Assembly: GCA_944325515.1 (NCBI GenBank)
Contig: CALVAO010000006.1
Span: forward strand, 1-64,000
Direction: 5' to 3'
Source: Candidatus Gastranaerophilales bacterium
GTDB lineage: Bacteria; Cyanobacteriota; Vampirovibrionia; Gastranaerophilales; Gastranaerophilaceae
DNA: 64,000 nucleotides
The notes beneath the pieces are model-generated. The model did not search any database. It was not told the DNA's origin and was given only the letters and a program-made list of their open reading frames with translations. The translations under genes were made by a program, and so were the position numbers. The stretch's first letter is position 1; each line of letters opens with the position of its first letter. Shown in pieces: positions 1 to 64,000 of the stretch.

Positions 1-48
1 TCTCATAATAGATGTAAGTTTTCCCTTTTTATTCCCTTTTCCCTTTTT

Positions 49-75
49 CCGCTTGATTTACAAGCGGTTTTTTTT
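49..75 (+). terminator. Rho-independent terminator
   Basis: A perfect 7-bp stem (CCGCTTG / CAAGCGG) with a 5-nt loop is followed at once by eight T residues. It ends a transcript that enters from the left of the window or a short RNA starting near the left edge. The preceding 40 bases are strongly pyrimidine-rich. Confidence 0.85.
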
Positions 76-159
76 GAGAAAAATAAAAGATACAAAACTC
101 TTCTACTTAGGAAATATTCCAGGTAATGTTTATTTATGTAAAAATTATTCACACCGGTA

Positions 160-188
160 GTGACAAGTTACTATTATTAATATATGAT
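160..188 (+). promoter_or_regulatory. Sigma-70-type promoter for the 224-700 gene
   Basis: GTGACA (160-165) and TATGAT (183-188) are separated by exactly 17 bp, 36 bp before the GTG start at 224. The same pair of hexamers with the same spacing recurs at 46760-46788, which suggests a common housekeeping promoter form in this genome. Confidence 0.65.
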
Positions 189-223
189 TATTTTGTAATA
201 AGGGTAATGAGGAGTTTTGGCTT

Positions 224-700
224 GTGAATAATAAGAAGATTGAAACTGTAAATCCAATACAGAGTACTTTTTCGAGAGATGATGATGCTTTTACCGCACT
301 ATCAACATCAGCATTACTCGCAAAAAGTTCGGTTCCGTACTCTCACAGAAGAATTGCGGATAATTATGTCATAATAAAAAGAGTTTACCGGTTTCAAGCA
401 GTGCAAAGCCGCATTACAAATGCCGAATTACAGCTTCTTAAAAAGTATGACTTTAATACCCTTGAATTTTCTACCATTAAACAGATTAACGAAGAATTAT
501 CATACCTAAAAAAATGGTCGACATCAGGTAATGAATTACTCAGAAAAGATGCGGATAATTTATTACAAATACGTTCAAAAGAACTAAAATATATAGTTGC
601 AAGCAGATATGCAACCGTCACTAACGAAATATATAACGGCTATAAAGCATTAGAAAAATATTTTGAGGAAATATCCAAATTTTACTCACCTATTTGTTAA
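224..700 (+). CDS. Hypothetical helical protein
   Basis: I do not recognise this 158-residue protein. It starts with GTG; a GAGGAG ribosome site at 209-214 lies 9 nt upstream, and a good promoter lies at 160-188, so expression is likely. There is no signal peptide or membrane segment. The first 45 residues are polar and probably disordered. Residues about 45-155 are rich in Leu, Lys, Glu and Tyr and look helical, possibly coiled coil. It stands alone, 67 bp before the next gene. It is probably a lineage-specific cytoplasmic protein, with no function inferred. Confidence 0.7.
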   Translation: MNNKKIETVNPIQSTFSRDDDAFTALSTSALLAKSSVPYSHRRIADNYVIIKRVYRFQAVQSRITNAELQLLKKYDFNTLEFSTIKQINEELSYLKKWSTSGNELLRKDADNLLQIRSKELKYIVASRYATVTNEIYNGYKALEKYFEEISKFYSPIC

Positions 701-767
701 GAAAAGTTCATAATCGGGCAAATTTTGACTTTCACATGTTTTATAATAGCCGGAAGGTTATCTTAAC

Positions 768-1511
768 ATGCAAATTAATCCTATCAATAATACTAATAAA
801 ATAAATAATAACAGAGAACCTGTAAAATTTGGTCATGGAAATCCGTGGAGCGGCAGTACATATTCTACAAAAGAAAAAGCTATTGTCGCAGGTTCAACTG
901 CTCTGGGGGTTGTTGCAGCACTTGCAGGGCTTGCAAAGCAGGCGAAATACTCACTTAATCCTGCGAAAATGTTTAAAAATTTTAAGAAAAGCTATTTATA
1001 TAAAGCACCCTATGATGAACCGGAAATTATTACAATCGGTGCGGGCTCCTGTCTGGGCGGACTTGCCGGAGGGTATATAATAGATAAAAACAAAGAAAAT
1101 AGAAAAGCAAAATGGCGGGAAACGCTAATGCAAATAGCAAATATATCCGTTCCGATAATATTTGTCGGGAGATTTGCAAGGGGCGGAAAATATCTTGCAA
1201 AAAAGTTCTGGGAAAAAACTCCAAATTCAGAAACTTACAGAACAAAGACTGCAAAAGCTGTAACTGCAATGATTGGTCTTTTTACAGGTGTTTATGCGAG
1301 CAATTGGCTTGCTAATAAAATAAACGAAAAACTTTTTAATCAAGGCAAAGGACGTCCGGTTCAATTGAGTGACTTCTCTGCCCACCTTGATGATTTCTGT
1401 ATGGCTGCAAGACAAATTGATGATAAAAATTCTCTCATACACAAAGTAACAATGTGTATCCCTCTGGCTTTAATGATAGCCGGCAACGAAGTCGGAAATA
1501 AAAAAGCTTAA
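768..1511 (+). CDS. Hypothetical membrane protein with N-terminal 'VKFGHG' motif
   Basis: This 247-residue protein starts at ATG 768 behind a GGAAGG ribosome site (752-757). The first 20 residues are Asn/Ile-rich and polar and lead to a PVKFGHG motif. Small, Gly/Ala-rich hydrophobic segments follow at roughly residues 38-56, 87-105, 125-140, 165-185 and 228-243, so it is probably a multi-pass membrane protein. Proteins with a short polar leader ending in F-G/Q-G recur in this window (27450-27851, and more loosely 45437-46177) and in Gastranaerophilales as I remember them. The function is unknown. Confidence 0.7.
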   Translation: MQINPINNTNKINNNREPVKFGHGNPWSGSTYSTKEKAIVAGSTALGVVAALAGLAKQAKYSLNPAKMFKNFKKSYLYKAPYDEPEIITIGAGSCLGGLAGGYIIDKNKENRKAKWRETLMQIANISVPIIFVGRFARGGKYLAKKFWEKTPNSETYRTKTAKAVTAMIGLFTGVYASNWLANKINEKLFNQGKGRPVQLSDFSAHLDDFCMAARQIDDKNSLIHKVTMCIPLALMIAGNEVGNKKA

Positions 1512-1606
1512 TAGCGAAACAGCAAAATCCTTCATTAGATTCTGCCGTTTCTAAAATCTTTTCATACTCCCAAAATCTGTTTAACCGGTTGATTTAATGC
1601 AAAATT

Positions 1607-1759
1607 TTAAACAAGACCTAAAGCTTTTTTGTACCAAGAAAAAGATTCAATTTCATAACCATTGAAAGTTGTTTTCAATTGTTGTTTTTTTAAGTAGTTT
1701 TCAAACTCATCATTAAATGCAGATTTAACTGTTTTCTTTTCTTTAGAGATTAGTTTCAT
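1607..1759 (-). CDS. Small hypothetical protein, about 50 aa
   Basis: This short lysine-rich reading frame has an AGGAG ribosome site (1768-1772 on the complement) 8 nt before the ATG at 1759. Another in-frame ATG lies directly upstream, and a 60-residue version from 1789 lacks a site at the right distance. The peptide has a basic N-terminus and an aromatic C-terminal part (ESFSWYKKALGLV). It is convergent with the 768-1511 gene. The ribosome site is the main argument that it is real; I recognise no family. Confidence 0.45.
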   Translation of the reverse strand: MKLISKEKKTVKSAFNDEFENYLKKQQLKTTFNGYEIESFSWYKKALGLV

Positions 1760-2026
1760 CATTCCTTCTCCTATTTTAGTAACACACATATATAAAAACT
1801 GGTTTTATCAGTTAAGTTCCACACTTTTTATGCAATAATTCTAACATAAAATTCCATGCTTATCAATGCCTATGTGAAGAATTGTAAGCATTTTGAATAA
1901 AAATTATCCTTAAGAGCTAGGAGTATATAATCATAAAGAATGTTTATATATATTTACACATAATTGATTTAATATGTTTTTTAAGCTATTCTAAATTAGG
2001 TAACAGGGTAGTTAGGAGCAGGGAAA

Positions 2027-3400
2027 ATGTACAATGTCGCAATTATTGGTGCAGGACCGGCAGGTATCTTTACAGCATTAGAAATCGTCAGACTTCGTCC
2101 GGAATGGAAAGTTATCTTAATAGAAAAAGGACAAAAAATTGAAAGCAGAAAATGTCCTATAAGAGAAGGTGCTCCTAAATGCGTTAATTGTAAAAAATGC
2201 GGACTGCTTTGCGGCTGGGGCGGAGCAGGAGCTTTTTCTGACGGCAAATTAACACTTACTCCAGATGTCGGAGGACACCTCATTGATTATATGCCCAGAG
2301 AAAAAGTCGAAGAATTAATCAAATATGCGGATAACATGTATATAGAACATGGTGCAACTGACGAAGTTTTTGGAACAGATATGGAAGTCTTCAGAGAAAT
2401 CGAAAGACAGGCTGTTCTTGCAGAACTTAAACTTGTGCATTCACCTGTTAGACATCTCGGCACAGAAAGAAGCCTGCATGTATTAAAACATATGCAGGAT
2501 TACCTCAGTGACAAAATTACAATCCTTAACAATGTTTCTGCCACTAGTTTGATTGTAGAATGCGAACAGGTTAAAGGCATTGTTCTTGATAATGGCGACA
2601 CTGTAAGAGCTGAATATACAATTATTGCCCCAGGAAGAGAAGGTGCAGACTGGCTTACACATGAATTTGCAAAAAACAAAATCGGTATGGTGAATAATGC
2701 TGTTGATGTAGGAGTTCGAGTAGAGCTTCCAGCACCTGTTTTTGCACCACTTACAGACAAACTCTATGAATCTAAGCTTGTGTACTACTCTCCAACCTTC
2801 GGTGATGAAGTCAGAACTTTCTGTATGAATCCGAATGGTGAAGTTGTACAGGAAAACTATAATGGAATTGCAACTGTAAACGGACACAGCTATGCTAATA
2901 TCAAAACAAACAATACCAATTTTGCACTGCTTGTAAGCAAAAAATTTACAGAACCGTTTAAAGAACCAATTGCATATGGTCAGCATATAGCCAGCCTTGC
3001 AAACATGCTTGCAGGTGGAATTCTGGTACAAAGATTCGGAGATTTGCTTGAAGGCAGACGTTCAACCCCGGACAGAATTCAATCAAGCGTTATAACACCT
3101 ACTTTAACCTGTGCAACTCCGGGAGATTTGAGTCTTGTTATACCGTACAGACAAATGAAAAGTATTATAGAAATGCTCTTTGCGCTAGACAAAATTGCAC
3201 CGGGGACAGCTTCCAGATATACACTTCTATACGGAATAGAAGTTAAGTTCTATTCCGCAAGAGTAAAACTCACAAATGAACTTGAAACGGAAGGTGTTAA
3301 AAATCTGTTTACAATAGGTGACGGTGCCGGCGTTACAAGAGGCTTAATACAGGCTTCAGCATCAGGAGTTTATGTTGCACGGACTATCTGTGCAAGGTAA
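2027..3400 (+). CDS. NAD(P)/FAD-dependent oxidoreductase, COG2509 type
   Basis: This 457-residue flavoprotein resembles the uncharacterised FAD-dependent dehydrogenases of COG2509. A dinucleotide-binding GAGPAG motif sits at residues 8-13 with an acidic residue closing the second strand. A Cys cluster (C43, C52, C55, C58, C62) precedes a Gly-rich WGGAGAFSDGK segment, as is typical of the family. The C-terminal FAD motif IGDGAG is at about 430-435. There is no signal peptide, so it should be cytosolic. AGGAG at 2014-2018 supports the start. It is a single gene convergent with the LipM/LplA-like gene. The substrate is unknown; the cysteines could be structural, metal-binding or redox. Confidence 0.85.
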   Translation: MYNVAIIGAGPAGIFTALEIVRLRPEWKVILIEKGQKIESRKCPIREGAPKCVNCKKCGLLCGWGGAGAFSDGKLTLTPDVGGHLIDYMPREKVEELIKYADNMYIEHGATDEVFGTDMEVFREIERQAVLAELKLVHSPVRHLGTERSLHVLKHMQDYLSDKITILNNVSATSLIVECEQVKGIVLDNGDTVRAEYTIIAPGREGADWLTHEFAKNKIGMVNNAVDVGVRVELPAPVFAPLTDKLYESKLVYYSPTFGDEVRTFCMNPNGEVVQENYNGIATVNGHSYANIKTNNTNFALLVSKKFTEPFKEPIAYGQHIASLANMLAGGILVQRFGDLLEGRRSTPDRIQSSVITPTLTCATPGDLSLVIPYRQMKSIIEMLFALDKIAPGTASRYTLLYGIEVKFYSARVKLTNELETEGVKNLFTIGDGAGVTRGLIQASASGVYVARTICAR

Positions 3401-3435
3401 AATCTTTTAAGCGCAAAAACTCTTTGTATATTTTA

Positions 3436-4074
3436 TTAAGTATTAACAATAAATTCTTCAAAATATTTAATAAAATCTTCTCTGGTTAGATTAGGCAGGA
3501 TTTCTCCGACTGTTGTAATACCCTTGACTTCTTCGTGAAACAAGCTTTCTAAAAGCTGTTTATCATATCCGAAAAGAATTGAGCCATGCTGCAAAATATA
3601 ACCGTTTTTTCTGCACTGTGCAGAACCGATTATCTTTTTACCTTCATAGCATACGTCAGCACCTGTAGATAAAAGCATGCAATAATCATGATTCACTGTT
3701 AATTTTTTATTCTCACCAAACTCTAAACATATACCCAATCTCTTAAAAAATTTTATCAGTATATTTGAAATATATTTGTATGATTCTATAATATTTTCAC
3801 CATTTTGAATAAAAGAAACTGGTACAATACAGCAATATGTAATCTCGTTATCATGAAGCAAAGCTCTGCCGCCTGTCAATCTTCTTACAACAGAAATGTC
3901 TTGCGGTAAATTAATATTTTTCTGATTTCTGCCAAGAGAAACACATTTGGGCTGCCAGCCATACAAGCGGAAAACAATATCTTGAATATTTTCGGATATT
4001 GATTTTTCAAGCAGGTCAGAGTCTATATGCATATTCTCTTCACCTGTATGTACACTGTACCCTAAATATTTCAT
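3436..4074 (-). CDS. Lipoate-protein ligase / octanoyltransferase (LipM/LplA family)
   Basis: This 212-residue protein belongs to the biotin/lipoate ligase fold. It has the RRLTGGRALLH loop (64-74) and a GKKIIGSAQ...QHGSILFG core (146-169) with the family lysine at K146/K147. C132 lies 14 residues before that lysine, where LipM-type octanoyltransferases carry their catalytic cysteine, so transfer of octanoyl from ACP to a lipoyl domain is the likelier reaction; free lipoate ligation remains possible. No lipoyl-dependent dehydrogenase is in the window. Its ATG overlaps the dGTPase stop in an ATGA arrangement, so translation is probably coupled. Confidence 0.8.
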   Translation of the reverse strand: MKYLGYSVHTGEENMHIDSDLLEKSISENIQDIVFRLYGWQPKCVSLGRNQKNINLPQDISVVRRLTGGRALLHDNEITYCCIVPVSFIQNGENIIESYKYISNILIKFFKRLGICLEFGENKKLTVNHDYCMLLSTGADVCYEGKKIIGSAQCRKNGYILQHGSILFGYDKQLLESLFHEEVKGITTVGEILPNLTREDFIKYFEEFIVNT

Positions 4075-5096
4075 TCTCTTTCACGGGCTTTCTTTAACAG
4101 CGCATCATCATTTGTTCTTTCCGCTAGCGGCATAGGAATAAACAAATCTTTATAACGTCTTATTGCATATTGATCAGTCATGCCGGAAATATAATCCGTA
4201 ACTATTTGCGGGATTTCTTCTTTATCATAATATGCTTCCAGCATATTTGTATAGTATTCATACAATGATTTTATAATATTCTTTGCCTTTTTTTCTTCTG
4301 CTTTCGCTATCGGATCAAGATACACATTGTCAAACATCCATGTTCTAAGTTTAGTCACATAATACCATCCCTCTTCAGACATTGCTACCTTAGGTTTATT
4401 CATGGAATTTTCTATAACATCAGTAATCATTTTACCGAGTCTTGCTGACTGATTTGAGGTAAAATATTCTATACAATCATCCGGTAAATCATTTTCTGAT
4501 ATGATTCCTGCGCGGACAGAGTCCTCAATATCATGATTTATATAAGCAATTTTATCTGCATATTGAACGACTTGCGCTTCCGGTGTTTTAGGCTTGTATC
4601 CCCAGGTATGAGTAAGAATTCCGTCTACGGTTTCTTTGCATAAATTCATATCTTCAAGCACTTCCACTACACGCACGCTTTGAAGATTATGATGAAACCC
4701 GTTAGGAAGCAGCTCATCCAGAGTTCCTTCTCCACAGTGTCCAAAAGCAGTATGTCCGAGATCATGTCCCAGTGCAATCGCTTCTACCAAATCTTCATTA
4801 AGTCTTAAAGCTCGCGCCATTGTTCTTGCAATCTGAGAAACTTCAAGGGTATGCGTAAGTCTGGTACGAAAATGATCATTAAATGGAGATAAAAATACCT
4901 GCGTTTTATGTTTCAGCCTCCTAAAAGATTTTGAATGCAGAATTTTATCTCTGTCACGCTGGAACTCGGTCCTTATCGCAAAATGTTCCTTTCTCGGACG
5001 TTTTCGCCCTGCAGAATTCAAACATTTTGTAGCATAAGGACTTAGTAATTCAAGTTCACGCTGTTCTAATTCTTCTTTAATTGTTTTTACTACCAT
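4071..5096 (-). CDS. dgt: dGTPase-like HD-domain triphosphohydrolase
   Basis: This protein matches the deoxyguanosinetriphosphate triphosphohydrolase-like family, which cleaves dNTPs to nucleoside and triphosphate. I place the start at ATG 5096 (341 aa) because the family begins just before the LSPYATKCLNSAGR segment; in-frame ATGs at 5111 and 5141 would add 5 or 15 residues, and none of the three has a clear ribosome site. HD-domain metal ligands are visible: H82 in RLTHTLEVSQ and H111-D112 in LGHDLGHTAFGH, with a later D in YADKIAYINHD. It is the first gene of a two-gene minus-strand operon, divergent from the MgtC-like gene. Confidence 0.88.
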   Translation of the reverse strand: MVVKTIKEELEQRELELLSPYATKCLNSAGRKRPRKEHFAIRTEFQRDRDKILHSKSFRRLKHKTQVFLSPFNDHFRTRLTHTLEVSQIARTMARALRLNEDLVEAIALGHDLGHTAFGHCGEGTLDELLPNGFHHNLQSVRVVEVLEDMNLCKETVDGILTHTWGYKPKTPEAQVVQYADKIAYINHDIEDSVRAGIISENDLPDDCIEYFTSNQSARLGKMITDVIENSMNKPKVAMSEEGWYYVTKLRTWMFDNVYLDPIAKAEEKKAKNIIKSLYEYYTNMLEAYYDKEEIPQIVTDYISGMTDQYAIRRYKDLFIPMPLAERTNDDALLKKARERE

Positions 5097-5191
5097 ACTT
5101 GAATTATACATAAAACTGCTGAATTTGACTACTATTAACATTGTGTTTTTAAGGTAAATATTGTATCATATACAATAAGGAGAGATAGCTA

Positions 5192-5911
5192 ATGGAAACA
5201 TTCATAAATGCGGATTTTATAATTAGGCTGTTCGCGGCACTTGCGCTTGGTTTTGTGTTAGGACTCGAAAGAGAACTGACAAATAAATATGCCGGTCTGA
5301 GAACACATATACTGGTATGCCTTGGTGCTTGTATTTTTACAATACTGTCCATATACGGATTTCCGACATATGCACACGGAGATAATTTGATAATTAATAA
5401 TGCTACAGGTATTAGAGATACCTCAAGAGTTGCGGCACAAATTGTAACCGGCATAGGTTTTATCGGCGCCGGTACTGTATTGAGAAACGGACCAATGGTA
5501 TTTGGTCTTACAACCGCAGCAACGCTCTGGATTGCAGCAAGCATAGGAATGGCGTGCGGTGCAGGAATGTTTGATATAGCAATATTTTCTACAGTATTAA
5601 GCGTAGCTGTATTAACTCTTATTAGGATTTTTGAAAGACAATTTCTTCCTTCCAGCGGAAAGCAGATAAAAAGATGCAAGCTCGTTATCTATTGTGCCAG
5701 AGAAGATGTCAAAAAGATTTATGATTATTTAATTTCCAGGGTCGATAACATGAGAGATTTTACATCTAAAAGACTGCTGGAAAATCCATCCAAATCCAAA
5801 CTCTCTGCCACATTTGATTTAACAAATAAAAAAACAATGCACGAATTGTATAACAAATTAACATCACTTGCAGATCTTGATTCAATTGCATTACAGGAAT
5901 TAAATGATTAA
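5192..5911 (+). CDS. MgtC/SapB family membrane protein
   Basis: This 239-residue protein has the conserved MgtC features: LGFVLGLERE with AGLRTHILVCLGA, then RVAAQIVTGIGFIGAGT, then GLTTAATLWIAASIGMACG. Membrane helices fall at roughly 10-25, 40-60, 80-100, 105-120 and 125-145. A soluble ACT-like C-terminal domain occupies about 155-239. MgtC proteins support growth at low Mg2+ and, in some pathogens, modulate ATP synthase; here only the family is certain. AAGGAGAG at 5177-5184 supports the start. It overlaps the TPR gene by 8 bp. Confidence 0.88.
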   Translation: METFINADFIIRLFAALALGFVLGLERELTNKYAGLRTHILVCLGACIFTILSIYGFPTYAHGDNLIINNATGIRDTSRVAAQIVTGIGFIGAGTVLRNGPMVFGLTTAATLWIAASIGMACGAGMFDIAIFSTVLSVAVLTLIRIFERQFLPSSGKQIKRCKLVIYCAREDVKKIYDYLISRVDNMRDFTSKRLLENPSKSKLSATFDLTNKKTMHELYNKLTSLADLDSIALQELND

Positions 5912-7232
5912 AGAGAAAAAAAAGCCTAAATTAAAAAAAAGTTTTGCAGCAATTGCTATGGAATATCTGAAAACAATTGCGATATCTTTCAGCGCAGCAT
6001 TAATTTTCACTCTTTTATTATCATTTCACGCAAGAAGTGAAATGATAAAAAATATTTATATGAATGCTGAAGAACAACAAAAAATTGATGAAAAAATTGC
6101 AAGACAGCTTGTTACACAATCAGATTTAACAAAGGATTTAAAAACCAAGAAATATTCTATATGCATTCAAGTAGGAAACTTATATGAAACTATTCAAGAC
6201 TACAAAAATGCCGAATTTGCATACAGACTTGCAATCCAAAAAGCAAAACCCGGTGTTTATGCACCATATTATAAACTTGCATGTGTACTTATATCACAGG
6301 AAAGATTTAATGATGCCGAATTAGTACTAAAATCTGTAAAAGATATTCAAAACAAAAAACTTATCAAATTTAAAACTCGTGCATATATTGTAATGGGCGA
6401 TAAATATTATTCTATCGGCAAATTTTTAAGTGCAGCAAAAAGTTATGAAAAAGCCCGATTTTATTATGATAAATTTGCAAAGAAAGATCCGGTTATTGAT
6501 AAAGAAATTGATATTAGGATTATTAATGCTTACAAAGAAACTGCCGATATTATGGTTAAGAATGGCTATAACTCCGATGCTGTAAGTTTTCTGAAAAAGG
6601 CTGAAAAATATGCTCCTAATGACTTATTAATTAAATACAAACTTGCCATTATATACTCTGATTTGGATCCGATAAAATCCATAGAATATTTTGAGCCTCT
6701 GTTAGAAGAAATTCCACAGAAAATTGATTACGGCGCTTTTGGGAAAGCTTTAATGAAGGCTGCCAATATTGCAGATTTAGAAGGCAATCCGACACAGGCA
6801 AAATACTACAGATATAAAATTCATTCTGTAGATCTTTTCATAAATCAAAAAGTTATTTACCCTAATGATATTGAAATTATACTGGATTCTTTTATTATAA
6901 GAAAACCTTTCTTCAAATACAGCTTAAAAGCCAAATATAGATTTAGAAATGTTTCAAACGGTGATATCATAAAAATGTCTGCAGACTTTAATTTAAGACA
7001 AAATGATAAAGTTTTAGAAACGATAACGAAACCTGCTGCAAATAAAAATGCTCCGCTGTTATCTAACGGAGGAGAAACAGGAGAAATTGAAGTCAATTTC
7101 GGTAAAAATATTTTTACCAAACGAGAATTAGAACAATATGTTATAGATATTTATGTTTACAAAGACGAAAAATACAAAACTCTTGCCGGCACAATGAAAG
7201 TCCCGTTAAAAAGTTTTTATTCTTCTAAATAA
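5904..7232 (+). CDS. Membrane-anchored TPR protein
   Basis: This 442-residue protein has a basic N-terminus, one membrane segment at about 24-41, then helical hairpin repeats of the TPR/SEL type between about 60 and 300 (for example GNLYETIQDYKNAEFAYRLA and GDKYYSIGKFLSAAKSYEKA). The C-terminal 110 residues look beta-rich, like an immunoglobulin-type or FxLYD-type domain. It probably acts as an envelope scaffold facing the periplasm. It overlaps the mgtC-like gene and shares 16 bp with the convergent gene at its 3' end. No specific partner can be inferred. Confidence 0.75.
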   Translation: MIKEKKKPKLKKSFAAIAMEYLKTIAISFSAALIFTLLLSFHARSEMIKNIYMNAEEQQKIDEKIARQLVTQSDLTKDLKTKKYSICIQVGNLYETIQDYKNAEFAYRLAIQKAKPGVYAPYYKLACVLISQERFNDAELVLKSVKDIQNKKLIKFKTRAYIVMGDKYYSIGKFLSAAKSYEKARFYYDKFAKKDPVIDKEIDIRIINAYKETADIMVKNGYNSDAVSFLKKAEKYAPNDLLIKYKLAIIYSDLDPIKSIEYFEPLLEEIPQKIDYGAFGKALMKAANIADLEGNPTQAKYYRYKIHSVDLFINQKVIYPNDIEIILDSFIIRKPFFKYSLKAKYRFRNVSNGDIIKMSADFNLRQNDKVLETITKPAANKNAPLLSNGGETGEIEVNFGKNIFTKRELEQYVIDIYVYKDEKYKTLAGTMKVPLKSFYSSK

Positions 7233-8785
7233 AGAGTTTCTCCCCAGCGGTACAATTTATCACCTGCAATAAACATATCCTCATCCAGTATACTTGCATT
7301 GATACGAGCACCGTTACCCATTATTTTAAAATCCGCTTCATCATCATTGATTTCATATGGAACACGATAATCTCCAAAAAATTCTTCCACTGTCGGTTTT
7401 TGAGCAGCAGCCTGCTCTTCTTCGTCTTTCTGTTTCAACTTGCTTAACTCTTCTCTAAGAACCATTACTTCATTAAGCATTGCTTGCATTGCAATATTAT
7501 CTTTTACAGCCTCGTCTACATGCTGTTCTTCATTTTCAGTACTGTAAAAATCTGCAAGGTATTCATCAATATTCTCTGAAGAATCATTATTTTCTTCATT
7601 TTGTACATCTTCATTTATATCACTATCACTTGAATCTTCTGTAAAGTCTGCCTCTATATCTACATCGCAATTTATCGGAGAATCCATTTCACAGATATCA
7701 TCAATCACTGCATTTTCTTCATCATCCAATTCTTGATTACTATCTTCTGAAACAAACGAGAATGATACATCTTCATTAACTGCATTCTCATCCTCAACAA
7801 TCTCTTCATTTTGACTTGATATTTCCTCCGAATTCTCTGTTTCTTCTTGAACAACCTCATCAACAGACAATTGTTCCAATGCTTCACCAGCTTCATCTTG
7901 AGGTTCTGTCAAAAGTTTTTCTTCACTGATAGCATTAGGCACATCATCTTCTTTTGAGAATTCTTTTTTGTTTTCTTCTTTTACATTAATATTATTTTCT
8001 ATAAACTCTATTTTTTTCTCTTCTTTTGGAACACTTATTTCAGCATTAGGAATATTCGGCTGAATAACCTGTATCTGTATAGGCTTTGCAAAAGCAGTTA
8101 AATCCGGAGCCCTATTTATAAGCTCATCTACAAAAGCAGAAATTTCCGCTTGTTTATTATCAGCAACTTCTTTTTCTAAGAACTCCTCTTGAGTTTCTTC
8201 TTCATCTTTTTCATAAAAATCTGCCAGATTATCTTCTGTCGTAATCTCTTCCTCTAAACCGGCAGGTTCTTTAACTTCCTGTGAAATTTCTTCCGAAAAT
8301 TCTTCTGGAATTTCTTGTTCAATATTATCCTCTTGAATTTCACTGATTGAACAAGCTTCTTTATTATCTTCAATTTCTGCAAGCGGTTCAATTACGGGAG
8401 TTTCTTCAGGTTCAACATCAGAGCACTCCTGCGGTTTTGGTTTTTCAACTTGCACCGTATTTCCCGCATCAACAAATTCCTCCTTCTGAGGTAATATCAA
8501 TTTCCCGTTCACCAGAACAGGCGTACCATTTTGCAGTTTGAAAATCAAATTGGCAAGCCCGTGTAATTTCCTGTTTGAAAACTCTATCTCTATAGTATTG
8601 TTATTAGGAAAACTGAATTTATTTATGTACACAGCTTCATCAAGAGTGTCTATTTTGTTTATAAGTCTTATAAATTCCTGCATTACATAAGGTGATATTG
8701 CACAAATAGCCCTAAATAAACCATTTATGGCGACATTATCGCCCATCCATTCACCGTTAATTGTAATACCCTTAAGTTTTCGCAT
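7217..8785 (-). CDS. Hypothetical protein with long acidic disordered middle
   Basis: This 522-residue protein has three parts. A folded N-terminal domain spans about 1-110 (MRKLKGITINGEW... to LVNGKLILPQKEE). A central region of about 330 residues is almost entirely Glu, Asp, Asn, Ser and Ile/Val, with no fixed repeat length, and must be disordered. A short coiled coil (LNEVMVLREELSKLKQKDEEE) precedes a folded C-terminal tail rich in Trp, Tyr and Gly. AAGGATG precedes the ATG at 8785. There is no signal peptide. The layout suggests an adaptor or tether with two binding ends, but the function is unknown. Confidence 0.7.
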   Translation of the reverse strand: MRKLKGITINGEWMGDNVAINGLFRAICAISPYVMQEFIRLINKIDTLDEAVYINKFSFPNNNTIEIEFSNRKLHGLANLIFKLQNGTPVLVNGKLILPQKEEFVDAGNTVQVEKPKPQECSDVEPEETPVIEPLAEIEDNKEACSISEIQEDNIEQEIPEEFSEEISQEVKEPAGLEEEITTEDNLADFYEKDEEETQEEFLEKEVADNKQAEISAFVDELINRAPDLTAFAKPIQIQVIQPNIPNAEISVPKEEKKIEFIENNINVKEENKKEFSKEDDVPNAISEEKLLTEPQDEAGEALEQLSVDEVVQEETENSEEISSQNEEIVEDENAVNEDVSFSFVSEDSNQELDDEENAVIDDICEMDSPINCDVDIEADFTEDSSDSDINEDVQNEENNDSSENIDEYLADFYSTENEEQHVDEAVKDNIAMQAMLNEVMVLREELSKLKQKDEEEQAAAQKPTVEEFFGDYRVPYEINDDEADFKIMGNGARINASILDEDMFIAGDKLYRWGETLYLEE

Positions 8786-8869
8786 AACACATCCTTATCT
8801 ATCTCTTGTTATGTATATCGGCATTTTTTTATAAAACTTTAGCAATTATTGATAAATATTTACAAAAAT

Positions 8870-9646
8870 TTACAATGATGGTGCAGAATTCAATAAAGTT
8901 CTGGTATATTCTTGATGCGGAAAATTAAAAATAGAGCTTGTAACATTTTCTTCTATAAGTTTACCGCAGTACATTATACCTACCCTGTCAGCAATATACC
9001 GGATAACATTCAAGTCATGCGAAATAAACAAAATTGCAAGTTCTCTCTGCTGCCTTAAATCACGCAAAAGGTTTATAATCTGCGCCTGAATGCTTGCATC
9101 CAGAGCACTTACCGGTTCATCCGCAATTAGAAGTTTTGGGTTTAATATCAACGCCCGCGCAATTGCAATCCTTTGTCTTTGACCGCCGGAGAACTGATGC
9201 GGATACAGATGCAAACAATCTTCCATAAGTCCTACTTCTTCCAGAACTTGTTTTATCACAGCCATTTTTCTATTTTTCGAGAACTTAGTGTTTATATCAA
9301 GAGGCTCTTTTAATGTATCTAAAATTTTCATTTTAGGGTTTAAACTTGAATACGGATTTTGAAAAACCATCTGTACCTTGGCAGGATATTCTTTTTTTTC
9401 CTGTTTGGATTGCTTGAATATACTTTTACCTTTATATAGAATATCACCGCTCAGAGGTTTTACAAGTTTTGTAACAGCTTTAGAAAGTGTAGATTTTCCA
9501 CATCCGGATTCTCCGGCAAGAGCATAAATTTCACCCGATTTTATACAAAAAGACACATTATCCACCGCACGCAGAACCGATTCCGTATTATTATTTATAT
9601 TTTTATACTCTACTACTAGATTTTTTATCTCTAATAAATTCTCCAT
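8870..9646 (-). CDS. ABC transporter ATP-binding protein, oligopeptide/nickel (OppF/DppF) type
   Basis: This 258-residue ATPase carries Walker A GESGCGKST (45-53), Q-loop Q96 in FQNPYSSLNP, signature FSGGQRQR (152-159), Walker B LLIADEP (172-178) and an SHDL H-loop. The FQNPYSSLNPKM segment marks the peptide/nickel ATPase subfamily. It ends at HQEYTRTLLNSAPSL and so is shorter than typical OppF proteins of about 320 residues, lacking the usual C-terminal extension with its metal site. No permease or binding protein is adjacent, so it is an orphan or partners with distant genes. No clear ribosome site precedes the ATG. Confidence 0.85.
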   Translation of the reverse strand: MENLLEIKNLVVEYKNINNNTESVLRAVDNVSFCIKSGEIYALAGESGCGKSTLSKAVTKLVKPLSGDILYKGKSIFKQSKQEKKEYPAKVQMVFQNPYSSLNPKMKILDTLKEPLDINTKFSKNRKMAVIKQVLEEVGLMEDCLHLYPHQFSGGQRQRIAIARALILNPKLLIADEPVSALDASIQAQIINLLRDLRQQRELAILFISHDLNVIRYIADRVGIMYCGKLIEENVTSSIFNFPHQEYTRTLLNSAPSL

Positions 9647-9735
9647 AAGTTTATTTTAACATCTACTATATAGTAATTGAATATATAAATGGATGATTTT
9701 ATGATAAAATCTATAAAAAGAAAAGGAGCGCCTGT

Positions 9736-10758
9736 ATGTTTGATATTTTTAGAAAGTATATTTCAGCAAAAAATATAATATTCTTTATTATAGCAATTTT
9801 GTTTATTATATTTATAACAAAAATAAAAGATATTGCCATACTATTTTTTGCATCTTACGTTATAGCCTGCTCTCTTAACCCTGTAGTAGATAAGCTTACA
9901 AAAAAAATGTCACGTTCAGTAGCATCCGGATTAATACTCGGGCTTGTACTTTTAGTATCAGCTTTATTTTTATTGCCAATATTTATCATGGCTGGACACC
10001 AGATACATTCGTTCCTTATCTCACTTCCGGAACACATAAGCACAGTAAAAACATTCTTGCTCCAAAGCCCGTTGTTAAGTAAAACAATATTAAGCCAGCT
10101 TGATTTGGGAGAAGTTATCTCTTCAACTTCCGGCTTTACTACAAAATTTGTTAACGGTTCAATAAATGCAAGTATGGGATTTGCATCAGCTATTGTATAT
10201 TTTTTGGCAGCTTGCATTATAATTTACTATTTTATGGCTGATAAAGAAACTGTACGAAAAACATACATAAGCCTGTTTCCAAAACCAATGAAAGAACGCG
10301 CAGAAGAAATTATTGAAACAATATCACAAAAAATAGGCGGCTATGTTCTTGCTCAAATTATAACTATAACCTGTGTAGGTATAATCATGACAATAGGATT
10401 AATGATACTTAAAGTAGATTATGCACTACTGCTTGGTCTGTTAAATGCAATTCTCGATTTGGTACCTGTAGTAGGACCGGGACTTGCACTTTTAATTACA
10501 CTGCTCATTGCATACAAAATGGGACCTTTAACTCTTGTATTAATAATTGTTGTATTTTCAATTGCACAATGGGCAGAAAACAATCTCGTCAGACCCTATA
10601 TTTTCGGGAAATTTCTAGATTTACATCCGCTTATCATATACTTTTTTCTGTTTGTAACAGCACAATATCTTGGTGTAGTAGGCGTAATTTTTGCACCTGC
10701 GATAGCGGCTACAGTTTGTGTTTTAATAGAAGAACTATATATTAAGAATGTTAACTGA
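9736..10758 (+). CDS. AI-2E family transporter (UPF0118/PerM)
   Basis: This 340-residue multi-pass membrane protein has the family pattern: two N-terminal helices with RSVASGLILG, a central amphipathic region, then a helical C-terminal half containing VDYALLLGLLNAILDLVPVVGPGLA. The family includes the proposed autoinducer-2 exporter TqsA and Na+/H+ antiporter-like members; the substrate cannot be read from sequence. AAAGGAG precedes the ATG closely. Its stop overlaps the radical SAM start by one base (TGATG), so the two genes are probably translated together. Confidence 0.85.
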   Translation: MFDIFRKYISAKNIIFFIIAILFIIFITKIKDIAILFFASYVIACSLNPVVDKLTKKMSRSVASGLILGLVLLVSALFLLPIFIMAGHQIHSFLISLPEHISTVKTFLLQSPLLSKTILSQLDLGEVISSTSGFTTKFVNGSINASMGFASAIVYFLAACIIIYYFMADKETVRKTYISLFPKPMKERAEEIIETISQKIGGYVLAQIITITCVGIIMTIGLMILKVDYALLLGLLNAILDLVPVVGPGLALLITLLIAYKMGPLTLVLIIVVFSIAQWAENNLVRPYIFGKFLDLHPLIIYFFLFVTAQYLGVVGVIFAPAIAATVCVLIEELYIKNVN

Positions 10759-12254
10759 TGGAAACTAAACTATACAAACCAAACTATGGCGAATATAACC
10801 TCGTAATGGCTTATCCGGCTATTGAGTCCTTTGCTCTGGCTTCTCTCGGCTATTTATGGCTGTATAAACTCGCAGATACAACAGACGGAATTAATGCAAT
10901 AAGAATTTCTACAGATAATATTAATTTACCTGTAAAAAAAATTCATTCATTAGCTTTTTCCATGTCATTTGATTTTGATTTTTTAGGAGTGTTTGAAATT
11001 CTTGAAAAACTCAAAATCCCGTTTTATGCAAAAGATAGAGATGAATCCAACCCGTTGATTTTTGCGGGCGGTCCTGTTGTTACAACCAATCCAATGCCAT
11101 ATGCAGCATTCTTTGATTTTGTTATACTCGGAGATGGAGAAGATAGTTTCAAGCAGGTATTAGAAATTCTACAAAGAAAAGAAGATAGACAAAGAACTTT
11201 AAAACGGCTCTCCAATATAGAAGGTATTTATGTTCCCAATAAGCCCGTAAAAAAAGCTACAGCTGAGCTTAAGGATGTTATTTATACACCAATATTAAGT
11301 GATAAAAGCTATTTTAAGGACACATTTATTATTGAAGTTGCAAGGGGATGCATGAATCGTTGTGCATTCTGCACTGCATCATATATAAACCTTCCGTTTA
11401 GACATTATGAATACACAAAAATTATCGAGGCAATAGAATTAGGATTAAAATATACAAACAAAATTGCCCTTCTTGGCGCACAAATAAGCGCGCATCCGCA
11501 ATTTAATACCATAATGGATTATTTGTACAACAAGATGAAAAACGGAACAAATATTGAACTGGGGATATCTTCCCTCAGAACAGATGCAGTTACTCCGCAA
11601 ATTGTCCAAACACTTGTCTTAGGCGGTCAGAAACATTCAACAATAGCAATAGAAGCTGCAAGCGAAAAGCTACGTAAATTTATAAACAAAAACCTTAAAG
11701 AAAGCCAGATTATAGATGCTATAAAAATATCTAAAGATAACGGGCTGAAAGGACTAAAAATATATTCAATGATAGGTATTCCAGACGAAACGGAAGAAGA
11801 TATCCAAGAATTTATAAGACTTGCCAGACACATAAAAAATGAAATACCACAATTTAATATAGAATTTTCTTTTTCCAGTTTTGTACCTAAACCTCAAACC
11901 CCTTTGCAATGGAGTAAAAGAGAAGAGTCGAAGTCACTTGAAAAGAAGCAGAAGTATTTGGAGAAAGAACTTGCAAAAATCGGTTATAATACAAAGTTCT
12001 CAAGCATAAAATGGGATTACTGGCAAACGGTTCTCTCAAGAGGCGGTATAGAGCTGGCGCCGTTTTTAATCAAAGTTTATCAAAACGGCGGAAAAATCGG
12101 TGCATATAAATCCGCATTAAAAGAATTAAACCTGGATATCACAAACTTAATTGACGGATTTGATATAACCGCCCCGCTTCCGTGGGATGTTATAGAGAAT
12201 CATCCAAAACAGATTTTAATAAATGAGTACAACAGACTTTTGAAACGTATTTAG
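10758..12254 (+). CDS. Radical SAM protein with B12-binding-like N-terminal domain
   Basis: This 498-residue protein has an N-terminal region of about 170 residues like the cobalamin-binding/TIGR03960-type radical SAM proteins, including AGGPVVTTNP and VILGDGED. The [4Fe-4S] motif is C198-x3-C202-x2-C205 in ARGCMNRCAFC. A radical SAM barrel with an IYSMIGIPDETEEDI segment follows. The N-terminal domain lacks an obvious DxHxxG cobalamin motif, so B12 binding is doubtful. It is coupled to the upstream AI-2E transporter. The substrate is unknown; methylthiotransferase- or methyltransferase-like chemistry is possible. Confidence 0.8.
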   Translation: METKLYKPNYGEYNLVMAYPAIESFALASLGYLWLYKLADTTDGINAIRISTDNINLPVKKIHSLAFSMSFDFDFLGVFEILEKLKIPFYAKDRDESNPLIFAGGPVVTTNPMPYAAFFDFVILGDGEDSFKQVLEILQRKEDRQRTLKRLSNIEGIYVPNKPVKKATAELKDVIYTPILSDKSYFKDTFIIEVARGCMNRCAFCTASYINLPFRHYEYTKIIEAIELGLKYTNKIALLGAQISAHPQFNTIMDYLYNKMKNGTNIELGISSLRTDAVTPQIVQTLVLGGQKHSTIAIEAASEKLRKFINKNLKESQIIDAIKISKDNGLKGLKIYSMIGIPDETEEDIQEFIRLARHIKNEIPQFNIEFSFSSFVPKPQTPLQWSKREESKSLEKKQKYLEKELAKIGYNTKFSSIKWDYWQTVLSRGGIELAPFLIKVYQNGGKIGAYKSALKELNLDITNLIDGFDITAPLPWDVIENHPKQILINEYNRLLKRI

Positions 12255-12271
12255 ATAAATAGAATCCCCCG

Positions 12272-12286
12272 TGTAAAGTTTTGTAA
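12272..12286. repeat. 15-bp direct repeat, copy 1
   Basis: TGTAAAGTTTTGTAA occurs here and again exactly at 12459-12473. The pair flanks an imperfect palindrome (around 12314-12346) and the terminator at 12397-12421. Confidence 0.6.
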
Positions 12287-12339
12287 CAAAAATTATCAAT
12301 TGTGAAATTAAATAAATTTTACATACTTTATATATATGT

Positions 12340-12421
12340 AAGATGTAAATCAGATTTTAATTAATCCCTAAATCCCTTCCTAACTAAATTTTCCAGCTTC
12401 TCTTCTGAGAAGTTTTTTTTT
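12340..12421 (+). ncRNA. Candidate small RNA ending in an intrinsic terminator
   Basis: The 300 bp between 12254 and the 12555 start contain no gene. An AT-rich palindrome leads into GATGTAAATCAG, then a CCCT-rich pyrimidine stretch, then a terminator. The first 75 bases of the window have a similar order: GATGTAAG, CCCT-rich stretch, terminator. The pyrimidine stretches could pair with ribosome-binding sites. No consensus promoter is clear, so this is a suggestion only. Confidence 0.25.
12397..12421 (+). terminator. Rho-independent terminator
   Basis: A CTTCTC / GAGAAG stem with a TTCT loop is followed by nine T residues. It lies 143 bp after the radical SAM stop and could end that operon or a short RNA starting near 12340. 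Confidence 0.75.
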
Positions 12422-12458
12422 GCAAAAAAAAATGCTATTAAATTAGATTAAAAATTTA

Positions 12459-12473
12459 TGTAAAGTTTTGTAA
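12459..12473. repeat. 15-bp direct repeat, copy 2
   Basis: Exact second copy of TGTAAAGTTTTGTAA, in the region just upstream of the lysozyme-like gene. It could be a regulator site or a duplication product. Confidence 0.6.
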
Positions 12474-12554
12474 AAATTTATCTAAAAAACCTAAAGTTTT
12501 ATGCAAATTTTGCCGTTATATAATGTGAAAATCTATGGATGTAATGGAGGTTTT

Positions 12555-13484
12555 ATGCCCGACGGAATAGATATTAATATACTTACAGGACGTGCTAAAG
12601 AAATCGCGTCTGCTATTGACAGTAAAAACGTAAAAGATAATAAATTATCTGATAAAGAAATCAGTATTTTTCTAGCAGAGTGTACTAATAATGGCATTGA
12701 AATTACCCAAGAATCATGGTACTCAAAATGTGAAGCAAAAATAAATGAACATTTTGAAGGATTGAAAAAGAAAATTTCAGAGTTTACTATGCCTAAACAA
12801 CAAGACACGGCAGTAAGAGATGCAACCTACGTTGCCCCTGCTCCAGAAGTTAAAATAATGAAGGCAAAGGGTAATCATTCAATTGATCAAGCAAATCTTT
12901 TAAAACAAGAACTCTCAACTAAAATGTATAAAAAATGGAGCTCCAGATTCCCAAACTCACCACTTAAACAAGATTTTTATGAAAAAGTATATGACATAAT
13001 AGAAACATTAAATGTAAAAGTTCCTGATACAGATTGGGATAAAGATAAATACTCTTCTCCGCAAGAACAGGCTATGGATGAAGTCATCGCAATTTTTGCA
13101 GGAGAATCAAAACTGAACCCCAAAAGCAAAAATGGCATCTACAATGGACTTTTTCAACTTGCATCACCCGGTCTCACTGAAGCTAAAAATTGGGCAAAGA
13201 AAAATCCTAATGTAGAAGGTATGGATAATATAAATAACAGCATGACTATTACTAAATTTAGAAATTCATCCGGAAGTCTGCAATTAGATTATTTAGTCGC
13301 TTATATCGGCAAATGTAAAGAATATTCAAAAATAGGCAAAAATGAAAGTATAACTCCTGGACAACTCTGGGCAATGATTAAATATCCTTTTAAAGGCAAA
13401 AATAACAAATTAGTACTACAAAAAACTAATGCAATAGATAACGTATTTAAAAACAGTAAAATAGAATACGGTATAAAGAGCTAA
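12555..13484 (+). CDS. Lysozyme-like (SLT-type) protein with EF-hand-like N-terminus
   Basis: I place the start at ATG 12555 (309 aa) because GGAGG at 12546-12550 is ideally spaced; the frame is open 54 bp further upstream without such a site. Residues 22-40 form an EF-hand-like segment (DNKLSDKEISIF) also present at the N-terminus of the 60680-61747 protein. Residues about 170-230 resemble the lytic transglycosylase core, with E184 in AGESKLNPKSKNGIYNGLFQL as the candidate catalytic acid. No signal peptide is visible, so export, if any, must use another route. It overlaps the convergent GH38 gene by 4 bp. Confidence 0.65.
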   Translation: MPDGIDINILTGRAKEIASAIDSKNVKDNKLSDKEISIFLAECTNNGIEITQESWYSKCEAKINEHFEGLKKKISEFTMPKQQDTAVRDATYVAPAPEVKIMKAKGNHSIDQANLLKQELSTKMYKKWSSRFPNSPLKQDFYEKVYDIIETLNVKVPDTDWDKDKYSSPQEQAMDEVIAIFAGESKLNPKSKNGIYNGLFQLASPGLTEAKNWAKKNPNVEGMDNINNSMTITKFRNSSGSLQLDYLVAYIGKCKEYSKIGKNESITPGQLWAMIKYPFKGKNNKLVLQKTNAIDNVFKNSKIEYGIKS

Positions 13485-15583
13485 ACAATAATGTAGTTAT
13501 AAACTTGATTAATAACATCATCAAACGCATTATGATTTCCGAAGAAAACGTAAAATTCCGCAATATTTGAACCTATTTGCTGCAAATTATTAACTTCTAT
13601 AGGCGGCCCAGCTGGAGTAGAACGTGCCGGATTAAGAGGATTGGATATAACTCCGGTTGCCCTTATAATAGGTATCAGAAGATTATTCTTGTATATTTCG
13701 TATTGCGTAAGCCCTTTTGTAACTAAACCGAGATTATTACCTTCTTCATCTATTAACAAGCCGCGCTGCATGGGTGCAGTGTTTGTTTTTGCTTCTATTC
13801 CGCGTTTATCCGGTAAGTTCTTTCTTATATCATATTCCGGATCAAAATTTCGTTTAATAAGCTGATTCATGTCCTCAGAAAAAACTTCTCGTATAGGATT
13901 TTTCAGATGAAACATAATATTCAGCAGGTGATTTTTTTGCGTATTGACCCATTCTATATAAAATTTTAAAAATGTTGAATTTTTATCCAGTGTTACTGTT
14001 ACTGGAATTACATCCCAATTACCTTCAAAATCTATTCTTAATGAAACTCTGGAAGGAGTTTTCAATACAATTTTTGTACGCAGCACTTTAAAAATTGTTC
14101 CGCTATCATCAGCTTTTGGACCATTGTTGTAACTATCACCAAGGTCAGCAAAATCAATTAATGAAACTCGAATACCATTAACGTAAACTTGCTTATTTTC
14201 AAGCCTTAAGTTTATATTTGAATTCTCAATAGAATTTTCAGTAATTTTTAAATCAGAATGACTTATTTCCGGCATTAGATACTCAATTTCATCCGGTTGT
14301 AAATTTTTAACTTCTGCAAGATAGGTGTAAATATTTGTATAATCTTCAGTTACAGGAATTCTCTGGGTATCCGTAAGCAAAAATTTATCAAATCCTTTCT
14401 GAGCTGAAATTTTGTCATATCCTGCAATTGGTTTAGAGGATTCAAACTCTACTATGCCGGAAAAATTCCTGTCTGACAGATTTAAAATCTTTTTTTCTTC
14501 AAAATTGTTTTTTAACTTCAGTTCATCAATAATTGTATTAGCAATTTGTTTTATCTTCTTATACTTTATAAAATTCTCGTGATGCACATCATCAGTAGAA
14601 CAACCGCATATACTATCATGAGCTTGATTCTGCAGCAACATCTTATAAGCATATTCCAATAGATGATTGTACTTTATTTCTTTTTGTTGTTTTACAAATC
14701 TCGAAGCTAAATCAAGAAGATAAATACACTCTACATTTTCTCTTTTTAAATCAAGTCTTGAAGAATAACAACCTTGCAATATGAAAGTTTTGCTGTTATC
14801 TCTTAACTCGTCATTCCATTCAAATTCTTTAAAATTGTTTTCAACACGTTTGAAATAATCAAAAGGAGAACCTAATCTTATAAAATAATCATTTTTTAAA
14901 ATGTCATTAACAGCATCTATCTGTTCATTAATATCTGTTTCTACACCGAGATGATCAGCTCCTATCGGAAGAAGAATACAATCTTTTGATTTTTCAGATA
15001 TTAAATCAAGATTTTTCTTCAAAATTTCTGCTTTTGTTTCTATTGTTTCTTTTAGAGAAAATGTGTCGTGAAAATATCCTCTGACAAGATTAACTGTATC
15101 CATCCCGCACCAGGAGAATTCTGCAGGAAAATCACCGCATCCTCTCCAGACAATACATTTATCAATACCAAAATCCCTTAGTATATCAACTACATTTTTA
15201 CTGTGTCCGAATGTATCCGGAAGATAGCCGATAAATTCATTACAGCCAAATCTTCGAGCGGTATGGATACCGATTTCCAAATTCTTCTCAAAGCAAGTTT
15301 TGTCGGTTAAAAACTCATCAACCAGACAATAGAATGGTCCTATAAATAATTTTTTGTGACGGATTAATGAATATATTAAATCTTCATTTTCCGGACGCAT
15401 TTCAAGATAATCCTCTAAAGCACTCACCTGTCCGTCAAAATAAAAACATGGAATCCTATTTTTAGAAAGCATTTCAAGAACATTGTCAAAAACTCTTAAA
15501 AGACGCATTCTAAAAACTTCAAATTCTCTATACCACTCTCTATCCCAGTGCGTATGAAGATATGCTATTACCTGCTTTCTCAT
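13481..15583 (-). CDS. Glycoside hydrolase family 38 (alpha-mannosidase-like)
   Basis: This 700-residue protein has GH38 hallmarks: HTHWDREW at 10-17 with zinc ligands H12 and D14, the nucleophile region YLPDTFGHS with D123, and HDSICGCSTDDVH further along. GH38 enzymes are zinc-dependent retaining alpha-mannosidases or mannosylglycerate hydrolases. There is no signal peptide, so the likely substrate is an imported or phosphorylated mannoside in the cytoplasm. At 700 residues it is shorter than many 850-1000 aa members but keeps both catalytic and C-terminal beta regions. It stands alone on minus; manC at 27.9 kb is another mannose-related gene. Confidence 0.88.
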   Translation of the reverse strand: MRKQVIAYLHTHWDREWYREFEVFRMRLLRVFDNVLEMLSKNRIPCFYFDGQVSALEDYLEMRPENEDLIYSLIRHKKLFIGPFYCLVDEFLTDKTCFEKNLEIGIHTARRFGCNEFIGYLPDTFGHSKNVVDILRDFGIDKCIVWRGCGDFPAEFSWCGMDTVNLVRGYFHDTFSLKETIETKAEILKKNLDLISEKSKDCILLPIGADHLGVETDINEQIDAVNDILKNDYFIRLGSPFDYFKRVENNFKEFEWNDELRDNSKTFILQGCYSSRLDLKRENVECIYLLDLASRFVKQQKEIKYNHLLEYAYKMLLQNQAHDSICGCSTDDVHHENFIKYKKIKQIANTIIDELKLKNNFEEKKILNLSDRNFSGIVEFESSKPIAGYDKISAQKGFDKFLLTDTQRIPVTEDYTNIYTYLAEVKNLQPDEIEYLMPEISHSDLKITENSIENSNINLRLENKQVYVNGIRVSLIDFADLGDSYNNGPKADDSGTIFKVLRTKIVLKTPSRVSLRIDFEGNWDVIPVTVTLDKNSTFLKFYIEWVNTQKNHLLNIMFHLKNPIREVFSEDMNQLIKRNFDPEYDIRKNLPDKRGIEAKTNTAPMQRGLLIDEEGNNLGLVTKGLTQYEIYKNNLLIPIIRATGVISNPLNPARSTPAGPPIEVNNLQQIGSNIAEFYVFFGNHNAFDDVINQVYNYIIV

Positions 15584-15687
15584 ACAAAATATAATACATC
15601 AAAATGAACTTTCACACAATAATACTTTATATGAATGATTTTTTATTACGGCTTTAAAGAGATAAATAATTTATGCCGTTTTCAATA

Positions 15688-15716
15688 TTGACATTACAAA
15701 AAAATACATTAAATAT
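15688..15716 (+). promoter_or_regulatory. Promoter for the 15743 gene
   Basis: A perfect TTGACA (15688-15693) is followed after 17 bp by AAATAT (15711-15716), or TAAATA one base earlier. The gene starts 26 bp after it with an AGGAGAG ribosome site. Confidence 0.5.
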
Positions 15717-15742
15717 ACACCGGTAATATAGGAGAGCTTGTT

Positions 15743-17050
15743 ATGGGAATGGCAGCATCACAAGCCAGATATCTGGCACTAACAGCAAGAAAAACTAACT
15801 GTGAATGGGAAGGGCAGCAGATAAATCAAGCAAGAACTGCGCTTGCAAATCAAAGTGCCAACCTTTTTAACCGGCTTCTGGATTTAGAAGTTCCTGATGC
15901 GCCTAAATCTACTGATTATACAGAGATACAGTATTCTTATACTGATGGTGAAAATGAATCAGTTCTTGACAGCTGGCAGCAATTATCATCTGCAGATCCT
16001 AATTATAACTATATTGTAAATCATTATTACTATGCAGATATTTATACAGGTTCTCAGAAACTACTGGAGAATCCGCAGGTTCAAACCAAAGGGGAATTAA
16101 CTATTGAAGAATTTATGGAACAAGACCCTGTGGTTACTTACAATGCTAATGATGATACATATACTATAACGACGGCAGATGGACAAACCAGAACATATGC
16201 TGCAATTGGTTCTTTAGAACAGGATACAAAATTGGAAAACGCACTTAGGGATTTTGAAACCGCTGTCGGAATGGCACAGGATGACGGTGTTTTAACGACA
16301 GATGGAGTTTTTGGCTATCAAGATGCAAACGGAACATGGCATTTCTTTTTAGAAAATGAAATTGCAGAGCCAAAAGATTATTCAACGGCTTATGTGCCAT
16401 CTTTTGTAGGGAATTCTAAACTCACAGAACTTGAAGACCTTACTGAAGATCAAGCTGCAGAATTAGCCCAAATTTTAAGAGATTGCTCCGACACAGCAAT
16501 AAGCGATTATTTAAGCTTTGATGAGGACGGAAACCTTGTTTATAATGGTGAAGGTCTTTATACTTTTGATCTACAGGGACAGACGTATTTTACTACCGAA
16601 AAAGATTTGTATAACAGCATGCAAACTAATTATGAATACGAAAAACCAATTGATATTCAAGAAAAATTAGCTTATTACAATGCTTCATATGTTAAAACAA
16701 AAATAGAAGAAACAAATCACGCGCTGCTTGAAACAGATGGTGACGGTCGTTTTACTTCAGTTAAATTTGATGATGACAGCGTAGTTTATTCACTAAATGT
16801 TGAAACAGTAACTGATGATGCGGCATATCAAGATGCAATGAATGAATATTTATACAAAAAAGAACAGTATGAAAAAACTATTGCAGATATAAATGCTCAA
16901 ACTTCAATAATTCAACAGGAAGACCGAACTCTGGAATTAAGATTAAAACAGCTTGATACAGAACAAAATGCTCTTGCTACAGAAATGGATGCTGTTAAGA
17001 AAGTTATTGACGATAATGTTGAAAAAACATTCAAGACCTTTAGTGATTAG
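15743..17050 (+). CDS. Hypothetical 'MGMAASQAR' protein with C-terminal coiled coil
   Basis: This 435-residue protein begins MGMAASQARYLALTARKT, an N-terminus I have seen on uncharacterised proteins of Gastranaerophilales and some other gut bacteria; I know no function for it. Residues 1-50 are helical and resemble the N-terminal helix of surface or flagellar-type assembly proteins. The middle (about 60-300) is acidic with many Asp, Tyr and Thr residues. The C-terminal 70 residues form a heptad-rich helix (TSIIQQEDRTLELRLKQLD). There is no signal peptide. AGGAGAG and a TTGACA promoter support the start. Confidence 0.7.
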   Translation: MGMAASQARYLALTARKTNCEWEGQQINQARTALANQSANLFNRLLDLEVPDAPKSTDYTEIQYSYTDGENESVLDSWQQLSSADPNYNYIVNHYYYADIYTGSQKLLENPQVQTKGELTIEEFMEQDPVVTYNANDDTYTITTADGQTRTYAAIGSLEQDTKLENALRDFETAVGMAQDDGVLTTDGVFGYQDANGTWHFFLENEIAEPKDYSTAYVPSFVGNSKLTELEDLTEDQAAELAQILRDCSDTAISDYLSFDEDGNLVYNGEGLYTFDLQGQTYFTTEKDLYNSMQTNYEYEKPIDIQEKLAYYNASYVKTKIEETNHALLETDGDGRFTSVKFDDDSVVYSLNVETVTDDAAYQDAMNEYLYKKEQYEKTIADINAQTSIIQQEDRTLELRLKQLDTEQNALATEMDAVKKVIDDNVEKTFKTFSD

Positions 17051-17084
17051 TGATATAACTAATTGTTTCGATTTCCCCTTTTTG

Positions 17085-17093
17085 TGTTATACT
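17085..17093 (+). promoter_or_regulatory. Extended -10 promoter for the activase gene
   Basis: TGTTATACT is an extended -10 element, 29 bp before the activase ATG. TTGTTT at 17063-17068 is a possible -35 at 19-bp spacing. The upstream gene stops at 17050, so the activase probably has its own promoter. Confidence 0.4.
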
Positions 17094-17122
17094 TAACTTA
17101 TATTAAGGGAAGAAGGTAAAAG

Positions 17123-18127
17123 ATGAGTTTAGATGTATATTTAGGAATAGATGTCGGCTCTGTTACAACAAAGCTTGCACTGGTTGATGAAAAGGGTAAA
17201 TATATAGATTCTTATATGTTAAAAACAGCTGGTAAACCTGTTGATGCCGTACAAAACGGATTAAAACATATTATTTCTCAAGCACTTTGCGAGTATAATG
17301 TTCAAGGAGTCGGTACAACAGGTTCCGGCAGAAATCTCGCAGGAGCTTTGGTCGGAGCAGATGTTATAAAAAATGAAATTACAGCGCACGCTGTTGCGGC
17401 AAGTACAAATATTCCGGGAGTACAAACCATTCTGGAAATTGGCGGACAAGACAGCAAAATAATTATACTTAGAGATGGTATTGTTACAGATTTTGCAATG
17501 AATACCGTATGTGCGGCTGGAACAGGAAGCTTCCTTGACCACCAGGCACAAAGACTTAATGTTCCTATAGAAAAATTCGGAGAAACAGCTCTTAAATCTG
17601 AAAACCCTGCACGTATTGCAGGCAGATGCGGTGTTTTTGCCGAAAGTGATTTGATACACAAACAACAGCTCGGTTATCCTGTAGAAGATCTTCTCTACGG
17701 GCTTTGCCAGGCTCTTGTTAGAAATTATCTTTCAAATCTTGCTTTAGGAAAAGAACTGCTTCCAACCGTATCATTTCAAGGCGGTGTAGCAACAAATTCC
17801 GGTATGGTAAAGGCTTTTGAAGAAGCACTTAATACCAAAATAGTTGTTCCAGATAATCACCAGACTATGGGGGCTATCGGAGCAGCACTCTTAGCAATGG
17901 AAAATCATCAATACACCGAAATTCCGACAAAATTCAAAGGCTGGGAAGTCGGTGACATGAATTTCCAATCTGTAACCTGTCAGTGCACAGGATGCTCTAA
18001 TAACTGCGAAGTTATTACTATCCTTGAAGGCGCTGAACAGGTTGGGCACGTTGAAAAAATAGGTGATATTAAAGGCAATATTATCGCAAGATGGGGCGGT
18101 ACCTGCGGAAGATGGGATATCAACTAG
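17123..18127 (+). CDS. 2-hydroxyacyl-CoA dehydratase activase (BcrAD/BadFG ATPase family)
   Basis: This 334-residue protein is an ASKHA-fold ATPase of the type that uses a [4Fe-4S] cluster to pass an electron to 2-hydroxyacyl-CoA dehydratases. It shows YLGIDVGSVTTK (6-17), EIGGQDSKII and the cluster-ligand segment NTVCAAGTGSFLDHQ, with the second ligand in AGRCGVFAESD. The C-terminus adds a Cys-rich tail (VTCQCTGCSNNCEV) often seen in activase-related proteins. No dehydratase subunit is adjacent; a related DUF2229 protein lies at 46.8 kb. It may activate an unrelated reductase. Confidence 0.85.
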   Translation: MSLDVYLGIDVGSVTTKLALVDEKGKYIDSYMLKTAGKPVDAVQNGLKHIISQALCEYNVQGVGTTGSGRNLAGALVGADVIKNEITAHAVAASTNIPGVQTILEIGGQDSKIIILRDGIVTDFAMNTVCAAGTGSFLDHQAQRLNVPIEKFGETALKSENPARIAGRCGVFAESDLIHKQQLGYPVEDLLYGLCQALVRNYLSNLALGKELLPTVSFQGGVATNSGMVKAFEEALNTKIVVPDNHQTMGAIGAALLAMENHQYTEIPTKFKGWEVGDMNFQSVTCQCTGCSNNCEVITILEGAEQVGHVEKIGDIKGNIIARWGGTCGRWDIN

Positions 18128-18159
18128 TTACTTTTTCTTTACTAAAAAGAAAAAGTAAC
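18127..18159. repeat. Perfect 14-bp-stem hairpin after the activase gene
   Basis: GTTACTTTTTCTTT and its exact reverse complement are separated by 5 nt. The left arm starts on the last base of the stop codon. It belongs to a family of polypyrimidine-stem hairpins also found at 25027-25071 and 27290-27335, here in the opposite orientation, and may end transcription. Confidence 0.7.
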
Positions 18160-18571
18160 CAAAAAGAAAAGAATATCTTATCGGGCGGCATTGGTTTAAA
18201 CTACTGGATAATATTTAAACTACAAACCACCCTCGGAAGTAATACTACTAGCAGATTCGTCTTTTCTTAAAAGCTAAGTAACCAAAAAGAAAAGAATCTC
18301 TTGTCGGGCGGCATTGGTTTAAACTACTGGATAATATTTAAACTACAAGCCACCCTCGGAAGTAATACTACAAGTAGATTCGTCTTTTCTTAAAAGCTAA
18401 GTAACCTAAAAGAAAAGAACATCTTGGCGGGCGGCATTGGTTTAAACTACTGGATAATATTAATACCACAAGCCACCCTCGTATGTAATACTACAAGTAG
18501 ATTCATCTTTTCTTAAAAGCTAAGTAACCAAAAAGAAAAGAATATCTTGACGGGCAGTATTAGTTAAACTT
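18155..18571. repeat. 123-bp tandem repeat, about 3.4 copies
   Basis: Units begin at 18155, 18278, 18401 and 18524 (partial) with an exact 123-bp period; substitutions are few and there are no length changes. Each full unit holds GTAACC, AAGAAAAGAA, a CGGGCGGCATTGGTTTAAAC core, and TCTTTTCTT near its end, which pairs with AAGAAAAGA of the next unit. I see no conserved reading frame. With 18572-18738 it fills the 611-bp gap before kdsA. Confidence 0.9.
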
Positions 18572-18574
18572 ATA

Positions 18575-18597
18575 CCCTCGCCCCTTGTGGGAGAGGG
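18575..18597. repeat. GC-rich hairpin of a dispersed-repeat type
   Basis: CCCTCGCCCC and GGGAGAGGG flank a TTGT loop in an AT-rich region. A related G/C-rich hairpin with CTCCCACAATGGG lies at 27377-27409. Both sit in repeat-bearing gaps. Confidence 0.5.
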
Positions 18598-18738
18598 AGC
18601 AGTCGTACTTGAGCTTTGCGAAAGTTACGAATGCGGGAGAGGGGTTCCTCTCCAAAACTACAATTAGAAAATAACTTCTATATACAAGCTTTTAACACTA
18701 ACATTAATTTACTATATTTAATAACAGGAACTTTAAAT

Positions 18739-19560
18739 ATGACATTAGAACTAAACCATTTTGAAATCGGCGGAAACAAGTTAACAATTATAGCTGGACC
18801 ATGCGCAATAGAATTTATTGATATTATGCGCGAAATTGCAGATAAAATAAAAACTATCTGTAATAAGCACGATATTAACTATATTTTTAAAGCTTCTTTT
18901 GATAAAGCAAACAGGTCATCAATTCATTCTTATAGAGGTCCTGGACTTGAAAAGGGTTTGGTGATGCTGGAGAAAATAAAAAAAGAATTTGAACTTCCTA
19001 TTACTACTGATATTCATCTTCCGGAACAGGCAAAACCCGTAGCAGAAGTTGTTGATATATTACAAATTCCGGCATTTTTATGCCGGCAGACAGATTTACT
19101 TGTCGCAGCTGCTAAGACCGGAAAAATAGTTAATATAAAAAAGGGACAATTTCTTGCTCCTCAGCAAATGAAATCACTTATTCAAAAAGTAGAAGAAAGC
19201 GGAAATAGAAATATTATGGTAACAGATAGAGGGGTGACTTTCGGATATAATAATCTGGTATCAGATTTTAGAGCAATTCCTATAATGAAAGAATTTGGAT
19301 ACCCTGTAGTTTTTGATGCGACACACAGTGTACAAATGCCTGGCTCTAACGGAGATTCGACAGGCGGTGACAGACGTTTTGTACCAACTTTAGCAAGATG
19401 CGCTATGGCTGCCGGAGCAGATGTTTTATTCTTTGAAGTTCATCCTAATCCGGATAAAGCGCTGTCTGACGGTGCAAATTCTTTACCGCTTGAACAAACT
19501 GAAAAGGTATTCAAAAACTGTAAAGCTATATTTGATATTATAAAACAGGAAAATAACTAA
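18739..19560 (+). CDS. kdsA: 3-deoxy-8-phosphooctulonate synthase
   Basis: KdsA condenses phosphoenolpyruvate with arabinose 5-phosphate to give Kdo 8-phosphate for LPS inner core. I start it at ATG 18739 (273 aa), with AGGAA at 18726-18730; the frame is open for 41 more codons into repeat DNA that is not part of the protein. AGPCAIE (19-25) places Cys22 at the metal-ligand position, which marks the metal-dependent class. VTDRGVTFGYNNLVSDFR, FDATHSVQ and EVHPNPDKALSDGAN are all present. It is the only Kdo gene in the window and implies an LPS-bearing outer membrane. Confidence 0.93.
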   Translation: MTLELNHFEIGGNKLTIIAGPCAIEFIDIMREIADKIKTICNKHDINYIFKASFDKANRSSIHSYRGPGLEKGLVMLEKIKKEFELPITTDIHLPEQAKPVAEVVDILQIPAFLCRQTDLLVAAAKTGKIVNIKKGQFLAPQQMKSLIQKVEESGNRNIMVTDRGVTFGYNNLVSDFRAIPIMKEFGYPVVFDATHSVQMPGSNGDSTGGDRRFVPTLARCAMAAGADVLFFEVHPNPDKALSDGANSLPLEQTEKVFKNCKAIFDIIKQENN

Positions 19561-19573
19561 ATTTTAAATTTCA

Positions 19574-20251
19574 TCATTTTATAAACTGACTTTGCAGCCA
19601 GTCTACAAGTTGTATAAACAAGTTTTCAGTTTTATTTTCATCTGCATTTAAAATATTTTGTCTGTTTATACATGTTTCTAATATAGATTTATCAAGACTT
19701 GTCAGCTTACTCAGAAGTTCATTTTTCGTTTTTATATATTCATTATGAGTAACAAAATATTCTGCCTGGAGAATAAAAAATGTTTGTTTGTATAATTCCT
19801 CCAATACTTGCCGAAAGTCTGAAGAATGCAGATAAGAATGTATAGCGGAATGATAAAGAGTTTCAAGAGATTGCTTGATTGATTTCTTGACATCTGTGTT
19901 TGTTGGCGGTGTAATTATTTCTTCAAGTTTTCCGTAAATATTTCTGGTGTCATAAAAGAACTGGAATAAATCTTCTTTAGACCAGTTTTTAATCTCTTTT
20001 TCACCGGAGATAAACCCGCACGCTTTTTCTTTAAACGGCATTCCTTCTATAATGGATTTATATTCCTGTAAATCCTTGATTGACAGATGTTTTAAAATCA
20101 CAACTAAATCAATATCACTGTTTTCATCTGCTTCATTACGGTTATAACTCCCTTGAAGTCCGATAAAAATCAAGTTATCTTTAAAAGCTGTTTTTAATTT
20201 TGACTCTATCTCATCAAGCCAGACAGATATTTCAAAGTCGGATTTAGCCAA
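19574..20251 (-). CDS. Nucleotidyltransferase-domain protein
   Basis: This 225-residue protein carries the nucleotidyltransferase signature GSYNRNEADENSDIDLVVIL (31-50), with the two metal-binding aspartates in DID. The remaining 150 residues are helical, as in MNT/KNTase-type proteins. It starts with TTG at 20251, inside the last codons of the TSCPD gene, with AAGAAGGG upstream, so translation looks coupled. No HEPN-domain toxin is adjacent, which weakens a toxin-antitoxin reading. Possible roles are nucleotidylation of a small molecule or protein. Confidence 0.7.
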   Translation of the reverse strand: MAKSDFEISVWLDEIESKLKTAFKDNLIFIGLQGSYNRNEADENSDIDLVVILKHLSIKDLQEYKSIIEGMPFKEKACGFISGEKEIKNWSKEDLFQFFYDTRNIYGKLEEIITPPTNTDVKKSIKQSLETLYHSAIHSYLHSSDFRQVLEELYKQTFFILQAEYFVTHNEYIKTKNELLSKLTSLDKSILETCINRQNILNADENKTENLFIQLVDWLQSQFIK

Positions 20252-20555
20252 CTACAGCACCCTTCTTAGCTTTTATATATGCTTCAATCCCTTTAGTAAG
20301 CTGATCCGGACAGCTTGTCGGTCTGCTTCCGCATGGAAGTCCGCTTAATTTCGGAATGATATCATTAATATTCATGCCTCGGATTAAGATACCTATTCCT
20401 TTAAGGTTTCCGTTGCACCCGCCGAAGAATTCGACATCTTCTATAATATCGTCTTTTATTCTCATCTGCATTAATTTACAGCAGACACCTGCTGGCTTAT
20501 ATTGAACTAAATCAGCTCCTCCGTCAACCGGTTTTATTTGTATATCCTCATTCAT
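20244..20555 (-). CDS. TSCPD-domain protein (TIGR03905 type)
   Basis: The 103-residue product matches small TSCPD proteins: KPAGVCCKLMQM, then VEFFGGCNGNLKGI, then GSRPTSCPDQLTKGI. The domain also occurs in ribonucleotide reductases, where its cysteines are thought to bind metal or nucleic acid. I choose ATG 20555, preceded by AAGGAGG (20564-20570) at 8 nt. An alternative start (TTG 20606 or ATG 20600) also has an AAAGGAG site and would add 15-17 residues. It overlaps the nucleotidyltransferase gene by 8 bp. Confidence 0.78.
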   Translation of the reverse strand: MNEDIQIKPVDGGADLVQYKPAGVCCKLMQMRIKDDIIEDVEFFGGCNGNLKGIGILIRGMNINDIIPKLSGLPCGSRPTSCPDQLTKGIEAYIKAKKGAVVG

Positions 20556-20634
20556 CTTCCAATCCTCCTTATATGAAATTATATCACCTGTAATCTCCAT
20601 TTTCAAATCATCTCCTTTATTGTATCATTGACTT

Positions 20635-22956
<2,322 letters not shown>

Positions 22957-23054
22957 TCACCCTTTTGTCGGAGCACATTCTACATAACTACCAAATTATT
23001 GATACTTTCCAGGTGCTCCTCTGAAAAAACTTTATCAATTCAGACTTATATATG

Positions 23055-23077
23055 AAAAAGGGGCTAAAAAGCCCCTT
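23055..23077 (-). terminator. Rho-independent terminator of gatC
   Basis: An 8-bp stem (AAGGGGCT / AGCCCCTT) with a 4-nt loop is followed on the minus strand by a T run. It lies 11 bp after the gatC stop and separates mtaB-gatC from pyrG. Confidence 0.8.
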
Positions 23078-23087
23078 GAAACTTTAC

Positions 23088-23369
23088 TTAATTAATTTTA
23101 GGAACTCTGAAAAATCCGTTTTCCTCATCCGGAGCGTTTTTCATCAATTCCTCTTTTGTCTGTTCGTAATAAACTTCATCTTCCCGCATTACGTTTACAA
23201 AATCAATAGCGTGCGCCATAGGTTCAACATTTGATGTGTCTACTTCATTCATAGCATCAACATGTTTTAAAACATCACCAAGCTGTTTTGTAAACTTCTC
23301 TTTTTCTTCTTCTGTTAATTCCAAACGAGCCAATTTTGCTACGTGTTCTACGTCTTTTATTGTAATCAT
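23088..23369 (-). CDS. gatC: Asp/Glu-tRNA amidotransferase subunit C
   Basis: GatC stabilises GatA in the complex that amidates mischarged Glu-tRNA(Gln) or Asp-tRNA(Asn). The 93-residue product has the family pattern: VEHVAKLARLELTEEEKEKF near the N-terminus, DVLKHVDAMNEVDTSNVEPM in the middle and a C-terminal ENGFFRVPKIN. gatA and gatB are not in the window, so the subunits are split. It follows mtaB in the same direction with a 38-bp gap and ends at a good terminator. Confidence 0.93.
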   Translation of the reverse strand: MITIKDVEHVAKLARLELTEEEKEKFTKQLGDVLKHVDAMNEVDTSNVEPMAHAIDFVNVMREDEVYYEQTKEELMKNAPDEENGFFRVPKIN

Positions 23370-23407
23370 AATTTTCGTACTCCAATATTTATTTATATTA
23401 TCATAAA

Positions 23408-24655
23408 CTATTTTACGAGTAAATCTTTTGTTAAAATAACATTTTTCAATGTATTAAACTCACCTTCATCAAGCCTTACTGTAATATAATTTCTGGTTAA
23501 CCCCTTATATTTACCGCGTTTATCAAGATGTTTTTCTATTAAAACTTCAGCTTCTTCCCCGATATTAGAGTTTAAAAATGTTTGATATTTTTCTGCCGAA
23601 ATTTGTTTAATAATAGAAGCCCTCTCTTCCTTTATTTCATCTGGTAAATGACCTTCCATCTTTTCAGCTTCTGTACCTTTTCTAATTGAATAAGGGAATG
23701 TGTGAATTTGGCTTAGTTTTGATTTTTTTAGATTTGATACAGTTGTTTCAAAATCCTCATCAGTTTCGCCGGCAAATCCTGCAATAATATCGCTACCAAG
23801 AAATGGTTTATTAAATCGGGATACAATATCTTCAATCTGGTCAAGATAAAATTCCACACTGTAATGGCGGTTCATACGTTTTAAGGTTCTATTGCAAGCT
23901 GATTGCAAAGAAAGATGGAAATGCGGACAAAACTTCTCGCTCTTTTGAAGGAAATCTAAAAGTGCCGGCGTAATCTCATGCGGGTTAAGAGATCCGAGCC
24001 GGTATCTTGGAATTGAAGTTCTTTCTTCGATTTCTTTTAATAAATCCAAAAGCTCCTTATCAAACTCTTTTCCCCAGAGTCCGATATGAATCCCCGTTAA
24101 TACGACTTCTTTATAACCTAAATTTGTATATCTGTTAATTTCATTTATTATAAAATCAGCATCAGCACTTCTTGATTTTCCCCTGCCGAACGGAATTATA
24201 CAATATGAGCACCGATTGTCGCAGCCATCTTGAATTTTCAAGCTTATTCTGGTTTTTGTTGTATCATCAAGCCGAACTTTACAAAACTCTTTTTCACACA
24301 TCAAATCTTTGATTACACAATTTTTGCCTTCTTTTAAGTATTCTGCAATAAAAAACTTATCTTCGTTTCCGAATACAAAATCAATAAAAGGCTCATCTAA
24401 GAGCTTATCTTTTTCAATTTGTGCAACACATCCTGTGAGAATAGTTTTTAACCCCAGAGAATGTGCGTGTCTTAAAAGATACATCGCTTCATTATCGCTT
24501 TTATGCGTAACAGAGCAGGAATTGAGAATATAATATTCAGCATCATTGAGTTTTTTTACTTCTTGAAAACCATTTTGCACTAAATTTTGAGCAGTAATCT
24601 GACCTTCAAACTGATTAGCCTTACATCCCATTGATTTCAAATAAAATTTATTCAT
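23408..24655 (-). CDS. mtaB: tRNA t6A37 methylthiotransferase MtaB
   Basis: MtaB adds a methylthio group to t6A37 of tRNAs reading ANN codons. The 415-residue length fits. The N-terminal cluster cysteines are C11, C47 and C76; the radical SAM cluster is C145, C149 and C152 in DGCDNRCSYC. GIHIGLWGKE supports MtaB over MiaB and RimO, and a TRAM-like C-terminal segment is present. It is the first gene of the mtaB-gatC unit. The 540-bp gap upstream is rich in repeats. Confidence 0.92.
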   Translation of the reverse strand: MNKFYLKSMGCKANQFEGQITAQNLVQNGFQEVKKLNDAEYYILNSCSVTHKSDNEAMYLLRHAHSLGLKTILTGCVAQIEKDKLLDEPFIDFVFGNEDKFFIAEYLKEGKNCVIKDLMCEKEFCKVRLDDTTKTRISLKIQDGCDNRCSYCIIPFGRGKSRSADADFIINEINRYTNLGYKEVVLTGIHIGLWGKEFDKELLDLLKEIEERTSIPRYRLGSLNPHEITPALLDFLQKSEKFCPHFHLSLQSACNRTLKRMNRHYSVEFYLDQIEDIVSRFNKPFLGSDIIAGFAGETDEDFETTVSNLKKSKLSQIHTFPYSIRKGTEAEKMEGHLPDEIKEERASIIKQISAEKYQTFLNSNIGEEAEVLIEKHLDKRGKYKGLTRNYITVRLDEGEFNTLKNVILTKDLLVK

Positions 24656-24725
24656 AGCAACATAATTTTAGCATGAAAAACTTTCCAATAGAGAAAAGAC
24701 CTATTTTACCCCAAAGTTAAACTTA

Positions 24726-24753
24726 ATGTAACACAATACATATTGTGTTACAT
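24726..24753. promoter_or_regulatory. 28-bp palindrome ATGTAACACAATA...
   Basis: ATGTAACACAATAC is followed by its near-exact reverse complement to make a 28-bp palindrome. A near-identical 28-bp copy lies at 25127-25154 and a 13-bp half site at 25158-25170, just before the pilin gene. They may be operator sites or the ends of a small mobile element. Confidence 0.55.
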
Positions 24754-24882
24754 AACTCTATAATACACTATTTTCAATACTTTTGCAATATCAAATCGAA
24801 AAATTTGTTTTTCAAAGCCTGTAATCTCTCTATTTACATATATTCCGAAGAAACGAAATTCTTGAATACTATATCTAATAAG

Positions 24883-25071
24883 GCACACGCCGCGAACGTG
24901 ATGCGTAAGCATCGATAGTGAGCGAAAGAGAACCGGCTTGCCGGTCAAGCCCTGGAGGGTTGAATCAAATTAACCTCAATGCCCGTAAGGGCATAGAAAA
25001 CAGCCGCTTCTTTTCTCTTTCTTTCCGTCCCTTTCTTTCTCTTTTAATGCAAAAAAGAGAAAGAAAGGGAC
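24883..25071 (+). repeat. Structured dispersed repeat, copy 1
   Basis: This non-coding block contains three short hairpins (GATGC-GTAA-GCATC; ACCGGC-TT-GCCGGT; TGCCC-GTAA-GGGCA), two with GNRA-type loops, then a pyrimidine run, then a perfect 19-bp stem at 25027-25071. The part from TCAAGCC through CCTCAATGCCCGTAA to the long hairpin recurs at 27231-27335. With the palindromes at either side it fills most of the 540-bp gap between mtaB and the pilin gene; I see no credible gene in that gap. Confidence 0.7.
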
Positions 25072-25126
25072 AATATGTATAAAACATAGATATTAAGCTA
25101 ATTTTAACCATAAAATAAAGATTCTA

Positions 25127-25170
25127 ATGTAACACAATATGTATTAAGTTACATTCAATGTAACACAATT
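25127..25170. promoter_or_regulatory. Palindrome plus half site upstream of the pilin gene
   Basis: A 28-bp imperfect palindrome (25127-25154) and a further ATGTAACACAATT (25158-25170) lie 26-69 bp before the pilin ATG, where a repressor or activator could bind. Compare the perfect copy at 24726-24753. Confidence 0.5.
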
Positions 25171-25195
25171 AAATTTATATAGGAGAGCGATTTAT

Positions 25196-25891
25196 ATGAA
25201 AAAATTCGGATTTACTTTAGCGGAAGTTCTTATTACACTTGGAATTATCGGTGTCGTTGCTGCTTTAACCGCGCCGGCACTTGTACAGAACACAGGTAAT
25301 GCTAAAATCGGACCAACGCTTGCAAAAGTTGTTGCAGCTTTAGAAAATGCTAATGGTTTGATAATGATGGAGCAGAGTATTGATGATTTAGACAAATTAA
25401 GAAGAACTACCTATGAAGCGGAGTTATTAAAAAAGATTTCTGGCAGTTCTACAGCCAGCTATGAATTAGATTCCAGTACTTACACCCCGAATCCGACATG
25501 CTATAGTGGTAATGATTGTCAGGGGCACTGGACTGATACTGAACCTTTTTATTTTTCTAAAGATATTTTACTTACATTTATTGATGATGAATATGCCGAG
25601 GATAACTTTTATGATGAAAGGGGATCATATAAAGGCTTCTTTAAATCTATGTACATTGATATAAATGGTGGAACAACAGGACCTAATGTAGTTGGAAAAG
25701 ATATCTTTCACTTTATTATAGATAGAAACGGCAGTGTTATTCCGGATGGCGGTGTAACATACGCATATGTTAAAGGCGAAGATAATGACGTGCCGGATTG
25801 GCATAGGACTTGCAATGAAGACACTGTTGCCGGTGGTGATTCCTGTGCGGGCTCAATTTTTGACAATAACTTACGAGTTATTTATCAGTAG
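25196..25891 (+). CDS. Type IV pilin-like protein (class III-signal prepilin)
   Basis: The 231-residue product has a prepilin N-terminus: MKKFG, then the processed FTLAEVLITLGIIGVVAALT with Glu at +5, so cleavage falls after G5. The hydrophobic helix runs to about residue 30. The globular part is rich in Asp, Gly and Tyr, with paired cysteines (CYSGNDC; CNEDTVAGGDSC) that could form disulphides. Many Gastranaerophilales encode numerous such proteins. No pilus assembly genes are nearby, so it is a satellite pilin or pseudopilin. AGGAGAG supports the start; the 28-bp palindromes suggest regulation. Confidence 0.85.
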   Translation: MKKFGFTLAEVLITLGIIGVVAALTAPALVQNTGNAKIGPTLAKVVAALENANGLIMMEQSIDDLDKLRRTTYEAELLKKISGSSTASYELDSSTYTPNPTCYSGNDCQGHWTDTEPFYFSKDILLTFIDDEYAEDNFYDERGSYKGFFKSMYIDINGGTTGPNVVGKDIFHFIIDRNGSVIPDGGVTYAYVKGEDNDVPDWHRTCNEDTVAGGDSCAGSIFDNNLRVIYQ

Positions 25892-25921
25892 TGTTAATAA
25901 ACCTATAGAAATTAGTTACAT

Positions 25922-25972
25922 ACTTAAAGGGCTCAATATATTGTAAAATATAAGGCTCTTTAAGTTTTTTTT
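25922..25972 (+). terminator. Rho-independent terminator of the pilin gene
   Basis: ACTTAAAGGGC pairs with GGCTCTTTAAGT (one G-U wobble) and is followed by a run of eight T residues, 30 bp after the pilin stop. Confidence 0.75.
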
Positions 25973-25986
25973 ATAAATTAGTCGAG

Positions 25987-26019
25987 AGGGTAGACTGAAG
26001 TCTACCTTACTGAAACTAG
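25987..26019. repeat. GGTAGACT hairpin repeat, copy 1
   Basis: GGTAGACT-GA-AGTCTACC followed by TGAAACTAG directly abuts the fic stop codon at 26020. A near copy lies at 27186-27217, so the fic gene with its operator sits between the two. Confidence 0.65.
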
Positions 26020-27066
26020 TTAAAAGTACTTTTCTACAGCAAATTTAAATTGTTCCACAAAAATACGCTTAAAATACTCCAAACTATTATTTTCATAAAA
26101 TATAATGACAGCTTTTTTGTAATCTGTATCTTTAATGCTTCTGTATGACAGAGGACAGTATCCGTATGAATATAAAATAGCATTTGCTAATATCCTGCCT
26201 GTACGCTTGTTTCCGTCTTCAAAAGGCTGTATATATGAAATCATTAAAACCGCAATTAATGCTTTTTCTATTATCCTGTTTGTTTTATTTATAAGTTCAA
26301 CAAGCTTTTCCATTGCTTCTCTTATCTGATGCTTATTTGAAAGCGGTTTATAATTTGTTCCGACAATACCTACGGACGAAGCTCTTAGACCTCTGGGTAT
26401 ATTCATATCAGCAGTTAAGATTTCATGCAGCTCTTCAATTTTTCTAAGAGTTAAATCTTGAAAATATGCTTGATTTCCGAAAATATACTCTATAGCTTTT
26501 TTATGGTTTAAAATCATAACAGCTTCTTCTCTTTTATGCCCTTCAGCTTCAATATTATCTTTTATTAAAACTTCTGTATCGAGAAGTGTATATGTATTTC
26601 CCTCTATTTGTGAAGATTTCCAGCTTAATTCTATTAACAGTCTTTCAAATTCTTTTTTTAGTGCTATTGGAAATAGATTGCTGATATTTTTTCTATATAT
26701 TTGATTTGTCTGTTCTAAATCAGCTAATTCATCGGCGGAAAAAATATTTTGTAAATTATCAAAAATTTCGAAATTAAACTGTTCATACTTAATTTTTCTA
26801 TCATCAAGATTTTGACTAAAATATTCCTCTACATTATACGGTCTTAAAATTTCATTTTTAATAAGACTAAGATAGGTAACACTTCTAGCGTTTCCTGTTT
26901 TATCAATAAGTTTGTTTTTATACAACAAATCTAAATCACGAATTATTGTAACCTTTGAAACATTGTCATATGTTTTATTAATAAATTCTTCTACTTCAAA
27001 GCGTGTTACAGTTTGTTCGCTATTAATAAATTCTAAAATTTTACTCTGTCTTTTGTTCAGTTTCAT
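26020..27066 (-). CDS. Fic-family protein with N-terminal winged helix; catalytic His replaced by Gln
   Basis: This 348-residue protein joins a DeoR-like winged helix (about 1-65) to a Fic domain. The Fic motif reads QPFEDGNKRTGR (280-291): the usual catalytic His is Gln280 while the rest is kept. An inhibitory helix motif S151-xxx-E155-G156 is present, as in class II Fic proteins. Normal Fic proteins AMPylate targets; the Gln suggests lost or altered transfer, and a mainly regulatory role is possible. I start at ATG 27066; a TTG three codons upstream has no better ribosome site. A perfect operator lies just upstream. Confidence 0.82.
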   Translation of the reverse strand: MKLNKRQSKILEFINSEQTVTRFEVEEFINKTYDNVSKVTIIRDLDLLYKNKLIDKTGNARSVTYLSLIKNEILRPYNVEEYFSQNLDDRKIKYEQFNFEIFDNLQNIFSADELADLEQTNQIYRKNISNLFPIALKKEFERLLIELSWKSSQIEGNTYTLLDTEVLIKDNIEAEGHKREEAVMILNHKKAIEYIFGNQAYFQDLTLRKIEELHEILTADMNIPRGLRASSVGIVGTNYKPLSNKHQIREAMEKLVELINKTNRIIEKALIAVLMISYIQPFEDGNKRTGRILANAILYSYGYCPLSYRSIKDTDYKKAVIIFYENNSLEYFKRIFVEQFKFAVEKYF

Positions 27067-27080
27067 ATTTAACAATTTAA

Positions 27081-27127
27081 TTATCGTATCATTTTTATAC
27101 TATTATCGTATCATATTGATACGATAA
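27081..27127. promoter_or_regulatory. Operator of the fic gene
   Basis: A perfect inverted repeat TTATCGTATCA-TAT-TGATACGATAA (27103-27127) and a further half site TTATCGTATCAT (27081-27092) lie 15-61 bp before the fic ATG. On the minus strand the sites flank a possible TATAAA -10. The gene's own winged helix is the natural candidate binder, which predicts autoregulation. Confidence 0.7.
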
Positions 27128-27156
27128 GTTCAATAGTTAGCAGCTTATAGTCAGGC

Positions 27157-27217
27157 AGGGTAAACTTTAGTCTACCAAATAATAAGGTAGACTGAAGCCT
27201 ACCCTGTTGAAACTAGC
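27157..27217. repeat. GGTAGACT hairpin repeat, copy 2 (double)
   Basis: Two small hairpins follow each other: GGTAAACT-TT-AGTCTACC (27159-27176) and GGTAGACT-GA-AGCCTACC (27186-27203), the second followed by TTGAAACTAG as in the copy at 25987-26019. Confidence 0.65.
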
Positions 27218-27219
27218 CG

Positions 27220-27335
27220 ATCAAGCCTTGAAAATTAAATTAGCCTCAATGCCCGTAAAGAAAAGAATCGCGATTTTCTCTTTCTTTGTTAACATATCTT
27301 TCTCTTTTCATCGTTAAAAAGAGAAAGATATGTTA
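27220..27335 (+). repeat. Structured dispersed repeat, copy 2
   Basis: This copy shares TCAAGCC, CCTCAATGCCCGTAA and TTTTCTCTTTCTTT with the block at 24883-25071. It ends in a 19-bp perfect stem (27290-27308 with 27317-27335). The inner 12 bases of the stem arm are identical to the other copy; the outer 7 differ but still pair. With 27157-27217 and the hairpin at 27377-27409 it fills the gap between fic and 27450; I see no gene there. Confidence 0.7.
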
Positions 27336-27376
27336 GAAAAACTTTTTGATTAAATTTATGCAAAACTAAAGTACTA

Positions 27377-27409
27377 ACATCTCTCCCACAATGGGCATGG
27401 GGAGATGTT
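27377..27409. repeat. Hairpin AACATCTC / GAGATGTT
   Basis: An 8-bp outer stem encloses CCCACAATGGG. It lies 41 bp past the stop of the minus-strand gene 27450-27851 and resembles the hairpin at 18575-18597. It may contribute to transcription stop, though the T run is poor. Confidence 0.45.
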
Positions 27410-27449
27410 TATAATTTTTGCCGTATTACCCATATAACGCTAGTATTGT

Positions 27450-27851
27450 CTAGATTATTTTATTATTCTTAGAATTACTATTATGGCGGTTAACTTTTAT
27501 TCTGCCATCGTGAGCTCCTGTTACAGGATTTTTTGTATCCTCAGAGTCATTAATTATTTCATCTAAATAGTTTCCTCTGTCAAATCCGTACAAGGCGCCT
27601 GCAATGCCACAAACAATTGCAAAAAACTGTGGTTGTATAGAATTAGTTCCCGAGAATACGGATAGACCATACGAGCCTATAGCGCCAATTCCGCCCAATA
27701 AAACCGTAAAGAGTTTTGCGCAGGAATGTTTGCCTTGAAAAGATACGGTATCTCTGTTTGTATAATTCTTTACTCCATTAATATTTTGCTTTCTGCGATT
27801 TTGGTAAGTTTGATAAGTTTGGTAAGTTGTTCCAATGCTATTTACTTTCAT
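27450..27851 (-). CDS. Hypothetical small membrane protein with 'VSFQGK' motif
   Basis: The 133-residue product has a polar leader with tandem TYQTYQTYQ, then TVSFQGK at about 36-42, then two hydrophobic segments (LFTVLLGGIGAIGSYGLSVF and FFAIVCGIAGALYGF), then a hydrophilic tail rich in Asn and Ser. AGAGGAG precedes the ATG. The leader pattern resembles that of the 768-1511 protein. It is probably an envelope protein of the lineage; the function is unknown. Confidence 0.65.
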   Translation of the reverse strand: MKVNSIGTTYQTYQTYQNRRKQNINGVKNYTNRDTVSFQGKHSCAKLFTVLLGGIGAIGSYGLSVFSGTNSIQPQFFAIVCGIAGALYGFDRGNYLDEIINDSEDTKNPVTGAHDGRIKVNRHNSNSKNNKII

Positions 27852-27902
27852 GCCAGTTCTCCTCTAAAATTATAAAATAAAATTTTCGAGGCTAATATAT
27901 TC

Positions 27903-29294
27903 TTAAACCCTGCCATACATATCTTCGTATCTTATGATATCCTCTTCTATCAACAAATCCCCTTTTTGCACTTCAATGACTTTTACAACATTTTCATAAG
28001 GGTTTTGCAAGGAGTGGATAGCCTTAACAGGAATATCTATACTATGCCCCGGACTAAGAATCAATTCTTTTCCTTCCAGAATAACTTTAGCAGTTCCTTC
28101 CAGTATTACCCAGTGTTCACTCCTATGATTATGTGACTGAACTGAAAGTTTCTGACCGGAATTTACTTGAATCATTTTTGTTAAAAATCCGTTTCCTTGT
28201 GCAAGAACCGTATAATATCCCCAGGGGCGGTAAACGGTTTTATGCACCAGATGAGTATTGTCATTTTGTTTTTTTAATGTATCAAATATCTTTTTAACAT
28301 CTTGTGTTTTATCAGCTTTGCATGCAAGAATAGCATCCTCTGTTTCTACAATTACCGTATTTTCCAAGCCTATTGTTGCAACAAGTTTTGAGGAAGAATA
28401 CATTAATGAATTTTTAGAGCCTTCATCAAGGATATGACCAATTTTAACATTTCCATCTTTATCTTTTTCACTTACATCATATACAGATTTCCAGCTTCCC
28501 AAATCTTTCCAGTCGCATTCAAGTTTTATTAGTGCGATTTTATCCGATTTTTCCATTACGGCATAATCAATTGAGATCGCAGGCATGCTGTCATATTTAG
28601 TGAAAGGGATTTCATCAGAATTTGTAAAATCAAAGGTGGAAAGCGCTGAATAAATTTGCGGCGAATATTTTGCGAGTTCTTCTAGCATAACAGAAGCTTT
28701 AAACATAAAAATTCCACTGTTCCAGAAATAATTTTCGTCTTTTACATATTTTTCAGCCAGCTCCCCGTCAGGTTTTTCAATAAATTTGTGAACTTTAAAC
28801 CCGTTTTCAACCGGTGTATCTGTAATTTTAATATACCCATATCCGGTTTCTGCATACGAAGGTTTTACCCCGAAAGTTACAATATAACCTTTATCAGCTA
28901 TTTTCTCACCATCTCTAACACTTTTGATAAAGTTTGCTACATTATTAATAAGATGGTCTGATGGTACTGTCAAAATTACCGGATCAATGTTATATTTTTC
29001 CATAATATATTTAGAAGCCAGTGCTATTGCAGGCGCAGTATTTTTGGAAATTGGTTCTGAGAGTATTAACGGTTTTTCATAAAGTTTTGATAATTGATAT
29101 CTTACGTTAGAAAAATGTTTAACACCTGTCATACTTATTATATTAGATGCAGGCATACATTTTTCCAGACGCTCAAAAGTTGCTTGAAGAAGGCTTTCTG
29201 TATTCTGTATGTTTATAAGTTGTTTCGGATAGAGTTCTCTTGAAAGAGGCCATAGGCGGCTTCCGGAGCCTCCTGCCAGTATTAATCCAAACAT
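27903..29294 (-). CDS. manC: Mannose-1-phosphate guanylyltransferase / mannose-6-phosphate isomerase
   Basis: This 463-residue bifunctional enzyme makes GDP-mannose. The N-terminal nucleotidyltransferase starts MFGLILAGGSGSRLWPLSR with PKQL. The C-terminal cupin (about 345-463) carries RPWGYYTVL, SVQSHNHRSEHWVILEG and PGHSIDIP, the type II isomerase motifs. GDP-mannose feeds surface polysaccharide synthesis. It overlaps the upstream exporter gene by one base, so the two are translated together, which suggests that the exporter moves a surface glycolipid. Confidence 0.92.
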   Translation of the reverse strand: MFGLILAGGSGSRLWPLSRELYPKQLINIQNTESLLQATFERLEKCMPASNIISMTGVKHFSNVRYQLSKLYEKPLILSEPISKNTAPAIALASKYIMEKYNIDPVILTVPSDHLINNVANFIKSVRDGEKIADKGYIVTFGVKPSYAETGYGYIKITDTPVENGFKVHKFIEKPDGELAEKYVKDENYFWNSGIFMFKASVMLEELAKYSPQIYSALSTFDFTNSDEIPFTKYDSMPAISIDYAVMEKSDKIALIKLECDWKDLGSWKSVYDVSEKDKDGNVKIGHILDEGSKNSLMYSSSKLVATIGLENTVIVETEDAILACKADKTQDVKKIFDTLKKQNDNTHLVHKTVYRPWGYYTVLAQGNGFLTKMIQVNSGQKLSVQSHNHRSEHWVILEGTAKVILEGKELILSPGHSIDIPVKAIHSLQNPYENVVKVIEVQKGDLLIEEDIIRYEDMYGRV

Positions 29295-31129
29295 TATTGA
29301 CGCCCTCCTGCTGTTTTTTCTCCCGCAAATTGCATTTCGTATAAATATCTGTATCTGCCATCCTGTTTTTGAATAAGCTCTTCATGAGTACCTAATTCTA
29401 CAAGTTCGCCTTCATTAAGAACCGCTATACGGTTGGCATTATGTATTGTAGAAAGTCTGTGCGCAATTACAAATACTGTCTTATTTTTCATTAAGTTATC
29501 CAGTGCTTTTTGTACTATTGCTTCGGATTCGTTATCCAGCGCCGATGTCGCTTCATCGAGAATAACTATAGGCGCATTTTTTATTAAAGCTCTTGCTATT
29601 GCAACTCTCTGTCTTTGACCGCCGGACAATGATGCGCCTCTTTCTCCTACTACAGTATCTATGCCTTCCGGTAAAGTGTCTAAAAATTCATCAAGATGTG
29701 ACAATCTTACAGCTTCTGCCAATTCTGTTTCCGAAGCATCCGGTTTGCCCATTAAGATATTTTCTTTTATTGTACCGGTGAAAAGATAATTATCTTGAAA
29801 AACAAAAGATATATTATTTCTCAAGTTTACAATATCTATATCTCTAATATCTATGTCATTTATTTTTACAGAACCTTTAGTTACATCATAAAATCTTGGT
29901 ATAAGATTTACTACTGTAGATTTACCGCCGCCGGAATTCCCGACCAGCGCAATTGTTTCATTTTTAGCAACAGAAAGGTTAAAATCTTTTAAGACCGGCT
30001 GCCCTTCTTCATACTCAAACCAGACATGTTCAAATTTAATACCAGTGTCAATACTCTTAAGCTTTTTAGCATTCGGTGTATTTTTTATCTCCGGCATCAA
30101 ATCAAACAGTTCAAAAACCCTTGCAATAGAAACGAAAGTTGTCTGCAGGTTTGTTAACGTAAGCCCGAGGGATTTTGTCGGTTTGTATAAAAGAAGCAGT
30201 GATGTTACAAATGAGGCAAAACTACCGGCAGACATTTCTCCGGACAAAATTAGGCTGTTGCCGTAGTTCATAACAATTGCAATCCCTATAGAACATACAA
30301 AATACATAATGGGTGACATCCAGCCGACCCGCTTAGTTAGTGACATTGTTAAATCAAATTGCTGATGAATTTGATTTTCAAATTTATGATTCTGATTTTC
30401 CTGCAAATTATAAGCTGTTATAATTTTATTTCCGGCAAAAGTTTCATTAAAGTTTGTTGCCATATCTCCGCCTACAACCATAGTTGCATTGGATACGGAT
30501 TTGATTTTCTTTTTTATAAAAATAACCGGAGTTATTGCAATACCCATAACTCCTATACCAATCAGCGCAAGTTTCCACGAATTGAAAAGCAATACAAAAA
30601 CCAGAGCAAAAAATTCAAACATTGCAAGAATAAAACTTTTTAAGGTATTAATAAGATTTTTAGATGCAGTGTCCGGATCTGTTAGAAAACGGTTTAAAAC
30701 AATACCTGATGAATTTACATCATAAAATTTTGTATCCATGGAGGTTAATTTTTTAAATAAATCAATTTTTATAGAATTGGACATTTTATTTCCTGTCCAA
30801 TCAGAAAGGTAATTACAAACATACTTTAGGACACCTTGAATCAGTGCAAAAAGAACAATTGCAACAGGTATTAGTTTTATAAAAAATGCCTGGAGCCGAA
30901 ATGTATGCCCCCATAATTCAAATGTTTGAAATTCATTGCCATTGACAACAAAATCCATATACGGTCTTAGAGAAAATGCTACTACACCGTCAAGCAGTCC
31001 AAGAGGTACAGCAAGAAGAAATAATAAAACGGAACGCCACAAAACCTGTTTTATATACGGGTACATTTTGTTTAACAAATAGCCGTAACGAAAGGCATTC
31101 TTACTCTGTGTATCTTTTAACTTTAACAT
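29294..31129 (-). CDS. MsbA-like ABC exporter (permease-ATPase half transporter)
   Basis: This 611-residue half transporter has an N-terminal six-helix permease (about 25-330) and a C-terminal ATPase with Walker A GNSGGGKST, signature LSGGQRQR and Walker B VILDEATSALD. Dimers of this type flip lipids or glycolipids; MsbA flips lipid A, and PglK/WzmWzt-like roles are possible. GGGAG precedes the ATG. The arrangement with manC and the divergent Mla-type genes suggests an envelope lipid role. Confidence 0.85.
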   Translation of the reverse strand: MLKLKDTQSKNAFRYGYLLNKMYPYIKQVLWRSVLLFLLAVPLGLLDGVVAFSLRPYMDFVVNGNEFQTFELWGHTFRLQAFFIKLIPVAIVLFALIQGVLKYVCNYLSDWTGNKMSNSIKIDLFKKLTSMDTKFYDVNSSGIVLNRFLTDPDTASKNLINTLKSFILAMFEFFALVFVLLFNSWKLALIGIGVMGIAITPVIFIKKKIKSVSNATMVVGGDMATNFNETFAGNKIITAYNLQENQNHKFENQIHQQFDLTMSLTKRVGWMSPIMYFVCSIGIAIVMNYGNSLILSGEMSAGSFASFVTSLLLLYKPTKSLGLTLTNLQTTFVSIARVFELFDLMPEIKNTPNAKKLKSIDTGIKFEHVWFEYEEGQPVLKDFNLSVAKNETIALVGNSGGGKSTVVNLIPRFYDVTKGSVKINDIDIRDIDIVNLRNNISFVFQDNYLFTGTIKENILMGKPDASETELAEAVRLSHLDEFLDTLPEGIDTVVGERGASLSGGQRQRVAIARALIKNAPIVILDEATSALDNESEAIVQKALDNLMKNKTVFVIAHRLSTIHNANRIAVLNEGELVELGTHEELIQKQDGRYRYLYEMQFAGEKTAGGRQ

Positions 31130-31192
31130 TAATTACTCCCAATCTACCTCTGTTCTCCCTATAGACATAGTTTAACATAAATAAAAAAATAT

Positions 31193-31222
31193 TTGTAAAT
31201 TAATTGGAATGTGTGGTAAAAT
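31193..31222 (+). promoter_or_regulatory. Promoter of the mlaEFD-like operon
   Basis: TTGTAA (31193-31198) and TAAAAT (31217-31222) are 18 bp apart. The position means an ATG at 31209 lies inside the promoter, so the permease cannot start there. Confidence 0.45.
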
Positions 31223-31277
31223 ACTACACAAGGTGAGAATATATTACAAGGCTACATATACATATAAAATATTCAGA

Positions 31278-32033
31278 ATGTTTCTGGGAGAGCTGGAGAG
31301 TTTTCTTACAACTCTCGGAAATATTGCGCTTTTCGGTTTAGATTTATTAAAAGGTCTAAGGTCTTTTCCTACTACTTTTAAGGAAATAATGGCTCAAGCC
31401 TCCAGATTTGGGGTATCTTCTCTTCCGATAACATTATCGATTGTCGGAATGACATCTGTCATTATTGCAATGCAGGTTGCCGGCGAAATGGTCAAGCAGG
31501 GAGCCGGAAATTATGTTGGTATGCTTGTTGCTATACTTATGGTGCGAGAAGAAGGCGTTATAATGGCTGGCTTTGCAATAATATCAATGATAGGCTCTTC
31601 GCTGGCATCTGAGATTGCAACAATGAAGGTTACGGAACAAATTGATGCAATACGGGTTTTGAGAGTCAATCCGGTGCATTATTTATTTACACCGAGAGTT
31701 ATAGCCGGAACCTTAATGATGCCTCTTGTTGTAATAGTGGCTTCGGTTTTTGGAATTCTAGGCGGCGCTGTTGCTTCTAATTGGGCATCCGGTCTTACAT
31801 ACAAAGCCTATTTTGATTCTGTCTGGTTTGGCTTAAATATGCATGATTTGAATGTATGTATATTAAAATCACTTGCATTCGGATTTGTAATAAGTTTAAT
31901 CAGCTGTTCCTGCGGCATGGAAGCAAAGGACGGTGCAAAAGGAGTCGGTATTGCAACAACTAAAGCTGTTGTGTGGTCTTTTGTTGCAATTGTTATTCTT
32001 GATTTAATATTTGCAGCAATGTTTTTCTATTAA
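31278..32033 (+). CDS. mlaE: MlaE-family lipid ABC permease
   Basis: I start this permease at ATG 31278 (251 aa), the usual family length; the open frame upstream runs into the promoter. It has the MlaE pattern: GVSSLPITLSIVGMTSVIIA, the MVREEGVIMAGF loop, IGSSLASEIATMKVTEQIDAI and RVIAGTLMMPLV. Mla-type systems move phospholipids between inner and outer membranes. It is followed 13 bp later by the ATPase and then the MCE protein. No MlaB or MlaC homologue is present, as in cyanobacteria- and actinobacteria-type systems. Confidence 0.88.
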   Translation: MFLGELESFLTTLGNIALFGLDLLKGLRSFPTTFKEIMAQASRFGVSSLPITLSIVGMTSVIIAMQVAGEMVKQGAGNYVGMLVAILMVREEGVIMAGFAIISMIGSSLASEIATMKVTEQIDAIRVLRVNPVHYLFTPRVIAGTLMMPLVVIVASVFGILGGAVASNWASGLTYKAYFDSVWFGLNMHDLNVCILKSLAFGFVISLISCSCGMEAKDGAKGVGIATTKAVVWSFVAIVILDLIFAAMFFY

Positions 32034-32046
32034 TAAAGGTAAATAA

Positions 32047-32763
32047 ATGGGTATAGAAGTAAAAAATTTAGTTAAATCTTTCGATAAAAAAGTTATACTT
32101 GATAATATTTCTTTCAAAGTAGAAGATGGGAAAATATTATCTATTGTAGGTTTTAGCGGCTCCGGTAAAAGTACTGTTTTAAAACTGATAAGCGGACTTA
32201 TAGAAAAAGATTCCGGAGAGATTAATACCTCTGGCGGTGATATAGCTATGGTTTTTCAATATTCCGCACTTTTTGATTCATTAAATGTTTTTGATAATAT
32301 ATCTTTTGCTCTCCAGGAACGCAAAGATTTGAGAGGGAAATTTAAACGAAAAGATTTGGAGCGTATAGTTGCTGAAAAACTGGAACTCGTCGGGCTATCC
32401 GGCATAGAAGATAAATACCCTTCCGAACTTTCCGGAGGTATGCAGAAGCGTGTCAGCTTTGCAAGAGCAATCGTAACCGAGCCTAAAATTATATTATATG
32501 ATGAGCCGACAGCCGGCTTAGATCCTATTTCTTCAACATTAATAGAGGATTATATTGTAAGATTGAAAAATGAAACAAACGCAGCTTCAATTGTTGTTAC
32601 ACATCAGATGTCAACAATTAAAAGAACTGCTGATTCTGTTCTGATGCTCTATAACGGGCATGCGGTTTTTGAGGGTTCTCCGCAGGAGCTTTTAGAAGAA
32701 AAAACACCTTATACAAAACAATTTGTAAATGCTTCGCTAGACGGTCCGATGAAAATGAAATAG
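32047..32763 (+). CDS. mlaF: MlaF-like ABC ATPase
   Basis: This 238-residue ATPase has Walker A GFSGSGKST (35-43), MVFQYSALFDSLNVFDN with the Q-loop, signature LSGGMQKR (128-135) and Walker B IILYDEP (148-154). The SALFDS segment and GGMQKR are typical of MlaF. It energises lipid transport by the adjacent permease. AAAGG lies before the ATG, and the next gene follows in 41 bp. Confidence 0.9.
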   Translation: MGIEVKNLVKSFDKKVILDNISFKVEDGKILSIVGFSGSGKSTVLKLISGLIEKDSGEINTSGGDIAMVFQYSALFDSLNVFDNISFALQERKDLRGKFKRKDLERIVAEKLELVGLSGIEDKYPSELSGGMQKRVSFARAIVTEPKIILYDEPTAGLDPISSTLIEDYIVRLKNETNAASIVVTHQMSTIKRTADSVLMLYNGHAVFEGSPQELLEEKTPYTKQFVNASLDGPMKMK

Positions 32764-32804
32764 CGGAACGAAAAGGTATTGTAAACAGAAAAGGAAATAA
32801 AAAA

Positions 32805-34160
32805 ATGAAGATGTCACCAGCTTTTAAAGTAGGTATTTTAACACTAACAGCATTAATTATACTGCTGTTTACGGTTTTATGGATAAAAGGACGCTCTTTT
32901 TCGTCGGCAGAACGAATAGAGGTGCATTTCAAGGACGTTAATGGCATGCGTCCGGGTTCCGGAGTGCAAATGATGGGGCTGCGAGTCGGGCAGGTAGAAG
33001 AAATTATACCTGTTGTAGACGGCGAGTCCAGCTATGTAAAAATGAAATTTGTTATAACGGAACCAGGTATAACAATTCCAAAAGCTTCAATGCTTTCAAT
33101 CCAGCAGTCCGGACTAATCGGTGAACAATTTTTGGAAATAACTCCGCCGAGATTAAGATCTGTTTATATACCGGTTGTTAATCAAGACATTTTGTCTAAC
33201 GATGCTGATGTGGAAATTAAATTAGATGACAAATATTATAACGCCGGAAAAGTAAAAAAATCACAAATAATGACAGCAAAACTTGTTCCGGATGAAGTGA
33301 AAGATTTAATAAAAACAAATTACGCATATAAGGTAGATTATTATGTAAACCTGCCGGGGCTTATCCTTCCTCACTTTATGACAGGTAAAATAATTAATGA
33401 AAATGGGGTGAAAAAACTCAGAATAGCTCCTCTTGATAATACTCCGCTTCCATATCCGCAGCAGACATCTCCATATACAATAATTGAGCCTATGAGAATA
33501 GCTGACTTTATGGATTTACAGTATAAAGCAGCAGAATCACTTACGGAAACAAACAGAATAGTCAATGAACTCTTGAATGATTCTATGATTGCTGAAATAC
33601 GCGCATCAGTAACTAATTTCAAAGAGCTTACTGCACAGGCAACTACAACACTTGCTAAGACGGAAAAACTTATTGAAACATCTAAAAACGATATCGATGC
33701 TGTTTTATGGATGATGAGTGATGTTTCTACAAACTTCAATAAGCTTGCAACCAATATTAACGGTATTATAGGCGATGAAAAATTCAAGCCTATGATGTAC
33801 GATACAGCAAATGCAATAACAAACCTTTCAAAACAATTGACTCCGATTATAGGTGCTGTTGATGCTGAAGAATTCGGAGAGGATTTGAACGCAGTTATGA
33901 ACAACTTGAATGAAATTTCAACTTCTGTTAACAAAATGACTAAAGATGAAAACTTAAAAACTAAAATAGAAACATCTATTGATAATTTGAATGTTACTAT
34001 GTGCGAAGTTTCTACTGCACTTGAAACAATTAACGGTGAAGAAGGAGATAAGGAAGGATTGAAACAGATTGTGGAAGATACCTCTGCAACAGTTTCAAAC
34101 TTGAAGAAATTCTCTGAAAAATTGAATAAAAGATTCTTGTTATTCAGATTGATGTTCTAA
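32805..34160 (+). CDS. mlaD: MlaD-family MCE-domain protein
   Basis: This 451-residue protein has one N-terminal membrane helix (about 6-28, FKVGILTLTALIILLFTV) and an MCE domain at about 38-120 (VHFKDVNGMRPGSGVQMMGLRVG, GEQFLEITPPR). An insert at about 125-230 and a long helical C-terminal tail of coiled coil (for example ESLTETNRIVNELLNDSM) make it longer than MlaD of Escherichia coli and nearer to the tunnel-type MCE proteins. It should be periplasmic and shuttle lipids. AAAGGAA supports the start. A terminator follows. Confidence 0.9.
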   Translation: MKMSPAFKVGILTLTALIILLFTVLWIKGRSFSSAERIEVHFKDVNGMRPGSGVQMMGLRVGQVEEIIPVVDGESSYVKMKFVITEPGITIPKASMLSIQQSGLIGEQFLEITPPRLRSVYIPVVNQDILSNDADVEIKLDDKYYNAGKVKKSQIMTAKLVPDEVKDLIKTNYAYKVDYYVNLPGLILPHFMTGKIINENGVKKLRIAPLDNTPLPYPQQTSPYTIIEPMRIADFMDLQYKAAESLTETNRIVNELLNDSMIAEIRASVTNFKELTAQATTTLAKTEKLIETSKNDIDAVLWMMSDVSTNFNKLATNINGIIGDEKFKPMMYDTANAITNLSKQLTPIIGAVDAEEFGEDLNAVMNNLNEISTSVNKMTKDENLKTKIETSIDNLNVTMCEVSTALETINGEEGDKEGLKQIVEDTSATVSNLKKFSEKLNKRFLLFRLMF

Positions 34161-34179
34161 GAAGATATTTAGTTTTGTA

Positions 34180-34217
34180 AACAATCCCTGCATTTGTAGT
34201 GTGCAGGGATTGTTTTT
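34180..34217 (+). terminator. Rho-independent terminator of the mlaEFD-like operon
   Basis: A 13-bp perfect stem (AACAATCCCTGCA / TGCAGGGATTGTT) is followed by T residues. It ends 30 bp before the PNP start, so the next operon must have its own promoter nearby or readthrough. Confidence 0.88.
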
Positions 34218-34246
34218 GTTGTAAAATACGAAACGGGAGATTTATT

Positions 34247-35053
34247 ATGATATTAGAAACAACGGTAGAGTATATTAAGGAGAAAACAGGAAATTTTATA
34301 CCGGAAATCGGAATTATTTTAGGCTCAGGACTAGGAGAACTTGCTGATGAATTCTGTCAAACAGCAATTCCGTATGCAGAAATCCCGGGTTTTGAAGCTT
34401 CAACTGTCTCCGGTCATAAAGGCAGACTTGTCTTTGCGGAAATAAATGGCAAAAAAGTTGTTATGATGCAGGGAAGGTTTCATTTTTATGAAGGACACAG
34501 CATTCAAAAAGTTGTTTACCCCGTTAAGGTAATGAAAAAATTAGGGGTAAAAACTCTTATTGTAACGAATGCAGCAGGCGGAGTAAATGCAGAGTTTAAA
34601 CCTGCGGACTTAATGGTGATAACCGACCATATTAATCATATGGGTGTAAACCCGCTGATAGGTCCAAACGATGATAGCATGGGCGTGAGATTTCCAGATA
34701 TGAGCGAGGTTTATACCGCAGAATACATAAAATTAGCGGAAAATATCGCAAAAAAACTCGGAATAGAACTGCAAAAAGGTGTTTACATGGCGTTCACAGG
34801 TCCTTCTTATGAAACTCCGGCAGAAGTTAAAATGGCACGCATAATAGGTGCTGATGCTGTTGGTATGTCAACTGTTCCGGAAGCTGTAACTGCATCCTGG
34901 GCAGGAATTAAGGTTATCGGTTTGAGCTGTATATGTAACTCTGCAGCAGGCGTAAGCACAGTGGGGTTGTCGCACGAAGATGTTATAGAGGCTGCTGCAA
35001 AAGCTAAGGATAAATTTAAAGTACTGGTAAAAGAAATTATTAAAGAGTTATGA
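34247..35053 (+). CDS. punA: Purine nucleoside phosphorylase
   Basis: The enzyme cleaves inosine and guanosine to base and ribose 1-phosphate. I start at ATG 34247 (268 aa), with GGGAG upstream; the frame is open further into the terminator. It shows LGSGLGELAD (25-34), MQGRFHFYEG, VTNAAGG, FTGPSYETPAEVK and VGMSTVPEA of the trimeric PNP class. It is the first gene of a ten-gene operon and overlaps rqcP by 4 bp (ATGA). Confidence 0.93.
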   Translation: MILETTVEYIKEKTGNFIPEIGIILGSGLGELADEFCQTAIPYAEIPGFEASTVSGHKGRLVFAEINGKKVVMMQGRFHFYEGHSIQKVVYPVKVMKKLGVKTLIVTNAAGGVNAEFKPADLMVITDHINHMGVNPLIGPNDDSMGVRFPDMSEVYTAEYIKLAENIAKKLGIELQKGVYMAFTGPSYETPAEVKMARIIGADAVGMSTVPEAVTASWAGIKVIGLSCICNSAAGVSTVGLSHEDVIEAAAKAKDKFKVLVKEIIKEL

Positions 35054-35304
35054 GATTAGATAAGTTTTTAAAAGTTTCAAGATTAATAAAGCGCAGGAGT
35101 GTTGCTAATACAGTTTCAGAAATGGGCAGGGTTCTGGTAAACGGACAAAGTGCTAAACCGGCTAAACAACTAAAAGCCGGTGATATTATAGAAATTGAAT
35201 ATGCAAATCATATAGAAAAAGTGGAAGTTCTTGTTATACCGACAGGAAATGTAAGCGTGCAGGAAGCCTCTTCACTGTATAAAGTTATAGAAAATGATAA
35301 CTAA
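35050..35304 (+). CDS. rqcP: RqcP-like S4-domain RNA-binding protein
   Basis: The 84-residue product matches RqcP (YabO) closely: MRLDKFLKVSRLIKRRSVAN, GRVLVNGQSAKPAKQLKAGD. RqcP binds 50S-peptidyl-tRNA complexes in ribosome quality control and helps RqcH add Ala tails. An HslR role in heat shock is an alternative. It overlaps the PNP gene by 4 bp; rqcH is not in the window. Confidence 0.85.
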   Translation: MRLDKFLKVSRLIKRRSVANTVSEMGRVLVNGQSAKPAKQLKAGDIIEIEYANHIEKVEVLVIPTGNVSVQEASSLYKVIENDN

Positions 35305-35314
35305 GGAGAAATTT

Positions 35315-35731
35315 ATGCCGGTAATTAATGAAAATTTTTTAATTAATACGCAGGGAAATAATGATATTATAGACATCACAAAGCATGTGCAAAATTGTGT
35401 TTATCAGCACGAATTAAAAAATGCACTTGTCTGTGTTTCCGTTCAAGGAAGCACTTCGGCAGTTACTACTATTGAATATGAAAGCGGGCTCGTCAGTGAT
35501 TTAAAAGAAGCTTTAGAAAGAATAGCTCCGACGGGGATGGAATATCATCACGATGAAATCTGGCATGACGGGAACGGTTATGCTCACGTAAGAGCTGCAC
35601 TGGTAGGCAGTTCTGTTAATATCGCATTAAAAGACGGTCTTTTAAATTTGGGGACATGGCAGCAGGTCGTGCTTCTTGATTTTGATAATAAGCAGCGTTC
35701 AAGAAATATAACGGTACAGATTATATATTAA
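35315..35731 (+). CDS. YjbQ/UPF0047 family protein
   Basis: The 138-residue product is a YjbQ-type protein: VSVQGSTSAVTTIEYESGLVSD, EYHHDEIWHDGNGYAHVRAALVGSS, and GTWQQVVLLDFDNK. The conserved His/Asp/Glu set binds metal. Family members show weak thiamin phosphate synthase activity but the physiological role is unknown. I start at ATG 35315 because AAGGAG (35303-35308) precedes it; an earlier ATG at 35294 lies inside rqcP. Confidence 0.88.
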   Translation: MPVINENFLINTQGNNDIIDITKHVQNCVYQHELKNALVCVSVQGSTSAVTTIEYESGLVSDLKEALERIAPTGMEYHHDEIWHDGNGYAHVRAALVGSSVNIALKDGLLNLGTWQQVVLLDFDNKQRSRNITVQIIY

Positions 35732-35744
35732 CGGTATTTTATAA

Positions 35745-36461
35745 ATGTTAAATCTTTATATTACATCATCAAATCGCAGTGAAGGAAAAACTTTTATAAC
35801 AGCAGGGATTGCAGCAACAATGCAAAGTTTGGGGTACTCAACATGCGTCTACAAGCCTATTCAAACAGCCGGTATTGAACATAATGGTTTTATGCAGTCA
35901 CCGGATTTAACATTTGTAAAAACCATTGATCCATATATAGATACTCACTTTTCTTATCTTTTTAAATCTGATATGGAACCGCTTATAGCATCTGAATTAG
36001 AAAACGAATTTATAGACATAGATCTCATAAATAATGAATATTCCAGAATAGCAAGCGTTTCTGATTGTGTACTGCTTGACGGCGATGGAGGGCTTTTGAG
36101 TCCTCTTGCTCCGGGAGTTCAAACAACTGATATGGTCAAGAAATTGCAAATTCCGGTACTGTTTGTTGTGACTCCGAGAGAAGATTCGATTAATGATACA
36201 TTGCTCTCTATTTATACAGCACAGGAAAAAGGTGTTGATATAAGAGGAGTTATTATAAATAATATAAAAGAGGATTGTCCTAAACCATTGTTAAATGCAA
36301 TACCTCGTGTTATTGAAGAATATACCAATATAAAAGTACTGGGGCTTATACCGGCTCTTAATGAAAAATTCTCGCCGGAAGATTTGATTACAACGATACT
36401 CAACGGTATTGATATTGAAAGTGTATTTAATGTCAAAATAGAGAAGCTGGATTTTGATTAA
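35745..36461 (+). CDS. bioD: Dethiobiotin synthase-like protein
   Basis: The 238-residue protein has the BioD fold: P-loop SSNRSEGKT (8-16), VYKPIQTAG, LLDGDGGLLSPL and VVTPREDSINDTLLS. BioD closes the ureido ring of biotin with ATP and CO2. The motif GGLLSPLAPGVQTTD fits. No other bio genes are in the operon, so the biotin role is probable but not certain; it could be another AAA_26 ligase. It overlaps rsmD by one base. Confidence 0.72.
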   Translation: MLNLYITSSNRSEGKTFITAGIAATMQSLGYSTCVYKPIQTAGIEHNGFMQSPDLTFVKTIDPYIDTHFSYLFKSDMEPLIASELENEFIDIDLINNEYSRIASVSDCVLLDGDGGLLSPLAPGVQTTDMVKKLQIPVLFVVTPREDSINDTLLSIYTAQEKGVDIRGVIINNIKEDCPKPLLNAIPRVIEEYTNIKVLGLIPALNEKFSPEDLITTILNGIDIESVFNVKIEKLDFD

Positions 36462-36973
36462 TGATTATAACTGCAGGTATTTATAAAGGTAGAAAAATTG
36501 CCGTACCGGAGGCGAGCATTACAAGACCTACACTCTCACAAGTTCGCATGGGAGTTTTTAATACATTATATTCAATTATTGGAGATTATAGAGGCAAAAG
36601 CTTTCTGGATATGTTCGGCGGTTCCGGAGTTATGGGATTAGAAGCTTTATCCAGAGGCTTTGGTGAGGTTAAGGTTTTTGAAAAAAATATAAAAGCTGTA
36701 CAAATTATAAAAAAGAATTATGAAACTCTCGGCTTGAAAGCAGATTTGATTGTGGGAGACAGTATAAATCTTATAAAGAAAACAGAAAAAGCCTATGATG
36801 TAGTTTATGTAGACCCTCCTTATATGAGCGGAATATATGAAGACGTATTAAAATATATTAAAGGTGAAATTATTATAATTGAGCATTCACAGAAGATGGA
36901 TTTTAAAGATTTTAATATAATAAAACAAAAAAATTACGGCGGGAAATTAATTACGTATTTAAGCGGTCATTAA
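36461..36973 (+). CDS. rsmD: 16S rRNA (guanine966-N2)-methyltransferase
   Basis: The 170-residue enzyme shows the RsmD layout: ITAGIYKGRKIAVPE, TRPTLSQVRMGVFNTL, the SAM site FLDMFGGSGVMGLEALSRG and the catalytic DPPY in YVDPPYMSG. It methylates G966 of 16S rRNA. It lies between bioD and murC in a compact operon; coaD, often adjacent in other bacteria, is absent here. Confidence 0.9.
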   Translation: MIITAGIYKGRKIAVPEASITRPTLSQVRMGVFNTLYSIIGDYRGKSFLDMFGGSGVMGLEALSRGFGEVKVFEKNIKAVQIIKKNYETLGLKADLIVGDSINLIKKTEKAYDVVYVDPPYMSGIYEDVLKYIKGEIIIIEHSQKMDFKDFNIIKQKNYGGKLITYLSGH

Positions 36974-37029
36974 TCTATTGCACTTGATATTTGATTTATA
37001 TTATAATAATTTCAAGAACTGGAGAGGTT

Positions 37030-38385
37030 ATGGGAACATATCATTTTATAGCAATAGGCGGCATAGGAATGAGCGGGCTGGCAAAATATTTATTGGAAGA
37101 CGGACATACTGTATCCGGCTCAGATATAGCTGACAGCAAATATTTGGAACCGCTGAGAAAACTTGGAGCAAAAATTTATATAGGTCATAATGCTGAAAAT
37201 GTTCCGGATAATGCTATTATAATAAAAAGCAGTGCAATAAAAGATATAAATCCGGAATTAATACGGGCAAAAGAACTTGGACTAAAAATTTATCACCGTT
37301 CTGATTTGCTCGAAGAAATAGCAAAAGCCTCACAGAATGCAGGCAAATGTTTTATAGGATTCTCCGGAACACACGGGAAAACAACAACAAGCGGGCTTGC
37401 TTCTTTTGTACTGGAAAAAGCTGGACTTAAACCCTCTTTTGTTGATGGTGGAATAATTCCGGAAATTAATACAAATGCACAGCATAAAAACGGCAGATAT
37501 TTTATAGCGGAACTTGATGAAAGCGACGGAACCATTATAAAATATTATCCGGATATTCTTGTAATTAATAATCTGGAAGAGGATCATCTTGATTTTTATA
37601 AAAACGGGATGGAAGATCTGGTAAAAACTTTTAATCAAGCTGCAATACAGTCCAAAAAAGTTATATTAAACGCAGATAACTCCGGAACAGCTCTTCTTGA
37701 CGGGAATTTTATAACATTTGGTTTGAGAAATGCTGATTATACAGCTAGAAACATTATTTATTCTCAAGACGGAACTGCATTTGAAGTTTGGCATAATGAT
37801 GAAAAACTGATTGATATAAAGATACAGCTGGCAGGTGTTCACAATGTTTATAATACTCTTGCTGTTATATCAGCTTTAAGTGAAGCAGGAATATGTCTGC
37901 AGAATATGACGGACTTTTTCTATGAGTTTAGCGGCATGGGAAGACGTTTTCAGAAAGTATGTGAATTTGCAGGAATAAAGGTTTATGATGATTATGCGCA
38001 TCATCCTACTGAAATAAAAGCAACACTTGATGCTGCTGCTTCAAAATTCGGAAAAGAACATATTGTCGCAGTTTTTCAACCTCACAGATTCAGCAGGCTT
38101 CAATCTCTCTGGGATGAATTTAAAGATGCTTTTGGAAACGCTGGGCAGGTTTATGTTACAGATGTATATGCAGCTTCAGAGACACCGATTGATGGTATAA
38201 ACGGCGAAAATTTTGCAAAGGAAATTAAAGGAGCCGAGTATATTACCGGAAATATGGAAGAAGTGGCAGGCAGACTTATTACTAAACTTAAAGCCGGTGA
38301 TGTTGTGATAGGGCTTGGAGCCGGCAGTATTACGTTATTGGGTAAAAATTTAGAGAAAGCAGGTTGCATTGCAAGTAAGAGATAA
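37030..38385 (+). CDS. murC: UDP-N-acetylmuramate-L-alanine ligase
   Basis: MurC adds L-Ala to UDP-MurNAc. I start at ATG 37030 (451 aa), preceded by GGAGAGG (37021-37027); the frame is open 13 codons further. N-terminal Rossmann HFIAIGGIGMSGLAK, ATP site GTHGKTTT (113-120), AELDESDGT and YDDYAHHPTEIKA are all present. It overlaps murB by 17 bp and begins the peptidoglycan part of the operon. Confidence 0.95.
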   Translation: MGTYHFIAIGGIGMSGLAKYLLEDGHTVSGSDIADSKYLEPLRKLGAKIYIGHNAENVPDNAIIIKSSAIKDINPELIRAKELGLKIYHRSDLLEEIAKASQNAGKCFIGFSGTHGKTTTSGLASFVLEKAGLKPSFVDGGIIPEINTNAQHKNGRYFIAELDESDGTIIKYYPDILVINNLEEDHLDFYKNGMEDLVKTFNQAAIQSKKVILNADNSGTALLDGNFITFGLRNADYTARNIIYSQDGTAFEVWHNDEKLIDIKIQLAGVHNVYNTLAVISALSEAGICLQNMTDFFYEFSGMGRRFQKVCEFAGIKVYDDYAHHPTEIKATLDAAASKFGKEHIVAVFQPHRFSRLQSLWDEFKDAFGNAGQVYVTDVYAASETPIDGINGENFAKEIKGAEYITGNMEEVAGRLITKLKAGDVVIGLGAGSITLLGKNLEKAGCIASKR

Positions 38386-39280
38386 TTTTGAGATTAAAAA
38401 TTTAACAACATTTAAAATTGGCGGACGTGTAAAAAAACTTTATCTTCCGGAAACTCTTGAAGAATTCACAGGACTTTTAAGAGAGCTGGATAACTATATG
38501 GTTCTCGGCAGCTGTTCAGATGTTTTATTCTCTTCAAGCGGTTATAGCGGCAATGTCATTATAACAACAGAGATGAAAAATTTTGATATAAAAGGTACAA
38601 GAGTTTATGCGGACTGCGGCGTGAAGGATCCTCTTATTTCTCAAAAAGTCTGTGATGTTTCTTTGAGCGGACTGGAATTTTTAATAGGTCTTCCTGGAAC
38701 AATAGGCGGTGCTGTTTATATGAACGCAGGCGCGCACGGACAGTGTATAGCTGATGTACTGGTATCCTGCTGCCTTTTTGATAAACAGACAAAAGAAGTT
38801 GTGTTTAAACAAAATAATGAAATGGACTTTTCATACAGACATTCAATTCTTCATGAAGGCAGGTATATTCTTCTGTCGGCAGAATTTGAATTAAAAAAAC
38901 AAGAACAAGAAAAAATCAAAGAGTTGATGGATAGAAATTTAACATTTAGAAAAACTATTCAGCCATCTCTTGCTTTTCCAAATGCAGGCAGTGTATTTAA
39001 AAATCCGGAGAATGATTCTGCAGGACGCCTTCTGGATAAAGCCGGTGTCAAGAATTTTGATTTGCAAAACGTAAAAGTCTGGGATAAGCATGCAAATTTT
39101 ATCATTAATAAAGGAGGAGCTGCTTCTCTGGATGTACTTGAATTAATGGTAAAAATGTATAATGCGGTTAAAGATATGTACACAATAGAATTAGTGCCGG
39201 AAATAATCTATATCGGCGATAAATCAGAAAAAGAGGAAGAATTATGCAATATACTATACAAAACAAAGACGCAAAAATAG
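38369..39280 (+). CDS. murB: UDP-N-acetylenolpyruvoylglucosamine reductase
   Basis: MurB reduces UDP-GlcNAc-enolpyruvate to UDP-MurNAc with NADPH and FAD. It starts with TTG at 38369 inside murC and has 303 residues. FKIGGRV, LGSCSDVLFSS, LIGLPGTIGGAVYMNAGAHG, YRHS and PNAGSVFKNP (with the proton-donor Ser) identify it; the absence of an extra Tyr loop suggests type II. It overlaps ddl by 37 bp. Confidence 0.93.
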   Translation: MQVRDNFEIKNLTTFKIGGRVKKLYLPETLEEFTGLLRELDNYMVLGSCSDVLFSSSGYSGNVIITTEMKNFDIKGTRVYADCGVKDPLISQKVCDVSLSGLEFLIGLPGTIGGAVYMNAGAHGQCIADVLVSCCLFDKQTKEVVFKQNNEMDFSYRHSILHEGRYILLSAEFELKKQEQEKIKELMDRNLTFRKTIQPSLAFPNAGSVFKNPENDSAGRLLDKAGVKNFDLQNVKVWDKHANFIINKGGAASLDVLELMVKMYNAVKDMYTIELVPEIIYIGDKSEKEEELCNILYKTKTQK

Positions 39281-40182
39281 CGGTTTTATGCGGTGGTATG
39301 TCTTCAGAACGCGAGGTTTCACTACGTTCCGGAAAAAATTGTCTTGAAGCATTACACCGTCTGGGATATAAGAATGCCAGAATAATTGATGTTTCGCCGA
39401 ATGTAATGGATGATTTAAAAGGTTTTGATTATGCCTACAATATTTTACATGGGAAATATGGCGAAGATGGGTGTATTCAAGGCGTTCTGGAAATTATGAA
39501 AATACCTTATACCGGATGCGGAGTTATGTCCAGTGCTATTTGTATGAACAAAGAATATACAAAACGTGTATTAAAAAACTCTAATGTTCCGCTTATTAAA
39601 TCTGTATATGTTCATAAGCATGAAGATCCTGTAAAGAAAGTAATGGATTTGGAGTATCCTTTGATGGTCAAACCTGTCAGCGAAGGTTCCAGTTATGGCA
39701 TGTCAAAAGTTATCTGTGACGGGGAATTGTATGATGCAGTTACAAAAGCCCGCAAGTATAATGATGATGTCCTTATTGAAGAATTTATAGAAGGATTTTT
39801 TGTAACGGTCGGGGTTCTTGAAAAAGACGGAAAAGCTTTTGCAACAGAAATTCTGGAAATAAGAACAAAAACCGAATGGTATGATTTTGATGCAAAATAC
39901 ACTCAAGGTCTTTCAGAATTCATAGTTCCTGCAACAGGACTTTCAAAGGAAGCATATGCATTAACACAAAAATATGCGGTTGAAGCCCATGAAACAGCAG
40001 GCTGCTCCGGAGTATCAAGGGTTGATTTTATGGTAAAAGATGACAAACCATATTTTCTTGAAATTAACACAAATCCGGGGATGACGGATACAAGCGATTT
40101 GCCAGCGCAGGCAAAAGCCGGAGGTATAGATTACGACAATCTTGTTTTAATGATACTAAACAGTGCAGGACTGAATAAATAA
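39244..40182 (+). CDS. ddl: D-alanine-D-alanine ligase
   Basis: Ddl joins two D-Ala residues using ATP. The 312-residue length is normal. VLCGGMSSEREVSLRSG at the N-terminus, LHGKYGEDG, PLMVKPVSEGSSYGMSK, VSRVDFMVKD and LEINTNPGMTDTSDLP are all present. The Tyr of SSYGMSK fits the D-Ala (not D-Lac) type. GAGGAAG precedes the ATG, which lies inside murB; ftsQ starts at the stop codon. Confidence 0.95.
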   Translation: MQYTIQNKDAKIAVLCGGMSSEREVSLRSGKNCLEALHRLGYKNARIIDVSPNVMDDLKGFDYAYNILHGKYGEDGCIQGVLEIMKIPYTGCGVMSSAICMNKEYTKRVLKNSNVPLIKSVYVHKHEDPVKKVMDLEYPLMVKPVSEGSSYGMSKVICDGELYDAVTKARKYNDDVLIEEFIEGFFVTVGVLEKDGKAFATEILEIRTKTEWYDFDAKYTQGLSEFIVPATGLSKEAYALTQKYAVEAHETAGCSGVSRVDFMVKDDKPYFLEINTNPGMTDTSDLPAQAKAGGIDYDNLVLMILNSAGLNK

Positions 40183-41030
40183 TGTCAAACGAAGAGCATC
40201 CCAGATATCACCAGAATAGAAGGCTGCAGCAGGCAAAGATGCAAAGACAGGTAAGACGTTCGCAGAGGCGTCTTAATCAGCTGCGTGTACTCTGGAAGCT
40301 CTTTATTATAGTATTTTTACTAGGTTTAATATTTTTTATTCTCAAAATGCCGCAATGGCGCCTTCACTCAAATGCTTTTGATAACCTTGGCAGCCCTGCT
40401 CTGGAAATTGTAAATAACAGAATTGTGCCGTCACAGAAGATTTTAGCTGCTCTTAGGAGAAATCAAGTACCTTTGCAGCCGATATTTCTGGTAAAAACGG
40501 ATAATCTCAAAAAGAGCATTATGCAGCTGGAACCGGTTAGAGATGTATATATAAGAAGGTTTTGGTTTCCGGCAAGACTTGAAATAATAATTATAGAAAG
40601 AACTCCTGCTATTACAATTGCTCCGGATATAGATGTTCCGCCGATTGCATTTTTTTCTACAGACGGAAAGCTTATCGGGCGTGAATATATGCCGTTAAAT
40701 GAGGATTTTAAAACTGTAAGGGTTATTACATATGGAAGCGGAGATGATTATAGAAACTGGGATAAAGCAAAGGTGCAGAATTTAAAAAAACTTGCTGCGA
40801 CTGTTGAAATTGATTCCGGTGAAACTGTTGAATATATAGATTATAGAAACCCGAAAGACGTATATGTAAAAATTCCAACAGCAAATATAAGGCTTGGAAG
40901 TTTTAACGCAGGTACATTTGATAAAATCCATAGAATTCCATCTTTGCTGCCGCAGGTCAAAATGCTTAATAAAAAGGTAAAGTATATTGATTTAAGATGG
41001 GATACAAATTACATCAAGCTGGATGAATAA
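40182..41030 (+). CDS. ftsQ: FtsQ-type cell division protein (POTRA domain)
   Basis: The 282-residue product has a very basic cytoplasmic N-terminus (1-36, many Arg and Gln), one membrane helix at about 38-54, a POTRA domain at about 77-144 (IVPSQKILAAL, PVRDVYIRRFWFPARLEI) and a beta-rich FtsQ domain after it. FtsQ links early and late divisome proteins. Its place after murC-murB-ddl is the classical dcw order, though ftsA and ftsZ do not follow; hemW does. Confidence 0.85.
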   Translation: MSNEEHPRYHQNRRLQQAKMQRQVRRSQRRLNQLRVLWKLFIIVFLLGLIFFILKMPQWRLHSNAFDNLGSPALEIVNNRIVPSQKILAALRRNQVPLQPIFLVKTDNLKKSIMQLEPVRDVYIRRFWFPARLEIIIIERTPAITIAPDIDVPPIAFFSTDGKLIGREYMPLNEDFKTVRVITYGSGDDYRNWDKAKVQNLKKLAATVEIDSGETVEYIDYRNPKDVYVKIPTANIRLGSFNAGTFDKIHRIPSLLPQVKMLNKKVKYIDLRWDTNYIKLDE

Positions 41031-42130
41031 TGACAGATAGTGTTTATATACATATACCGTTTTGTAAATCGAAATGTGCGTATTGCTCTTTTATTTCTTT
41101 CAACAGATTAGAACTAATAGAAAGCTATGCAGAAGCTCTATTACGGGAAATATCTTCCTGCTATAAGGGAGAAAATATAAAAACATTGTATTTTGGCGGC
41201 GGCACTCCATCACTTCTGCCGGCTGATATACTAAAAGAAATAACCGGCAGATTCCATATCACCCAAAATTGCGAAGTAACTTTAGAGCTAAATCCGGATG
41301 ATGCGGAGCTTGAATACTTAAAGAACTTGAAAGCAATCGGCATAAATCGTATAAGTATTGGCGCTCAAACTTTTAATGATGAAATTTTAAGAAAAATCGG
41401 CAGACGGCATAATTCTGCAGATATCATCAAAGCTGTTGAGAGGGCTAAACAGGCGGGATTTAAAAATATCAGTGTTGATTTAATTTACGGGCTTCCTTAT
41501 CAAAATATGCAAATTTTGAGGCAAGATTTACAAATTATTTTGGGACTTGGAATTCAGCATATTTCAACATACGGATTAAAAATTGAAGAAGACTCATTTT
41601 GGGGGCAAAATTTATCAAGCCTTCCACAAAATATTCCTGATGATGATGAACAGGCTGATATGTATGAAGAAATAAACTATGTTTTTGAACAGAATGGATT
41701 TTTTAGATATGAAATCAGCAATTTTGCACAACCTGGATATGAATCACGTCACAATCTTAATTATTGGAATAATGAAGGTTATTATGGCTTTGGAACCGCA
41801 GCGCACGGCTATGTAAACGGTGTGAGGTATTCAAACTCCGGAACAATTGAGGATTATATCACCAATCCGCTAAGGCATATTGAAGAACATGTTTTAAATG
41901 AACGCGAACGTTTAGAAGAAGAAATCTTTTTAGGGTTTAGAAAAAGAGCCGGTGTTAATACTTCCAGAATCCGCAGCCGTTTTGGCGTAGATTTTGAGCA
42001 AGAATACGCTAAGACTCTCGAAAAATATTCAAATTTTATTGATAGAACGCAAGACGGCTATGCTCTTAATTTAAAAGGTATTTTAATTAGTAATGTCATT
42101 CTTGCTGATTTTCTTTACCCTCTTGCATAA
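41030..42130 (+). CDS. hemW: Radical SAM family heme chaperone HemW
   Basis: The 366-residue protein has the HemW pattern: YIHIPFCKSKCAYCSF with C12, C16 and C19, then YFGGGTPSLLP, ELNPDD, RISIGAQTFND and SVDLIYGLPYQ. The fourth Cys of true HemN (CxC) is replaced by Ser-Phe, so it should be the heme chaperone and not the coproporphyrinogen oxidase. Its ATG overlaps the ftsQ stop. It ends the ten-gene operon. Confidence 0.88.
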   Translation: MTDSVYIHIPFCKSKCAYCSFISFNRLELIESYAEALLREISSCYKGENIKTLYFGGGTPSLLPADILKEITGRFHITQNCEVTLELNPDDAELEYLKNLKAIGINRISIGAQTFNDEILRKIGRRHNSADIIKAVERAKQAGFKNISVDLIYGLPYQNMQILRQDLQIILGLGIQHISTYGLKIEEDSFWGQNLSSLPQNIPDDDEQADMYEEINYVFEQNGFFRYEISNFAQPGYESRHNLNYWNNEGYYGFGTAAHGYVNGVRYSNSGTIEDYITNPLRHIEEHVLNERERLEEEIFLGFRKRAGVNTSRIRSRFGVDFEQEYAKTLEKYSNFIDRTQDGYALNLKGILISNVILADFLYPLA

Positions 42131-42240
42131 AATTTTATTCTATGTAATAATATACTTAAGGTTGGGAGCCTTATAGATGGTCTGTTAAGACCGGCTATTT
42201 TAGTATTTACAAGCCCGAAAAGGATGAGTACCTCACATTC

Positions 42241-45200
42241 ATGAGCGAATTTAAGTTTAATTATGATTTTTTGAAAAAGAATGCAACGTCCGGAAGCTGG
42301 AGGCGCGGATATGAGTATTACCAGAAAGATATGATTCTGGAAGCATATCCGGAAAAAAACTTTTATAAAGGCAAGGTAAAAGGGAATTATCAAGATTTTT
42401 ACGTTACCGATTTAATATTCAAAAAAAACAAAGTGGAAGCACGCTGCAACTGCCCGCTTAAAGAAGAATGGTGTAAGCATGCCGTGGCTATTGCCTTAAA
42501 AGCGATAGAAGACAATGCCTATGACAATTGGATGTTTGAGAAATACGGCATTGAATATGACAGGTCGGATGTTGATACTGAACTAAAAGAAGCTCCGCAG
42601 GGCAGTTATATTTTTCATTTTAATCCGAAAAGACGTCAGAACTTTTTCTCAATACTTGTAAGGGATAGAGCTACAAATAAAATCGTACGCTCACTGGAAA
42701 ATATTTTAAGAGCTTTAATAGATTTGCAGCGTACCAATCCGGATTTTCAGCTAAATGATGCTCAAAAAGCAGAACTTGCTTTATTTCAAACACTTTTAAA
42801 AATATCAAAACAAGATAAAAAAGCCGGCTGGTATGATATTCCCATAACAAAATTTGCGCCGGTATTCCCTTTAATGTCAGAGCTGGAAGAAGTTTTGGAT
42901 GAAAAAACAAAGGAAAGAATACAATTTACAAATAATGTATGGGATTTAAATCTGGATGTTTCAACAACAACTATCAATGGCGGTACAAACATAGTATTGG
43001 AGCTTTTCTGGACAAGACCGGACAAAGAAGGTATTATTCCGTTTGAAGAAGTTAAATATTTTTCAAGGCAAATAAAGTGGGGAAGATATAAAAATATAAT
43101 TTTCCCTATTAATATTGCGATGAATGAACTTCCGCAAACTATTATAAAATCTACGTTTACAGATTTAAAAGAAGCAGATGGAGGAAAATTTGTATACGAA
43201 GAACTGCCGCATTTAAAAGAAATTATGAATGTAACTATTGCGGATAATATTTCCAAATTACTTCTGGAACACCAACCGCCTTTGAATGTCGTAACACTGG
43301 GAATTGATTATGACCAGTCCTTGAAAGCATCTTTGGAGTTTGATTATTCCGGCGTAAGAGTTCCGTATTCAAAGAGCAAAGATAAGTCGCCTTATATTTC
43401 AGTAAAAAGTAAAGAGGAAGACGGGCTTGTTTATTGGATAAAACGTGATTATGAGCATGAACAACTCGCGTATAATATGCTTCTTGCATGCAAATTTGTT
43501 CCTATGCAGACAAACAACCTTGCTCTGGAAAAAGAGAATGCAATTGATTTTTATAATTATTATATACAGCAGGCAGGCGAAGGATGGAAGTTTGAAGAAA
43601 GAGATGATATGAATTTCTTTAAACTTCTGGATGAACCGTTCAAAATGTGTGCAAAAATTGACTTTTCAGAAGAATCAATTGACAGCATGGAAATACAGCT
43701 ATACGGACAGGTCGGCGATGAGATAATTAACTTTGATGATATTTATGAAACTATTCAAAGCGGTGAAAAATATGCACGTGTAAGAAGTTTAGGTTTTGTA
43801 GAATATCCAGCGCAGAATATTTATCAAATTATGCGTTCTTTTAACTCTTTTGATGCATACAGGAATAATGAAAATAAATTTTTGGTAAAAACATATCGTG
43901 TAGGCTTAATTACAGAACTGCAAAATCAAGGTTTTGAACTTGTAATGAGTGAAAAGTTCCAGAAATTCTGGGAACAGATTTCAACATTCTCTACTACTTC
44001 TGACGGTATTGAAATACCAAAGGGTGTAAATGCTGAATTTAGAGAATATCAGATTAAAGGTTTTCACTGGCTGTGGTTTCTGTATCAATATGGCTTAAAC
44101 GGCATTCTGGCTGATGATATGGGGCTTGGTAAAACTTTGCAAGCTTTAAGTCTTCTACAAAAAGCAAAAGAAGTAGACGGACCGCAGACAACACTTGTTA
44201 TCGCTCCAACTACCGTAGTTTTTAACTGGGAGGCTGAAATTCAAAAATTTACACCGGACTTAACCTGTTTAAAACTTACTGGCGCTGACAGAAAAGATTT
44301 ATTTAAACATATTCCGGAGTATGATATTGTAATTACCAGTTATGCTCTCGTCAGACGCGATATTGCAAAGCTTAAAAAATATAATTTCAGATATATAATT
44401 TTAGATGAATCTCAAAATATTAAAAATGCAATTTCACAGACTGCGCAGGCAGTAAAAGAACTTCAATCTGATCATAAATTAGCACTCTCCGGTACACCGA
44501 TAGAGAATAAGCTTGAAGAACTATGGTCTGTATTTGATTTTCTTATGCCCGGATTCCTGTTTAATGTAGCTGAATTTAACTACAGATATGTTACTCCGAT
44601 TATGGAAAGACAGGATAAAACAGTAGAAAAACGTTTGAAACTTCAGATTTTCCCGTTCATATTAAGACGTATGAAAAGAGATGTTGCAAAAGATTTGCCG
44701 GATAAAGTTGAAAATATGGCTTATTGTGAACTTACAGATGAACAACGTGATTTTTATCTTGAAGTTCTTGACAGTACAAAAGAAGAATTGTTCAAAAGTA
44801 TTGAACTTAACGGGCTTGAGAAAAGCAGGATGTCAATATTCTCAGCTCTGCTTAGATTACGTCAAATATGTTGTCATCCGAAATTGTACGATAAAGAACA
44901 TGTTAAAGGCGTCATGAAGTCCGGTAAATTTGAGTACTTGAAAGGCATGCTTGAACAGATTATTCAAGAAAAACACAGAGTGCTTTTATTCAGCCAATTT
45001 GTCGATATGCTTGATATTATCAAGGCTTGGCTGGAAAGAGAAGGTATTCCGTATGAGTACTTAACCGGTAAGACAAAAGACCGTCAAGCTGCTGTTGAAA
45101 ACTTTAACAATAATCCTAATATTCCGATATTCTTAATAAGCTTAAAAGCAGGCGGTACAGGTTTGAACTTAACCGGTGCGGATTATGTAATCCATTATGA

Positions 45201-45432
45201 CCCGTGGTGGAATCCTGCGGTAGAAGATCAAGCTACCGACAGGGCATATCGTATCGGTCAGACTAAAAAAGTCTTTGTTTACAGGCTTATTACTAAAAAT
45301 ACGGTTGAAGAAAAGATACAAAAGATTAAGGGGCGTAAAAGAGACCTTGTTGACAGCGTAGTTTCTATTGATAGAAATATCACAAAATCGTTAACCATGG
45401 AGGATTTGAAAGATATTTTCTCTGTAGATTAA
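42241..45432 (+). CDS. SWIM-domain SNF2-family helicase
   Basis: The 1063-residue protein has a SWIM zinc finger (C69, C71, C78, H80), a long middle region (about 100-590) and a SNF2 ATPase core: LADDMGLGKTLQAL (Walker A, about 622-635), VITSYALVRRD, LDESQNIKN (motif II as DESQ), LALSGTPIEN, LLFSQFVDML and QATDRAYRIGQTKKVFVYRL. Such proteins are dsDNA translocases that remodel protein-DNA complexes; in bacteria they are linked to transcription recycling (RapA-like) or unknown roles. No ribosome site is close to the ATG. The 110-bp leader holds a small hairpin (42179-42192). Confidence 0.88.
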   Translation: MSEFKFNYDFLKKNATSGSWRRGYEYYQKDMILEAYPEKNFYKGKVKGNYQDFYVTDLIFKKNKVEARCNCPLKEEWCKHAVAIALKAIEDNAYDNWMFEKYGIEYDRSDVDTELKEAPQGSYIFHFNPKRRQNFFSILVRDRATNKIVRSLENILRALIDLQRTNPDFQLNDAQKAELALFQTLLKISKQDKKAGWYDIPITKFAPVFPLMSELEEVLDEKTKERIQFTNNVWDLNLDVSTTTINGGTNIVLELFWTRPDKEGIIPFEEVKYFSRQIKWGRYKNIIFPINIAMNELPQTIIKSTFTDLKEADGGKFVYEELPHLKEIMNVTIADNISKLLLEHQPPLNVVTLGIDYDQSLKASLEFDYSGVRVPYSKSKDKSPYISVKSKEEDGLVYWIKRDYEHEQLAYNMLLACKFVPMQTNNLALEKENAIDFYNYYIQQAGEGWKFEERDDMNFFKLLDEPFKMCAKIDFSEESIDSMEIQLYGQVGDEIINFDDIYETIQSGEKYARVRSLGFVEYPAQNIYQIMRSFNSFDAYRNNENKFLVKTYRVGLITELQNQGFELVMSEKFQKFWEQISTFSTTSDGIEIPKGVNAEFREYQIKGFHWLWFLYQYGLNGILADDMGLGKTLQALSLLQKAKEVDGPQTTLVIAPTTVVFNWEAEIQKFTPDLTCLKLTGADRKDLFKHIPEYDIVITSYALVRRDIAKLKKYNFRYIILDESQNIKNAISQTAQAVKELQSDHKLALSGTPIENKLEELWSVFDFLMPGFLFNVAEFNYRYVTPIMERQDKTVEKRLKLQIFPFILRRMKRDVAKDLPDKVENMAYCELTDEQRDFYLEVLDSTKEELFKSIELNGLEKSRMSIFSALLRLRQICCHPKLYDKEHVKGVMKSGKFEYLKGMLEQIIQEKHRVLLFSQFVDMLDIIKAWLEREGIPYEYLTGKTKDRQAAVENFNNNPNIPIFLISLKAGGTGLNLTGADYVIHYDPWWNPAVEDQATDRAYRIGQTKKVFVYRLITKNTVEEKIQKIKGRKRDLVDSVVSIDRNITKSLTMEDLKDIFSVD

Positions 45433-45436
45433 TTAT

Positions 45437-46177
45437 TTACTTAGTAATTCCATTCATTAATCGCAGCTTAAGAACCCTTGCATCAAAAATTGTATTAAAA
45501 TCTTCCGGTAATCCAAGGTATTTTTTGTGCTCCGGAGTTATATTTTTTAATAAATTTTTCATAGCTCCTATGTATTTGTTTGTAAAATTAGTTTCATCTT
45601 TCATATACATATGTGAGAGTATCGGAGGTGTTTTAGGCTCATTCGGGTTTATTAAATAATTTAAGACTACTGCCAAATCTGTTCTATGCAGTCCAAGCAG
45701 ACAAGCCATATAGTATTTCCCGTTATCCATAAGCTTAAAGAATGCTGGTAAACGTTTTATAAATTCATTATTTTGAGTTATTCTCTCATCTATTGTTAAT
45801 TTTGTAGCATGTGGCATATTAAAAATAGGCATATTGATTTTTAACTTAAAATTTATATAGTCTAAACCATTTTCTCTGCAAGCTTGAGCATATTTAGAAT
45901 TTTCACCGCCTTCATTCCGGAGGTCAATTATTGTATTAATCCCGCATTCTTTTAATTCGGTTAATATTGAATGTTTCTGATTAGCAAGAGTAACGCCTCT
46001 TATAGAATTTGAATCTATAAGTCTGAAATGAGAAATTCCTAAAGCTTTTAATCTTGCAATATCAAGACTACCGGTGCTTCTAACAAATTCATCTTCTCTG
46101 GGAATGTTATGAAAACCGGTGTTTTCTCTAAATGTAACTATTCGAGGTCTGGCAAAAGATACAGGAGTTATTTTCAT
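45437..46177 (-). CDS. Tyrosine/dual-specificity phosphatase-like protein
   Basis: I start this protein at ATG 46177 (246 aa), after the ruvC stop, with a distant GAGGAG site; the frame is open 19 codons into ruvC. The phosphate-binding loop is C159-x5-R165-T (CLLGLHRT), with D85 in IIDLRNEGG as a possible general acid. The residue before the Cys is Ala, not His, and the loop has fewer Gly than usual. The N-terminus reads MKITPVSFARPRIVTF, like the short leaders of other lineage proteins. Targets are unknown; phosphoinositide or protein substrates are possible. Confidence 0.7.
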   Translation of the reverse strand: MKITPVSFARPRIVTFRENTGFHNIPREDEFVRSTGSLDIARLKALGISHFRLIDSNSIRGVTLANQKHSILTELKECGINTIIDLRNEGGENSKYAQACRENGLDYINFKLKINMPIFNMPHATKLTIDERITQNNEFIKRLPAFFKLMDNGKYYMACLLGLHRTDLAVVLNYLINPNEPKTPPILSHMYMKDETNFTNKYIGAMKNLLKNITPEHKKYLGLPEDFNTIFDARVLKLRLMNGITK

Positions 46178-46209
46178 ATAGTATATAAAACTCCTCAAAA
46201 TAAATTTTG

Positions 46210-46680
46210 CTATAGAATAGAACGCGAATGACAAATAGCGATAGCAATGGCATCAATTGTATCATCCAGCTTAGGCAGTTTATCAGCAGATAGAGCCAGT
46301 TTAACCATTTGTTCCACTTCTTTCTTCTCAGCCCTTCCATATCCGGTTAAAACCTGTTTAACCTCCATTGGAGTATAGCTGAAAGTCGGAATATTAAATT
46401 GTTCCAGTACTGTTAAAATAACTCCTCTTGCTTCCGCAACAGGGATAACTGTTTTCTGGTTTTTAAAAAAGAATAATTCTTCGACAGATGCACACTCCGG
46501 TTTATATTTATTCACAACCGTAGTTAAGTCGTTATAAATTTCAAGAAGTCTTTTTGAATCTGAAAGTTTCTTATCCGTTTGAATAGAACCGGACGTTACA
46601 AGTTCAATTTTATCATTCTCAATTTCTATAATCCCGTAGCCTACAATCGCCATCCCGGGATCAATTCCTAAAATCTTCAT
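46210..46680 (-). CDS. ruvC: Crossover junction endodeoxyribonuclease RuvC
   Basis: RuvC resolves Holliday junctions. The 156-residue length is normal. The active-site acids appear as D7 in MKILGIDPG, E in ASVEELFFFKN, and D residues in LDDTIDAIAIAICH. TPMEVKQVLTGYGRAEK is the DNA-binding segment. It is followed 32 bp later by the phosphatase-like gene; ruvA and ruvB are not in the window. Confidence 0.94.
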   Translation of the reverse strand: MKILGIDPGMAIVGYGIIEIENDKIELVTSGSIQTDKKLSDSKRLLEIYNDLTTVVNKYKPECASVEELFFFKNQKTVIPVAEARGVILTVLEQFNIPTFSYTPMEVKQVLTGYGRAEKKEVEQMVKLALSADKLPKLDDTIDAIAIAICHSRSIL

Positions 46681-46759
46681 ACTTAATATTATACCATCCG
46701 CAAATAATAATTATAAATCTAACTAATTTATCCATTCCTTAACATTTCAACACATTTTC

Positions 46760-46788
46760 GTGACAAATAACTTCTTTCGCTGTATGAT
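46760..46788 (+). promoter_or_regulatory. Sigma-70-type promoter of the DUF2229 operon
   Basis: GTGACA (46760-46765) and TATGAT (46783-46788) are 17 bp apart, 30 bp before the ATG. The same hexamer pair occurs at 160-188. Confidence 0.7.
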
Positions 46789-46818
46789 TATTGAAGTACA
46801 AAAAAGAAAAGGTTTTTC

Positions 46819-47895
46819 ATGGAAAATACAAAAGAATTAGTTATCGGAATCCCACGCGGTATGTCTTTTTATAACAATTACCCGTTCTGGTATGGCTTTT
46901 TTACGAGCCTGGGGATTAAAATTATACTTTCTGATCCGACGACAAAACAAACGATGTCTGATGGTTCAGCTCTTGTTGTAACGGAAACCTGCCTCCCTAT
47001 AAAAATTTATTTGGGGCATATTATTAATTTATTAAAAAAGGGGGTAAAAAATATTTTTGTACCATCCCTACAATCTATTGCACCAAAAATCTATAATTGT
47101 TCTAAAATCAGAGGGCTGCCGGATTTGGTAAGAAATGTTATAAAAGGTGATATTAATATAATAGAACCGACTCTTGATAAATCACAAAAACACCAGGGTT
47201 TATATGCTTTTCTTGAAGAAGCTGTTAAACCGTTTGGTATAACTAATCTTGAAGATATAAAAAGAGCTTCAAAACAAGGCTGGAAAGTTTATAACAATTT
47301 TCTTGTAATGATGCGCTCCGGTATGAGCTATAAAAAAGCTATGAATTATGCTCTTCAAGGAAAAGTATTTATCGAAAATTCTTCAAATTCCGCTCCGATT
47401 AATGTTGCGCTTGTTTCGCATGCATATAATATTTATGATGACAGAGCCTGTATGAAAATTTTTGAAAAACTTGAAAAAATGGATGTAAAAGTCTTTACTT
47501 CACTTCAGCTTACAGATGAGCAGATGGCAGAAGGTATTGCATCACTCGGGCAAAAAAGATACTGGGCAAATGAATATGAAATGACCGGTACTGCAGGACA
47601 TTATTTAAAAGATAATAAAATTGACGGTATTATAACTTTAAATGCGTTTGGATGCGGTCCGGATTCTTTGATGATTGAAAGAATTACCAGAAAAGCAAAA
47701 GAGATGGGTAAGCCTATTCTTTCCTTAACGATTGATGAGCATACAGGGGAAGCCGGTTTTATTACGCGTCTTGAAGCTTTTATTGATATGCTGTTCCGCA
47801 AAAAACGTTCTAAGATTATTAATAAGATTTCTATTAACGAATATGATTATGTTCCGCAGACAAACATTTGTGACACATTGTTTATAGAGAAGTAA
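46819..47895 (+). CDS. DUF2229 / 2-hydroxyacyl-CoA dehydratase D-component-like protein
   Basis: The 358-residue protein begins VIGIPRGMSFYNNYPFWYGFF, the DUF2229 signature seen in proteins related to 2-hydroxyglutaryl-CoA dehydratase activases and subunits. SDGSALVVTETCLPIKIYLGH and FVPSLQSIAPKIYNCSK hold the conserved Cys residues that can bind an Fe-S cluster, with another in NAFGCGPDSL. The related activase is at 17.1 kb. It overlaps the MacB-type permease gene by one base, an unexpected coupling. The reaction is unknown. Confidence 0.8.
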   Translation: MENTKELVIGIPRGMSFYNNYPFWYGFFTSLGIKIILSDPTTKQTMSDGSALVVTETCLPIKIYLGHIINLLKKGVKNIFVPSLQSIAPKIYNCSKIRGLPDLVRNVIKGDINIIEPTLDKSQKHQGLYAFLEEAVKPFGITNLEDIKRASKQGWKVYNNFLVMMRSGMSYKKAMNYALQGKVFIENSSNSAPINVALVSHAYNIYDDRACMKIFEKLEKMDVKVFTSLQLTDEQMAEGIASLGQKRYWANEYEMTGTAGHYLKDNKIDGIITLNAFGCGPDSLMIERITRKAKEMGKPILSLTIDEHTGEAGFITRLEAFIDMLFRKKRSKIINKISINEYDYVPQTNICDTLFIEK

Positions 47896-49124
47896 TGTTA
47901 GATTTCAAATCAACTTTAAAAATGGCAATAAACTCTCTGCGGGTTAATATGCTCCGCTCTGCACTCACAAGTCTGGGTGTAATTATAGGCGTAAGTGCCG
48001 TAATTATAATGCTTGCTGTCGGGACAGGCGCCAGTAAAAAAGTTACTGAAAATATGGAAGCTATGGGAACCAATATTTTAACAGTGCGCTCCGCATCTGC
48101 AAAATCCGGCGGTGTTCATATGGGTATGGGAACAAAACCTACACTAACCTCTAAAGATGCCGCTGCAATAAAAAAGATGGCACGCGGAATTTTAGCAATT
48201 TCGACAATGTCCTCCCAAACACAACAATTAACATATGGGAATCAGAATTGGTCAACTACGGTTTACGGGGTAGAACCTGCATATTTATATATAAAGAATT
48301 ATGAGATGGAGATGGGGCGCGGCTTTATTCCGGAAGATTTGCAAAACAGCGCCAAAGTGACCATAATAGGTTCTACTATCGCAACTGAACTATTTGGAGA
48401 TGTTGATCCGATAAATAAAGTAATAAGGGTTGGTAATATCCCATTTAAGGTTATAGGGCTCTTAAAAACTAAAGGTCAGTCCGGTCCGTTTGACCAGGAT
48501 GACTTAATTTTTATCCCGATAACAACCGCTCAAAAAAAAGTTTTTGGTACAGATTTCCCTGGAACAGTCAGCCAAATTGTTATAAAAGGACAGGATCCGG
48601 ATACTCTGGATGAAACAATTGAAGATATAAATGAAATTTTAATATCACGTCATCATATAGGCAAAAATCAAGAAAATGATTTTGAAATTAGAAATTCTGC
48701 TGAATTTCAAGAAAGAATGAAATCTACAGTTCAGACTTTTGCTATACTTTTGGCTTCAATAGCATCTGTTTCACTACTTGTCGGCGGAATAGGCATTATG
48801 AACATTATGCTGGTATCAGTAACGGAAAGAACAAAAGAAATTGGTATCAGAATGGCAATAGGTGCTGAAATCCGTGATATAAGGTGGCAGTTTCTGGTTG
48901 AATCTTTTCTTTTATCTATGATAGGCGGTTTAATAGGAGTAGCGGTGGGAATTGTCGGCTCTTACTTGATTACTGTTTTTGCTCCGACGATGACTATTTC
49001 TATATCCTTATTTTCAATAATACTTGCATTAAGTTTTTCCGGACTTGTTGGTGTCGGCTTCGGGTATTATCCGGCTTATAAAGCCTCACTTCTTAATCCT
49101 ATTGATGCATTAAGGTATGAATAG
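47895..49124 (+). CDS. MacB/FtsX-type ABC transporter permease
   Basis: The 409-residue permease has the MacB layout: MLDFKSTLKMAINSLRVNMLRSALTSLGVIIGVS with the first helix, a periplasmic domain of about 220 residues, and three C-terminal helices with GGIGIMNIMLVSVTERTKEIGIRMA and PAYKASLLNPIDALRYE. Such permeases work with a LolD/MacB-like ATPase and MacA to move peptides, lipoproteins or drugs. No ATPase is adjacent. Its last 23 bp are repeated at 49256-49278. Confidence 0.88.
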   Translation: MLDFKSTLKMAINSLRVNMLRSALTSLGVIIGVSAVIIMLAVGTGASKKVTENMEAMGTNILTVRSASAKSGGVHMGMGTKPTLTSKDAAAIKKMARGILAISTMSSQTQQLTYGNQNWSTTVYGVEPAYLYIKNYEMEMGRGFIPEDLQNSAKVTIIGSTIATELFGDVDPINKVIRVGNIPFKVIGLLKTKGQSGPFDQDDLIFIPITTAQKKVFGTDFPGTVSQIVIKGQDPDTLDETIEDINEILISRHHIGKNQENDFEIRNSAEFQERMKSTVQTFAILLASIASVSLLVGGIGIMNIMLVSVTERTKEIGIRMAIGAEIRDIRWQFLVESFLLSMIGGLIGVAVGIVGSYLITVFAPTMTISISLFSIILALSFSGLVGVGFGYYPAYKASLLNPIDALRYE

Positions 49125-49164
49125 GGGTAAATCTTAAATTATATCCCACATACGTAAAGCACAA

Positions 49165-49250
49165 GTAGATTGGGTGAAACCAAACAAATAATTTGATTGT
49201 GCTATTTATATTTGCAATCTGTATAAGATGTTGGGTTTTACCCAACCTAC
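49165..49250. repeat. MITE-like element, short copy
   Basis: The left end GTAGATTGGGTGAAACCAAACA and right end TGTTGGGTTTTACCCAACCTAC form inverted termini, each partly self-complementary. It shares AAATAATTTGATTG and AATCTGTATAA with the longer copy at 49442-49575 and lacks about 48 internal bases. No coding capacity is seen. Confidence 0.7.
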
Positions 49251-49255
49251 GTAAT

Positions 49256-49278
49256 ATTGATGCTTTAAGATATGAATA
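49256..49278 (+). pseudogene. Duplicated 3' tail of the MacB-type permease gene
   Basis: ATTGATGCTTTAAGATATGAATA repeats the end of the permease gene (49101-49123) with 21 of 23 matches and still reads I-D-A-L-R-Y-E before a stop. It lies directly after the first MITE-like element. It may be the relic of a second permease gene or a long target duplication. Confidence 0.55.
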
Positions 49279-49441
49279 ATAGTTACAAATTAGTCTACTA
49301 CTCAATTGCCTTAACTGTCAGAAAAATATTTATGAACACGCCGTAAGTACTTCGATACGAATAATTTTTTATTTGTTTAATTTTTCTTTAAGTGTCTTAA
49401 CTACATATTTTAATCTGTTAATATCACATTTAACAGCCAGA

Positions 49442-49575
49442 GTAGGTTGGGTGAAACCCAACAAATAATTTGATTGTATTATTTACAAAGAATTATAAAA
49501 ACTATTTACTTTTCGATGCGATTGTTCTTATTATATTTAAAATCTGTATAAAGTGTTGGGTTTTACCCAACCTAC
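49442..49575. repeat. MITE-like element, long copy
   Basis: A 22-bp terminal inverted repeat with one mismatch (GTAGGTTGGGTGAAACCCAACA at the left; its complement at the right end) bounds 134 bp. Each end is itself a small hairpin. The interior is AT-rich and non-coding. Along with 49165-49250 it occupies much of the 526-bp gap between the permease and polA; the rest shows nothing recognisable. Confidence 0.75.
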
Positions 49576-49650
49576 GAATTCTTCATCACCAATATTATTG
49601 TAACATTAAAGCAAGTAGATTTAAGCAAGATTGTTTATACCCATTTACCC

Positions 49651-52332
49651 CTACCCCTCACGCCAGCTGGAGCCGTAATTGATATCAACTTCTAATGGAA
49701 CTTTTAGCGGCTGATTTAGTTCCATACATTTTAAGACAAGTTCTTTTACAGTTTCCAACTCTTCCTTTGGCACTTCAAACACGAGCTCATCATGAACCTG
49801 CATAATCATTTTTGTTTTAAGCTTCTTTTCTTCTAGCTCTTTATCAACTTCTATCATTGCCATTTTGATTAAATCAGCGGCTGTTCCCTGAAGCGGCTGG
49901 TTTATTGCTGCACGCTGCGCAAATTCCCTTATTTGATAATTTGAACTGTGAAGCTCTGATGCTAAATACCTTTTACGCCCGAAAATAGTTTCTACATATC
50001 CGTGTTCATTAACAAAGTCAATCTCTTGAGTCATATATTCTTTTACCCCCGGATATGTTTCAAAGTATTTATCAATAAATTCCTGTGCTTCATTATTGGA
50101 AATCCCGAGATTTTTGGCTAAACCGTATTTGGACTGACCGTACACTATGCCGAAATTTACAGCCTTAGCACGTCTGCGCATTTCTTTTGTAACGTCCTCT
50201 AAGCCGACTCCAAAGACTTTTGATGCTGTCATTGTATGAATATCCTCACCGGAGGTGAATGAATGAATAAGATGCTCATCCTCTGAAACATGAGCAAGCA
50301 GCCTTAATTCTATTTGAGAATAATCTGCAGAAAGAATTAGAGAATTTTCTTTGTCCATAGCACAAAATGCAGAACGGATTTTATTGCCTTCTTCTGTTCT
50401 TATCGGAATGTTTTGTAAATTTGGATTGGAAGACGAAAGACGCCCTGTTACAGTTAGTGCTTGATTGTATGTGGTATGAATTCTTCCGTCACGCTTGCTT
50501 ATAAGTGTAGGCAAAACATCTGTATATGTAGATTTAAGCTTAGAAAATTTTCTATGCTGAAGAATATAATCACAAATTTCATATTCTTGAGCCAGTTCTT
50601 CAAGGACCTCTGCACTTGTAGAACGTGATTTTTTCTTCTTGTTTGTTTTCAATTCCAGCTTATCAAAAAGAACTTCTGCAACCTGCTTGGGGGAATTTAT
50701 ATTGAAAGGACCGCCTGCAAGTTGATAAATTAAGTCTTCAAGCTCAGCAAGCTTTTCTGTCATATAGGATGAAAGCTCTTTTAAATAATCACAATCTATC
50801 GCAACTCCTGTATGCTCCATTTGGGCAAGAACTATAGTAAGCGGAATCTCTATATCACTTACAAGTTTTTGCTCTTTTTCATCAAGATGGGTTTTCCAGT
50901 ATTCATAGAGCATAAAAATAGTATAAGCTTCATCACAGGCATACTTTTCGCTCTCATCTGCAGGAGTCATAATATGGTTAATAAAATCGAGAGCCTGTGC
51001 TTCCAGTGTATGTTTGCGGTTAGGATCTTTTACATAGCTTGCAAGCAGAACATCATACTCTAAGCCCTCAGGAGTAAATCCGTTATTTAAAAGAAGGTGG
51101 TAGTCTGATTTTGCATCATAACCTATTTTTTTTATGTCTGCATTTTCTATTATAGGCTTTAGTTCTACGGTATATTCTCTAGAAAAATAGAAATTTTCTT
51201 TTCCGTTTGAAATTGAACACCCGACTATTGTTTCATCTTTAGAGTACCATTTTATTGCAATTATTTTTGCGCTTGATAAATTAGTAATAATGTTATTACT
51301 ATTGTTTTCATTAACAACTGTGTATTCAAAATTTTTATCTTCTACCGTATTTTTTATAGCCTGTGAAAATAAGTTTTGCTGGATGCCATTAAAAGCTTGT
51401 GCTTGAGTAAATAAACCAAGATTCTGCACTGCATCTTGAGTCTCTCCATTAAAAGAAGAAAGAATTTTATCAATATTTTTGATGAAAGTATAAAACTGCA
51501 TTTTTCTTAAAAAAGCTGAAACATTTTCTATTTTGGGAAGGGTTACAGATGCTTTATCAATATTAAAATCCAATTCTACATTTCTTATAATAGTTGCTAA
51601 GTCTTTTGAAAGAATGGCAATTTCTTTTTGCTCACAAATTTTTTGTTTAACGGCTTTTTCCGGAATATTTTCGCAATCTGCAAGCACGTCTTCCAGATGT
51701 TTATATCTATTAAGGAGTTTTTGTGCAGTTTTTTCTCCAATACCTTTAATCCCCGGTATGTTATCCGAAGTATCCCCTCTCAAACCTTTATAGTCAGTTA
51801 CTTGATCTGGATAAACGCCAAGCTTTTCGTAAACTTTATTCCAGTCATATTCAATAAGTTCGCCTTTAGAAGGAATAAGGACTTTTACAGTTCCTTCTCT
51901 ATCTACAAGCTGAAAACTGTCTTGATCGCCTGTTAAAATAAGCGTATGATGACCTTTTTCAGATGCTGTTTTAGAAATTGTACCAATGATATCATCAGCT
52001 TCAAATCCTTCTTTTGTAATAATAGGAATATCAAAAGCTCCAAGACCTTCGCAAATAATGCCAAGCTGACTTTTCATTGTATCCGGCATGGCTTCTCTGT
52101 TAGCTTTATATTCCTCAAACTTTTCTGTTCTGAAAGTCCTTCTTCCAATATCAAAAGCTACTGCAATATAGTCGGGATGTATTTTAGACAGTAAGTCAAA
52201 AACAGCTTTAAAAAATCCATATACAGCCCAGGTCGGCTGATTTTCAGAATTCTTCATACCGGTTCTTTCAAGCGCAAAGAACTGTCTGTATGCAAGCGCA
52301 TGACCGTCTATCAAAATTAAAGTTTTTGGCAT
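49651..52332 (-). CDS. polA: DNA polymerase I
   Basis: The 893-residue enzyme has a 5'-nuclease domain (about 1-290; EADD 111-114, GDQD 135-138), a degenerate 3'-5' exonuclease domain and a polymerase domain with SADYSQIELRLLAH (motif A), RRRAKAVNFGIVYG (motif B) and VHDE (846-849, motif C). The exonuclease domain has IAIKWYSKDE where the DxE motif of proofreading enzymes belongs, so proofreading is probably absent, as in Bacillus and Thermus enzymes. It acts in repair and Okazaki-fragment processing. Confidence 0.95.
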   Translation of the reverse strand: MPKTLILIDGHALAYRQFFALERTGMKNSENQPTWAVYGFFKAVFDLLSKIHPDYIAVAFDIGRRTFRTEKFEEYKANREAMPDTMKSQLGIICEGLGAFDIPIITKEGFEADDIIGTISKTASEKGHHTLILTGDQDSFQLVDREGTVKVLIPSKGELIEYDWNKVYEKLGVYPDQVTDYKGLRGDTSDNIPGIKGIGEKTAQKLLNRYKHLEDVLADCENIPEKAVKQKICEQKEIAILSKDLATIIRNVELDFNIDKASVTLPKIENVSAFLRKMQFYTFIKNIDKILSSFNGETQDAVQNLGLFTQAQAFNGIQQNLFSQAIKNTVEDKNFEYTVVNENNSNNIITNLSSAKIIAIKWYSKDETIVGCSISNGKENFYFSREYTVELKPIIENADIKKIGYDAKSDYHLLLNNGFTPEGLEYDVLLASYVKDPNRKHTLEAQALDFINHIMTPADESEKYACDEAYTIFMLYEYWKTHLDEKEQKLVSDIEIPLTIVLAQMEHTGVAIDCDYLKELSSYMTEKLAELEDLIYQLAGGPFNINSPKQVAEVLFDKLELKTNKKKKSRSTSAEVLEELAQEYEICDYILQHRKFSKLKSTYTDVLPTLISKRDGRIHTTYNQALTVTGRLSSSNPNLQNIPIRTEEGNKIRSAFCAMDKENSLILSADYSQIELRLLAHVSEDEHLIHSFTSGEDIHTMTASKVFGVGLEDVTKEMRRRAKAVNFGIVYGQSKYGLAKNLGISNNEAQEFIDKYFETYPGVKEYMTQEIDFVNEHGYVETIFGRKRYLASELHSSNYQIREFAQRAAINQPLQGTAADLIKMAMIEVDKELEEKKLKTKMIMQVHDELVFEVPKEELETVKELVLKCMELNQPLKVPLEVDINYGSSWREG

Positions 52333-52453
52333 ATAATACTCCCTTGCTTAAGAGATATTATAACATAAATAACTTATTGAAATTAACAGAAATTATATTT
52401 ACATAAAATGAGTGTAACTATTGTGAATTACACACCATTGCTTTTAATTTTCT

Positions 52454-52498
52454 AAAAAATATAGTCTGATGATAAAAATCATCAGACTATATTTTTTT
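52454..52498 (-). terminator. Bidirectional-looking terminator after secY
   Basis: A perfect 15-bp stem (52459-52473 with 52478-52492) and AAAA loop has A residues to the left and T residues to the right, so it can act on either strand. It lies 12-56 bp past the secY stop and ends the ribosomal cluster on the minus strand. Confidence 0.85.
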
Positions 52499-52509
52499 AC
52501 AGTTTATTT

Positions 52510-53859
52510 TTAATCTTTTAAGAATGTTTCGTAATTTCTTGCAAGTAGATGTGTCCTTACTTGATTAATTAAATCAAGTGCTACACCTACCATGATGATT
52601 AATGATGTAGCCCCGATACCCTGCAATGTCGTTATTCTTGTAATATAACTTGCAAAAGCCGGAACAAGAGCAATTATACCAAGCCCCATAGCACCGATAA
52701 ATGTTGTCTTTGTAAGAATTTTATCCAATGCTTCTGCTGTGGGTCTTCCAGGTTTTACACCAGGTATTGAAGAACCATACTTCTTAAGATTATCAGCAAT
52801 TTCCTTTGGCTGCATATTCGGCATGATTGAAGCATAGAAAAATGTTAAGACTACAATCATTACAAAATATATAGCATAATAAGTAATTCCGCTTGGATTA
52901 AAAATCTTATTCAAGACAAGAACTACATCCTGCAACCATCCAGCAGGAAGATTTGCCTGCCCTACAAGACTTAATACGGTAGAAGGAAATAGTAGAATTG
53001 CAACCGCAAAGATAATCGGCATAACTCCGCCAGGATTAAGCTTGAACGGAATAAACGTATTTACACCGCCATAAACTTTATTACCAACCTGTCTTTTCGG
53101 ATTTACAATAATAACTTTCCTTACAGCTTCCTGCATTATGACAATAAAAATCATCGTAACAAAGAAAATTGCAAGAAGTAATACCAGACCCCACATAAGA
53201 GCAGAGTCATTCACTACCATTTGCGCAGTTCTTGATGAATACAATGGAATACCGGAAATAATACCGACAAAAATTATAAGAGAACCGCCATTTCCTATAC
53301 CTTTTTCAGTAATTAATTCAGACATCCACATTACTAAAACAGAACCTGCCGTAAGAGTAATTACCGAAGATATATAAAACATTACATGGTTAACACCGGC
53401 TGTTATTGCTCCGGGGAGATGTGCCATATATCCCATAAAAATTATGCCTTGAAATGCCGCGAGAACAACAGTAAAAATACGTGTAAACTGCGACAGCTTT
53501 CTTCTGCCGGCTTCTCCGTCTTCTTTTTGCAATTTTTCAAGAGCTGGAATAATTACCGCCATTAACTGCATAATAATTGATGAAGTTATGTAAGGTCCAA
53601 TACCAAGAGCAAATATAGAAACTTTACCTAATGCACCGCCGGAAAATAAATCCAGAAAACCTAAGATATTATTACCGGAAGCAATTCTTGCAAAAATTTC
53701 ATTATTTATACCAAATACCGGCAAATGTATCCCGAAACGAAAGAGAACAAGCATTCCAAAAGTAAATATAAGCTTTTCTTTCAATCCGGATGCATTCCAC
53801 ATAGACATCAAGTCTGCGGTTGTCGGCATTCTCATTCCGCCTGTATGTCCTGCTACCAT
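52510..53859 (-). CDS. secY: Protein translocase subunit SecY
   Basis: SecY forms the protein-conducting channel. The 449-residue protein has ten membrane helices, with FRFGIHLPVFGIN at helix 1, GGALGKVSIFALGIGPYITSSIIMQL as the plug/helix 2 region, PKRQVG on the cytosolic loop and GVMPIIFAVAILLFPS. It starts in the rplO stop codon (TAATG). adk, map and infA, which usually follow, are missing; a strong terminator comes instead. Confidence 0.96.
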   Translation of the reverse strand: MVAGHTGGMRMPTTADLMSMWNASGLKEKLIFTFGMLVLFRFGIHLPVFGINNEIFARIASGNNILGFLDLFSGGALGKVSIFALGIGPYITSSIIMQLMAVIIPALEKLQKEDGEAGRRKLSQFTRIFTVVLAAFQGIIFMGYMAHLPGAITAGVNHVMFYISSVITLTAGSVLVMWMSELITEKGIGNGGSLIIFVGIISGIPLYSSRTAQMVVNDSALMWGLVLLLAIFFVTMIFIVIMQEAVRKVIIVNPKRQVGNKVYGGVNTFIPFKLNPGGVMPIIFAVAILLFPSTVLSLVGQANLPAGWLQDVVLVLNKIFNPSGITYYAIYFVMIVVLTFFYASIMPNMQPKEIADNLKKYGSSIPGVKPGRPTAEALDKILTKTTFIGAMGLGIIALVPAFASYITRITTLQGIGATSLIIMVGVALDLINQVRTHLLARNYETFLKD

Positions 53860-54311
53860 TATACTAATTCAACCTTTCCGCCTGCTGCTTCAATTTTTTC
53901 TTTTGCTGACGGTGTTACATAATCAGCTTTAACTGTAATTGCTTTCTTAATTTCACCGCCGCCTAAAATTCTCAAGCCGTCACAAGAAGGATGAGCTTTC
54001 CTAATCTCTTTCAATGAAGCCAAAGATATTTCAGTAATATCTAATTCTGCTAATCTGCCTACATTGATTTGCGCATAATTACGCTGATTAATAATCTGGA
54101 AGCCCTTCAATTTAGGGAGTCTTCTGTATGCAGGCATTTGACCGCCTTCAAAGCCTCTTTTTGATGCTCTTCCGGAGCGTTGTCCTTCACCATTATGACC
54201 ACGGCAAGATGTTTTACCATGACCTGATGAACGACCACGACCAACACGTTTTGATTTCTTTGTTGCACCGTCTGCCGGTCTTAAATCTTCTAATGTTATA
54301 TTTGCTGACAT
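53859..54311 (-). CDS. rplO: 50S ribosomal protein L15 (uL15)
   Basis: The 150-residue protein has the L15 pattern: LEDLRPADGATKKSKRVGRGRSSG at the N-terminus, GRASKRGFEGGQMPAYRRLPK in the middle and a C-terminal domain ending SAKEKIEAAGGKVELV. It overlaps secY by one base. A palindromic insert of about 80 bp separates it from rpmD. Confidence 0.96.
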   Translation of the reverse strand: MSANITLEDLRPADGATKKSKRVGRGRSSGHGKTSCRGHNGEGQRSGRASKRGFEGGQMPAYRRLPKLKGFQIINQRNYAQINVGRLAELDITEISLASLKEIRKAHPSCDGLRILGGGEIKKAITVKADYVTPSAKEKIEAAGGKVELV

Positions 54312-54329
54312 TTTCTATTTCCTTTCCTA

Positions 54330-54409
54330 ATGAGTGAATAGTAAATAGTGATTCGTGAGTAGCAAATTTTCTAGTCACTATTCACCAGTCACTGGTCACT
54401 ATTTATTCA
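54330..54409. repeat. Palindromic repeat insert between rplO and rpmD
   Basis: GAGTGAATAGTAAATAGTGA on one side and TCACTATTCACC...TCACTATTTATTC on the other form an imperfect inverted repeat made of short GTGAATAGTAAATAGTGA-like units. It lies inside an operon whose genes otherwise overlap or abut. It could fold as an RNA hairpin in the mRNA. Confidence 0.6.
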
Positions 54410-54585
54410 ACTACTTCTACAAGATGTGAAATCTTGTTTACCATACCCATAATTGTAGCACTATTATTGTGTTCAACAATCTGGTTAGTTTTTTTCAAGC
54501 CCAAAGCTTGAGCGACTTTACGCTGAGCTTCAGAGCACCCGATTAAACTTCTTACAAGTTTTACTTTTATTTGTTTATCTGCCAT
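54403..54585 (-). CDS. rpmD: 50S ribosomal protein L30 (uL30)
   Basis: The 60-residue protein is a full-length L30: KQIKVKLVRSLIGCSEAQRKVAQALGL, then KTNQIVEHNNSATIMGMVNKISHLVEV. It sits between rpsE and rplO in the usual order. As far as I recall cyanobacteria lack L30, so its presence is a useful marker for placing this genome. Confidence 0.95.
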   Translation of the reverse strand: MADKQIKVKLVRSLIGCSEAQRKVAQALGLKKTNQIVEHNNSATIMGMVNKISHLVEVVE

Positions 54586-54637
54586 AATTCTTATTTTCCT
54601 TATTATTTCATCTAAAACTTTAATTGAAAATAGCCGA

Positions 54638-55309
54638 TTAGTTTAATAATTCAGCCATTGTTAAACCGCGTTTTTTTGCAACCTCACTAAAAGGTCTAAG
54701 AGCCTTAAGAGCTTCTAATGTTGCATTAGCAGCGTTAAGCGGAGATTTTGAACCAAGAGATTTAGAAAGAATATTTTCTATACCTGCTAGTTCAAGTACT
54801 GAACGCACTGCACCGCCGGCAATAATACCTGTACCTTGAGATGCCGGTCTTAACATTACAGCACCGGCTCCAGAACGTCCTGTAATCGGGTGCGGAATTG
54901 TTGTTTTAAATATCGGAACAGTAATAAGATTTTTTCTGCCGTCTGCAATAGCTTTTTGAATTGCAATAATAACTTCGGAAGCTTTTGCACAACCAACACC
55001 GACCTGACCTTTTTGATTTCCTACAATAACAATAGCTCTGAAGCTTAATTTTTTACCGCCCTTAACAACTTTTGTTACACGACGGATTTGAACAACCTGT
55101 TCTTTCCATTCAGATTCCGGCTTAACTTCTTGAGTTTCAACTCTTTTCTTTCTGCTGCGCTGTTTCTTTGCAGGAACCTGCTCTACAGCCTCTTCAGTTT
55201 CTGCTGTTTCTGCGCTTACTGTTTCATTTTTGGTTTCTTCTGCTTCTGAAGCAACTTCTTCAGTTTTTACTTCTTCTGCATTTAACCCTTCAATTTTTTC
55301 TTCTGTCAT
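54638..55309 (-). CDS. rpsE: 30S ribosomal protein S5 (uS5) with acidic extension
   Basis: The 223-residue protein begins at ATG 55309 (AAAGG upstream). The S5 core is at about 65-223: [42 protein letters not shown], and a C-terminal ISKS-type region. Before it stands an extension of about 60 residues that is acidic (many Glu, Thr, Val, Ala) and then basic (KKQRSRKKR), absent from usual S5 of about 165 residues. It is the first gene of the cluster; rplR, rplF and rpsH do not precede it. Confidence 0.94.
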
Positions 55310-55356
55310 GTTATACCTTTCTTTTTTATTAGACCTATACATTATTATTCTATGTG

Positions 55357-55417
55357 ACATTTGAATGACTAAAATAACAAAACACCTTAAACAGGCGTCT
55401 ACAACATATTCAAATGT
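55357..55417 (-). promoter_or_regulatory. Possible folded leader of the rpsE cluster
   Basis: ACATTTGAAT and ATTCAAATGT form a 10-bp stem enclosing 41 nt in the rpsE 5' region, 48 bp upstream of the start. It may be an autoregulatory leader, but no known ribosomal-leader family is recognised. The 332-bp gap to valS shows no gene. Confidence 0.3.
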
Positions 55418-55559
55418 GGGTTATTTTCTGACATTAAAATAGTAATATAAATGTATATTAAAATCAATAGGTAAAATTAGGCTGATTAACAAAACTTTAC
55501 TTTGAAAGTCTATCAAAATTTTAAGAGATGCACTATAACATATCTCAAATTAAATTCTA

Positions 55560-55600
55560 AAAACGCAAATTGTGACTTTTATTGTCACAATTTGCGTTTT
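55560..55600 (-). terminator. Terminator after valS
   Basis: A perfect 17-bp stem (AAAACGCAAATTGTGAC / GTCACAATTTGCGTTTT) with a 7-nt loop lies 42 bp past the valS stop on the minus strand. T residues lie on both sides, so it can end minus-strand transcripts and insulate the rpsE promoter. Confidence 0.8.
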
Positions 55601-55641
55601 AATTTAAGTTAACAATAGCTGAAAGAATAAAGATTAGTGTA

Positions 55642-58293
55642 TTATTTTAAAGATTCGATTAAATCTTTTATTACACCTTCTTGTGCTATAATTTCCTCTA
55701 TTCTTGCATTTGTCTGTTCTACGAGTTCCTTTGGCGCATTAGCTACAAATTTTTCGTTCTTCATACGCCCGAGAAGTGAATTTTTTTCATTAGTTAATTT
55801 TTCGAGCTTCTTCTCCTGTCTTTTTATTTCCGCCTCCAAATCAATCAAACCTGCAAGCGGTACGATTAATTTAGAAGTTGAAACAACTGCAGTAGCTGAT
55901 TGCGCAGGTGTCGGAGCATCCGGAAGGGCATAAGTTATATTATTAACTTTTGCAAGACGGTGAATATATGATTCGATTTCGCCGAAAATCTCTTTTTCTT
56001 TGCCTTCTGCTCTAATTTCAACATCAACCGTTGCGGAAGTCGGAATATTAAAGCTTTGTCTTACATTTCTTAAAGATGTAATTGTGTCAAACACAAGCTT
56101 CATCTCTTCTGCTTCTTTCGGATAAGCTAAATCCTCTTCATATACAGGGAATTTTGAAATTACAATAGCAGAAGCATCTTTTTCCCCGGGGATTAAGCCC
56201 CAGACATATTCTGTAATATGCGGCATAATCGGATGGAGCATTCTTAACGACATATCAAGAACGTATCTCAATACCCTTTGGGTATTAGCCTTTAACTCGA
56301 CATCCTTAAGCTGGATTTTTGCAATTTCAACATACCAGTCACAGTATTCACTTCTAAAGAAATCATACAGCGTATGCGCAATTTCACCAATTCTGTATTC
56401 TTTCATATACTTGTTAACCGTTTTTGCAGTTTCGTTAAGCTGATTTAAAATCCACTTATCAACAATAGTTAATTTATTTTTATCAATCGGCTTATCGTCA
56501 ACACCTTCAAGGTTCATAAGTACAAACCTCGATGCATTCCATAGTTTATTAGCGAAATTTCTTCCGTACTCAAATCTTTCGTCCGAAATCTTAATATCTT
56601 GACCGCCGTATGTACAAAGCGATGTCATAGTAAATCTTAGAGCATCACATCCGTATTTATCGATAATCTGAACCGGATCAATTGTATTCCCTTTAGATTT
56701 AGACATTTTTTGTCCTTTTTCATCACGAATAAGCCCGTGGATATAAACTGTCGAAAATGGTGCTTTACCGGTAAATTCAAGCCCCATGGTAATCATTCTT
56801 GCAACCCAGAAGAAAATTATATCAAACCCTGTAACAAGAACTGATGTCGGGTAGAATTTTTTAAAGTCATCAGTTTCGGCATTCGGGAATCCCATTGTTG
56901 AGAACGGCCAAAGCCCTGATGAGAACCAGGTATCCAGACAATCGGAATCCTGTACGTAATTTTCGGGATCCGGATTTTCTTTTGCTACAACCATTTCTCC
57001 CGTAACTTTATGGTAATAAGCAGGAATTTGATGTCCCCACCATAATTGGCGCGAAATACACCAGTCACGGATATTTTCCATCCAGCCTAAATAATTTTTT
57101 TCCCATCTTTCCGGTATAAACGTAATTCTGCCATCTTTAACCGCCGCAATCGCTTCTTTTGCAAGCGGACCCATTTTTACAAACCACTGTTCGGAAAGCA
57201 GAGGTTCAATTGTAGTATTACATCTCTGGCATTTGCCTACATTATGCTCGTGGTCTTTTACCCGGAGAAGGAAATTATTGTAGCTTAGCATATCAACAAT
57301 TTTCTTTCTTGCCTCATACCTGTCCAGACCTTGATATTCCGGCGGAACTTCCGCGCAAGCCTTCATCTTGCCTTCTTCATCAATAACCCAAATCGGGCTG
57401 AAATTATGGCGTTTACCTACTTCATAGTCATTAGGGTCATGAGCCGGCGTAATTTTTACAGCACCGGTTCCGAATGACTTATCAACGTACTCATCTGCAA
57501 TAATCGGAATTCTTCTTCCGCTAAGCGGAATCATAACGGTTTTGCCAATAAGTTCTGAATATTTTTTATCACTCGGGTGGACTGCTATTGCAACATCACC
57601 GAACATTGTCTCCGGTCTTGTTGTCGCAACTATTATAGCACCCGGTTCGCCTACAAGCGGGTAAGAAATTTCCCACAAATGTCCCTGTTCTGTTTCGTAT
57701 TCCGTTTCAATATCCGAAATCGCACTCTGGCAGCGCGGACACCAGTTTACAATATAAGCGCCTTTATAGATTAAGCCTTTATTATATAGAGTTACAAAAA
57801 CCTCTTTAACCGCTTCCGAACAGCCTTCATCAAAGGTAAATCTTTCTCTTGAGAGGTCAAAAGAAGCTCCTAAGCGTTTGAACTGATTTAAAATAGCGGA
57901 CTTATGCTCATTTGCCCATTTCCATGTACGTTTAAGGAATTCTTCACGCCCGATATCGTGGCGGGTAAGTCCTTCTTTTCTAAGTTCTTTTTCAACAACT
58001 GCCTGCGTTGCAATACCTGCATGGTCAGTCCCCGGAACCCAGAGTGCTTCATATCCGCTCATTCTGTGATAACGGGTTAAAATATCCTGCAAAGTCCCGT
58101 CAAGCGCATGCCCCATATGCAGAACGCCTGTGACATTCGGCGGCGGGATTACTATTGTAAACGGAGGTTTCTTAGAATGAGCATCCGCTTTAAAATACTC
58201 TCCGTTTTCCCAGAATTTATACATTTTCTCTTCTGTAGATTTTGCATCATAAACAGTAGGTAAATCTTCTATTTTTATCTTTGTTTCTGTCAT
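55642..58293 (-). CDS. valS: Valyl-tRNA synthetase
   Basis: The 883-residue enzyme has class I motifs: PPPNVTGVLHMGHALDG with HMGH at 59-62 and KMSKSKGNT near residue 529. The editing domain contains TTRPETMFGD. The C-terminal coiled coil typical of ValRS is present (EAEIKRQEKKLEKLTNEKNS). It lies upstream of the rpsE cluster in the same direction but is separated by a strong terminator. Confidence 0.96.
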   Translation of the reverse strand: MTETKIKIEDLPTVYDAKSTEEKMYKFWENGEYFKADAHSKKPPFTIVIPPPNVTGVLHMGHALDGTLQDILTRYHRMSGYEALWVPGTDHAGIATQAVVEKELRKEGLTRHDIGREEFLKRTWKWANEHKSAILNQFKRLGASFDLSRERFTFDEGCSEAVKEVFVTLYNKGLIYKGAYIVNWCPRCQSAISDIETEYETEQGHLWEISYPLVGEPGAIIVATTRPETMFGDVAIAVHPSDKKYSELIGKTVMIPLSGRRIPIIADEYVDKSFGTGAVKITPAHDPNDYEVGKRHNFSPIWVIDEEGKMKACAEVPPEYQGLDRYEARKKIVDMLSYNNFLLRVKDHEHNVGKCQRCNTTIEPLLSEQWFVKMGPLAKEAIAAVKDGRITFIPERWEKNYLGWMENIRDWCISRQLWWGHQIPAYYHKVTGEMVVAKENPDPENYVQDSDCLDTWFSSGLWPFSTMGFPNAETDDFKKFYPTSVLVTGFDIIFFWVARMITMGLEFTGKAPFSTVYIHGLIRDEKGQKMSKSKGNTIDPVQIIDKYGCDALRFTMTSLCTYGGQDIKISDERFEYGRNFANKLWNASRFVLMNLEGVDDKPIDKNKLTIVDKWILNQLNETAKTVNKYMKEYRIGEIAHTLYDFFRSEYCDWYVEIAKIQLKDVELKANTQRVLRYVLDMSLRMLHPIMPHITEYVWGLIPGEKDASAIVISKFPVYEEDLAYPKEAEEMKLVFDTITSLRNVRQSFNIPTSATVDVEIRAEGKEKEIFGEIESYIHRLAKVNNITYALPDAPTPAQSATAVVSTSKLIVPLAGLIDLEAEIKRQEKKLEKLTNEKNSLLGRMKNEKFVANAPKELVEQTNARIEEIIAQEGVIKDLIESLK

Positions 58294-58378
58294 AATTATC
58301 CCTCGCTAGTATATTAATATTAGAATAACATAAAAATAAAATGGATGACTTTTTATCAAATATTGTTATAATATTTTT

Positions 58379-58873
58379 ATGAAAAGAATAATTATTTGTT
58401 TCACAACATTAATAATAACACTGCTTACAGCTCATGCATCAGACTTAACATTAAATGCAGGAGTTTCTGTAAATGACATTCCAAAAGCCTTTTTTGGAAG
58501 CTGGCGGGTTTCTGCAAAGCTCGATGATACAAACAGCCATGGCACTTTTAAACCGGCAAGCGTAGACTTTTGGAATCTTTCAAGAGTCGGGGATAAAATT
58601 ACACTGCAAAATCCATTTACAGGTGCTAACGCAGAAATATCTCTAAAATCAGTAGAAGGAAACTTGATTGTTTTTTCAAAAAAAGCTCCCTATGACAATA
58701 AAATTTTGATAGATACTGTTACACTAAGACTTTCAGATAATTCTTTTTCCGGCATAAACGACTTAACACTGGAATCGTATTCTCTTGTTGACAATCATTT
58801 GATGAAATCTGAACATGCCAAATATATAATTAAAGGCGAAAAAATCTCCGGTGAAAGCATATTAGAAAAATAA
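58379..58873 (+). CDS. Secreted hypothetical protein
   Basis: The 164-residue product has a clear signal peptide (MKRIIICFTTLIITLLTAHA, cleavage before S21). The mature part contains KAFFGSWRVSAKL, reminiscent of lipocalin-type strands, and is rich in Ser, Asp and beta-prone residues with no cysteines. It should be periplasmic or outer-membrane associated. It is divergent from valS and followed by a terminator. I do not recognise a family. Confidence 0.7.
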   Translation: MKRIIICFTTLIITLLTAHASDLTLNAGVSVNDIPKAFFGSWRVSAKLDDTNSHGTFKPASVDFWNLSRVGDKITLQNPFTGANAEISLKSVEGNLIVFSKKAPYDNKILIDTVTLRLSDNSFSGINDLTLESYSLVDNHLMKSEHAKYIIKGEKISGESILEK

Positions 58874-58978
58874 TTTAATCATCATAGAAACATAAAAATA
58901 ATCTTTGGGACATATAATACAGCTCCTAAACAAAAAAGAGAATTCAATTTAAATTTTAATAAACCTTATCAGTTAGTT

Positions 58979-59013
58979 AAAAAGTAAGTCTAGCAATACA
59001 AGACTTACTTTTT
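58979..59013. terminator. Bidirectional terminator
   Basis: A perfect 13-bp stem (AAAAAGTAAGTCT / AGACTTACTTTTT) with a 9-nt loop lies between the convergent genes 58379-58873 and 59051-59239 and can serve both. Confidence 0.82.
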
Positions 59014-59050
59014 CTTATTTATGATAGATAATTTTTATTTATTTAATTAT

Positions 59051-59239
59051 TTATTTAACGTCATCTTTGATTACAATCAAATTTTTTACAATTTTCATCG
59101 CACATGTAGGAAGTACAACTTCTGCTAAACCATCTGCGATACTGATGATACTCCCCGCTTTCAAGGTTACATCTTCACCTTTGTACTGGAATACATAATC
59201 ATCTTTTCTGTCTGATCTGATAGTGATTTGATTGTTCAT
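59051..59239 (-). CDS. Small hypothetical protein downstream of rpsR
   Basis: The product has 62 residues from ATG 59239, with AAGGAA at the right distance; a further ATG two codons upstream overlaps that site. It is predicted beta-rich (DDYVFQYKGEDVTLKAGSIISIADGLAEVVL) with a single Cys. It stands where rplI usually follows rpsR. It is probably cotranscribed with rpsF-ssb-rpsR. I do not recognise it; a small RNA- or ribosome-associated protein is possible but not shown. Confidence 0.6.
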   Translation of the reverse strand: MNNQITIRSDRKDDYVFQYKGEDVTLKAGSIISIADGLAEVVLPTCAMKIVKNLIVIKDDVK

Positions 59240-59329
59240 AGTCATTTCCTTCTTTTCTTATGTGCTAAACAAGGAATGGCAAAAAATTCCGCCATTCCCT
59301 ATAAATACTTTGCAGTGACTGTTTTAAAA

Positions 59330-59560
59330 TTAGTCAAATACATAATTAATTATTGCAGCTTCTCTAGCTCTTTTGATAGCTTTTGTAATCATTCTCTGGT
59401 GCATTGCACAGTTGCCTGTAACTCTGCGCGGAATAATTTTTCCTGCTTCAGTTAAGTATCTTTTTAACTTCGCTGCATCTTTGTAATCAATGAAATCAAC
59501 GTGATCTGCACAGAATGAGCAGGTTTTACGTTTTTTTCTGTCATGTTCTTGTTTTGCCAT
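59330..59560 (-). CDS. rpsR: 30S ribosomal protein S18 (bS18)
   Basis: The 76-residue protein has the S18 core: [56 protein letters not shown] is its continuous body, with TGNCAMHQ and KAIKRAR as key parts (written in full only to show it is intact over about 55 residues). S18 partners with S6 on the platform of the 30S subunit. It lies in the standard rpsF-ssb-rpsR order. Confidence 0.96.
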
Positions 59561-59672
59561 GTTTTTATTGCCTTTCTAGCCTTTTGTTTTTAATTTTGTC
59601 TTGTATTTTTACGATTAAAGTTGACTTGTAGTTTTGTCTATGTCAACCGACCCAATTCTACGTGCATAGCAC

Positions 59673-60074
59673 CTAAAAAGGAATCTCGTCTTCGCCAATT
59701 AGTTCATCAGAGAATTCTTCTTGAGAAAATTTTACGATATCTTCGTTAGAAGATGATGCTTGAGAAGCTGCTGGAGCTCCTGCTCCCATCATTTCTATTG
59801 TATTTGCATCAATCTCGTAAATTCTTCTTTCTGCGCCATTATCATTTTTTACAGTTGTTATCTGCAATCTTCCTTCTACCAGTATTCTGTCATCTTTTGA
59901 AATACCGGATACTATTTCATCCAAAGAAGCACGCTTTGCAATTATTCTTATAAGCATTTCTTCTCTATCACCAATATTTAGTACAAAAGAAGATACCGGA
60001 ACGTTATTTTGTGTGAAACGCTTTTCCGGAGCTCTGAAAACTGTACCTGTAACAACTGCTTTTGCTAACGACAT
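59673..60074 (-). CDS. ssb: Single-stranded DNA-binding protein
   Basis: The 133-residue protein has an OB-fold with SLAKAVVTGTVFRAPEKRF, VPVSSFVLNI and DRILVEGRLQI, a short linker with Ala/Ser, and the acidic C-terminal tail ending DEIPF that recruits partner proteins. It lacks the long Gly/Gln linker of many SSBs. It lies between rpsF and rpsR; a duplicated non-coding segment separates it from rpsF. Confidence 0.94.
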   Translation of the reverse strand: MSLAKAVVTGTVFRAPEKRFTQNNVPVSSFVLNIGDREEMLIRIIAKRASLDEIVSGISKDDRILVEGRLQITTVKNDNGAERRIYEIDANTIEMMGAGAPAASQASSSNEDIVKFSQEEFSDELIGEDEIPF

Positions 60075-60081
60075 TTTTTAC

Positions 60082-60295
60082 TTCACTTTCTAGTTTATAT
60101 TTAATATTCCACCGTATTTTGCAATAACAATTACTAACTTATTTTTAAACTATCTTGCAAAATACTGATTGATGCCTGTGGTTTTTAGTTCACTTTCTAG
60201 TTTGTATTGTCACTCCACCGTATTTTGCTATTACTGTTACTAATCTGTTATTTAAATCATCTTGCGAAATACAGCTTTGTATCAGTAGCTTTGTT
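60082..60295 (-). repeat. 107-bp tandem duplication between rpsF and ssb
   Basis: Two copies begin with TTCACTTTCTAGTTT at 60082 and 60189. Each contains CCACCGTATTTTGC and a facing TTGCAAAATAC or TTGCGAAATAC near its end, so each can fold into a stem; the one change in the second copy makes a G-U pair in RNA. The second copy abuts the rpsF stop. It may be a duplicated mRNA structure regulating this operon. Confidence 0.7.
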
Positions 60296-60596
60296 ATACT
60301 GCTTGAGCCTTTTTAGAAACTTCCATAAACATAAATCTTAAAACATTTTCATTCAATTTAAGATTTCTTTTAAATTCAACAACAGATTCACCTGGAATAG
60401 AAAGAACCATTGTTGTAAAATAGCCGTCTCTATAGCCCTGTACATCATAAGCTAATTTTTTACGTCCCATTTTGTCAACAGACGCTACATTACCCTTGTA
60501 AGATTTAATTTCTTCTGAAATTTTATCTACAACTTTGTCCAATTCTTCTGAATCAAGACTTGGTTTGAAAATCGTTAATAATTCGTAATTCTTCAT
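60294..60596 (-). CDS. rpsF: 30S ribosomal protein S6 (bS6)
   Basis: The 100-residue protein starts MKNYELLTIFKPSLDSEELD and shows GNVASVDKMGRKKLAYDVQGYRDGYF, the S6 core. AAGGAG lies before the ATG. It heads the rpsF-ssb-rpsR operon, preceded by the EF-hand-like gene 84 bp upstream in the same direction. Confidence 0.95.
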   Translation of the reverse strand: MKNYELLTIFKPSLDSEELDKVVDKISEEIKSYKGNVASVDKMGRKKLAYDVQGYRDGYFTTMVLSIPGESVVEFKRNLKLNENVLRFMFMEVSKKAQAV

Positions 60597-60679
60597 AAAA
60601 ATATTTCTCCTTATAAGACCATGCTACCATGACCAAAGGTAAATGCAAGAGGGGCATATAAATAATACCGAATTATTTT

Positions 60680-61747
60680 TTATTTGATTTCACGCCCGCT
60701 CAAATCATAATATTTTTTTGTACCGTCTTGATTTATTTTTTCAATAATAATTTGCCCGTCTTTCAAAATTTTTCTTGTTTTTGAATTATGCGTTTCTGTT
60801 TGAAGTTTATCAATTCCTACAGTTCCTGCTAAAGAATTTATGGCTTCCGTAAAATGTTTCTTCACCAGCCAATTTTTAGGCATTTCAAAACTGTATTCCG
60901 ATGCGTATTCATTCATTGAAACAACATCAAGATCCATTATTACATCCATTGTCATATTAGTTGTCCCGTCGTTTGCCAGATACCTGATATCATTTTCCCA
61001 GGCATTGAAATTAACTTCCAGAACAGAATTTAGTCTTGAAATTTTTGTAAATACCTCTTTTGCACTCTCTGATAATTCTGCTACCATCTGCTGATGGATA
61101 ATAATTTCACCCGGTGATGAAATTCCGCGCTTTACGGGTGGAATTTTTGCGACCTCTGCAAGCTCGTTGGCGTATTTTTGAGCAAATTCTTCATATGGCA
61201 TTCCAAGAATTTCTAGTGCCTGCTCTTCAAACAGAGTTTTATTTTCATTTTCGCTTTTTTTGCTGTCTGGATCTTTATACCAGTTTTTAACTTCATTTTC
61301 AGCCTTATTATACCTTGTCTGAATTTCTTGATATTTTTCTGTAAGTTTTTCAAAATCATATACAGGCAGCCTGTTTAAAAGCGCGCCAAGACCGGTAATC
61401 TCGTTTTCTATAAGCATACTATCCAGTTCATGCGACATTTCATAAAGTTCATTATTAGTATTTTCAGTAGTTTTATTCGTAACTTCACGCCGTTCATCCT
61501 GCGATAATTGGTTTAAATAAGCATTCTTGATTTCATCATCTCCGGCCACTTTCCTTTCAAATCCGAAAATCTTATTGATATCATCTTCTTTTACTTCACC
61601 GTTTTGTACGGCTTTATCCGCCTCTTTCATAAAAAGCGAAATCTCTTTATCATTATCAATATATCCGTTAGAATTTCCGCCGTTTTCGTCTGCAAGTTTA
61701 GCCAGCTCCAAGAGTTTACCGCTTAGCATAGTTAAATCAATCTTCAT
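60680..61747 (-). CDS. Hypothetical protein with EF-hand-like N-terminus
   Basis: The 355-residue protein begins with an EF-hand-like segment (LADENGGNSNGYIDNDKEISLF, residues 18-39) close to that of the 12555 lysozyme-like protein. The middle (about 90-250) is helical and rich in Glu, Lys and Asn; the C-terminus is IEKINQDGTKKYYDLSGREIK. There is no signal peptide. I recognise no catalytic domain. It may be a calcium-responsive or exported lineage protein. Confidence 0.65.
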   Translation of the reverse strand: MKIDLTMLSGKLLELAKLADENGGNSNGYIDNDKEISLFMKEADKAVQNGEVKEDDINKIFGFERKVAGDDEIKNAYLNQLSQDERREVTNKTTENTNNELYEMSHELDSMLIENEITGLGALLNRLPVYDFEKLTEKYQEIQTRYNKAENEVKNWYKDPDSKKSENENKTLFEEQALEILGMPYEEFAQKYANELAEVAKIPPVKRGISSPGEIIIHQQMVAELSESAKEVFTKISRLNSVLEVNFNAWENDIRYLANDGTTNMTMDVIMDLDVVSMNEYASEYSFEMPKNWLVKKHFTEAINSLAGTVGIDKLQTETHNSKTRKILKDGQIIIEKINQDGTKKYYDLSGREIK

Positions 61748-61827
61748 AAAAATCTATCTCCCGCATTTACTTATATATGTATAAAGTATTTTCGGGAGAA
61801 ATAATTGCTTTTTGTTTACAAAAAATG

Positions 61828-64000
61828 TTACAAATCAATTGTCATAAATTTATTTTTATAATCATTGACAGTATTTAAAAGTTCTACAAACTCTGCATAT
61901 TTAGCCGTATGAAGAGTTTTAGAAAGCTCGACTGCCGCAAGGAATTCTATTTTAAAACTGTCTTCTGCGCGTTCTTTAATCTTAACCATGCCGGTATCTT
62001 CAAACATTTCAAGCATCGTTTCTATAACCGGCTCTGTCACCCCGAGAGCAGCCGCGCCTCTTGAAAGACTAAAATCGCCGTCAAGAGTGCTGCAGGTATA
62101 CTTAATCATACCAGAAAAAGTTTTTAACATTGCTTCTTCATTATATTTCCCCCTCTGATAGTTCATATAATGAACAGCATCCGGAGCAACTGTCGCCATA
62201 AGATTTTGCATAACTTCATCATCAGCGGGATAATCAAAAAACATCAGCGCATTTGCTTTTTGAGCGTGATTTCTGTCTACAATATGCTTTGTTATATCTT
62301 CAAACGGCTTAAGAGCCTCTTTTACCCCTCTATCCTCCGCAAAAACGGAAATTACGAGCTTAGAATTTTTGATATAATCGTTTACCTGTCTTAATATGTT
62401 CGTTTTCTTCCTATGGTCATACACTTTTATTTTCGAAGCTTCTTCCTCTTTTAAAGCGTCGGAGTGAACATCTTTAAGAATTAATTGGACAGAAGTTACT
62501 CCGTTAAAAGTATTTAGTTGCGGAGCAAACGCAATATCAATCTTATCCCCGCTGATTAAAGGTATATCTCCTCTTGACCACCAGACACAGTCTATTGTAC
62601 CATTTGGAGTTTCTACGATTAACTTCAAATGGTCTTTTGTTGAGCCCATTAACTTCTTTTCTTTTAAAGTCAGATTATTTACAACAAAAGCCGGCGACGG
62701 ATTAGAAGCCCCGAACGGCTCAAGTTTTGAGATTTCTTCCACAAGAGAGATATCAACATCATCAATTGAGAGTTCCATATCAATATCAAGAGAAGGCGTG
62801 AGTTTTTGCCCGTTTAACATCTCATCAACCGTTTTATTCAAAGCTTTTTTCACTGTCTCAAACGAAGCTTTCTCTTCAGAGAACGCAAATCCCGCCGCAA
62901 GCTGGTGTCCGCCAAATCCGTCCAAATGTTCGGAAATATTAGAAATTATATCGTAAAGATTAAGTTCTTTTACTCCTCTTGCAGAACATCGGAAAGTTTT
63001 TGTTTCTTCCGAATAATTCATAATAAAAGTCGGTTTATAATATTTTTCGACAAATTTGGAAGCTACAATACCTATAATTCCGACATGCCAGTCTTTTGAG
63101 AATAAAACAATCGCATTATCACGGCTGTTTGAAGCCTTCCACATATCATCAGCCTGAGCAAATGTTTCGGAACACATTTCCTGTCGGAGTTTGTTGAAAT
63201 TTTCAAGTGAAATAATCGCCATCTCGATTTCCTGCCTGTTTTCAGAAATCATAACTTTTATGGCGTTATCAACCGTATCAATACGTCCGGAAGCATTAAT
63301 TCTCGGAGCAATCGTGAACGCTACCTGCTCAGCGGTTAAGCCGTTATCAACCCCGACACCTGCAACATCAAGCATCCGCTTCAGCCCGTAATGCTTGCCG
63401 GCTGCAATATATTCCAGCCCTTTTGTTACATAATACCTGTTTTCGCCGATTAATGGCACAATATCAGCAATTGTTCCCACGGTCACATATGGAAGAAGTT
63501 CTTTTGAAAAACTTAATTTATCATATTTTTCAAGAACAGCCTGCGCAACTTTAAATGCAACCCCTACCCCTGCAAGAGAAGTTAAATACTCAATCTGCAG
63601 CGGAGTAAGTTTTTCATCCAGCGCATTCATCGCCTTGGGGTTAATTATTGCATAAGCCTCCGGAAGCTCATCAGGCGCTTCGTGGTGGTCTGTTATTATA
63701 ACATCACGACCAAAACTTTTTATGAACTTAACTTCTTCAACACTGCTTATCCCATTATCAACAGTAATAATTAATTTTGGCTTCTTCTTGGTTAAAATTT
63801 GGACAAGAGCTTTTGTATTAAGCCCGTGACCTTCCGTTTCTCTATCTGGAATATAATAATCGACATTTGCTCCGAGATAAGAAAATGTTTTCATAAGAAC
63901 AGAAGTTGAAGTAACTCCGTCCGCGTCAAAATCGCCGTAGATTAAGATATTTTCTTTTTCATCAATGGCTTTTTTTATACGTTCTGCGGCTTTTGGCATA
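61828..64000 (-). CDS. recJ: Single-stranded-DNA exonuclease RecJ (5' end outside the window)
   Basis: RecJ degrades single-stranded DNA 5' to 3' in repair. The visible part has DHH motifs YGDFDADGVTST, TVDNGISS, DHHEAPDE and a DHHA1 segment with GGHQLAAGF, followed by an OB domain and a C-terminal extension of about 150 residues. The frame is open to the window edge; the ATG at 63999 is not the likely start because RecJ usually has 50-70 residues before the GDFDADG motif. About 723 residues are seen. Confidence 0.92.
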   Translation of the reverse strand, partial: MPKAAERIKKAIDEKENILIYGDFDADGVTSTSVLMKTFSYLGANVDYYIPDRETEGHGLNTKALVQILTKKKPKLIITVDNGISSVEEVKFIKSFGRDVIITDHHEAPDELPEAYAIINPKAMNALDEKLTPLQIEYLTSLAGVGVAFKVAQAVLEKYDKLSFSKELLPYVTVGTIADIVPLIGENRYYVTKGLEYIAAGKHYGLKRMLDVAGVGVDNGLTAEQVAFTIAPRINASGRIDTVDNAIKVMISENRQEIEMAIISLENFNKLRQEMCSETFAQADDMWKASNSRDNAIVLFSKDWHVGIIGIVASKFVEKYYKPTFIMNYSEETKTFRCSARGVKELNLYDIISNISEHLDGFGGHQLAAGFAFSEEKASFETVKKALNKTVDEMLNGQKLTPSLDIDMELSIDDVDISLVEEISKLEPFGASNPSPAFVVNNLTLKEKKLMGSTKDHLKLIVETPNGTIDCVWWSRGDIPLISGDKIDIAFAPQLNTFNGVTSVQLILKDVHSDALKEEEASKIKVYDHRKKTNILRQVNDYIKNSKLVISVFAEDRGVKEALKPFEDITKHIVDRNHAQKANALMFFDYPADDEVMQNLMATVAPDAVHYMNYQRGKYNEEAMLKTFSGMIKYTCSTLDGDFSLSRGAAALGVTEPVIETMLEMFEDTGMVKIKERAEDSFKIEFLAAVELSKTLHTAKYAEFVELLNTVNDYKNKFMTIDL

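Follow-up and report, generated by a model that had tools for sequence, protein, structure and literature searches.

A Winged-Helix Fic Family with Glutamine in Place of the Catalytic Histidine and a Predicted Autoregulatory Operator

General Features of the Locus

The window analysed here, a stretch of 64,000 nucleotides from a Candidatus Gastranaerophilales contig, carries on its minus strand a gene for a 348-amino-acid protein in which a predicted N-terminal winged helix-turn-helix (wHTH) is joined to a Fic domain; a palindromic operator lies immediately upstream. The features referred to in the text are listed below.

26020..27066, minus strand: wHTH-Fic gene, 348 amino acids, start codon ATG at 27066, stop codon included (start preferred by the family alignment)
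26866..27054, minus strand: N-terminal winged helix-turn-helix, residues 5-67 (AlphaFold secondary structure and weak HTH_DeoR matches)
26917..26955, minus strand: predicted recognition helix, residues 38-50, in which K38 and V39 covary with operator letters (AlphaFold and covariation)
26596..26616, minus strand: inhibitory-helix motif SSQIEGN, resembling the class II pattern S/T-xxx-E-G, with invariant Glu (family alignment)
26194..26229, minus strand: Fic motif QPFEDGNKRTGR, residues 280-291, with Gln for the catalytic His (family alignment; FICD aligned by HMMER)
27103..27127, no strand: main operator, a perfect 11-bp inverted repeat with a 3-nt spacer (sequence and family conservation)
27081..27091, no strand: third half-site, at a 22-bp offset, with the orientation of the right arm (minus strand; sequence and family comparison)
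27105..27110, minus strand: predicted -10 element TACGAT (extended TGA), within the right arm of the operator (conserved -35/-10 spacing; constrained right-arm T)
27128..27133, minus strand: predicted -35 element TTGAAC, 17 bp upstream of the -10 element (TTG conserved at this offset)

A TTG codon at 27075 was considered as the start and rejected, the family alignment favouring ATG 27066. That the gene downstream of the operator encodes a winged helix, as the original prediction had it, is borne out by the weak HTH_DeoR match and by an AlphaFold model (built with 37 family members; mean pLDDT 91.6), which gives an N-terminal, DeoR-like arrangement of helices at residues 5-16, 22-33, and 38-50 and a wing formed by strands at 54-57 and 64-67. 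The remainder of the protein matches Pfam PF02661 (1.8e-14) and has the Fic/Doc (Fido) fold, and it carries the class II Fic signature [S/T]xxxE[G/N] in the form SSQIEG, with Glu 155 present in 82 of 82 family members.

The operator at 27103-27127 reads TTATCGTATCA-TAT-TGATACGATAA, with 11-bp arms, a 3-nt spacer, and 0 mismatches, exactly as had been claimed; dinucleotide shuffles of the window (n = 100) yielded 0 such palindromes. The extra half-site that had been proposed 11 bp from the palindrome is likewise present, as TTATCGTATCA at 27081-27091. This element truly stands alone: where a partner arm would lie, the family members show random sequence, which rules out a second full palindrome at 27081-27105.

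Placement of the operator over the likely promoter also holds. Its right arm coincides with the predicted -10 element, the predicted -35 element adjoins it, and this spacing is conserved in the family, where 52 of 66 loci place the TTG of the -35 element 17 bp ahead of TACRAT and six more place it 16 bp ahead. At letter 4 the right arm has T in 64 of 66 loci, whereas the left arm is free there (T in 32, A in 24, and G in nine), a difference that would follow from the right arm alone serving also as the -10 box. Because the operator sits on the core of the promoter, repression would be the simplest outcome of binding.

Two other kinds of repeat occur nearby. A 24-nt inverted repeat (TTTGTTAACATATCTTTCTCTTTT) with an 8-nt loop, at 27285-27340 of the window, separates the fic promoter from the next gene and may be a bidirectional terminator. 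Direct repeats of 31 nt with an internal palindrome (GGTAGACTGAAGTCTACC) flank the fic gene (25989-26019, 27159-27175, and 27186-27216); they were ruled out as mobility signals, being copies of a dispersed, REP-like genome repeat present in dozens of copies.

Conservation of the Operator across the Family

We compared the upstream regions of 80 relatives (46-85% identity) together with those of the window gene and G038, giving 82 loci. The hosts of the relatives belong to more than 10 phyla, among them Patescibacteria, Pseudomonadota, Spirochaetota, Verrucomicrobiota, Synergistota, and Elusimicrobiota. An unconstrained scan for inverted repeats with 9-bp arms proved too noisy, owing to the variable gap and to competing hairpins, and a half-site model, TGNNACRA, was used instead, with a gap of 3 to 5 in the family palindrome. 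By this model a palindrome lies upstream of the gene in 75 of 82 loci compared with 73 of 1,640 mononucleotide shuffles, and a palindrome accompanied by a third half-site in 72 of 82 loci compared with 5 of 1,640, counts that are not independent since the loci are related. The offset of the third half-site is exactly 22 bp in 64 of the 72. Seven of the 82 upstream regions lack a recognised palindrome, and some of these keep half-sites. In Desulfovibrio piger (L071, upstream of 3001), the usual operator is absent and repeated GCGCAAACGGCATGACGATGA-like units are found instead, perhaps a rewired operator.

Covariation between Protein and Operator

Variation in the operator letters tracks variation at two adjacent residues of the protein. 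By mutual information, residue 38 ranks first among all 348 columns for operator letter 7, and residue 39 ranks first among them for operator letter 3. The pairings are simple: K38 occurs with G in 27 of 27 cases and R38 with A in 32 of 39, while M39 is paired with T in all 10 cases and F39 with C in all five, V39 or I39 being found mostly with A, and N39 or Q39 mostly with G. In the AlphaFold model these are the first two residues of the predicted recognition helix.

We also looked for shared changes along a tree inferred from the Fic portion by itself, and residue 38 came out on top once more (p 1.9e-5). With the right arm alone, residue 39 was not ranked first, plausibly because that arm is also the -10 box; when the consensus of the three half-sites and a reduced amino-acid alphabet were used, it ranked first with p 1.6e-5, a value that is optimistic in that this test was chosen after the first result had been seen, the mutual-information ranking having come earlier. 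We regard the covariation as the decisive result, and a well-supported one at the level of sequence comparison, for a protein that reads its own operator. The original prediction would have failed had the site not been conserved with the gene; conservation holds across phyla, and the site covaries with residues of the recognition helix.

Glutamine in Place of the Catalytic Histidine

In the Fic motif of the window protein, IQPFEDGNKRTGR, glutamine occupies the position of the catalytic histidine, a replacement that the first reading of the sequence had overlooked. The motif thus reads QPFEDGNKR and departs from the HxFx[D/E]GN[G/K]R of canonical Fic AMP transferases. In the family alignment, Gln 280, Glu 155, and Asp 284 are present in all 82 members, and the ATP-binding motif and the inhibitory Glu are invariant in the same 82. 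The "nucleotide-sensing Fic architecture" originally described stands in part: apart from its histidine the Fic motif is strictly conserved, as is the inhibitory Glu, but with Gln in the catalytic position one may not presume either AMPylation or nucleotide sensing.

The search seed, QPFEDGNK, could have biased the collection towards glutamine, and the result was rechecked by profile searches free of that requirement. Within the window's phylum, four of four members have Gln, and the lower-scoring Fic proteins examined that have a readable motif have His; within the phylum of G072, eight of eight mid-scoring relatives have Gln, each with an N-terminal wHTH-like stretch.

Targets, Neighbours, and Distribution

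A genome search for further targets, suggested with the original prediction, returned none: with up to three mismatches allowed, the palindrome was found in the 2.1-Mb genome at this locus only, a search that half-site or weaker targets would escape. The half-site TATCGTATCA alone has six further exact matches in the genome. Across 22 other genomes, sites that are perfect or have one mismatch all stand ahead of family genes; one of these genomes has a second family copy, with a second perfect site before it. Extra sites with two mismatches occur in four genomes, near the level expected by chance.

No neighbouring gene is conserved across the 82 loci in a scan of open reading frames of at least 70 amino acids, by which very short partners may be missed; at that size the result rules out an operon or a partner of the type II toxin-antitoxin kind (Doc/Phd, FicTA). 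The family tree mixes phyla with good support and groups the window protein with one from Brachyspira. Members are present in four of 292 genomes of the window's phylum, at about 540 bits, the next best Fic protein scoring below 90 bits. No close relative was found in the viral and phage collections searched. Three genomes of the same genus (L004, L005, and L006) have only a C-terminal piece of 46-54 codons with 78-89% identity, probably a decayed copy in each case; the pieces in L005 and L006 end near contig ends, where cuts by the assembly are possible. An 85% identical gene in a Gastranaerophilales metagenome-assembled genome (L045, 3001-4043), also near a contig end, is broken in two by a frame change near its C-terminus.

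Comparison with Known Fic Proteins

Helix-turn-helix fusions were predicted to regulate fic expression by Kinch et al. 2009 (PMC2686095), and a Fic-HTH autorepressor working through a promoter palindrome was demonstrated in 2022: CccR (YPK_0951) of Yersinia pseudotuberculosis, which also affects other genes (PMC9755527). CccR and the window protein share the combination of Fic domain and HTH in one polypeptide, the promoter palindrome, and a class II inhibitory motif (SARIEG in CccR). CccR differs in that its HTH is C-terminal and its catalytic histidine (H192) is retained; it AMPylates FtsZ and leaves the cell through a type VI secretion system (PMC9755527). The window protein has an N-terminal wHTH and Gln for His, and no secretion context was seen at its gene. 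CbFic2 of Coxiella burnetii is a Fic enzyme with activity controlled by DNA binding through an HTH (PMC10628234); its HTH is C-terminal, it is catalytically active and modifies histone H3, and an operator is not described in the part of that source drawn on here.

The closest solved fold is that of FICD/HYPE (6i7k, Z 26.8, rmsd 4.0 over 252 residues; 6i7l, Z 26.7, rmsd 2.4 over 235 residues), which the family profile also matches at the sequence level. The Fic fold is shared with FICD/HYPE and with Caenorhabditis elegans FIC-1 (PDB 6i7k, 5jj6); the window protein has no TPR domain, and its Gln 280 aligns with the catalytic His of FICD. The window protein also resembles SoFic of PADLOC, a single-gene Fic unit, with an E-value of 9e-22 for a match confined to the Fic domain (profile positions 54-218 of 361) rather than extending over full-length SoFic; Sofic keeps its catalytic histidine (H194 in EcSofic, PMC12249575), which in the window protein is Gln.

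Fic proteins with glutamine at this position were recognised by Khater and Mohanty 2015 as clade D2, bacterial only, with the motif Qx[F/Y]x[D/E][G/V]NKR; they argued that the clade is not necessarily dead (PMC4454073). The window protein has this motif, the comparison being by motif and published description. Clade D2 comprised 45 mostly single-domain proteins (PMC4454073), whereas every member examined here has a wHTH at the N-terminus, and an operator accompanies nearly all of them. Our literature search, thin on subscription journals, found no paper describing a wHTH/Gln-Fic family. What appears to be new is a family of predicted N-terminal wHTH/Gln-Fic autorepressors with a readable operator code, the Gln clade and Fic-HTH autorepression being known already.

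A Model of Autoregulation

Autoregulation by the wHTH-Fic protein, the central claim of the original prediction, is strongly supported by the conservation of the operator across phyla and by residue-operator covariation, both drawn from comparison of sequences. We consider it very probable that the gene is governed by one-gene negative feedback acting through the promoter operator and the third half-site. As we picture it, a wHTH-Fic dimer (dimerisation being expected from knowledge of the family) would bind the palindrome, which spans the -10 box and the spacer separating it from the -35 box, a further subunit would occupy the single half-site two helical turns downstream, and the bound subunits would jointly exclude RNA polymerase, repression rather than activation again following what is known of the family. 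Residues 38 and 39 would read letters 7 and 3, respectively, of the half-site TGNNACRA. The predicted recognition code is that a K38R change would shift preference from TCGTATCA to TTGTATCA, and a V39M change would favour TCGTAACA. Repression might be relieved by binding in the Fic pocket or by a partner, after the manner of a fused toxin-antitoxin autoregulator.

The palindrome could instead be bound by some unrelated regulator acting in trans, or could fold as an RNA hairpin, roles that palindromes can serve; no result of the analysis speaks for either, and both are very improbable, since the operator letters change with residues 38 and 39 of the encoded protein and strong sites occur only at family genes, and a hairpin at -35/-10, upstream of the inferred start, would not be transcribed. 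As to what the protein does apart from controlling itself, a pure transcription factor, with the Fic fold serving as a catalytically dead ligand sensor and other genes reached through weaker or half-site operators, would accord with the change of His to Gln across the whole wHTH-Fic group, with the DeoR-like wHTH, with the action of CccR on other genes (PMC9755527), and with the six other places in the genome where TATCGTATCA has an exact match. We think it unlikely, given that further palindromes at up to three mismatches are lacking in the protein's own genome, that perfect and one-mismatch sites in the 22 other genomes occur only at family genes, and that unrelated neighbours in distant phyla fit no shared regulon.

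An effector resembling a fused toxin-antitoxin unit, its level kept low by the wHTH and its Gln-type Fic domain either still an enzyme, with an altered transfer chemistry or substrate, or a nucleotide-dependent binder, acting on the cell or on phage once derepressed, is quite possible at somewhat less than an even chance. Regulation by itself yields no output when the operator is detected only at its own gene, and in the same direction point the invariance of the ATP-binding motif and inhibitory Glu (82 of 82), the lack of a conserved partner gene across the 82 loci, the patchy distribution (members in four of 292 genomes in the phylum; three genomes of the same genus have C-terminal remnants), the moderate similarity of the Fic domain to that of SoFic (9e-22), a defence Fic, and the case made by Khater and Mohanty 2015 that proteins of the Gln clade are not necessarily dead (PMC4454073). 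Against this stand the replacement of the catalytic His by Gln throughout and the restriction of the match to the Fic domain of SoFic, which itself keeps His. As its own gene is the only one that it seems to control, the protein is probably itself the effector, through what we tentatively take to be an activity of the Gln-type Fic domain. A broader reading, which we put forward tentatively and as somewhat doubtful, is that Gln-type wHTH-Fic proteins are widespread, horizontally mobile, single-gene, self-repressing effectors in which one polypeptide reads the operator, senses, and acts, the Fic pocket working with Gln through either a new chemistry or nucleotide-gated release of DNA.

A cross-phylum family with a conserved operator and a residue-to-base code makes DNA recognition by a Fic protein testable with a few oligonucleotides, and it supplies a first concrete trait for a Gln-Fic clade that has lacked an explanation; that no other targets were detected suggests that the Gln-type Fic domain has an activity yet to be discovered.

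More distant wHTH/Gln-Fic relatives of about 460 amino acids occur in Pseudomonadota (L191-L197 and L201). A search of this clade with a TGGCGC-type pattern was too strict, being informative for two genomes only. Palindromes of another sequence, of the TGGCGC...GCGCCA type, lie upstream of these genes (identified by eye and by a simple scan, without a shuffle test), and we count them in support of the model.
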